The position numbers and the translations under genes are program-made. Of a stretch of DNA of 33,255 nucleotides, positions 1 to 33,255 are shown in pieces; the stretch's first letter is position 1; each line of letters begins with the position of its first letter. The notes beneath the pieces were generated by a model. It saw only the letters and a program-made list of their open reading frames with translations, did not search any database and was not told the DNA's origin. The DNA comes from Nitrospinota bacterium (GTDB lineage Bacteria > Nitrospirota > Nitrospiria > Nitrospirales > UBA8639). The stretch is from contig JACZVJ010000024.1 of NCBI GenBank assembly GCA_022572725.1, positions 1-33,255 of the forward strand, in the 5' to 3' direction.

Positions 1-1
1 G

Positions 2-610
2 GGCACCTGCGGCCGAGTGCAGCGGGTGTTCGACGACCACAAGGTCCGCTGGATCCGGGACCTGCCTTGTGGAGATACGCGCGTCTACCTGGAGGTGGCC
101 ATCCGACGGGTGTTCTGCCAGACCTGTGGGAGCGTGAAGCAGGAGAAGCTGACCTGGCTGGCCGACAGCCCGTGGTACACGAAGCGGTTTGCGTTCTTTG
201 TAGGACGGCGCTGCCGGGCTTCGCCCATTCGGGCGGTGGCCAAAGAACTGGCGCTGGATTGGAAGACGGTCAAGGCGCTGGACACACAGTATATGCGAGA
301 GCAACTCCGGCGTATCGGGACACCGGGACCTCGGATCATTGGGATCGATGAAGTGTCGATCAAGAAAGGCCATACGTACCGGCTTGTGGTCAGCGACCTG
401 GTACGGCGGCGCGCCATGTGGTTCGACGGAAGGGACCGCTCGGAAGCAAGCATGGATGGATTCTATCAGTGGCTGGGGCCGAAGAAGAGCCACAAGATTC
501 GCTTGGCGGTGATGGAATGGAATAGCTTCCACAACTGGAAAATCATATTTGATGGCGTTCCGGATAAACGTAAAACCGCTCACTTTCATGTCCTGACCTT
601 CGATTCATGA
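2..610 (+). pseudogene. ISL3-family transposase, truncated and decayed
   Basis: The reading frame is open from the left window edge, so the N-terminus lies outside. Visible parts are a zinc-finger-like region (TCG near the edge, then CQTCG at about 120-134), a helix-turn-helix-like stretch (IRAVAKELALDWKTVKAL) and the first catalytic block of the ISL3 DDE transposases (GIDEVSIKKGHTYRLVVSDL). The second catalytic block, usually like MDMWKPF, reads MEWNSF here, so the acidic residue is shifted or replaced. The frame stops soon after a weak FHVL block, leaving roughly half the usual length of about 400 residues. The third acidic residue and the C-terminal half are missing. The gene is most likely inactive. 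It faces the LPS cluster convergently and marks that cluster's left boundary. Confidence 0.8.
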
Positions 611-658
611 ACCATAGATTGGCCGGTTTGGGAACCCAGATGAAGGGAAATCCCGAAA

Positions 659-1858
659 TTAATGATTTCCATGCCCCAAGCTCCGGAGACTCATCAGGTG
701 AAGGTAGAGTGCTTCGGTTTTATCCAACATAGACTCGACACCGTAGGAGTTGAGAACTATTCGTCGTCCCGTTTGCCCAAGTCGTGCCCGGAGGTCGGGG
801 GCCATCAGTAGCGTGAGAATTTTGTCAGCCAATCCTGCCGAATCCTTGGGGGGACACAATAATCCGGAACATCCATCCTGTACCACTTCCGAAACCCCAC
901 CGACTTCGGTTGCCACCACTGCCCGTTCCATAGCCAAAGCCTGAGTGAGAACCTGAGGAACACCTTCTGCACTGATCGATGACAACACAAACACATCCAT
1001 GAACCCCAAAATTTGAGGGATGTCTTCTCGGAAACCAGTCAAGAGAACCCGCTCCCTCAGACCAAGCACGGCAATTTGCTGCTCCAGTTCCTTCTGGACC
1101 GGACCGGACCCTACAATCCAAAACCAAACATTGGACATTTTATCCGCCACGAGCCTGGCCGCCTCCAGAAAATAATCCAACCCCTTGTAATCACGCAAGA
1201 AGGCCACAGTCCCCACAACAAGATCTCCAAGATCGATCTGCCACTCCTTTTTCAAATCCTCATCAGGAGCATAAGGGGTGTAGCGGGACAAATCCACGCC
1301 TGTCGGAATAGACACGATTCTCGACTCCTCAATTCCATTGTTTTGAATCATGGCCTCCCTCACCACCTGCCCTGTTGTCACGATACCGTGAGGAAGAACC
1401 CTGTACAGGAGACGATGGCGAAAGGTGTTGGAGATGGGAGTGGACTTGTGGCGGGTCCGAATGATTAAAGGCTTGTTCCGGGAAAGTCTTCCCGCAATTG
1501 AGGCCGTCCAGCTATCAATGGATCCATGGGTATTGATCACATCGATGTTGTATTTGGAAATCAGTCTTGTAAAGCTGGAGACCAAGGAAATCCAACGGGA
1601 TTTCCTCATATCAACCGTCTCCACACAGAGGCCACATTTCAAAGCCCGATCTTTTAGCTGGCTTGACGGCTGGACAGCCAGAATCACCTGGTGTCCTCGG
1701 TCTTTCATCCCCATGACCTCATGAAGAACCCGAAACTCCTGCCCCCCAAGACCGCGGGAGGATTCCGTATGAAGAATCCGGAAGGGTTTCACCGTGTGAT
1801 GGATCCCATCAAGAATTTCACCGGTCGACCCAGCCCGGGATTCCTCCCTCACCGCCAT
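659..1858 (-). CDS. GT4-family glycosyltransferase, probably LPS core or surface polysaccharide
   Basis: The protein has the GT-B layout of family 4 glycosyltransferases. The N-terminal domain has GGQEFRVL near residue 40 and the C-terminal nucleotide-sugar domain has GTVAFLRDYKGLDYFLEA and GSGPVQKELE. The usual EX7E motif appears as EGVPQVLTQ, with Gln replacing the second Glu, an unusual variant. It would transfer a sugar from a nucleotide donor on the cytoplasmic face of the inner membrane; donor and acceptor cannot be read from sequence. An ATG at 1858 lies 11 bases after the upstream stop and gives 399 residues; a TTG at 1876 would overlap the upstream gene by 7 bases and give 405. It is the last gene of the minus-strand LPS cluster, directly behind a WaaE-like GT2. 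Confidence 0.9.
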   Translation of the reverse strand: MAVREESRAGSTGEILDGIHHTVKPFRILHTESSRGLGGQEFRVLHEVMGMKDRGHQVILAVQPSSQLKDRALKCGLCVETVDMRKSRWISLVSSFTRLISKYNIDVINTHGSIDSWTASIAGRLSRNKPLIIRTRHKSTPISNTFRHRLLYRVLPHGIVTTGQVVREAMIQNNGIEESRIVSIPTGVDLSRYTPYAPDEDLKKEWQIDLGDLVVGTVAFLRDYKGLDYFLEAARLVADKMSNVWFWIVGSGPVQKELEQQIAVLGLRERVLLTGFREDIPQILGFMDVFVLSSISAEGVPQVLTQALAMERAVVATEVGGVSEVVQDGCSGLLCPPKDSAGLADKILTLLMAPDLRARLGQTGRRIVLNSYGVESMLDKTEALYLHLMSLRSLGHGNH

Positions 1859-1869
1859 CGTCGCCAGGG

Positions 1870-2640
1870 CTAACAATCCCGCTGCCTGGTCCTCTCCCAG
1901 AACTTCGCATATTTCACAAAAGTGTAATAGGTGTACAACCCCGACAGAATGAGCCCGGGCTTTCCGTCAAGAAACCCACGGCGGAGAAAATACATTTTTA
2001 AAAAAGTAAAACAGGGATGGGAAACCAGTTGATGCACATGGAACTGACGGTTTTGTTTGACCATTTGTTCTGCCATCAGACTGGAATAACGATCCATCTT
2101 CATCAGGCACTGATCAATATTCCGGAAAGGGCATTGGTCAATATGAGCCCGAAAATAACCCAATCGGCCATTTACCTCAAAACTCTCATGGACCAACTCT
2201 TCCTTGTAACGCATATGGCGCCTGTGAAAAAATTGTGGCTGCCGATAATCTGGATACCAGCCGCAATGCCTGATCCATCGACCGAGAAAATAATTTCGGC
2301 GAGGGACAAAGTAAGCATCCGCTTCAGGCCCTTCCCTTAATTTCGATTGAATTTCTTCCCTGATTTCCGGTGTCGCCCGTTCGTCGGTGTCCAAGCTAAA
2401 AATCCAATCATACCTCGCATGGGCGATGGCTTCATTTCGAAGCTTTCCAAACCCATTGAATTCATGTTGATACACCTGATCCGTATACTGGCGGCTAATC
2501 TTCTCCGTTGCATCCGTACTATAGGAATCGACAACAATGAGTTCATCAGCCCAAAGCACACTTTCCAGACAACCCTTCATATTGGGTTCATCATTATAGG
2601 CAATCACCACGGCTGAAATTTTAGGAACCGGCGAGGTCAC
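1870..2640 (-). CDS. GT2-family glycosyltransferase, WaaE/KdtX-like (LPS core)
   Basis: This is a 256-residue GT-A enzyme without membrane segments. It opens with ISAVVIAYNDEPN, has the metal-binding DxD as LDTDER at D84 to D86, and carries RNYFLGRWIRHCGWYPD followed by RQPQFF, which is typical of the WaaE/KdtX group. Known members add a glucose or another hexose to the inner core of LPS, usually to heptose I. That fits the heptosyltransferase, gmhB, waaF and waaA genes upstream. The ATG start is well placed for the conserved N-terminus. The stop overlaps the alternative TTG start of the following GT4 gene, so the two are probably cotranscribed. Sugar specificity is not determinable. Confidence 0.9.
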   Translation of the reverse strand: MTSPVPKISAVVIAYNDEPNMKGCLESVLWADELIVVDSYSTDATEKISRQYTDQVYQHEFNGFGKLRNEAIAHARYDWIFSLDTDERATPEIREEIQSKLREGPEADAYFVPRRNYFLGRWIRHCGWYPDYRQPQFFHRRHMRYKEELVHESFEVNGRLGYFRAHIDQCPFRNIDQCLMKMDRYSSLMAEQMVKQNRQFHVHQLVSHPCFTFLKMYFLRRGFLDGKPGLILSGLYTYYTFVKYAKFWERTRQRDC

Positions 2641-2748
2641 AATTTCTCACTTAAATCTTGCTTGTAAAAACTTAAACCCCATCTCTCAGACACTGTCCGG
2701 TAAAATTCAAGTTAGATGGACTTGGTTGTGGCCCGTGCACCCTCGTCC

Positions 2749-2845
2749 CGTCATTCCCACGAAGCCTGTCCCCGCGAAAGCGGGAGCAGGAATCCATAAC
2801 AAGCGTGGCTTTCCTGGATGCCCGCTAGAGACTGCGGGCATGACG
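2749..2845. repeat. Imperfect palindromic repeat of the CGTCATTCCC type
   Basis: The element starts CGTCATTCCCACGAAG and ends GCGGGCATGACG, so the outer arms pair as CGTCAT/ATGACG with further complementarity inward (GGAATCCA against CTGGATGCCC). An internal hairpin CCCGCGAAAGCGGG is also present. This pattern resembles dispersed intergenic repeats seen in many proteobacteria and Nitrospirota. It lies between two glycosyltransferase genes and has no coding potential. Confidence 0.6.
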
Positions 2846-2963
2846 ATTGGTGGGCCCATGCTCTGCACACAATCCCAAGTTCATCCCACAATGTCTGTCA
2901 CCTGAAATACAGGTTTTTACACTTAACTTGACCAGATCGGGTTATATCCAAGCACCACATTAA

Positions 2964-3075
2964 AGATCCCCGCAGCAAGCCAGGGGGTATTCAGAGGAAA
3001 CCTGAATTTCCAAATCCCCTAATCCCATTTTTCAAAGGGGGGATCACAGTGGTCACCCCGTAGCAAGCTACGGGG
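2964..3075. repeat. Two copies of a CCCCGTAGC hairpin repeat
   Basis: The right copy, 3056-3075, is a perfect palindrome: CCCCGTAGC, loop AA, GCTACGGGG. The left copy near 2968-2987 reads CCCCGCAGCAAGCCAGGGGG, the same design with mismatches in the stem. They are followed by related tails, GTATTCAGAGG and GAATAGCAAG. The stretch between them holds a third imperfect palindrome of CCCCT and AGGGG arms. They look like mobile or amplified intergenic palindromes. Confidence 0.6.
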
Positions 3076-3155
3076 AATAGCAAGTTGAAAAAGAAGGGTC
3101 ACGCCAGGAGGAATTGTTGGCCAAGTTCGAAACGGCTATCACTCCAATTGAAGCT

Positions 3156-4241
3156 TTACACCTCAACGCCGGATTGGAGGAACCCCGCCTTCATCAACAG
3201 AGAATTCGCTGCTCCCACAACTTGATCGACGGAAAGGGCATTCAGACATTCAAGATATTCCCGATTATGACAAGCCTGCCTGCCACAGGGGCTACATGGA
3301 AGAGAAGTTCTCACGATACAATGCAGCCCATCTCCATAGGGGCCGGTGGCCAGATGGTTGGTTGGCCCCAGGAGGGCAATAACCGGCGTCCCACTCACGG
3401 AAGCCAGGTGGAGTGGAGCCGAATCATTGGCGATCAGGAGATGAACTCTTTTGAGCAACGCCGGTAACTGGCGAACGCGGGTTTTGCCAACGAGATTCAC
3501 CAATCGCTGCCCCACCCGCCTCTGAAAGGGCGCCCCCATCCACCGTTGAGATTCCGTTCCGATCAGCACAATCCTAGTACATTCACGCGCACAGAGGGCC
3601 TCGGCGACCTGGAGAAATTTCTCGAACGGCCAGTTTTTAATTTCCAACCGCGCCAGAGGAGCCAGGGCAATCAGTCGGTCGGTGGGGTTCACTCCGGCGT
3701 GATGAAGCCACCCTTCGACTTCATCCTGCTCTTTCTCAAAGGAGGGAAATGGAAACCGTGGTTTGTCAATCTCGGCACCAAGATGCTTGGCTACCTGCAG
3801 GTTCCGATCGACGGCATGCATATCCAAGAGCCGCCAGGGTTTGGCAATGGGAATTGGAAGTTTGACCTTCTGCGTATAAAAAAAGGGACTCCCCTCTCGA
3901 CCATCCGCAAAGCCGATGCGCGCTCGCGCTCCGGAGAGTCGAGACACAAACCCTGTCCGAAAGAGCCCCTGGAGATCCACGGTCAAATCGAAGGTTCGAC
4001 CACGAATGACCCTTACCAGGGAGGCCCAGCCTCGAGGCCGAAAATCAACTGACAGCACTTCATTAAGATCAGGATGACCTTCCAAGATTTCGGCCCATTC
4101 CCGTTTAACGAGCCACGCTATCCAGGATTCCGGAAAGGCGTCCCGCAGTGCAGCCAGAGTCGGGAGAGCATGAATGATATCTCCCAGAGAACTGGGTTTG
4201 ATAATCAGAATACGCTTATAGGAAGGGTTCACTGCCGGCAT
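3156..4241 (-). CDS. GT9-family ADP-heptose:LPS heptosyltransferase (WaaC/WaaF-like)
   Basis: This 361-residue GT-B enzyme resembles LPS heptosyltransferases. Visible family motifs are the N-terminal ILIIKPSSLGDIIHALP (residues 11-27), FDLTVDLQGLFRTG in the acceptor domain, and the ADP-heptose-binding block ANDSAPLHLASVSGTPV, with ALLGPTN just after it. A Cys-rich tail, CSPCGRQAC, is common in the family. It would add L-glycero-D-manno-heptose to Kdo2-lipid A or to the first heptose on the cytoplasmic side of the inner membrane. A clearer WaaF lies two genes upstream, so this one may act as heptosyltransferase I or III; sequence alone does not decide. It follows gmhB by 2 bases, so the two are almost certainly cotranscribed. 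Confidence 0.9.
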   Translation of the reverse strand: MPAVNPSYKRILIIKPSSLGDIIHALPTLAALRDAFPESWIAWLVKREWAEILEGHPDLNEVLSVDFRPRGWASLVRVIRGRTFDLTVDLQGLFRTGFVSRLSGARARIGFADGREGSPFFYTQKVKLPIPIAKPWRLLDMHAVDRNLQVAKHLGAEIDKPRFPFPSFEKEQDEVEGWLHHAGVNPTDRLIALAPLARLEIKNWPFEKFLQVAEALCARECTRIVLIGTESQRWMGAPFQRRVGQRLVNLVGKTRVRQLPALLKRVHLLIANDSAPLHLASVSGTPVIALLGPTNHLATGPYGDGLHCIVRTSLPCSPCGRQACHNREYLECLNALSVDQVVGAANSLLMKAGFLQSGVEV

Positions 4242-4243
4242 GA

Positions 4244-4855
4244 CTATCTTGTCACCACGATCCCGCTTCCTCGTTCCCCATCATATTTCTTCATCACATC
4301 CTGAAGAATCCAATCGACAGCCTCATTGACACTATCGGTTACACATCCAACGTTGAGCTTCCCACTCTCCATGGCTTTCAAAGCTTCAGGGCTAGAGGGT
4401 CCAGTCATCACCAAGACCCCCAACGCGCCAACCCTGTGAGCGAGTTCCAAATCAATGTCTTTATCCCCTACGACATAACTACAGGTGAGATCCAAACCAA
4501 ACTGAGTCGCCGCCTGATCAAGAAGGCCCGGATTCGGCTTTCGGCACCAGCAATGTTCCTCAGGATGGTGGGAACAAACAAAGATGGCATCCAGCCATGC
4601 CCCTTCAGCTTTGAGAACTGATTGTAATTTTTCATGGATGTCATGCAATTCAGCAAGGGTGAAAAACCCTCGTGCCACCCCTGATTGATTCGTGACCAGC
4701 ACGACTCGAATTCCCGCCAGGTTTAAGCGAGCAACGGCCTGTGCGGCTCCGGGCAACAGGATCAGCTTACTCGGTGAGTTGATATAGCCGGAGTCCTGGT
4801 TGAGGGTCCCGTCGCGGTCAAAAAAGACCGTAACCGCGTGCCAAGGTTTTCGCAT
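4244..4855 (-). CDS. gmhB: D-glycero-beta-D-manno-heptose 1,7-bisphosphate 7-phosphatase
   Basis: This HAD-superfamily phosphatase of 203 residues removes the 7-phosphate of heptose bisphosphate in ADP-heptose synthesis. The catalytic FFDRDGTLN places the nucleophile and acid at D13 and D15. VTNQSGVARG (55-64) is the second HAD motif and GDKDIDLELA (130-139) the last. The zinc site of the GmhB group is intact as C94, H96, C102 and C104, followed by RKPNPG. Its product feeds the two neighbouring heptosyltransferases. The other ADP-heptose genes (gmhA, hldE, hldD) are not in this window. A repeat element lies just upstream, between this gene and waaF. Confidence 0.93.
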   Translation of the reverse strand: MRKPWHAVTVFFDRDGTLNQDSGYINSPSKLILLPGAAQAVARLNLAGIRVVLVTNQSGVARGFFTLAELHDIHEKLQSVLKAEGAWLDAIFVCSHHPEEHCWCRKPNPGLLDQAATQFGLDLTCSYVVGDKDIDLELAHRVGALGVLVMTGPSSPEALKAMESGKLNVGCVTDSVNEAVDWILQDVMKKYDGERGSGIVVTR

Positions 4856-4916
4856 TCATCACCAGTAACCATGGAACACATGGATTTGAGTAAATTACGA
4901 CCTGACGAAATTCTCT

Positions 4917-5129
4917 CCTAGCAGGATGTTGAAAAAGTCCGCCAGCTTTGTTCTCGCGGCGCTTGGAGGCTCGACGTACCGAACAGAGTACGCCTTTCGC
5001 CTCCTCGCTTGCTGCGGCCGCGCTGGACGGCCTTTTTGACCACCCTGCGGGCTGTTCTGATGCCCTCCCCGATCTCCTAGAGTGCTGGGTTGCCACTGTG
5101 CCAAAAGGGTTTTTCAACAACCTCCTAGG
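4917..5129. repeat. Palindromic MITE-like repeat with CCTAG terminal inverted repeats
   Basis: The left end reads CCTAGCAGGATGTTGAAAAA and the reverse complement of the right end reads CCTAGGAGGTTGTTGAAAAA, about 18 of 20 matching. Inside, AAAAAGTCCGCCAGC near 4933-4947 pairs with GCTGGACGGCCTTTTT near 5021-5036, giving a core palindrome of roughly 4921-5050 and a second half-element to its right. No transposase is encoded. The right end overlaps the 3' end of waaF and supplies its TGA stop. I recall closely similar repeats in Nitrospira genomes; this was not searched. CTAG at both ends could be the target duplication. Confidence 0.75.
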
Positions 5130-6175
5130 TGTTGGACGGCTGCGTGGTATACCTCTTCTATGGAAATTTTGGTCATACACCGATGATCGATAGGGCATTC
5201 CCGAAGCAGGCATGGAGAACAGGTGACGGGGTGGCGCACTACCGTATGACCCTCACCAACGGGAGCCGTGGCCCGGGGGTTTGTCGGGCCAAAGACCGCC
5301 ACAAGAGGGACTCCAAAGGCACTGGCGATATGCATGGGTCCCGTATCATTTGTCAGAAACAGACGACATCGTTTAATGATAGCCATCAATTCCCTCAAGG
5401 ATGTTTGGCCCGAAAGAACGACGGGCTTTGTGCGCATTCGTTCCGCAATGGACCTCCCTAATCCCTCTTCGCCCGGAGCCCCTACAATCACACAGTACAC
5501 CTTGCCGTTCGTAGAAGGTCGACTCCCCAACTCCTCCACAAGCCGATCCGCTGTTTCTGCAAATCGCTCCGGCAACCAACGTTTTGCGCCTCCATACATC
5601 GACCCAGGATTGAGGCCGATAAGCACATCTGAATCCTTGATGGAAAACTGAGTCAATTTTTCAGAGACCCGTGCCTCTTCATCCTCAGAAATCACTAAGG
5701 TTGGCGCATAGCTTGGTACATCCCGGTCAAGGGCATGAATCAACGCCTGATAATACCAGACCTGATGGAGGTCGTGCGTGTGAGGTGGTTTGGGAATCGA
5801 CCGTGAAAGTAGGAAACCCCGCCCGTCTGTTGAATAACCGTACCGTTCCGGCACCCCGGCCAGATACATCCACAAGGCTGCCTCAAAGGCATTTTGAAGG
5901 AGAACCGCGAAGTCGAATCCGTTTCGTTGTAAGGTTCGAATCAAGGCGATCTTCCCCAACACACCGGCATGCCGTCCCTGGTGTTCGTAAACTAAAATCC
6001 TATCGATGCTCGGGTGCCCTGTGAGCAAGTCGGCTACGGGAGGCCTGGCCAACAACGTAATCTCCGAACATGGAAACAGGTCGCGAAGAGCGAGTAAGGC
6101 CGGCGTACACATGACCGCATCGCCGATCCAATTGGGAGCACGAACCACGATTCGTTTAACCAGATCCTTACGCAT
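5114..6175 (-). CDS. waaF: ADP-heptose:LPS heptosyltransferase II
   Basis: This GT9 enzyme has the hallmarks of WaaF. The N-terminal block reads RAPNWIGDAVMCTPAL (residues 12-27), the middle domain has GLNPGSMYGGAKRWLPERF, and the donor site is TNDTGPMHIASAFGVPL, with FGPTNPRAT just after it. A Cys cluster CSPCLLREC lies near the C-terminus. It adds the second heptose of the inner core in the cytoplasm. I chose the ATG at 6175 because it overlaps the lpxK stop as TAATG; a start at 6193 would add six residues and a longer overlap. The last codons run into the adjacent repeat, so the C-terminal GGC and the stop come from the element rather than the original gene. The conserved part ends before that point, so function is probably unaffected. 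Confidence 0.93.
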   Translation of the reverse strand: MRKDLVKRIVVRAPNWIGDAVMCTPALLALRDLFPCSEITLLARPPVADLLTGHPSIDRILVYEHQGRHAGVLGKIALIRTLQRNGFDFAVLLQNAFEAALWMYLAGVPERYGYSTDGRGFLLSRSIPKPPHTHDLHQVWYYQALIHALDRDVPSYAPTLVISEDEEARVSEKLTQFSIKDSDVLIGLNPGSMYGGAKRWLPERFAETADRLVEELGSRPSTNGKVYCVIVGAPGEEGLGRSIAERMRTKPVVLSGQTSLRELMAIIKRCRLFLTNDTGPMHIASAFGVPLVAVFGPTNPRATAPVGEGHTVVRHPVTCSPCLLRECPIDHRCMTKISIEEVYHAAVQHLGGC

Positions 6176-7224
6176 TACTTCACGCCTCGACAACCAATGA
6201 TGTGATCCATCGCTAACAGGTGCCCTTCCAATTGATCCTGCCCATCTACGAACTGGATGCCGAGACGAACGGCCTGGATTTCGTCACCGGATTCTAAAAG
6301 CGGTGCTATTTTCACTGCGTCCTTTTCGGTCGTCAAAACCAGATCCGCACCACATTGCATCCTTTTGCGACGAACCGTGATCAGATCTCTCCTCCTATAA
6401 GCATGGTGATCCGGGAAGACGATCTCATCCAGGATTTGGACATGAAGGCCGGCGACAATGGTGTGGAACGATCGAGCGTTCCCGATCCCACTAAAAATCA
6501 AAGCGCGCTTTCCAGCGATCCCATTTGGCTCACGGACCGCTTCCGTCCGAGCATCGACTAAGGACACCGCCCGAAACCGGGTCGAAATCGGGTGAATCAC
6601 TTCCCCGATTGCGTCTTCCAGGAGGGTTAATACGTTACGCCAATCCTGGGCCATATCAACCCGTGTCAGCACAACGGCTGTTGCACGAGCCGCGCAAGAT
6701 AGGGGTTCCCGCAGTTTCCCGGCAGGTAACAGACGATGGAGGCTCTCCGGAGTTGAGGTATCAATCAGCAAGAGGTCCAAATCCCGACACAGATTTCGAT
6801 GTTGAAAACCATCATCCAACACAAAACAGTCCACGGGAGTTTGCTCCAAAACCCATTGACCGAGGCGGTAGCGATTTGACCCCACCGCAACAACCACGCC
6901 CGGACACTGACGAGCCATCAAAAACGGCTCATCACCCGCTTCGCCTGGGCTCACCAACACGTTGTCCCCGTCGGATACGAGGAGGAAGGAATTCCTACGG
7001 CTTCGGCGGTACCCACGGCTCAGGATTCCGACCCGGCGTCCCCTTTCCGAAAACCACCGGGACAGCCACATGACCATCGGGGTTTTTCCCGTTCCTCCAA
7101 CCGTTAAATTCCCAACACTCAGGACTGGGCATGGTAACCGCTGCTGGGACCACCAGCCCCGCTCATACATCATCGACCGGGTTCTAACAGCCAACCCATA
7201 GGGTAAACTCAAGACACTAAGCAA
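6175..7224 (-). CDS. lpxK: Tetraacyldisaccharide 4'-kinase
   Basis: LpxK phosphorylates the 4' position of the tetraacylated disaccharide to give lipid IVA, using ATP at the inner membrane. The 349-residue protein has the characteristic GNLTVGGTGKTPMV (residues 38-51, Walker A), SRGYRR, the DDGFQHRNL block (Walker B region) and TTEKDAVKI near the C-terminus. The chosen start is a TTG with GGAG 10 bases upstream, which gives the usual short N-terminal segment before the P-loop. It overlaps waaF by one base. An inverted repeat (7231-7260) covers the region just upstream of the start. Confidence 0.94.
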   Translation of the reverse strand: MLSVLSLPYGLAVRTRSMMYERGWWSQQRLPCPVLSVGNLTVGGTGKTPMVMWLSRWFSERGRRVGILSRGYRRSRRNSFLLVSDGDNVLVSPGEAGDEPFLMARQCPGVVVAVGSNRYRLGQWVLEQTPVDCFVLDDGFQHRNLCRDLDLLLIDTSTPESLHRLLPAGKLREPLSCAARATAVVLTRVDMAQDWRNVLTLLEDAIGEVIHPISTRFRAVSLVDARTEAVREPNGIAGKRALIFSGIGNARSFHTIVAGLHVQILDEIVFPDHHAYRRRDLITVRRKRMQCGADLVLTTEKDAVKIAPLLESGDEIQAVRLGIQFVDGQDQLEGHLLAMDHIIGCRGVK

Positions 7225-7230
7225 TGGGGA

Positions 7231-7260
7231 ATTTCTCCTAATTTCGGGGTGGGGAGAAAT
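7231..7260. repeat. Inverted repeat upstream of lpxK
   Basis: ATTTCTCC at 7231-7238 is repeated inverted as GGAGAAAT at 7253-7260, with a 14-base loop. On the lpxK strand the structure would place the GGAG ribosome-binding site in a stem, so it could modulate translation. The rest of the 234-base gap to waaA shows no gene and no clear promoter. The regulatory role is inference only. Confidence 0.4.
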
Positions 7261-7458
7261 GGAGATGGAACCTAACGATCAACAGAGGGGTCCGTCATAA
7301 CATGAGGAGCCCTCTAAGCCTTTCTTTTTGACCCATCGGTGAGGGACATGATTTCACTGTCCAATCTTCCGATGCTCCTAACTATACGGAAGCAGCCTGA
7401 ATCCAAAGAGCCAGAAATTTAGCTTACTATTCAATTTCCGTGAATGGAATCAACGCTC

Positions 7459-8781
7459 TTAAGAAACAAACGTTCCTTGGCTTTGGGCCATACGTGTATC
7501 CAGCACCTTAGTGATAAACTCAAGGTTCCGCGGGACAACCCCTTGATGTTCACGAACAACTTCCCTAGCTGCCTGGCCCATCTGCTCAGTCCAATCGCGA
7601 TTTCGAAACGACTTAAGAAAGAGCTCTGCTAACTCTTCCCCGTTTTGAACCTGGACACCCCCTCCACCCTGAAGTAAAAGCCCTGCAATCTCCCTACAGT
7701 GGTCGGTAAAGGGACCAAAGAAAACGGGTTTTCCCCACCCCGCCGGTTCGAGGAGATTATGCCCGCCAATGGGAACGAGTGTACCACCGACAAATGCCAC
7801 CCAGGCCCAGGAATACACACTGGCTAATTCCCCACGAGAATCAAGAATGATAACTCGGGGTCCCTCCGCACTTGGGGCCCAATCGTTTTGGTTTTGAATC
7901 CGGCTCCTACGCACAACCTTCATACCATAGGCTTGAACTCTATTCTCAAGCCGATCGGCTCGTTCGATGTGGCGAGGGGCAAGAAGAAGGACTACCGTTG
8001 GATACTCCCGACACACTCGTTCGTAACATCGCAAAAGAGCTTCCTCTTCCTCAGCATGCGTACTGCCAGCCACAATCAACTCTTCCCCAAGGGCCAAACC
8101 GATTGAGCCGGGCTTGATACGGGGGATTCCATTCACTTCCCAATTCTGTCCCTGATCGAACTTCATGTTACCGGTCCGATGGACCTGGTTCCGAGCCATG
8201 CCAAGTTGCGTCATTCGCTGCAAATCCCGATCAGACTGTACCAAGCATAGGCTCACCGTTGACAGCACCCGAGCCATAAAACCCCTGATCAGCCTGTAAT
8301 GTCGAAAAGAACGGGAAGAGAGGCGGCCATTGACCAAGATGGTTGGCACACCATGACGATGAAGGCATCTCAGTAGATTTGGCCACAATTCGGTCTCGAC
8401 GAAAATAAACGCTGCAGGACGGATCCATCGCACATACCGCAAGACCGTCCATGGCCAGTCCAATGGCAAGTAACAATGGTCCGCAATACCCGATAATCTC
8501 TGTTCAACAGCCTCTCGGCCGGTTTCTGTGACCGTTGAGATTCTCATCTTAAGAAACGGGTAACGGGCACGGAGACCCAAGACCAAGGGGATCACTGCTA
8601 AAACTTCCCCAAGTGAAACGGCGTGGATCCAAAGAACCGGCTGGTGAGCCGGTTCAAGTACTGGGAGTCCAATCCCCATTCGTTGCAGGAGCCCCCGCCG
8701 GCATCGCTTTTTCACCATAAGGGTGAGAACCACCAGGGGCGCTGTTACAAAGAGAACCAGATTATAGACCAGGTACCACAT
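7459..8781 (-). CDS. waaA: 3-deoxy-D-manno-octulosonic acid (Kdo) transferase
   Basis: WaaA transfers one or more Kdo residues from CMP-Kdo to lipid IVA. The 440-residue protein begins with a hydrophobic anchor (residues 1-22), followed by the family block WIHAVSLGEVLAVIPL, whose E59 matches the catalytic Glu of the family. FVETELWPNLLRC and NGRLSSRSFRHYR are further signatures, and the CMP-Kdo site includes AGSTHAEEE and GGHNLLEPAGWGKPV. Whether it adds one, two or more Kdo cannot be told from sequence. It lies between the lpxJ candidate and lpxK, on the same strand. Confidence 0.95.
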   Translation of the reverse strand: MWYLVYNLVLFVTAPLVVLTLMVKKRCRRGLLQRMGIGLPVLEPAHQPVLWIHAVSLGEVLAVIPLVLGLRARYPFLKMRISTVTETGREAVEQRLSGIADHCYLPLDWPWTVLRYVRWIRPAAFIFVETELWPNLLRCLHRHGVPTILVNGRLSSRSFRHYRLIRGFMARVLSTVSLCLVQSDRDLQRMTQLGMARNQVHRTGNMKFDQGQNWEVNGIPRIKPGSIGLALGEELIVAGSTHAEEEEALLRCYERVCREYPTVVLLLAPRHIERADRLENRVQAYGMKVVRRSRIQNQNDWAPSAEGPRVIILDSRGELASVYSWAWVAFVGGTLVPIGGHNLLEPAGWGKPVFFGPFTDHCREIAGLLLQGGGGVQVQNGEELAELFLKSFRNRDWTEQMGQAAREVVREHQGVVPRNLEFITKVLDTRMAQSQGTFVS

Positions 8782-8904
8782 AGTCGAGAGGATCGTGAGC
8801 CCGGAACGGATGAGAGGTAAATCTGAACCCAGCTCTCACCTCGTGACTGAGGGGAAATGCCCTTATGGAGTAGAAGGTTGGTGAGGGCGGGGATTACCGT
8901 CCGG

Positions 8905-9557
8905 TCATTTCTGGTTGACCACCACGTCAGCTTTGCGAGTCATCCCTAGTAACACATTTTCAAGTTCACGCTGCTTCACTTCCATATCAACTTTGCCCGC
9001 GGACCGGGAAACCCAAATTGGGTCCCCCCACAAAAAAAGGGCTTGCCCAAGGGGGTAGGGAATCATGAACCGATCCCAACTGGAAAAGACTTTTTTTTTG
9101 AGCACGAAAACACCAACGGAACGATGGGAAGGCTCGTCGCCCTCGCTAAACGAACAATTCCTGGTTGTACCACATGCCTTGGTCCCTGAGGACCGTCCGG
9201 GGTGACCACGAGATCGGCTCCGCTTCGACCAAGGCGAAGGAGTTGGCGAAAGGCGATCGTCCCACCCCGGGTCGTCGATCCTCGAACGGCGTGAAATCCG
9301 AATCGTTTGAGGATACGATACACCAATTCCCCATCCCGGTGTTGGCTAATCAAGATATGCGCGTTTCTGCCCCTGTATGCCAGAGGCATCATTAATTGTT
9401 GACCGTGCCAAAACGCAATAATCATGCCTTGGCCCTGACGATAGAGCCCATCCACCCATTCTTCCCCTTCCACGTCAAGCCGGACCACCCGCCCCAGACC
9501 ACGGATCAACCACATCCCAAGAAGAGAGAACAGCCATAATTTGAGCGAGCCTGCCAC
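8905..9557 (-). pseudogene. DUF374 acyltransferase (LpxJ-type lipid A acyltransferase candidate), split by a frameshift
   Basis: Two overlapping reading frames together encode one DUF374 protein. The first (from 9557) carries IIAFWHGQQL (46-55), SQHRDGE, RGSTTRGG (92-99) and TPDGPQGPR (119-127), then runs out of frame after SCSKKK. The missing C-terminal part, KVFSSWDRFMIPYPLG onward, continues in the -1 frame to 8905, giving about 217 residues, a normal length. The break lies in a run of nine A residues (9091-9099). The zero-frame codons TCA AAA AAA AAG contain the A AAA AAG heptamer used for -1 frameshifting in dnaX, so recoding or polymerase slippage could restore the protein. A sequencing error or a true mutation is equally possible. 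Family knowledge: LpxJ, a late lipid A acyltransferase of Helicobacter and Campylobacter, is a DUF374 protein. The position between msbA and waaA fits. Confidence 0.75.
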
Positions 9558-9580
9558 GCCATCTCTCCACAGTCACGGAG

Positions 9581-11338
9581 TCAGGTCATCAGGGATTCCA
9601 CCGCGAGTTCCTGGAACTGAGTTCGATAAAGCTTTTTATACATTCCATTCCTACGAAGAAGCTCGGAATGAGTCCCGGTTTCGATTATCCGCCCTCGATC
9701 CAGCACAACGATTCGGTCGGCATGTTGGATCGTCGAAAGCCGATGAGCAATCACAAGAGTCGTTCGGTCTTTCATCAAATTGGCCAGGGCTTCCTGGACC
9801 AACCGTTCGGACTCTGAGTCGAGGGAGGAGGTGGCTTCATCCAGGATCAACAGGGGTGGATCACGCAAAATCGCTCTTGCAATGGCTAATCGCTGACGCT
9901 GGCCCCCGGACAGTCTCACCCCGTTTTCCCCCACCACGGTTTCCAAACCCATGGGCAACCGCTCAATAAACTCCCACGCATGGGCGGCCCTGGCTGCTTC
10001 GATAACCTCGTTCTCACTGGCATCAACTCGTCCATACGCGATATTTGTTTGTATCGTTTCATCGAACAACACGGTTTCTTGGGAAACAATGGCAATCTGC
10101 CGGCGCAGGGATGCAAGCGTCACATCTCGAATGTCTTGCCCGTCAATCAGAATGGCCCCCTTGGTTGGAGTGTAAAATCTAAGGACAAGACTCACCAACG
10201 TGGTTTTGCCGCTACCACTACTCCCAACCAATGCGACGACCTCCCCAAACCGAACCTTCACATTCACTCCAACAAGAGCCGGTTCCGAGTTGCCCTCATA
10301 ACAAAAACTGACATTCTGAAATTCTACGGTCTGCGCAATGGGTCGCAATGGCTTTCGTCCCCGATCTTCGTCTATTTCATTTTCAAGTTCCAATACCTCA
10401 AAGACCCGTTGACCCGCAGCGATCGCCATCTGGATGGAGGAATTAGCACCCGCAAGACGCCGAACGGGAGCATAGGCCATGAACATCGCCGTTAAAAAGG
10501 AAAAAAATGCTCCAGGGGTCATGGCCCCGGAAATAACAAGGTGCCCCCCATACCAGATGATAATCGCAACCCCGGACACCCCGATGGATTCCATGAGGGG
10601 GGAGGCTAGCGCCGAGAGTTGGGCGGACTTCATGCTGGCGCGCATATACGACGTGTTGCTCTTTCCAAACCGCTCCCCTTCTTCTTCTTCCCTTCCATAG
10701 GCTTTCACGATCCGAATTCCAACGAAGGCTTCTTTCAAAGCAGAAGCCATGTCTCCCATAAACACTTGCCCTCGAGTAGCCAACCTCCTCAACCGGTAAC
10801 CAATCCGCACCAGAGCATACCCGGAAATAGGAAGGACAAAGATCAGCACGGTTGCCAGCTTCCAATTCTGATAAAACACCACTCCAATCATGGCGAGAAA
10901 GGTGAGCCCTTGTTGGAAGATATCCTTCAGGACATTGGGGATCGCATTGGCCATTTGATTGACATCATTCATCACCCGTGACACCAAACGGCCTGAAGTA
11001 TTCACATCGTGAAACCGAAGGGGCAAACGAACCAATTGATCGAACAGTTGCTGGCGAATGTTGGCGACAATATGATTACCGACATAACTCATGAGGTAAG
11101 CCTGGCCATAGGCAAACAGTCCCTTGAGAAGGGCCACGCATAACAAGGCAACCGGCAAAATTATAAAGAGGGACTGATCTTTCTCAATAAAGATGCCATC
11201 CAATACGGGTCGTACCAGCCAGGCATAGGCGGCGGTAAGGCCAGCCACGCAAGCCGAGCACAGAGCCGCAGCGACAAGCCGCATCCGGTAGCCGCGAAGG
11301 TAGTGGAGAATTCGGAGAAAGGTGGTCACCCCTGACAC
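9581..11338 (-). CDS. msbA: Lipid A export ABC transporter, permease/ATP-binding protein
   Basis: This 585-residue half-transporter has an N-terminal six-helix membrane domain (about residues 1-320) fused to an ABC ATPase. ATPase motifs are VGSSGSGKTT (Walker A, near residue 375), LSGGQRQRLAIARAIL (signature), LLILDEATSSLDS (Walker B) and the switch histidine in VIAHRLSTI. It flips lipid A-core across the inner membrane, homodimeric in the known family members. The LPS context supports MsbA over a generic multidrug exporter. Translation starts at a GTG that overlaps the lpxB stop by 13 bases, implying translational coupling. The lpxJ candidate follows after 23 bases. Confidence 0.93.
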   Translation of the reverse strand: MSGVTTFLRILHYLRGYRMRLVAAALCSACVAGLTAAYAWLVRPVLDGIFIEKDQSLFIILPVALLCVALLKGLFAYGQAYLMSYVGNHIVANIRQQLFDQLVRLPLRFHDVNTSGRLVSRVMNDVNQMANAIPNVLKDIFQQGLTFLAMIGVVFYQNWKLATVLIFVLPISGYALVRIGYRLRRLATRGQVFMGDMASALKEAFVGIRIVKAYGREEEEGERFGKSNTSYMRASMKSAQLSALASPLMESIGVSGVAIIIWYGGHLVISGAMTPGAFFSFLTAMFMAYAPVRRLAGANSSIQMAIAAGQRVFEVLELENEIDEDRGRKPLRPIAQTVEFQNVSFCYEGNSEPALVGVNVKVRFGEVVALVGSSGSGKTTLVSLVLRFYTPTKGAILIDGQDIRDVTLASLRRQIAIVSQETVLFDETIQTNIAYGRVDASENEVIEAARAAHAWEFIERLPMGLETVVGENGVRLSGGQRQRLAIARAILRDPPLLILDEATSSLDSESERLVQEALANLMKDRTTLVIAHRLSTIQHADRIVVLDRGRIIETGTHSELLRRNGMYKKLYRTQFQELAVESLMT

Positions 11339-12456
11339 TCCGCCAAAACAATGTGGGCGGCCCTCGTGGAAGCCCCAGGGGTTCCTAATTCTCCACGGAT
11401 CGCCCGGAAACCCTCCCGCATTCGTTCACAGAGACCTTGATCCCTGAGAAGCATCAGCGCCTCCTCACTCAGTTTTTCAGCCGTGGCCTCGTCCTGGATT
11501 AACTCAGGCACAATCCCCCGTCCAGCCACCAGGTTGACCAATCCAATATACTTCACGGTGACGAGCCGCTTGGCGACCTGGTACGTCAACCAGGATAGGC
11601 GGTAGGTAATCACCATTGGAGTCCCGATTAAGGCAGCCTGAAGCGTCGCCGTTCCTGAAGCAACAAGTAACAGGTCCGAGGTCGCCATGACTTCGTTTGT
11701 GTGGTTTCCTGTCACGGTGACCTGCAAGCCTGTTCGGTCTAAAACACTTTCAATCAGATCTTCAGAAATTGAGGAAGCTCGCCCAATGACACATTGGATT
11801 CCTGGGTAAAACCGGGCGATGTGCTTCACGGCCTGTATCATGGGAGGCAAAAGGGTTCGCACTTCGGGCACTCGGCTTCCAGGCAAAAGGCCTATCACGA
11901 GTTCATCCCGAGGTAAGCCCAGTTGGTGGCGCAGAGAATTTTTATCGTAGGCTGGAGCCAAGGTATCCAACAAGGGGTGACCCACAAAATCACAGGCCAC
12001 GCCGGCATTCCGAAAAAGGGATTCTTCAAATGGAAGAATGACGATCATTCGATGCACCACCCGCCTGATGAGTTTCATCCGGCGAGCTCCCCAAGCCCAA
12101 ATTTGGGGGGCGATATAGTAGATCACTCGGTGACCAATCCGCGCTGCAATCCTCGCCAAGCGAAGGTTGGTGCCCGGGTTATCAATTAACACCACCGCAT
12201 CCAGCTTTTCCTGCCGAAGGAACCTCCTTAATCGAAATAAGTTGGAAAGCCCCTTTCGGATTTCCTTGAGTCCAAGCACCCCGACAGCATCGAGGCGCTC
12301 CATTCCTGGAATGAGCTCCACGCCTGCTGCCTTCATATGAAACCCTCCTGCACCGAAAAGCCTCACGTCGGGCTTCAGTTTCCTGAGGGCTATAGCCAAA
12401 TTGGCCCCATGCAAATCCCCTGATGCTTCACCCGTCACAATCAGAATTCGGGGCAT
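11326..12456 (-). CDS. lpxB: Lipid-A-disaccharide synthase
   Basis: LpxB joins UDP-2,3-diacylglucosamine and lipid X into the lipid A disaccharide. The 376-residue protein starts with PRILIVTGEASGDLHGANL (2-20), the family signature. It also contains GVLGLKEIRK, DNPGTNLRLAR, YYIAPQIWAWGARR and LLPGSRVPEVRTLLP, all typical of LpxB. ASGTATLQAALIGTPMVITY forms the nucleotide-sugar side of the cleft. The ATG start lies 8 bases after the preceding oxidoreductase gene, and the stop overlaps the msbA start. Confidence 0.95.
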   Translation of the reverse strand: MPRILIVTGEASGDLHGANLAIALRKLKPDVRLFGAGGFHMKAAGVELIPGMERLDAVGVLGLKEIRKGLSNLFRLRRFLRQEKLDAVVLIDNPGTNLRLARIAARIGHRVIYYIAPQIWAWGARRMKLIRRVVHRMIVILPFEESLFRNAGVACDFVGHPLLDTLAPAYDKNSLRHQLGLPRDELVIGLLPGSRVPEVRTLLPPMIQAVKHIARFYPGIQCVIGRASSISEDLIESVLDRTGLQVTVTGNHTNEVMATSDLLLVASGTATLQAALIGTPMVITYRLSWLTYQVAKRLVTVKYIGLVNLVAGRGIVPELIQDEATAEKLSEEALMLLRDQGLCERMREGFRAIRGELGTPGASTRAAHIVLAECQG

Positions 12457-12464
12457 CGGAAGGA

Positions 12465-13457
12465 TCAGGGTGAATAATCCCCACGTGGGGAATACGCAAT
12501 GTCTGCGCCATCCTGAACGGGGCTTTCCCCAGCTTTAATGACGGCCAGCACCTTATGAGCCAACTCCAGTGAAGCCGTGCCATCCTCCCCAGACACCAAA
12601 GGCCGGGAACCGCTCCGTACGGCGTGGATAAACGCACCAAGCTCTCGTTCGAGGGGTTCCTCATTATCACCATGGAGGTGTTCGGTTTTGACAGTCGACT
12701 GATCTTCACCACCATAAACACGACGGTACAGAATCCCTCGACGAGTTTGGTAATCAACCGAAATATACTCATCCGGCTGAAAGAGCCGGAGTTTCCGAAG
12801 ATACCCCGTTGAAACTCGGCTCGCCGTTAAGTTGGCCACGCATCCATTTTCAAACTCGATTCGAGCGTTTGAAAAATCGATGTTCGGCGACAGCACCGCA
12901 ACCCCTACGGCTTCAACGTTCCTGATCTTGCCCAGACCAAACGAAAGAACAATATCAAGATCATGAATCATCAGATCCAGGACAACATCAATATCAGTGC
13001 CCCTGGGTTGAAAAGGGGCCAATCGGTGGCATTCGACAAAACCGGGGTTTTTTATCCGTGGCCGAATTAACTCCATTATTGGGTTAAACCGCTCACTGTG
13101 CCCAACTTGGAGCGTCAGTCCCTCACCGCGAGCCAACTCCACCAACTCCCGTCCTTCCTCAACCGTCGAAGCAATAGGTTTTTCCACGAGCACATGGATA
13201 CCTGCGGCAAGGCACTCTTTCGCCACGGAAAAATGGTCTGAAGTTGGCACAGCCACGCTCACGGCATCCACCTGCTGCACCATTAAACGGAAATCTGAAA
13301 AAGTCTGGACCTGATGCCGTGTCCCAATGATGCGACACCGTTCCGAATCCAGGTCCGCAACACCTACCAACCGGGCATGCGGGAGAGACTCATAAATGCG
13401 GGCATGGTGTTGCCCAAGGTACCCCACACCGATAACACCCACCCTCAGGCCATTCAT
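12465..13457 (-). CDS. Gfo/Idh/MocA-family NAD(P)-dependent oxidoreductase in the lpx cluster, possible GnnA
   Basis: The 330-residue protein has an N-terminal Rossmann fold (GVIGVGYLGQHHARIY, residues 7-22) and the catalytic EKPIA with Lys at 93. VGHSERFNP and MIHDLDIVLS belong to the substrate domain of this family. Members oxidise or reduce sugars, often nucleotide sugars. In Acidithiobacillus and Leptospira, GnnA belongs to this family and, with the aminotransferase GnnB, makes UDP-GlcNAc3N for amide-linked lipid A. The position between lpxI and lpxB makes such a role attractive here, but no gnnB-like gene lies in the window. It may instead act on another LPS sugar. Coupling to lpxB (8-base gap) supports a lipid A role. 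Confidence 0.85.
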   Translation of the reverse strand: MNGLRVGVIGVGYLGQHHARIYESLPHARLVGVADLDSERCRIIGTRHQVQTFSDFRLMVQQVDAVSVAVPTSDHFSVAKECLAAGIHVLVEKPIASTVEEGRELVELARGEGLTLQVGHSERFNPIMELIRPRIKNPGFVECHRLAPFQPRGTDIDVVLDLMIHDLDIVLSFGLGKIRNVEAVGVAVLSPNIDFSNARIEFENGCVANLTASRVSTGYLRKLRLFQPDEYISVDYQTRRGILYRRVYGGEDQSTVKTEHLHGDNEEPLERELGAFIHAVRSGSRPLVSGEDGTASLELAHKVLAVIKAGESPVQDGADIAYSPRGDYSP

Positions 13458-13579
13458 ATTCAGAGTCTAGTCCCTTGGATTTCGGTCAAAATGTCCATCT
13501 AAAAGAGGAATGAAGGTCATTGGGAGGACCTCCGGAGCCAAGGGAAAGTCCCTGACCCCAGTAAAAAAATCACCCATAG

Positions 13580-14440
13580 CTATCCTTTCAAACCCACTAC
13601 CGCAATATGACCACGATTAGCCTTCTCGAGCATCTCATCACGGTCAAGAAGAATGGTTTTAGCAGCCTCAAGTGCCAACACCGTGGCTTTGACTTCCTGC
13701 ATGACCTCAATAGTGCCCGGTCCTACGGCGGGCAGATCAAACCGAAGGTCTTGCTGCGGCTTACAGCGCTTGACCACCACCGCTCCGTCCTTAGCCAACC
13801 TCCCACCCCGGCGAATGGTCTCATCGGTCCCGTCAACAGCCTCAACCGCAAGAACAACCTGATCCTTGATGATGACACACTGGCCAATATCCAGCCGTCC
13901 AATCTCGTGAGCGACCTCCCACCCGTACCGCACGTCATCCATCTCTTTTGAGGTGAGCTGCCGCTTTGCAAGCTCACCTTCCTCCACCAGGATATTCTGA
14001 AGCCCGAAAGTCGCCTCCATAATGTGAATGCCCTCACTCTCCAACTCGGCAGCCACTTCCCGCAAAATCCCATCATCTTTCCACTTCTTCAATCGCCCGA
14101 ATAAAGCCAAGGCCCGAAAATCAGGTCTGACCGTCGAGAATATGTGCGTCTTTTTCATTCCACCGAGCATGACCGCTCGACGCACACCCTCGGCCTTCAA
14201 AGTCTGAATAAGCTTATTGAACTGCCCAATTTTGATCCAATGAATTCGGTCCACGTAATGTGCAAGCTCAGGCGTGGTTTCATCAATATGGGCAACTGCG
14301 GAAACGACATATCCCAAGCGTCTGGCATTTTCCGCAAAAATAATCGGAAACCGCCCATTCCCTGCAATAAGGCCAATTCGCTCTGAAGAGGGAGAAGGAA
14401 GGGGGGCTTGAAGGTCAGGAGAAGAAGATTGGGTTCCCAT
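13580..14440 (-). CDS. lpxI: UDP-2,3-diacylglucosamine diphosphatase LpxI (DUF1009)
   Basis: LpxI hydrolyses UDP-2,3-diacylglucosamine to lipid X, replacing the unrelated LpxH of enterobacteria. The 286-residue protein has the N-terminal block IGLIAGNGRFPIIFAENARR (22-41), GQFNKLIQTLKAEGVRRAVM and GGMKKTHIF. The C-terminal domain has VVKRCKPQQDLRFDLPAVG and GTIEVM. These are standard signatures of the family. It sits in the usual place between lpxA and lpxB. A 122-base gap without a recognisable gene separates it from the following oxidoreductase gene. Confidence 0.94.
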   Translation of the reverse strand: MGTQSSSPDLQAPLPSPSSERIGLIAGNGRFPIIFAENARRLGYVVSAVAHIDETTPELAHYVDRIHWIKIGQFNKLIQTLKAEGVRRAVMLGGMKKTHIFSTVRPDFRALALFGRLKKWKDDGILREVAAELESEGIHIMEATFGLQNILVEEGELAKRQLTSKEMDDVRYGWEVAHEIGRLDIGQCVIIKDQVVLAVEAVDGTDETIRRGGRLAKDGAVVVKRCKPQQDLRFDLPAVGPGTIEVMQEVKATVLALEAAKTILLDRDEMLEKANRGHIAVVGLKG

Positions 14441-14516
14441 GAGCGGGTTGGTGCAGAACTCCTTTAGATCCTACTCAACCGTAACATCCTCAACCCCAAA
14501 AGTCGGATGTCTAGAA

Positions 14517-14678
14517 TCACCAGGTTATTCCATTCTGTTTTGGATTTTCCATGAAAAGCCCAATGGGGAAGGCTGAAGGACCCGAGTGACCGTCACGAAC
14601 ACCACAGTAGCCGAAGAGATAGGGGACTAAAAGACCTCCGATGATTCCCCGCAACATCCCGCTAGAATTCTTCTTCAT
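14517..14678 (-). CDS. Possible small membrane protein between lpxA and lpxI
   Basis: An open frame of 53 codons starts at an ATG inside the last codons of lpxA and ends at 14517. It would encode a peptide with one hydrophobic segment (GIIGGLLVPYLFGYCGV) and a polar tail. A GAGG lies directly upstream of the ATG. I do not recognise the sequence and cannot show that it is translated. The 221-base gap between lpxA and lpxI otherwise has no feature. Confidence 0.2.
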   Translation of the reverse strand: MKKNSSGMLRGIIGGLLVPYLFGYCGVRDGHSGPSAFPIGLFMENPKQNGITW

Positions 14679-15486
14679 CCTCAACCCCCTTTCGAGCGGG
14701 ACGGCAGGTTCCCCGGGTCGAGCTTTCAAGAAATGTCAAAAGAAGGAGAACATCGGGACTATCCTGAAATTGATGTCGTGCCAACTTCGTGGCTTCTACC
14801 AACCGTTGGCCTTTCCGGAATAGGAGCTGGTACGCCTGCTTGAGGACCCTAATGCGTTGACTAGAAAATCCTCCACGTCGAAGCCCTATCGAGTTCAATC
14901 CAAATAATCGGGACCGGTTGCCAACAGCTCTCATGAATGGTGGGACATCACGCGCGACTGCTGAACACCCTCCAACCATGGCATAATCCCCAATTCGTAC
15001 GTACTGATGCACTCCCACCAAACCTCCAATGACCGCATAATTCCCAATGGTGATGTGCCCACCCAACGTGGCCGCATTCGCCATCATCACATGGTTCCCC
15101 ACTTGGCAATCATGAGCAATATGCACATAGGCCATAAGAAAATCATGATGGCCCAGCGTCGTGGAACCCCCACCGAAAGCCGTCCCGCGATTGACCGTCA
15201 CATATTCGCGTAAGATCGTATCATCCCCAATTACCACTCGTGTTGGTTCATCACGATACTGGAGATGCTGAGGTGGGGAACCGATGGACACATAGGGGAA
15301 GACTTTGCACCGCTGGCCAACTTCAGTCCATCCTTCAATAGAGACATGAGAACCGATCTGGGTGCCGCGACCTATCCGAACATGTTCCCCTACCACGGAA
15401 AATGGGCCAACGGCCACATCTTCATCCAATTCCGCTTTGGGATGGATGACCGCGGTCGGATGAATGGACACCCCTAAACCTGCCAT
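14662..15486 (-). CDS. lpxA: Acyl-ACP--UDP-N-acetylglucosamine O-acyltransferase
   Basis: LpxA performs the first step of lipid A synthesis, moving a 3-hydroxyacyl chain from ACP to the 3-position of UDP-GlcNAc. The 274-residue protein consists of left-handed beta-helix hexapeptide repeats from VSIHPTAVIHPKAEL onward. H125, in AYVHIAHDCQVGNH, matches the catalytic His of the E. coli enzyme even in number. The chain-length ruler position corresponding to E. coli G173 is also Gly here (VGGCSAVARDVPPF), which by analogy would allow long chains such as C14. The C-terminal helical domain (GLRRGGFS onward) is complete. It follows fabZ by 39 bases. Confidence 0.95.
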   Translation of the reverse strand: MAGLGVSIHPTAVIHPKAELDEDVAVGPFSVVGEHVRIGRGTQIGSHVSIEGWTEVGQRCKVFPYVSIGSPPQHLQYRDEPTRVVIGDDTILREYVTVNRGTAFGGGSTTLGHHDFLMAYVHIAHDCQVGNHVMMANAATLGGHITIGNYAVIGGLVGVHQYVRIGDYAMVGGCSAVARDVPPFMRAVGNRSRLFGLNSIGLRRGGFSSQRIRVLKQAYQLLFRKGQRLVEATKLARHQFQDSPDVLLLLTFLESSTRGTCRPARKGVEDEEEF

Positions 15487-15525
15487 CGCTTGACCCTGAT
15501 GAGCACGTTGCCAGACAAGAAATTA

Positions 15526-16038
15526 TTAAGACTCTGAGGCCTTTTCCACCTCGTCCACCGCTCCACCAGACATTTCGGTGGTGACCATAGCCGTTGTTTC
15601 ACCCTCACACACAAGGTCATCCCCCACATAGGCCTTGCCCCCCATTTTCCAAAACGGAGGTCGTCGCTTCAACACCGTGACTTCAAGCCTCAGTTGATCC
15701 CCCGGCAATACGGGTTTTCGAAATTTGGCTCTTTCCAACCCTGCGAGATAGACCACCGGTGGACCTTTGGGAGGAGAGGACTTAATCGCCAACAAGCCGC
15801 CAACCTGAGCCAAGGCCTCGATAATTAACACTCCCGGCATGATGGGACGACCTGGGAAATGACCTTGAAAAAACGGTTCATTAAAAGTCACGTTCTTGAT
15901 CCCAACGATCCGGATGTTCGCCTCAAACTCAATGACCCGATCCACAAAAAGGAATGGATAGCGATGGGGCAATATGGCTTGGATTTCAAGGCTATCCATT
16001 ATAACTTTGGTCATATGTGACTTTTCCATTTCCATCAT
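15526..16038 (-). CDS. fabZ: 3-hydroxyacyl-[acyl-carrier-protein] dehydratase
   Basis: FabZ dehydrates 3-hydroxyacyl-ACP in fatty acid synthesis and competes with LpxA for the same substrate, which explains the pairing. The protein has IQAILPHRYPFLFVDRV, the catalytic FQGHFPGRPIMPGVLIIEAL with active His and Glu, and AKFRKPVLPGDQL. The start is uncertain. The open frame begins at 16101, but FabZ homology begins close to the ATG cluster at 16038-16009. I chose 16038, which has a G-rich stretch a few bases upstream. The C-terminus carries a short acidic extension (SGGAVDEVEKASES) beyond the usual end. Confidence 0.93.
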   Translation of the reverse strand: MMEMEKSHMTKVIMDSLEIQAILPHRYPFLFVDRVIEFEANIRIVGIKNVTFNEPFFQGHFPGRPIMPGVLIIEALAQVGGLLAIKSSPPKGPPVVYLAGLERAKFRKPVLPGDQLRLEVTVLKRRPPFWKMGGKAYVGDDLVCEGETTAMVTTEMSGGAVDEVEKASES

Positions 16039-16121
16039 GTTAGGCCCCCCCGTCTGCGACAAAACAAAAATGATGCCCTTCAGCCATAGGCATAAAGCCA
16101 TGGCCGGGAACCCATCCTCAA

Positions 16122-16724
16122 TTACTGCACTTCCCGGTCCATTTCTTCAAGGACTTCCTTTGAAATATTCAGGCTCGGCTGATGATAACGGGTCGGTGAA
16201 TTTTCCCCTTTTTCCAAAACCAGGACAAGACCGTGTCTTTGGGCCACTTTGGCCACAACAGTGTCGACGCTGGACCGGAATTCACCAAACAACTCCGCCT
16301 GTTTCTTCTGGACTTCGAGGTTAAGATTGGCCACCTTCTCCTGGTACTCAACCATTCGTCGGCGAAACCGCTCTTCCCGCTGTTGTTTAGCAGAGGGATT
16401 CAACACACTCCCCTGCCTTAATAACTCACTTTCCAACCCCCTGAGTTCTTTCTGCTCAAGTTCGATTAAAGCCTGACGATCCTTCATAAATTGGGTAAGA
16501 GACTCCGTCACCTGTTTTCCAAGCTTCGATTCCGCGAGTAACCATTTGGTATCCACAACACCAATAGAAATAGTTGAGGATGATTCCTTCCCCCTTGTCG
16601 GCGAGGAGGATACACACCCTCCTCCCAACAAAATTACTCCACAAAGGCCCAAAACCCACCAAGCGATCAACCCCGTTCGGAAAACCATTGTTTTCAAAGG
16701 TACTGCCGCCCCCATCCGGTGCAT
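16122..16724 (-). CDS. OmpH/Skp-family periplasmic chaperone, apparently a lipoprotein
   Basis: Skp/OmpH proteins hold unfolded outer membrane proteins on their way to BamA, and the gene follows bamA here, as in many bacteria. The chosen ATG (16724) has AGGAAG about 6 bases upstream; the open frame extends further, to 16838. The N-terminus is a signal peptide ending ILLGGGC, which looks like a lipobox with the acylated Cys at residue 37. That would be unusual, since Skp is normally soluble. The rest has IGVVDTKWLLAESKLGKQV, typical of the Skp N-terminus, then a long charged coiled coil (KDRQALIELEQKELRGLESE through QKKQAELFGEF) and the C-terminal KVAQRHGLVLVLEKGE strand. Total length is about 200 residues. 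Confidence 0.82.
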   Translation of the reverse strand: MHRMGAAVPLKTMVFRTGLIAWWVLGLCGVILLGGGCVSSSPTRGKESSSTISIGVVDTKWLLAESKLGKQVTESLTQFMKDRQALIELEQKELRGLESELLRQGSVLNPSAKQQREERFRRRMVEYQEKVANLNLEVQKKQAELFGEFRSSVDTVVAKVAQRHGLVLVLEKGENSPTRYHQPSLNISKEVLEEMDREVQ

Positions 16725-16918
16725 GCGCGACTTCCTTCGTATTCCAACTCTGACATTGTTACTGTACCCAAAATACGTAAAGGACACCCTAGAAGTTCCA
16801 CCCATTGCTGTCTTCCACAACACCCTTTTCTCCCGCAAAAAGGAACTCTTCCTCGTGAGTTTTTTAAGGTGGCCTTCCTACCAATCCCCAAATCTTACCA
16901 GCTTAAATGCAACTTTTC

Positions 16919-17083
16919 TCCAGCAGGCTGTTGAAAAAAGCTTGCTGGGGGGATGCGCGAAGGGAGCAAAGCGCGAAGAGCGGTTTGCTCCCCCCTCGGG
17001 GGGTTGCCCGGTATTGTGGGCCGTCCTCGGGGCGTGAGCCCCTGGGAAAGCGGGGTGTTGGAGTTTTCCAACACCCCGCTAAA
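16919..17083. repeat. Palindromic repeat element downstream of bamA
   Basis: The left end reads CAGCAGGCTGTTGAAAAAAG and the reverse complement of the right end reads TTAGCGGGGTGTTGGAAAAC. Both resemble the terminal repeat of the element at 4917-5129. Inside lie GGGAGCAAA/TTTGCTCCC, a second stem, and at the right end a perfect hairpin (17049-17080). The element fills the gap between bamA and the ompH-like gene, and its right end includes the bamA stop codon. No coding capacity is evident. Confidence 0.6.
17049..17080. repeat. Perfect 14-bp hairpin overlapping the bamA stop codon
   Basis: AGCGGGGTGTTGGA pairs perfectly with TCCAACACCCCGCT across the loop GTTT. Two of the three bases of the bamA TAG stop (17079-17081) lie in the stem. 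No T run follows on either strand, so it is not a textbook intrinsic terminator, but it could end, pause or protect the bamA transcript. Confidence 0.65.
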
Positions 17084-19367
17084 ATACACTCCCAATCGAA
17101 AATTCAAACACTGCATTTTTCTCGTTGGGCTCTGGGTCCAGGTTCAGTCCGTAGGCCGCTCGAAGGGGGCCAAACGGTGAAACCCACCGGACCTCGAGTC
17201 CGGTCGCTGGCCGTAAATCAAGTGATAAATCCTCCTCCTCTGCAAAACCCTTCCCATAATCAAAAAAAAGGACCCCGTCCAGCTTGGCGTCCTGAATGAC
17301 GGGAAAAATGAGTTCCCCATTGAAAATGATTTGTCTATTCCCACCTTCGACTGTGTCGCTAGCGGTCACGGGTCCGGCTCGCCCAAATTCAAACCCCCGA
17401 ACTGAATTGATGCCACCCACAAAGAAGAGTTCCGTCAACGGAACGGGATCTCCCCCATATCCTTCCGCAATTCCAAACCTGCCCTTCGTCGCCACGCGAA
17501 GATCCCACAGAGGAAGTGGGGTGTATTTGACCACATCAAATCCGAGACTATAAAAATCATTGGTTCCACCAAGCACTTCCGTTCCGAATCCCGTTCGCAC
17601 TCCCGTTCGGATCCCCCGCCTGGGATTCAAGAAATTATCTCGAGAGTCCCGAAATAGGCTCGTGCGAAACCCCGTGGTCGATTGATCCCCCACTTGATCC
17701 ACAATGAACTGAGGAGCATCCAATGCTGGATTTTTGATGGTAATGGCCTCACCCACCAAGGTAAAACTCCCTGCAATATACTCCGAAAAAGAACGCCCAA
17801 ATTGGATGGTGCCACCTTGTCTTTTCTCCTCATAGGTCAAAAAATCGGTTTCAGTGCTGAACCCGTCCACTTGGAAGGAGGTAGGACCGTCAAATACGGC
17901 CGGGTTTCGAAAACTCAACACTCCAATGGTCCGGCGCCCACTGAGCTGCCCACGAACCCGAACGACGTACCCTAATCCAAAAAGGTTCCCCTCGGTAATA
18001 TTGGCAACTATGCTAAATTGATCCAAGGTACTAAACCCACCTCCGACGCTGAATGATCCGGTGGGCTTTTCCTTGACCTTGACTTCCAGATCAACCTTGT
18101 CCTCCTCCACTTGAGTCGGCAGGATCTCAACTGTTTCGAAAAAATTCAGATTATTGAGGCGTTGGAAGCTTCGTTTGAGGGCAACAGAATCAATCACCTC
18201 CTGTTCATCCACACGGAGTTCACGCCGAATTACATTATCCCGTGTTTTATCGTTACCGGAAATCCGAATTTCTCTGACTCGAATGAGGGAACCTTCTTTA
18301 ATCTTGAAGGTGATATCCGCCGTCAACGTCTCAAACTTGGGATCCAGATCAGGGGTCACCTCCGCAAACGAATACCCTCTCTCACCGTACAGATCGGTAA
18401 TTCGGGTCACCTCCTCCCGAACCTTGGCTCTTTGAAACACTTCCCCCGAGATGACCAGACTTCCCAACTCAAGTTCTTCGTCTTCGAAAAAGGTATTCCC
18501 CTCCAGCTTCACAGTCCCGATCGTATAGGGTTGTCCTTCTTCAATCCGAAACGTCAGGGTAAAGGACTCCCCGTCTTTACTGACCGCCACCGTGGGAAGC
18601 CCAACTTGAATATCGAGGTAGCCTCTATTCGAATAGACCTCTTTAATACGTTCGACATCGTTTGGCAACTCTTCTTCCCGAAGAATGCCGGCATCCGTAA
18701 TCCAGGAAAGGATCGGGACCCATTCCTGGTTCGCCATCACATCCAAGAGATCTTTCTTTCGGACAACAGTCCTCCCGTCAAATATGATGGTCGTAATTTT
18801 GCCCCGCTTACTTTCCCGAATAAAGAACGTAATTCGATTCCTCGTTTCGTCGAGAGCTTGAACGATCGGAATCACACTGGCCTTTTGAAACCCATCCTCT
18901 CGATACGCTTCACGGATTTTTTCAGCGCTGACCTTGACTTCCTTCTGATCCAAAAACACCTGACTTCGGAGTGTGATAACTTCCGTTAATTTCTCGTCGG
19001 AGAAATGACTATTCCCATCAAACACGATGTCCACGATAAATTGTTTTTCCCTGACCACAAACACCATCTTCACCCCATTGGGCACCGGTTGGGTTTGAAC
19101 CTGGACATCCTCAAAAAACCCCATATCATAAATGCGCCGGATTTGCTCTCGAGTCGTTTCTGGATTGAGTGGATCACCAACCTTGAGAGAAATCCGCCCC
19201 AGAATGGCGGACTGTTCAATACGCTGGTTCCCGACCACCTCAATTTCCCGTACGGTCCCTTTTCCCGATTGAGCCCGAGCAGAAAGAACTCCTTCGAAAA
19301 GGAGTGAGAGAGAAAGGAACACCATGATCAATCCAATACGCCAAGCGACCCTTCCAAGCCCATTCAT
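17079..19367 (-). CDS. bamA: Outer membrane protein assembly factor BamA
   Basis: BamA inserts beta-barrel proteins into the outer membrane. The ATG at 19367 gives about 762 residues with a signal peptide (hydrophobic IGLIMVFLSLSLLFEGV, cleavage after ARA); an upstream in-frame start at 19415 would put a polar stretch before it. Five POTRA domains follow, recognisable by VREIEVVGNQRIEQS, FIVDIVFDGNSHFSDEKL, KITTIIFDGRTVVRKKDL, TIGTVKLEGNTFFEDEEL and RVREIRISGNDKTRDNVI. The C-terminal barrel starts near SVGGGFSTLDQFS and contains the conserved VRGFEFGRAGP of loop 6. The protein ends in Phe, as expected for the beta signal. The stop lies exactly at the edge of a repeat element. Gene order bamA, ompH, fabZ, lpxA is classical except that lpxD is missing. 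Confidence 0.95.
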   Translation of the reverse strand: MNGLGRVAWRIGLIMVFLSLSLLFEGVLSARAQSGKGTVREIEVVGNQRIEQSAILGRISLKVGDPLNPETTREQIRRIYDMGFFEDVQVQTQPVPNGVKMVFVVREKQFIVDIVFDGNSHFSDEKLTEVITLRSQVFLDQKEVKVSAEKIREAYREDGFQKASVIPIVQALDETRNRITFFIRESKRGKITTIIFDGRTVVRKKDLLDVMANQEWVPILSWITDAGILREEELPNDVERIKEVYSNRGYLDIQVGLPTVAVSKDGESFTLTFRIEEGQPYTIGTVKLEGNTFFEDEELELGSLVISGEVFQRAKVREEVTRITDLYGERGYSFAEVTPDLDPKFETLTADITFKIKEGSLIRVREIRISGNDKTRDNVIRRELRVDEQEVIDSVALKRSFQRLNNLNFFETVEILPTQVEEDKVDLEVKVKEKPTGSFSVGGGFSTLDQFSIVANITEGNLFGLGYVVRVRGQLSGRRTIGVLSFRNPAVFDGPTSFQVDGFSTETDFLTYEEKRQGGTIQFGRSFSEYIAGSFTLVGEAITIKNPALDAPQFIVDQVGDQSTTGFRTSLFRDSRDNFLNPRRGIRTGVRTGFGTEVLGGTNDFYSLGFDVVKYTPLPLWDLRVATKGRFGIAEGYGGDPVPLTELFFVGGINSVRGFEFGRAGPVTASDTVEGGNRQIIFNGELIFPVIQDAKLDGVLFFDYGKGFAEEEDLSLDLRPATGLEVRWVSPFGPLRAAYGLNLDPEPNEKNAVFEFSIGSVF

Positions 19368-19415
19368 GATAGGCCCACCACCAGGGTCGTGGGACCTACC
19401 CTGCTCTAGACCCAT

Positions 19416-19911
19416 TCAAAAGCCTGTTTTTTTACGACTGGGAAGTCATCCGCATCGGATCTGGCCCAAAAGAAAAAACCAATCGTAAATTTGAAGGGAA
19501 TAATAGACAAGACGCAAAACTTTACTGGAAAGAGCCGTTTCGCCGGCCGCCACTCTGCGGGACCGAAGACAAACTCTGGAAGGCCAAGGCATTATAAAGG
19601 CCAGCAAAAATGTTGTAAAGCCTTTGTTTTTGTTAGGTTTTCTATCCTTGACTTTCATTTTACCCTTCACCTAGCATCGGCTTCCCTGATGTTTTCAAAT
19701 CTCTAGCCATAAAGGTCTGGTGAAGGTATTCTGGACGAGAGCTCATTCCTTTCGAAAGCCAAAAATGCAGGGTCCTTCTAGGAAGAGACAAATCGTCTCA
19801 AGGTTGGGATTTACTCTTGGGCCTCTTGTCCCCAGCCGTCAAAGATTTTTTTCTTTCAACAAAAACAACATTCCCAATGGAAAATTCGTGATAATATAAA
19901 GACGATTCCCT
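19416..19911. other. Divergent intergenic region between bamA and lon
   Basis: This region of about 500 bases must hold the promoters for the minus-strand bamA/LPS cluster and the plus-strand lon. An AT-rich GATAATATAAAG lies about 15-25 bases before the lon start and could be a -10 region, but no convincing -35 accompanies it. No CIRCE element and no clear heat-shock promoter was seen. Open frames on either strand here look non-coding. Confidence 0.4.
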
Positions 19912-22407
19912 ATGTCCTCCGAACAAACCCCCAACCCCCAGACTACCGACATCCCCGATCAGCTTCCTCTTATTCCGGTCAGGGACATCGTCGTGTTCCC
20001 CTACATGGTCCTTCCACTCTTTGTAGGTCGAGACATGACTGTGAAAGCCATTGAGGCTGCCTTGTCGGGGAACCGAATGGTGTTCTTGGCGGCCCAAAAG
20101 GTGCACGAAACCGAAAACCCCCAACCTGGCGATATTTTTTCCGTTGGCACCATCGGGATGATCATGCGCATGCTCAAGCTCCCCGATGACCGGATCAAGA
20201 TCCTGGTGCAAGGCCTGGCAAAAGGGAAGATTCTCGAGTACCTCCAGTCAGAACCCTATTATACCGTCAAGATTGAAAAGGTCGCCCCACCCCCATCGGA
20301 ATCTCCCTCGCTGGAAACCGAAGCGGTCATTCGAACGGCCAAGGAATCGCTGGAGCGACTCATGAGCCAAGGCAGGGTTCTCATGCCCGACGTCATGGTG
20401 GTAATCGAAAACCTGGAAGAGCCCGGTCGACTGGCTGATATCATCATTTCCAATCTGGGTCTCAAAGTGGAGATCTCCCAAGAGATTCTGGAAATCGAGG
20501 ACCCCGTTATCCGCCTCAAACGGGTAAGTGAAATCCTCACCAAGGAAATGGAAGTCCTCTCAATGCAACAGAAAATTCAGGCCGAAGCCAAGGGTGAAAT
20601 CGATAAAACCCAGCGGGAATATTTTCTCCGAGAACAGCTCAAGGCCATCCAAAAAGAGCTCGGGGAGTTGGACGAGCGGGCAGAAGAAATGGCCGAGTTT
20701 CGGAAGCGAATTCAGGACGCGAACATGCCGGAAAAGGTTTTGAAAGAGGCCGAAAAGCAGCTCAAACGCCTGGAGAAGATGCATCCCGACACCGCCGAAG
20801 CCGCAACAGTCCGGACGTATCTGGAATGGATGGTCGAGATCCCCTGGGGGAAATCTTCACCCGATAATCTGGATATCAAGGCAGCGGCGACGGTGCTTGA
20901 CGACGACCATTATGATCTCGAGAAGGTCAAGGAACGCATTCTGGAGTACCTCGCCGTTCGGAAACTGAAAGAAAAAATGAAAGGACCGATTCTGTGTTTC
21001 GTGGGCCCCCCTGGCGTGGGGAAAACGTCCCTGGGCAAATCCATCGCCCGGGCGCTCGGCCGTGAATTTGTTCGGATGAGTCTTGGCGGGATCCGCGACG
21101 AAGCAGAAATTCGTGGTCACCGGCGGACCTACGTTGGGGCGCTTCCGGGTCGAATCGTTCAAGGCCTCAAGCAGGCCGGAACGAACAATCCTGTTTTTAT
21201 GTTGGACGAAGTGGATAAAGTGGGAATGGATTTCCGCGGGGACCCCTCTGCCGCTCTTCTCGAGGTGCTGGATCCAGAGCAAAACCATGCGTTCAGTGAC
21301 CATTATCTCGGGGTGCCCGTCGACCTGAGCAACGTTATGTTTATCACGACTGCCAACGTGATTGACTCGATTCTTTCGGCCCTCCGCGACCGCATGGAAA
21401 TCATTGGAATCCCTGGGTACACAGAAGAGGAAAAACAAGGAATTGCCCGCCGGTTTCTCCTTCCCCGTCAGCTTGAGGAACATGGTATCTCGGAGGCTCA
21501 TTTTCGAATGTCCAATGCTGCGCTCCAAAAAATTATCACCCAGTACACTCGAGAGGCTGGTGTCAGAAACCTGGAACGTGAGATTGCCAATGTGATGCGA
21601 AAGGTGGCCCGGCGTGTGGCAGAGGGAAAAGTTCGGCAATATAACATCCTGCCGCAGACACTCACTAAATACCTCGGTGTCCCAAGATTCCTTCCGGAAA
21701 TGGAGAAGGAGAAGGATCAAGTGGGGGTGACAACCGGGTTAGCTTGGACGGAAACTGGAGGGGATATCCTCCATGTGGAAGCGACGGCCATGAAGGGAAA
21801 AGGGCAATTAACGTTAACCGGTCACCTCGGCGAGGTCATGAAAGAGTCGGCACAGGCGGCCCTGACCTATGTCCGTGCCCAAGCCAGGAATTTAGGCATT
21901 CGCCCTAAGGTCTTTTCCAATACCGATATTCATATTCATGTTCCCGCCGGCGCAATCCCAAAGGACGGGCCCTCCGCAGGCATCACGATGGCCGCGGCGA
22001 TCACCTCCAGTCTCACCAACATTCCAGCTCGCCATGACGTGGCCATGACTGGGGAGGTCACCCTTCGAGGACGGGTGCTCCCTGTTGGGGGACTGAAGGA
22101 GAAAATACTCGCCGCCAAGCGAGCCTCCCTGTCGTGCATCATTTTGCCGAAGCGCAATGAAAAGGATTTGACTGAATTACCAAAACACCTGCTGCGAGGG
22201 CTTCGATTTATTTTCGCCGACACTATGGCCGATGTGATTCCTTCGGCCCTTCATGTTCCACCGGATTTTGGCCTAAAACCTAAAAACTCCAAACCGGATC
22301 AGGGCCACAACGATCAAACGAATCGGAAGAAACGGGTCGCCGCCACGCGTGCTCGTCCGTTTGGAAGAAAGTCTCCCACCTATCTTCAACCCAAAGATCA
22401 CCCGTAA
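19912..22407 (+). CDS. lon: ATP-dependent protease La
   Basis: Lon unfolds and degrades damaged and regulatory proteins in the cytoplasm, as a hexamer in known family members. The 831-residue protein has the N-terminal substrate domain ([19 protein letters not shown] onward) and a coiled coil around [18 protein letters not shown]. The AAA+ module has Walker [10 protein letters not shown] (365-373) and Walker [11 protein letters not shown]. The C-terminal protease domain has the catalytic Ser688 in PKDGPSAG and Lys729 in GGLKEKIL. A basic, probably disordered tail ([19 protein letters not shown]) extends beyond the usual end. The ribosome-binding site is weak. thiL starts 2 bases after the stop. 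Confidence 0.97.
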
Positions 22408-22409
22408 AT

Positions 22410-23465
22410 ATGCGCCGGCCTTCCCGCTCACGATCGCTTCAGAATCTCGGGGAATTTGGCCTCATTCGTGAAATTCGGAATCGTTTCGGCAAAGTCGGAC
22501 GATCAATCATCAAAGGCATCGGTGACGATGCCGCCGTCATCCGACCAACTCCAGGGTCCACCCTTCTAGTCAGCACGGATCTCTTCATTGAAGGAATCCA
22601 CTTTCATTTAGGGTTTCAATCACTCTTCGACGTGGGGTACCGGGCTACCGCATCGAATCTCAGCGATATAGCCGCGATGGGGGGATGCCCTCAATACCTT
22701 CTTGTCGCCTTAGCCATTCCGGACCATTTGTCTCTCTCAGGGATCCGGAAGCTGTATCGGGGCCTGATGCATCCCTGCCAATCACATGGGGTCAAGTTGA
22801 TTGGAGGGGATACTTCCTTATCTCAATCGGGGATCTTCGTGAGCCTTACAATATTGGGAAGGGGACAATCCGGACATGAAATGAAAAGAGAAGGGGCCAA
22901 AGTGGGGGATTTGGTGTATGTCACGGGAACCCTCGGAGACTCCCGAGCCGGTCTCCACATTCTTCAGACCCGGTATCAGCAATCCAGGGGGCAACGCAAA
23001 AAACCCTACGAACAATTTCTCATCAAGCGACACCTCCGGCCAACCCCCCGGATCCATCTTGGCCGTCTCCTGGCCAAGCAACGCCTCGCGAAGGCCGCCA
23101 TTGACCTGTCGGATGGGCTGTCAGGGGACCTCCGGCATCTCTGCGAGGAAAGCAAGGTGGGAGTTGAGTTATGGGCGAAAGCGATTCCCCTTTCCTCACA
23201 ATTCCGAGCCTACGCGGCTCAAGAGCGCCTAGACTCTCTCCAGTTGGCCCTCATGGGCGGAGAAGACTACGAACTGCTCTTTACCATTTCACCCCGCAAC
23301 CAGAACGCCCTGAGACACGCCTCCAAGGCCCTTGACTTACCCATCACCTGTATAGGAGAAGTCAAAGCCAAGGGCTTTGGAATTCGACTCAAGCTTGAGG
23401 ATGGGTTGTACCGACAAATCCCAATACAGAGCTACGATCATTTTCGTCAACAACAAGCCTTGTAA
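22410..23465 (+). CDS. thiL: Thiamine-monophosphate kinase
   Basis: ThiL phosphorylates thiamine monophosphate to the active cofactor thiamine diphosphate. The 351-residue protein shows GEFGLIREI, the ATP/Mg site IKGIGDDAAVI, STDLFIEGIHFHL, ATASNLSDIAAMGGCPQY and GGDTSLSQSG. The C-terminal half has VTGTLGDSRAGL, AAIDLSDGLSGDL and GGEDYELLF. All are conserved in this PurM-like family. It begins 2 bases after the lon stop, so both are probably on one transcript, although the functions are unrelated. Confidence 0.95.
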   Translation: MRRPSRSRSLQNLGEFGLIREIRNRFGKVGRSIIKGIGDDAAVIRPTPGSTLLVSTDLFIEGIHFHLGFQSLFDVGYRATASNLSDIAAMGGCPQYLLVALAIPDHLSLSGIRKLYRGLMHPCQSHGVKLIGGDTSLSQSGIFVSLTILGRGQSGHEMKREGAKVGDLVYVTGTLGDSRAGLHILQTRYQQSRGQRKKPYEQFLIKRHLRPTPRIHLGRLLAKQRLAKAAIDLSDGLSGDLRHLCEESKVGVELWAKAIPLSSQFRAYAAQERLDSLQLALMGGEDYELLFTISPRNQNALRHASKALDLPITCIGEVKAKGFGIRLKLEDGLYRQIPIQSYDHFRQQQAL

Positions 23466-23478
23466 CGTTTCAAGCCCT

Positions 23479-23928
23479 ATGGTTTCCCTTAAATCCTTAC
23501 GGACCCAAGTCACCCAAGTTTTACATCTTCAGGAATCCCCGCATCGGACTGCCTTGGCCTTTGCACTGGGAGTGCTCATCGCGTTCAGCCCGACTTACGG
23601 ATTTCACGCTCTTACCGCCGTCTTTTGCGCATGGGCCTTTCGCCTCAATTTTTTGGCCCTCTTTCTGGGAGCACTCGTCAACAATCCCTGGACCGTGGCC
23701 CCAATTTTAGGAGGCACCATGTGGACCGGGTTCATTATTCTAGGGATGCCGGACACACCATCTTTCACCTGGAACGAACTTTCGCTGGAGACTCTTTATT
23801 CGACCCTCCTCCCCTACGTCCTGCCCTTCACGATTGGGGCATGTGCCCTCAGTCTCATTGGTGCTATTCTTGCCTATCCCTTAGCACTGGTCCTGGTATC
23901 GCGGTACAGAAAGGGACAAACGGGGTAA
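23479..23928 (+). CDS. DUF2062-domain membrane protein
   Basis: This protein of about 149 residues has the DUF2062 pattern: SPHRTALAFALGVLIAFSP near the N-terminus, a hydrophobic segment around FHALTAVFCAWAFRLNFLAL, the conserved LVNNPWTVAP, and two more hydrophobic stretches at the end. It should be an inner membrane protein of unknown function. The open frame extends upstream to 23377, but the ATG at 23479 lies 13 bases after the thiL stop and directly before the conserved domain, so I prefer it. Confidence 0.8.
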   Translation: MVSLKSLRTQVTQVLHLQESPHRTALAFALGVLIAFSPTYGFHALTAVFCAWAFRLNFLALFLGALVNNPWTVAPILGGTMWTGFIILGMPDTPSFTWNELSLETLYSTLLPYVLPFTIGACALSLIGAILAYPLALVLVSRYRKGQTG

Positions 23929-24004
23929 CCGTTCGGCCTCCGACTCAACGGTTGTCTGCCAGAAAGAATCTAGGCTATGATCCATCTGCTACCGATTTCC
24001 CCGT

Positions 24005-25408
24005 ATGACCCCGCCACTAACCGAATTTCAGGCTCCCTTTAATGGGATAGCGCTCATCGCCGATCCCATCCACGAATACATCAGCTTCACGGTCCCCTTC
24101 TCACCTCCCCACCCCAAAGAGAAGACAGAAAAAGACCTCATCGACTCACCTTGGGTGCAGCGCCTGCGGTCAATCTATCAGCTTCAAAGCGCCCGCTGGG
24201 TCTATCCCTCAGCCGAACACAGCCGATTTCAACATTCCCTGGGGACCATGCATCTGGCAGGACGGTTCGCGAACCATCTGTACCCCACGCTCGCTCATAC
24301 GGTACCCGACCTTCCCTCACCGTCCTACGTCGAAGAACTCCTTCGTGTGACCGCTCTCCTGCATGACATAGGGCACGGCCCCTTTTGCCATTTCTTCGAT
24401 CATCATTATCTCAAGGACTTTGGCCTAACCCACGAACAGATTGGACAGGTGATCATTCGCCAGCACTTGGGACCGACCATCCGCAAATTGCGCCGGAGCC
24501 CGTCAGGGTGGTTCGCTCCCGGGGAGAAATTGAATCCTGATCACATTGCTTTTCTCATCCTCAAAGATCCCCGCAAATCCATTCGTGGATATCCTCTTTG
24601 GCTCCGATTTCTTCAACCCATCATTGGGGGACTCTTCACCGCCGACAACTTCGATTATGTCCTGAGAGATTCTTACATGTGCGGAGTGGCAGTGGGCCCA
24701 ATCGATATCACTCGCCTTATTCACTATACCCTCATCACCCCGAAGGGACTGACCGTCCATAGGACCGGGCTCCCCGCACTGCAAATGTTCTTGAATGCTC
24801 GGCTCTATCTCTACTCCAATGTGTATTACCATCGCACCACCCGAGCCATCGACTTGCACCTTCTCGAAATTTTCCGAGACACCATGGAATATGTCTTTCC
24901 GCACAACCCTCTTCACCATTTGGATTCGTACCTGGGTCTGACCGATTGGTCCCTCCTCGAAACCGTTCGAACCTGGCCAAAGGCTCGAAACAAGAAAAAA
25001 CAACAACTCGGTCAGGAATGGGCACGGATACTCGGCAGAGACGTGAAGTGGAAAATGGCCTACAGTGCCCTGCTGCCAACTCATAATCAGGAAATCGACC
25101 AAATGCCTGTGGCCTCTCCTCATCTGGAATCACGCATTCGAAAGGCCCTCCCTCCTTCCCTCAAGTCCCTGGATTTTCGAATTGATCTCGCCAGCAAAGA
25201 TCCCCGCCCCATGAACCTGCTGAACATGGGTGAGTTTCAAATTTACGTCTATGATCCCGCCACCAAAACCGTCGAAAAAGAGAAGTTGGAGGAATTCTTC
25301 GATTACCTACCAGCTCGAATCGTGCAATTCCGAATCTTTACTCAAGACCACCGGGCCGACGCCGAACTCACCCGAGCCGCAGACCAGGTGTTGAAGGGCC
25401 AACAGTAG
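24005..25408 (+). CDS. HD-domain phosphohydrolase (dNTPase/SAMHD1-like)
   Basis: The 467-residue protein has the metal-binding pattern of HD hydrolases related to dGTPases and SAMHD1. H77 is in RFQHSLGTMHLA, H120-D121 in TALLHDIGHGPFCHFFDHH, and the distal Asp is in FTADNFDYVLRDSYMCGV (near 214-217). VQRLRSIYQLQSARWVYPSAE upstream of the first His is also typical. The substrate could be dNTPs or other phosphorylated nucleotides; sequence does not decide. It stands alone, 76 bases after the DUF2062 gene, with its own upstream spacing. Confidence 0.85.
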   Translation: MTPPLTEFQAPFNGIALIADPIHEYISFTVPFSPPHPKEKTEKDLIDSPWVQRLRSIYQLQSARWVYPSAEHSRFQHSLGTMHLAGRFANHLYPTLAHTVPDLPSPSYVEELLRVTALLHDIGHGPFCHFFDHHYLKDFGLTHEQIGQVIIRQHLGPTIRKLRRSPSGWFAPGEKLNPDHIAFLILKDPRKSIRGYPLWLRFLQPIIGGLFTADNFDYVLRDSYMCGVAVGPIDITRLIHYTLITPKGLTVHRTGLPALQMFLNARLYLYSNVYYHRTTRAIDLHLLEIFRDTMEYVFPHNPLHHLDSYLGLTDWSLLETVRTWPKARNKKKQQLGQEWARILGRDVKWKMAYSALLPTHNQEIDQMPVASPHLESRIRKALPPSLKSLDFRIDLASKDPRPMNLLNMGEFQIYVYDPATKTVEKEKLEEFFDYLPARIVQFRIFTQDHRADAELTRAADQVLKGQQ

Positions 25409-25738
25409 ATTCCAAAGCTTCACGACTCCCCGCATGTCGGTTCCTGCAGCCTTCAGCCAATTTCCCATCTCCTTGATTCCCTGACGGCACTCGGCAACCT
25501 CATCACCTCCTTGTGAGGAGTCATAGAGGAACACTCAAAAAAACAAATGAACGACCCCCACCGCCCATAAAGTGGATACATCCTGAGGAGGAACAGCCGA
25601 GCGCAAAAACCGGCACACCCATCTGGCCCTCATGGCTTGGGGTCCTCCTCCCTGAACTGTCCAGACCGGTCTTCAAGTTGGCATCACGACTTGCCGAAAA
25701 CCGGATGAGGAAGCGGGACCATCAAACAAATTCGCGTC
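25409..25738. other. Intergenic region upstream of the HD-GYP regulator
   Basis: These 330 bases separate the HD hydrolase from the response regulator. No convincing gene is visible. The plus strand contains ATCACCTCCTT at 25503-25513, equal to the 16S rRNA 3' end, so the minus strand carries a perfect Shine-Dalgarno sequence with no good gene behind it. A small stem CTCCT-TGTG-AGGAG overlaps this site. The region presumably contains the promoter of the regulator gene, which I could not place. Confidence 0.4.
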
Positions 25739-26905
25739 ATGTCATTAATGAGAACAACCTACGTATCTCATACTAGTCAGAGACCGTTTGGAACGGGCTC
25801 CTTTCTTCCCCCAGGAGCCATCACCCCCCCTACCATTCTCATCGTGGACGATGAAGCCGATGTCCTCGATGCGATCCATGCCATCTTAACAGGACAGGGG
25901 TACCACGTGATGAAAGCACACGATGGCCGTGAAGCCTGGACCATCCTGGAGCAAACTCCAATTGACCTGCTGATCACCGATGTGCGTATGCCGGGATTGG
26001 ATGGCCTCGAATTGGTCGATCGCCTCCATCCCCGCAAAACCGGCATTGAAGTCCTGGTGGTCACAGGGGTCACCGAGCTTGATCGGGTCACTGAAGCCAT
26101 GCGGGGGGGAGTCTATGATTACATCGTGAAACCCATTGACATCGATCGCTTGTTGACCAGCGTGATCCGCGCCCTCGAGCGAAGGTACATGACCCTAGAA
26201 CTCGCTTCCTATCACCATCGACTAGAAGAGGAAGTCACAGCCAGGACCGCTGAATTGGAGGAAACTCTGAGGCAGCTTGAGGTCGCCTATCGACAGACGA
26301 TTTTTGCACTCGGTGCAGCCTTGGAGACGAGAGACCTTGAGACCGAAGCCCACGCGTACCGGGTGATGCTCTACGGCCGGACTCTTGCGACGAAAGCGGG
26401 AGCCCCCGGCACCAATATCCGCGCCACGGAATTTGGGCTGTATTTGCACGATATCGGAAAAATCGGCGTGCCCGATGCGATATTGAGAAAGGAAGGACCA
26501 CTGACCTCGGAAGAATGGGAAGAAATGAAAAAACATCCGGAAATTGGGGGGCGGCTGCTGGAAACCATCGATTTTCTCCGAGACGCCAAGGAAATCGTGT
26601 ATAGCCACCACGAACGCTGGGATGGCCACGGGTATCCTCGCGGCATAAGAAGCGAGGTCATCCCGGTGGGCGCGAGAGTCTTTTCAATCGTTGATGCCTT
26701 TGACGCCATGACAAGCGATCGCCCCTACCGAAAGGCTTTGTCCTTAGAGACCGCTTTCGGAGAAATCAAACGTTGCGCTGGCAGTCAATTTGATCCTGAT
26801 CTCGCCCACTTGTTTTTAGAGTTCCCTGAGGAAACATGGCTCCAATGTCGGCAGGAAGCTCTGAAGATTTGCCATTCCATAGAGCAGAAACGTCGCGGTC
26901 TCTAG
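25739..26905 (+). CDS. Response regulator with HD-GYP output domain (probable c-di-GMP phosphodiesterase)
   Basis: The 388-residue protein has an N-terminal receiver domain with the acidic pair D37-D38 (ILIVDDEADV), phosphoacceptor D81 (LLITDVRMPGLDGLE) and K131 (YDYIVKPIDIDRLL). A coiled-coil linker (RLEEEVTARTAELEETLRQL) joins it to an HD-GYP domain. Its key residues are intact: H205, H237-D238 (YLHDIGKIGVPD), and HHERWDGHGYP at 290-300. Such proteins hydrolyse c-di-GMP under control of a sensor kinase; none is adjacent. It may act on the flagellar and PilZ genes further right, but that is inference. The TAG stop lies in the left terminal repeat of the following MITE-like element. Confidence 0.9.
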   Translation: MSLMRTTYVSHTSQRPFGTGSFLPPGAITPPTILIVDDEADVLDAIHAILTGQGYHVMKAHDGREAWTILEQTPIDLLITDVRMPGLDGLELVDRLHPRKTGIEVLVVTGVTELDRVTEAMRGGVYDYIVKPIDIDRLLTSVIRALERRYMTLELASYHHRLEEEVTARTAELEETLRQLEVAYRQTIFALGAALETRDLETEAHAYRVMLYGRTLATKAGAPGTNIRATEFGLYLHDIGKIGVPDAILRKEGPLTSEEWEEMKKHPEIGGRLLETIDFLRDAKEIVYSHHERWDGHGYPRGIRSEVIPVGARVFSIVDAFDAMTSDRPYRKALSLETAFGEIKRCAGSQFDPDLAHLFLEFPEETWLQCRQEALKICHSIEQKRRGL

Positions 26906-27070
26906 GAGCCTGTCCGAGATTAGCGATCATCGCGAGGGTGTGCTGGTTTGAGTCAGATGTTTCGATCGTTTGAGGCGAATAGTGGGGCCTATTGAACGAA
27001 AAGGATCGGAAGATCTGGCCAAATCCAGCGCAACCGCAGTAGATCAGTCTAATCTTGGACAGGCTCCTAG
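26902..27070. mobile_element. 169-bp MITE-like element with 22-bp terminal inverted repeats
   Basis: The left end reads CTAGGAGCCTGTCCGAGATT followed by AG (26902-26923). The right end, 27049-27070, is its reverse complement except for one base (G to A). The outermost four bases are CTAG on both sides, itself a palindrome, and may be the target duplication. The interior has no reading frame of note. This design fits a non-autonomous transposon mobilised by a transposase encoded elsewhere. The element begins inside the HD-GYP stop codon. Confidence 0.8.
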
Positions 27071-27089
27071 CAGGATGCCAAAAAAGTCC
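27066..27089. repeat. Solo end of the CCTAGCAGGATG repeat family
   Basis: CCTAGCAGGATGCCAAAAAAGTCC differs by only three bases from the left end of the element at 4917. It shares its CCTAG with the right end of the 169-bp element, so the two repeat families abut. The opposite end is missing, suggesting deletion or nested insertion. Confidence 0.6.
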
Positions 27090-27091
27090 TG

Positions 27092-27217
27092 TTAGAGTCG
27101 GCGAGTGAGACTGACATACCGCATATCCCTGACCAATTCGAACTGAACCCGCAGTTCCAGCGGCCTTCGAGTGGATTGTTTTCCAGAAGTCTTCTCCTCA
27201 CAGAGGGTGGAAGATTG
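27092..27217 (-). pseudogene. C-terminal fragment paralogous to the FlgO-like lipoprotein tail
   Basis: In one frame this stretch reads CEEKTSGKQST, then RRPLELRVQFELVRDMRYV and SLTRRL followed by TAA. The end of the lipoprotein encoded at 28599-30287 reads QLRVQFELIKDIRHVGLSRK. The shared LRVQFEL and the conservative changes after it show common origin. An in-frame TGA cuts it off upstream after about 41 codons. It is read in a different frame from the longer open frame (27067-27645) covering the same bases, which is therefore chimeric or spurious there. It probably remains from a duplicated TonB/TolA-like domain gene. Confidence 0.6.
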
Positions 27218-27480
27218 TCAATGCCATGTCGGTGGTAGAACGGCACATCTATGAGATAATGGAAGAGCAGGGGAACATTGGTTGACACGGCCTGCTGCGC
27301 TTTCGGAGCGAGGTAATTTATAGTAAAAAATCCTTCACGTCCCTTGGTATCCTTTATTTCGGGACAGGGAATAGCCTCAGACCCCGTGGAGGCGATTCCG
27401 TTCATGATCTCCTCCTGAACATGCCCAATAAGCCCGTACGTTGAACCAGTCTCAGGACGATATCCAATTTTCATACCCAT
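27218..27480 (-). pseudogene. Possible N-terminal fragment of a CgeB-like glycosyltransferase
   Basis: From the ATG at 27480 the frame reads MGMKIGYRPETGSTYGLIG, later FFTINYLAPKAQQAV and FHYLIDVPFYHRHGIDNLPP. The last part resembles the hydrophobic-strand-plus-DxPFYH pattern in the N-terminal half of CgeB/DUF3880-type glycosyltransferases. The frame stays open to 27067, but its final 40 codons overlap, out of frame, a lipoprotein-tail fragment, so the domain is cut off. The assignment rests on short resemblance only. An upstream in-frame GTG at 27645 would add residues that look non-coding. Confidence 0.35.
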
Positions 27481-27638
27481 GACCCTCCGGAAATTATGTT
27501 CCCACCTCCGGCGCAGTAAACCGTCCGGGAGAGAGACTACCGTCAACTCGCGACATGAACCCCCGCTGGATTGTCTTGGAGCCTGTCGAAAGAACTCGAG
27601 GCTCGACTGAGAATCTACACCGCAGCTCTCCCCCGGTG

Positions 27639-27842
27639 CTACCACGAATGCTCCGACTTCACGATCTCATGCCCAGCTTCTCCCACTAATTCCCAATGGG
27701 AGTCATTGAGAATCTGCCGACCAAGCTCTGCAGCCTCTTGTACTTCAGTGAAGTAAGCCAGATGGATCCCATGCTCAAAATGTTCCGTAACAAGCCCAAC
27801 AACTCCAGCCTCTGGTTATTCGATTTGTTGAGCCAGCCGAAA
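27639..27842 (-). pseudogene. C-terminal fragment of a glycosyltransferase (Glyco_trans_1_2 type)
   Basis: One frame reads LFRLAQQIE, a stop, then PEAGVVGLVTEHFEHGIHLA, YFTEVQEAAELGRQILNDSH and WELVGEAGHEIVKSEHSW, ending in TAG. This matches the usual end of CgeB-like or GT4-like enzymes: a Glu-x-G-x-x-x region, then a helix of the type GEAGxxxVxxxHTW. The in-frame stop and the missing upstream domains show that it is a remnant. Because this C-terminal scrap lies upstream of an N-terminal scrap, two tandem glycosyltransferase genes were probably once present. Confidence 0.45.
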
Positions 27843-27949
27843 TAGTCACTCCATCAGAAGAGTGAGAATACAAGCGGAGATTGAAATAGGAGAGGAATGG
27901 ATAGGTTACAGAAAGGGATGGACCGCTACGCGAAGAATGTCCGGCACCT

Positions 27950-28489
27950 TCAGTTGCTAACCTCTTTCCAGGACGGTTGCCGGTGGTCATGAGACCCGTT
28001 ATGAGAATGACGTGCTTGACCAATTTCGACCGGATCAAAGAGTTGCGTCCACGCGAGCATCGCTTCCTGCAATTTTGCCCAGTCTTCGCCCTCGAGAGGC
28101 AGACTTCTGGCAATCTCTTGATAGCATTCAACAAATGTTTTTCCCGAAAGACAAACCTTGTCGATAACCCTCCAGAATTCTTCATTCACCTCCAAGCCAG
28201 GAGCCTCTTTCCGAAGATTCGCCCAGACATTGGATGCACACCTATGGTGCACAACTGGCTCACCACTGGTGATGGCATAGCCAAGGTGATCACAAATTTT
28301 CTTCGGAATAATGCCACTCCAGATATCTCCAAAACGGTCGAACTCATACCCATGCCCCATTAACAAAAAATACGGAGCTGGGATAATTTCTGGCTTAAAA
28401 GCAAGGTTCATTCCACACATGGGGAAAAATCGCCCTACGGGGATAGTCTGATTCACAACTTTACCAAGATCACCAGCGTGGGAGTACAC
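27950..28489 (-). pseudogene. Truncated RGP / UDP-arabinopyranose-mutase-like protein
   Basis: The 179-codon frame carries a strong C-terminal match to the reversibly glycosylated polypeptide family (RGP, PF03214). Visible blocks are GRFFPMCGMNLAF, YFLLMGHG with FDRFGDIWSGIIPKKICDHL, and VVHHRCASNVWANLRKEAPG. Plant members interconvert UDP-arabinopyranose and UDP-arabinofuranose; bacterial members are rarer and mostly uncharacterised. The N-terminal 180 or so residues with the DxD site are missing. The frame begins at a GTG just after a TGA, and the preceding bases do not continue the domain. It is probably non-functional, though a shortened product cannot be excluded. It lies among other glycosyltransferase remnants. 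Confidence 0.7.
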
Positions 28490-28598
28490 CCCTCAGAGGG
28501 CTCTTCTCCAAATTTTACCAAACTTTATGCCAAAAGATTTCAACCCCAATAGAAACAAAATGCAGTTTCCCTATGGCACGCCATGGGAAATCGTAAGT

Positions 28599-30287
28599 TT
28601 AAATCTTACGGCTGAGCCCCACATGGCGAATGTCTTTGATTAATTCGAACTGAACTCGAAGTTGGAATGCTTTTGGCTTCGGCGCGTGAGGAGATAAATT
28701 TTTTTCGCATTGGGAGAAACATTTGCCCTGTATGCTTGTAAGCAACTGCCGAATACTTCTGGCAAAACCCGCTTCTGGCTGGACGTGAATGACCTGGGTT
28801 TTTTGGACCGTGCCCCCTGACCCTGAAAGGGTGACAACACCCATTCTCCGGTTTCCTGGCAAATACCCAGAGACCGGTAGGGATTCCGTAAGTGGGGGAT
28901 TCCATCGATGAAGAAGCCAGGCTCGGATGGATTGGAGAAACTCCAACCCAGGTCCTGATTTCGGGCTTTCCCCAGGGCCTTCAACTACTTCAACCGAGAC
29001 CGTCCGTGCCTCCTCGGGGACCGGCACAATGACCGCATCGAATCGGACCGTCGATTCCGGACCCACCATCCAAGAACCCCCAAACGGCGTGCGCCCTGTC
29101 AAGAGAGTTTGAGGAGAAGCCGGAAACCCCACCGTTCCATCGTCGTGCAATTGAATAAGGTGATCAACTCGCCAGGACCATTGTGAGGAAACCGCCACCA
29201 CTTCCCCTGATTCGCGAATGGCTCGGACGAACAATCGCCGCGGCATTTGCATGGCCTCTACAAACATCCGTAGGGCCCCCGGGTCAACCTCCCCATAAAC
29301 AAGGATCACCCAACTGGGGTCGTGAGCCAAATCCCCATCCACCAATTGAAGCCCACGGTCCAGATGGCCAATCCGGTGACGTTCAACCTCTGCTTCAACC
29401 GGCACCCAAACCGTAAGCGCAGAGGCACTCATCGGAGTCGTAGAAGCCTGGGGTTCGTATTGTGGGGGACCCAGTCGGATCGAAACTCCTTGGGTCCACA
29501 CTCGATCGGCGATGCGTGTGGCCGCTTCTCGAACCCCTCGAAGTCGTTCAAGACTCAGAAGCGTGTCAGCCATGAGGGGGGAAGAAACGATGGAAGAGCC
29601 TAAGACCGTTTGAGTGGCTTCAAGGATTTCCGCTGGGTCCGGGAGAGGGAGGGAGATTTCCGGAGCCTCCTGCACATCCCAATCAGATGGAAGCACGGCA
29701 GAAGCAGGAAGGTCAAAACCAGAATCAAACACCGAACCAATCCGCCGAGCAAGATCCAATTCCAGTGAGGGTATCGCATCAACCGTGCCGGTGACCCGAA
29801 AAGCTCGGGCCACCGAACCTTGCTCCACATCGAGGAGGTGGACCTCGAGGATCAGCTCGGATCCAGCCACATAGTAAATCCCACTCACCAAGTATCGGGC
29901 ACCGGTCAAACGTCCAAGACGAACCGAGGGCGACTCTTGAAAAGAACCCCGATGCTGAAGCCACTGCTCCCGGAGAACCTCTCCCAACCGATGTCGAGAT
30001 ACCAGGCGTAACCCGGGGATGAGGGCCAAATCGGTGATTAACATGTCCGGCAACCCCTGGCGAAGCCAAGCCAGGTCCGGGCGGTTGGAATAGTCCTCAA
30101 AGGGAAGAATGGCCAGCGAATAAGGAGGGCGGATAGGTTCACGGACTTCAGGAGCCTTCGTCGACGCGGGAGGAGGGAGGAAAGGCGGAGGAGAAGAAAT
30201 TGACGGCTCAGAGCACCCCGAGCCCAACACCGCCAGACAGGAGAGCAAGAGGCCGGTACACAGGACCGGTTTCGGTTGTACAGACAC
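28599..30287 (-). CDS. FlgO/CsgG-like lipoprotein with TonB/TolA-like C-terminus
   Basis: The GTG at 30287 lies 4 bases after the PilZ stop and gives about 562 residues; the open frame extends to 30419 but would overlap the PilZ gene by 128 bases. The N-terminus is a signal peptide ending LAVLGSGC, a probable lipobox. A domain like FlgO or CsgG follows: YSLAILPFEDYSNRPDLAWL, DMLITDLALIPGLRLVSR and GARYLVSGIYYV. A long middle part is not recognised. The last 110 residues (WLLHRWNPPLTESLP, VVTLSGSGGTVQKTQVIHV and AFQLRVQFELIKDI) follow the strand pattern of TonB/TolA C-terminal domains. It probably sits at the outer membrane and may relate to flagellar or envelope assembly, given its neighbours. 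A fragment of a paralogous tail lies at 27092-27217. Confidence 0.7.
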   Translation of the reverse strand: MSVQPKPVLCTGLLLSCLAVLGSGCSEPSISSPPPFLPPPASTKAPEVREPIRPPYSLAILPFEDYSNRPDLAWLRQGLPDMLITDLALIPGLRLVSRHRLGEVLREQWLQHRGSFQESPSVRLGRLTGARYLVSGIYYVAGSELILEVHLLDVEQGSVARAFRVTGTVDAIPSLELDLARRIGSVFDSGFDLPASAVLPSDWDVQEAPEISLPLPDPAEILEATQTVLGSSIVSSPLMADTLLSLERLRGVREAATRIADRVWTQGVSIRLGPPQYEPQASTTPMSASALTVWVPVEAEVERHRIGHLDRGLQLVDGDLAHDPSWVILVYGEVDPGALRMFVEAMQMPRRLFVRAIRESGEVVAVSSQWSWRVDHLIQLHDDGTVGFPASPQTLLTGRTPFGGSWMVGPESTVRFDAVIVPVPEEARTVSVEVVEGPGESPKSGPGLEFLQSIRAWLLHRWNPPLTESLPVSGYLPGNRRMGVVTLSGSGGTVQKTQVIHVQPEAGFARSIRQLLTSIQGKCFSQCEKNLSPHAPKPKAFQLRVQFELIKDIRHVGLSRKI

Positions 30288-30291
30288 GGTC

Positions 30292-30918
30292 CTAGCGGAC
30301 AGGGGACCCCTCTTGGGGGCTCCGGCGTCGGTGGAGAATGGCTTGGGACCGCAGGATATGTCGAATAATCGCCTCTCGGTCATCCGCGGAAATTTCTGTA
30401 AACACGCATGCCGTTTCAAAACGCTGATCCTGGTCCAAGGTCACAGGATGAACCCTGAGAACCTTCCCCACGGCTTGAATGGGAACAAATGGTCGCAGCA
30501 CAATCCGGAGCGCAAGATGACCTCCCACTTGATACTCCTGTCGAGCAGGAAACCGAATGCCTGAGCCGCTGAGATTGGCGGTCATGAATTCGGGAAGTGA
30601 CTCCTTCATGGCTGTATCTTTTCCCAGGGTCTTCATCACCGATGTCAACAACCAGTCAATCCGCACGAGCAACTGCAGAAGCAGGGGTTCCTGAGTCGCC
30701 AGGTCGGCCTGGGCCACTATGCCTTTCACGAGATCAGGGGAAACAGCGAGTTCATTCCATTGCCAGTGGGCAGCTTGAGCGGCAAGGGGATCCACCGATT
30801 CGTAGGAGAGGGCCAGGGGCAGGTCCACAGAAAGACTCAAGGGGACATCAACCCGAAAATCTTGTCTCCGGTCATCATCAGGGACTGAGTCATGACGAGG
30901 TGTGATGTTCTTAGTCAT
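30292..30918 (-). CDS. PilZ-domain protein (probable c-di-GMP receptor)
   Basis: The ATG at 30918 overlaps the preceding stop by 8 bases; an upstream start at 30981 is possible. An RRQDFRVDVPLSLSV segment near the N-terminus supplies the RxxxR-like arginines, and ANLSGSGIRF supplies the (D/N)xSxxG motif of PilZ domains. Between them lies an extra helical region of about 100 residues, WHWQWNEL-like to KTLGKD, that is not typical of YcgR. C-di-GMP binding would link this operon to the HD-GYP phosphodiesterase. Its place downstream of the flagellar genes suggests control of motility or of the lipoprotein it precedes. Confidence 0.8.
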   Translation of the reverse strand: MTKNITPRHDSVPDDDRRQDFRVDVPLSLSVDLPLALSYESVDPLAAQAAHWQWNELAVSPDLVKGIVAQADLATQEPLLLQLLVRIDWLLTSVMKTLGKDTAMKESLPEFMTANLSGSGIRFPARQEYQVGGHLALRIVLRPFVPIQAVGKVLRVHPVTLDQDQRFETACVFTEISADDREAIIRHILRSQAILHRRRSPQEGSPVR

Positions 30919-31240
30919 TCCCGACCCCCAATGATTGAGAAGATACCCTTCCAATCGGTGTGGTTGGCTCTTGGACGTCACCGTTTTCTCCTAGAGCCAA
31001 AAGTTCCCGGCGAAGCGCATCCACCATCTCTCGGGCTTCATCCGCGGAACGACGAATCTTTTCAAAATACTCCTGAAGTTGGGGATCCTGGCAACGCCGG
31101 AGGCCCAGGTCTGAAAAGACCAAGACCGGAAGGAGTTTGTTCCCCAAGGCATGGAGAGCATGAGTCAGGAGATGGGAAGCCATCGTTGGGGTACCCTGGC
31201 TGCCTTCACCAGATGCAATAAATTCCTTGGCCCCTTCCAT
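30911..31240 (-). CDS. Small helical protein resembling a histidine-kinase dimerisation domain
   Basis: The ATG at 31240 has GGAGG just upstream and gives 109 residues. The centre reads HALHALGNKLLPVLVFSDLG, followed by DPQLQEYFEKIRRSADEARE and MVDALRREL. This is the spacing of a HisKA (DHp) helical hairpin, in which the H-box looks like HELRNPLTPIxGFAEL. The phosphoacceptor would be one of the His residues before LGNKLLP. No ATPase domain follows, so it cannot be a full kinase. It might be a phosphotransfer protein, a dimerising decoy or simply a helical protein of other origin. It sits between a FliS-like gene and a PilZ gene and is coupled to the latter. Confidence 0.55.
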   Translation of the reverse strand: MEGAKEFIASGEGSQGTPTMASHLLTHALHALGNKLLPVLVFSDLGLRRCQDPQLQEYFEKIRRSADEAREMVDALRRELLALGENGDVQEPTTPIGRVSSQSLGVGND

Positions 31241-31501
31241 TGTCCTCCATCTCAAGTCGGTCCATGAAGAGCGGGGCGGGGCCCGATTCATAGACCCCAA
31301 GCACCCGTCTTCAACGTGTTTTCCTTATCCCCCAAGACACCCAATCACAGGCTGCAAATGGCAGGCCACTACCATGGTGTACGCCCCCTTGAAACAAAAA
31401 GGAAAAGGGGATGGAAAGGCTCCTCAAGGGTGTGAATACAAGAGAAGCGTGTCGCAAATTGACAAAACTCGTCAAAAGACTGACAGACTCCGACACGCGC
31501 C

Positions 31502-31858
31502 CTATCGAGCATGGACTTCCTTTCTGATGTCCCGCCAAGCACTGCGAAGCACTTCAAGCACCTGTATGGCCTGCTCAATGGCCATGCAATCATTGAGACT
31601 ATCGGCGTCATAAATGCGGTGAATACTAAATTGGTACAAGTCCTCGAGGTTTCGGGCCAGAAGCGGGTCTTGGGTCGGATCCAACCCGGCCCGGAGCGTG
31701 TTGAGAGCACCGAGGGCCCTGGACAGCGTCTCGGTTTTGAGGACTTGATCTCCAGCCGAGACCGCTGCCGCCGCTCGCTTGAGGCAGACCACGGCCTCGT
31801 CATACAAAAGAAGAATGCGCTCAAGGGGGAACTGCAGGAGGGATTGGTCCATAGTCAT
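31502..31858 (-). CDS. Second, short FliS-like flagellar chaperone
   Basis: The 118-residue protein has the FliS fold pattern: LERILLLYDEAVVCLKRA, then TLSRALGALNTLRAGLDPTQ, LLARNLEDLYQFSIHRIYDA, and a final helix VLEVLRSAWRDIRKEV. It closely follows the layout of the FliS encoded upstream at 32463. It lacks the N-terminal segment (YKQxQVxxASP-like) that precedes the first helix in ordinary FliS and helps shape the flagellin groove. It may chaperone a different partner or regulate FliS. A gap of about 260 bases without a visible gene follows it. Confidence 0.7.
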   Translation of the reverse strand: MTMDQSLLQFPLERILLLYDEAVVCLKRAAAAVSAGDQVLKTETLSRALGALNTLRAGLDPTQDPLLARNLEDLYQFSIHRIYDADSLNDCMAIEQAIQVLEVLRSAWRDIRKEVHAR

Positions 31859-31908
31859 GGGTCATCAGAGTTCAGGGTGGGACCATGCCCAACGCATTTG
31901 CCCGTGGG

Positions 31909-32436
31909 TTAGGAATGGCGGTCAATCTGCCCTCCCACGGACTCCACTGCTTGCTTGTCGCCCCAAGGGGAGTGGGCTCCCTGCAAGGGCCCACTCATGG
32001 AAGCATCACCCGCAGGAGGATGATCGGCCTGATTGGATGGAGACTCTTTGATTTTCAGATTGGCCCATCCACCTAATGAAGTCGAGGGAAAAGCCGGCCG
32101 GGCAGAAATTGGTTGTGAATGGGGCAACATCCCGTCGGCCTCACGAAGCCATCCCTTCAACGCTTCTTGGTTGACCTGAATCTGAGATTGCGATCGCTCG
32201 ATTAAATCCCTGAGTCGGCGCAAGGAAGAGGAGTCAGGGGCATCCCCGAGATTTCCAGACATGCCCTTCTGCTCAGCCTCACTCCAAAGGACCTGGGCCT
32301 GGCGGAGGACTTCCTGGGTCTCCCGCTCCAATCGAGTGAGCGCCACATCATCCCGGGTCTGAATGGCTCGGGTGATATTTTCTTGAAGGGCCAGGTAAGT
32401 GGAATAGTGCTCAATAACTGACTTCACCCCATTCAC
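31909..32436 (-). CDS. FliT-like flagellar chaperone with a long disordered tail
   Basis: No in-frame ATG fits; GTG codons at 32451, 32436 and 32427 are possible, and the open frame extends into fliS to 32526. The first 105 residues are mostly helical and charged (IEHYSTYLALQENITRAIQT, LTRLERETQEVLRQAQVLWS, RDLIERSQSQIQVNQEAL), compatible with the FliT fold. The remaining 60 or so residues are rich in Pro, Ser, Gly and Ala and are probably unstructured. FliT normally binds the filament cap FliD, whose gene is two genes upstream. The call rests on gene order and helical pattern rather than strong motifs. Confidence 0.55.
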   Translation of the reverse strand: MNGVKSVIEHYSTYLALQENITRAIQTRDDVALTRLERETQEVLRQAQVLWSEAEQKGMSGNLGDAPDSSSLRRLRDLIERSQSQIQVNQEALKGWLREADGMLPHSQPISARPAFPSTSLGGWANLKIKESPSNQADHPPAGDASMSGPLQGAHSPWGDKQAVESVGGQIDRHS

Positions 32437-32462
32437 CCCCGGATCATGCACAAGGTCGTCGG

Positions 32463-32879
32463 TTACCCCTGTTTGGCACCCACCTCGACCGCCCCATCCT
32501 GAACCATTTTTTGAACCCCGCGCCACCCTTCTCGCAGTTCCTCTAAGACGTTGAGCACGATAGAAATGGGCTGGGGGTCATTCCGCAAATTGGCCACCGT
32601 CACTTGTTTCATCAGAAAGGAATACAGGTCGTCCAGGTTTTGGGCTACGGTGCCCCCTTCTTCCAAATTGAGCGCCGTCTGCAATTCAGACAGAATTTCG
32701 ATCACTCGGTTCAGCGCCATCCCTTTTTCTTTCGCCTGCCCCTTCTCCATATGAAGCAAGGATTGCCGTGAAAGAGAGATGGCCCGGTCATACAGCATCA
32801 CCACAAGCTGAACGGGAGAGGCCTGCTGGACCTCATGCTGGACTTGCTGCTGTCGGTACATTCGGAGATGGGGATTCAC
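32463..32879 (-). CDS. fliS: Flagellar secretion chaperone FliS
   Basis: FliS binds flagellin in the cytoplasm and delivers it to the export gate. The GTG at 32879 lies 16 bases after the fliD stop and gives about 138 residues; the open frame runs to 32951 but would overlap fliD. Family motifs are MYRQQQVQHEVQQASPVQLV, MLYDRAISLSRQSLLHME, ILSELQTALNLEEGGTVAQN, LDDLYSFLMKQVTVANLRND and a final helix VLEELREGWRGVQKMV. The gene order fliD-fliS-fliT is the common one. Confidence 0.9.
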   Translation of the reverse strand: MNPHLRMYRQQQVQHEVQQASPVQLVVMLYDRAISLSRQSLLHMEKGQAKEKGMALNRVIEILSELQTALNLEEGGTVAQNLDDLYSFLMKQVTVANLRNDPQPISIVLNVLEELREGWRGVQKMVQDGAVEVGAKQG

Positions 32880-32895
32880 AGACGAGAAAACCTTG

Positions 32896-33255
32896 TTACC
32901 GATTACTGATGAACGTTTGGAGGTTTGGGAGTCCAAGCAGAGCGCTGCCAAGAGCCTGGCTTTGAGTTTGGAGTGATCCTAACAGCACCTCTAATCGTTG
33001 AAATTTTTCTAAGGTGCGTTGCTCAAACAGGGCCACGGCGGCCGCCTTGGTCGCAATGTCGGCGTCAAGATCTTCGAGGGAATCGCTAATGCCGTCCTGC
33101 CGAATCTTAATGGTCCCACTATCGGTATTGACCGCAGCCTCTAACACAATCTCCATTCGATCGGCGATCCCCGAAGAGACCGTGATGGTTCCAAAGCTCC
33201 CGGTCGTGCTGACCTCGGCTTTGATGGAAAGCCCCTTGTCCCCAAATCCCGAGGT
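32896..33255 (-). CDS. fliD: Flagellar filament cap protein FliD, C-terminal part (cut by window edge)
   Basis: The frame is open to the right window edge, so only the last 119 residues are visible. They include GLSIKAEVSTTGSFGTITVS, IADRMEIVLEAAVNTDSGT, then the C-terminal coiled coil LEDLDADIATKAAAVALFEQ and RTLEKFQRLEVLLGSLQTQS, ending near FISNR. The coiled coil DLDxxIxxxxxxxxxxExxLxxxFxxLE and the final Gln/Leu-rich stretch are typical of the FliD C-terminus, which contacts neighbouring cap subunits. FliD caps the filament tip and promotes flagellin polymerisation. fliS follows. Confidence 0.87.
   Translation of the reverse strand, partial: TSGFGDKGLSIKAEVSTTGSFGTITVSSGIADRMEIVLEAAVNTDSGTIKIRQDGISDSLEDLDADIATKAAAVALFEQRTLEKFQRLEVLLGSLQTQSQALGSALLGLPNLQTFISNR

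Follow-up and report, generated by a model that had tools for sequence, protein, structure and literature searches.

The lpxJ gene carried by a lineage of Nitrospirota is probably a gene of programmed transcriptional slippage, in which one A added to the transcript would join two reading frames into one. The gene lies on the minus strand of the window, as the whole 33,255-nucleotide stretch of DNA analysed is called here, and encodes a DUF374 protein of the LpxJ type in two parts. The zero-frame ORF (9063..9557) starts with GTG at 9557, ends at a TGA stop (9063-9065), and specifies 164 aa, namely LpxJ residues 1-156 followed by an unconserved tail; it matches the DUF374 profile PF04028 (E 1.6e-27) with 95.3 bits, above the curated cut-off of 26.8. 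Positions 9091-9099, T9 when read on the plus strand, form a run of nine A in the gene, read as TGC TCA AAA AAA AAG TCT, and here the frame changes by -1. Past the run, the -1 frame reads ...SKKKVFSSWDRFMIPYPL..., and ends at a second TGA (8905-8907). This C-terminal part (8905..9102, minus strand) was recognized by tblastn and HMMER over query residues 153-217, and one extra A at the run places both parts in a single frame. An earlier note, made from the letters of the window, had described two frames encoding one LpxJ-type protein, a -1 switch at nine A, an A_AAA_AAG heptamer in the correct phase for -1 slippage, and a normal junction restored by a tenth A. All these readings hold, provided that the positions are taken on the minus strand.

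The earlier note had also called for a comparison with related genomes, and the same split at an A run was found in 170 others. When the joined protein was compared with genomes of the same family, class and phylum, most relatives were seen to carry it in two pieces lying in two frames, the frame state being assigned from where the Trp-Asp motif lies. By reading the junction DNA, the split was located at the same codon in at least 171 genomes of 46 genera and 11 families. Run length is A9 in 153 genomes, A10 in 17 and A11 in one, and never falls below nine A. Four of the split families are placed outside the class of the window, and have TCA-A10 (f17), CGC-A9 (f18), CGT-A9 (f21) and TTA-A9 (f28), respectively. 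One added A restores the frame in 170 of the 171 split genes; the exception (L009, genome G008) has A10 and one base fewer downstream than its relatives, and one A fewer would restore its frame. A run of at least nine A at a conserved frame break, with a homologous order of the ORFs in 171 genomes, is a hallmark of programmed transcriptional slippage. The A9 and T9 runs of the genome from which the window derives were inspected, and are only 16 in 3.17 Mb; because such runs are so rare, and because the same codon is split in 170 other genomes, coincidence is not a satisfactory explanation. A sequencing or assembly error could be suspected, since the break coincides with a homopolymer and the genome is a draft of 221 contigs. 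However, the break recurs in the 170 other genomes, among which are four assembled as single contigs (G013, G014, G028 and G092), and the homopolymer error considered by the earlier note has to be discarded.

The part of the gene beyond the run is under selection in the -1 frame. Comparison of moderately diverged genes in pairs gives the tail region a dN/dS of 0.16 when it is read in the -1 frame, as against 1.14 for the zero frame and 2.47 for the third; the value for the first part of the gene is 0.075. Within 48 codons, stops occur in the -1 frame in none of 157 genes, in the zero frame in 148, and in the third frame in 130. The zero-frame tail, ranging from 7 to 93 residues when counted from the Cys or equivalent residue preceding the run, evolves as if it were not read in that frame, and is unconserved. 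Selection on the second frame, expected of programmed transcriptional slippage, is thus apparent from the value of 0.16. An inactivated gene, the other option raised by the earlier note to explain the break as an accident, does not fit the purifying selection past the break, and error and decay taken together can be given almost no credit. Since the break is conserved in 170 other genomes and the out-of-frame part is under purifying selection, lpxJ reads as a working gene, neither wrongly sequenced nor decayed. In one gene of family f8 (L094) the third frame, which one A fewer would open, stays open past the lpxJ terminus and merges with the frame of waaA, so that about 500 residues would follow the run in a fused protein.

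The enzyme could in principle be made of two chains translated separately, the C-terminal one starting inside the gene, and the -1 frame is indeed often open for some way upstream of the run. Yet, 146 of 172 genes lack ATG, GTG and TTG codons in the -1 frame in the 30 codons before the Trp, and the protein is a single chain in unbroken relatives. A separate C-terminal chain has accordingly a negligible probability, and was rejected for the lack of a nearby start codon.

The setting of the gene points to lipid A synthesis. Its upstream neighbour (9581..11338, minus strand) is an msbA-type ABC exporter with ABC_membrane and ABC_tran Pfam domains, as in loci L040, L065 and L083, and its downstream neighbour (7459..8781, minus strand) is the Kdo transferase gene waaA (PF04413), as in L065 and L083. 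The cluster includes LpxA-like, LpxI, Gfo/Idh, LpxB, MsbA, the split gene, WaaA, LpxK and heptosyltransferases. The same genome, which is 99% complete, has no match to LpxL/LpxM (PF03279), and the split gene is its single match to the DUF374 profile; the product is therefore probably the only late lipid A acyltransferase of the microorganism. The activity of Rickettsia typhi LpxJ is abolished by mutating W60, H61, D86, D132, W172 or D173 (PMC6148475). The joined protein of the window has W50, H51, D75, D121, W161 and D162, a set which, judged by spacing, matches the R. typhi residues. W161 and D162, the counterparts by spacing of W172 and D173 (W172A and D173A are inactive, PMC6148475), are the fifth and sixth residues past the three Lys, and are encoded in the -1 frame only (TGG GAT, 9073..9078, minus strand). 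As the essential Trp-Asp pair is specified by the slipped frame alone, the unslipped product should be inactive, though the truncated protein may possibly have a function of its own. The predicted structure of an unbroken relative (P0001, pLDDT 94) resembles PlsC, PatA and LpxM. Essential residues with matching spacing, lipid A gene setting and predicted fold liken the split gene to the DUF374 protein LpxJ of Helicobacter, Campylobacter and Rickettsia (PMC6148475). It differs in being split in the lineage of the window, whereas the relatives read outside the phylum are unbroken, and in that acyl transfer is here predicted from genes.

At the junction some features are fixed and others vary. 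In some genes the run opens on the last base of TCA (Ser) or TTA (Leu); in others TCT, CGC or CGT precedes it and its first A opens the first Lys codon, and all the genes of this second type that were read have AAA as their third Lys codon. Immediately after the run, 115 of the 171 genomes have C, 40 have G and 16 have T; in the zero frame, the run ends in an AAC codon in 106 or 107 of 161 split genes and in an AAG codon in 36. Elsewhere in the same genes, TCA makes up 8% of the Ser codons and AAA 40% of the Lys codons. Two other genes of the genome of the window with an in-frame A9, used as controls, keep at least nine A in 2 of 25 and 3 of 30 same-family loci, against 37 of 38 for lpxJ, a comparison for which Fisher values are only descriptive because relatives are not independent. 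To judge from these junctions, conservation bears on the length of the run, at least nine A in either codon register, while the register, the preceding codon and the next base vary.

According to the model favoured here, RNA polymerase would slip back on the A9 run and add one A in a fraction of the transcripts. Only the latter would carry a single open frame and direct the synthesis of full-length LpxJ; faithful transcripts would yield a protein which stops shortly past the run, has an unconserved tail, lacks the Trp-Asp pair and is presumably inactive. We infer that the slip takes place in transcription and not on the ribosome, that it involves a fraction of the transcripts, and that it serves to fix or modulate the amount of LpxJ; slippage most likely sets how much of the active enzyme is made. 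Of the options left by the earlier note, recoding or transcriptional slippage is the one that gains from the conserved break, the selection on the -1 frame and the persistence of at least nine A. Features counting for a slippage gene are also the joint loss of break and run in four lineages, described below, and the location of the Trp-Asp pair beyond the run. Counting against it are the correct phase of A_AAA_AAN throughout, two unbroken genes which keep the run (G039, with A10, and G135, with A9), and the G008 gene, which needs one A fewer.

The slip might alternatively be made by ribosomes, either by -1 frameshifting of the E. coli dnaX type at A_AAA_AAG, A_AAA_AAC or A_AAA_AAA, or by sliding on the run, full-length LpxJ being thus translated from faithful A9 mRNA. 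A_AAA_AAN is correctly phased in every split gene read, and E. coli ribosomes are known to slide along consecutive AAA codons (PMC4363877). This explanation is nevertheless unlikely, although it deserves more consideration than the other alternatives. Nine A are the floor for the run, while a -1 heptamer needs fewer. The single added base required by 170 of 171 genes is the commonest polymerase slip: when transcription slips at a homopolymeric run, the usual outcome is one extra base, and slippage increases sharply as the run lengthens (PMC5574713). Nine is the length at which many bacteria start avoiding A or T runs in genes (PMC1088944). Genes for both tRNA-Lys(UUU) and tRNA-Lys(CUU) reside in the genome, so that the former is not the sole reader of AAG; the same is true of Thermus, where two tRNA-Lys species have been offered as a reason for polymerase slippage over ribosomal frameshifting in dnaX (PMC5009743). 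A Shine-Dalgarno-like element was detected near the run in only one of 161 split genes. RNA folding on either side of the run, calculated on single sequences, gave no signal of structure relative to shuffled sequences, with mean z values of -0.2 to -0.6. Both results favour a transcriptional slip, as does the prevalence at the end of the run of AAC, which is a poor slip codon in bacteria. The dnaX-like slippery heptamer highlighted in the earlier note is hence really present and in phase in the window, but most relatives carry A_AAA_AAC or A_AAA_AAA in its place, and for the reasons given it is the less likely mechanism.

Unbroken relatives lacking an A run, which the earlier note had regarded as contrary evidence, do exist. 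The gene is unbroken and has no run in families f20, f23, f24 and f34 of the phylum, and outside the phylum (L040-L064). Several of the f20 and f24 genomes inspected (G278, G283, G294, G299, G302, G314 and G338) have two LpxJ-like genes, and the copies read are unbroken and devoid of the run. Within the class, however, unbroken genes are mostly later reversions nested among split relatives. Trees built with the junction masked indicate about six returns to the unbroken gene, and in four of them (family f4, genera g42 and g4, genome G168) the run was lost together with the break. The run was kept in the remaining two. In G135 (L068) the A9 is intact, and an extra base a few codons upstream puts the C-terminal part in frame, altering the residues just before the run. 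In G039 (L004) a long run occupies the usual site of a gene which is nevertheless in frame (TCA AAA AAA AAA GTG, A10), a combination seen in no other gene; either a natural reversion or, the genome being 88% complete, an assembly slip may explain it. The trees fit the view that the split arose early, in or before the class of the window; a second gain outside the class is possible, and deep branches among families are poorly supported.

Bases are easily gained and lost at A9 runs, and in-frame revertants must therefore arise often. An in-frame gene should be one common mutation away, yet the gene stays broken. As revertants almost never persist, the out-of-frame state itself would seem to be selected, and not just tolerated. 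The same ease could suggest phase variation, in which replication slippage would generate populations with both on (A10) and off (A9) alleles, a notion in keeping with a homopolymer in a gene of cell-surface biosynthesis and with the in-frame A10 allele of G039. Many in-frame alleles should then be encountered, but there is one in-frame A10 against 171 split genes, and the frame of genes with A10 and A11 remains displaced the same way. Phase variation is thus highly improbable, and was rejected because in-frame alleles are nearly absent.

Transcriptional slippage which restores a frame is already known, and the lpxJ case appears unusual in its reach and in the seemingly useless faithful product. 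The dnaX gene of Thermus thermophilus (A9), and similarly dnaX of Chlorobi, are likewise chromosomal housekeeping genes with nine or ten A (PMC1088944, PMC3711429, PMC5009743). Thermus and the lineage of the window also share two tRNA-Lys species, an expected mixed population of mRNAs, and no need of ribosomal stimulators. In Thermus, however, it is faithful copying that yields the long product, and each of the two products has a role, whereas the active product of lpxJ needs the slip and the faithful one seems inactive. Closer in logic are mxiE and spa13 of Shigella and tssM of Citrobacter rodentium, in which the functional full-length protein cannot be made unless an A or T run has first caused slippage, reported to be approximately 20-30% efficient for spa13 and tssM (PMC1088944, PMC5009743, PMC4256274). 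These are narrowly distributed secretion-system genes; lpxJ is in contrast a core envelope gene kept by the greater part of a phylum. E. coli dnaX, a case of programmed -1 ribosomal frameshifting, shares with the window the in-phase A_AAA_AAG; lpxJ differs in that it lacks both kinds of stimulator, Shine-Dalgarno-like and structural, is accompanied by a second tRNA-Lys, keeps a run of at least nine A, and has mostly A_AAA_AAC in the relatives. In the open-licence literature, outside which many journals fall, no report was found to connect slippage or recoding of this gene with Nitrospira, lipid A or DUF374, and DUF374 and lipid A are both absent from the main text of the GeneTack survey of 2013.

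Apart from mobile elements and secretion systems, few bacterial genes with conserved transcriptional slippage are known. In most of a phylum, and presumably in the nitrite-oxidizing Nitrospira as well, a core gene of the envelope seems here to be unable to work without slippage. Automatic annotation may truncate the gene or call it a pseudogene, and the lipid A acylation of these bacteria could be misjudged from genomes. More speculatively, and with rather little confidence, the run may be regarded as a sensor kept since an early ancestor within the phylum: nucleotide pools, temperature and elongation speed could all influence how often the polymerase slips, and this rate would set the share of active LpxJ. 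Were this true, lipid A acylation would be tuned to the growth state of the cell with no protein regulator.

The largest known group of slippage users is that of IS elements. In the genome of the window, an in-frame A9 run (L221, contig C106) resides inside a gene which resembles an insertion-sequence transposase.
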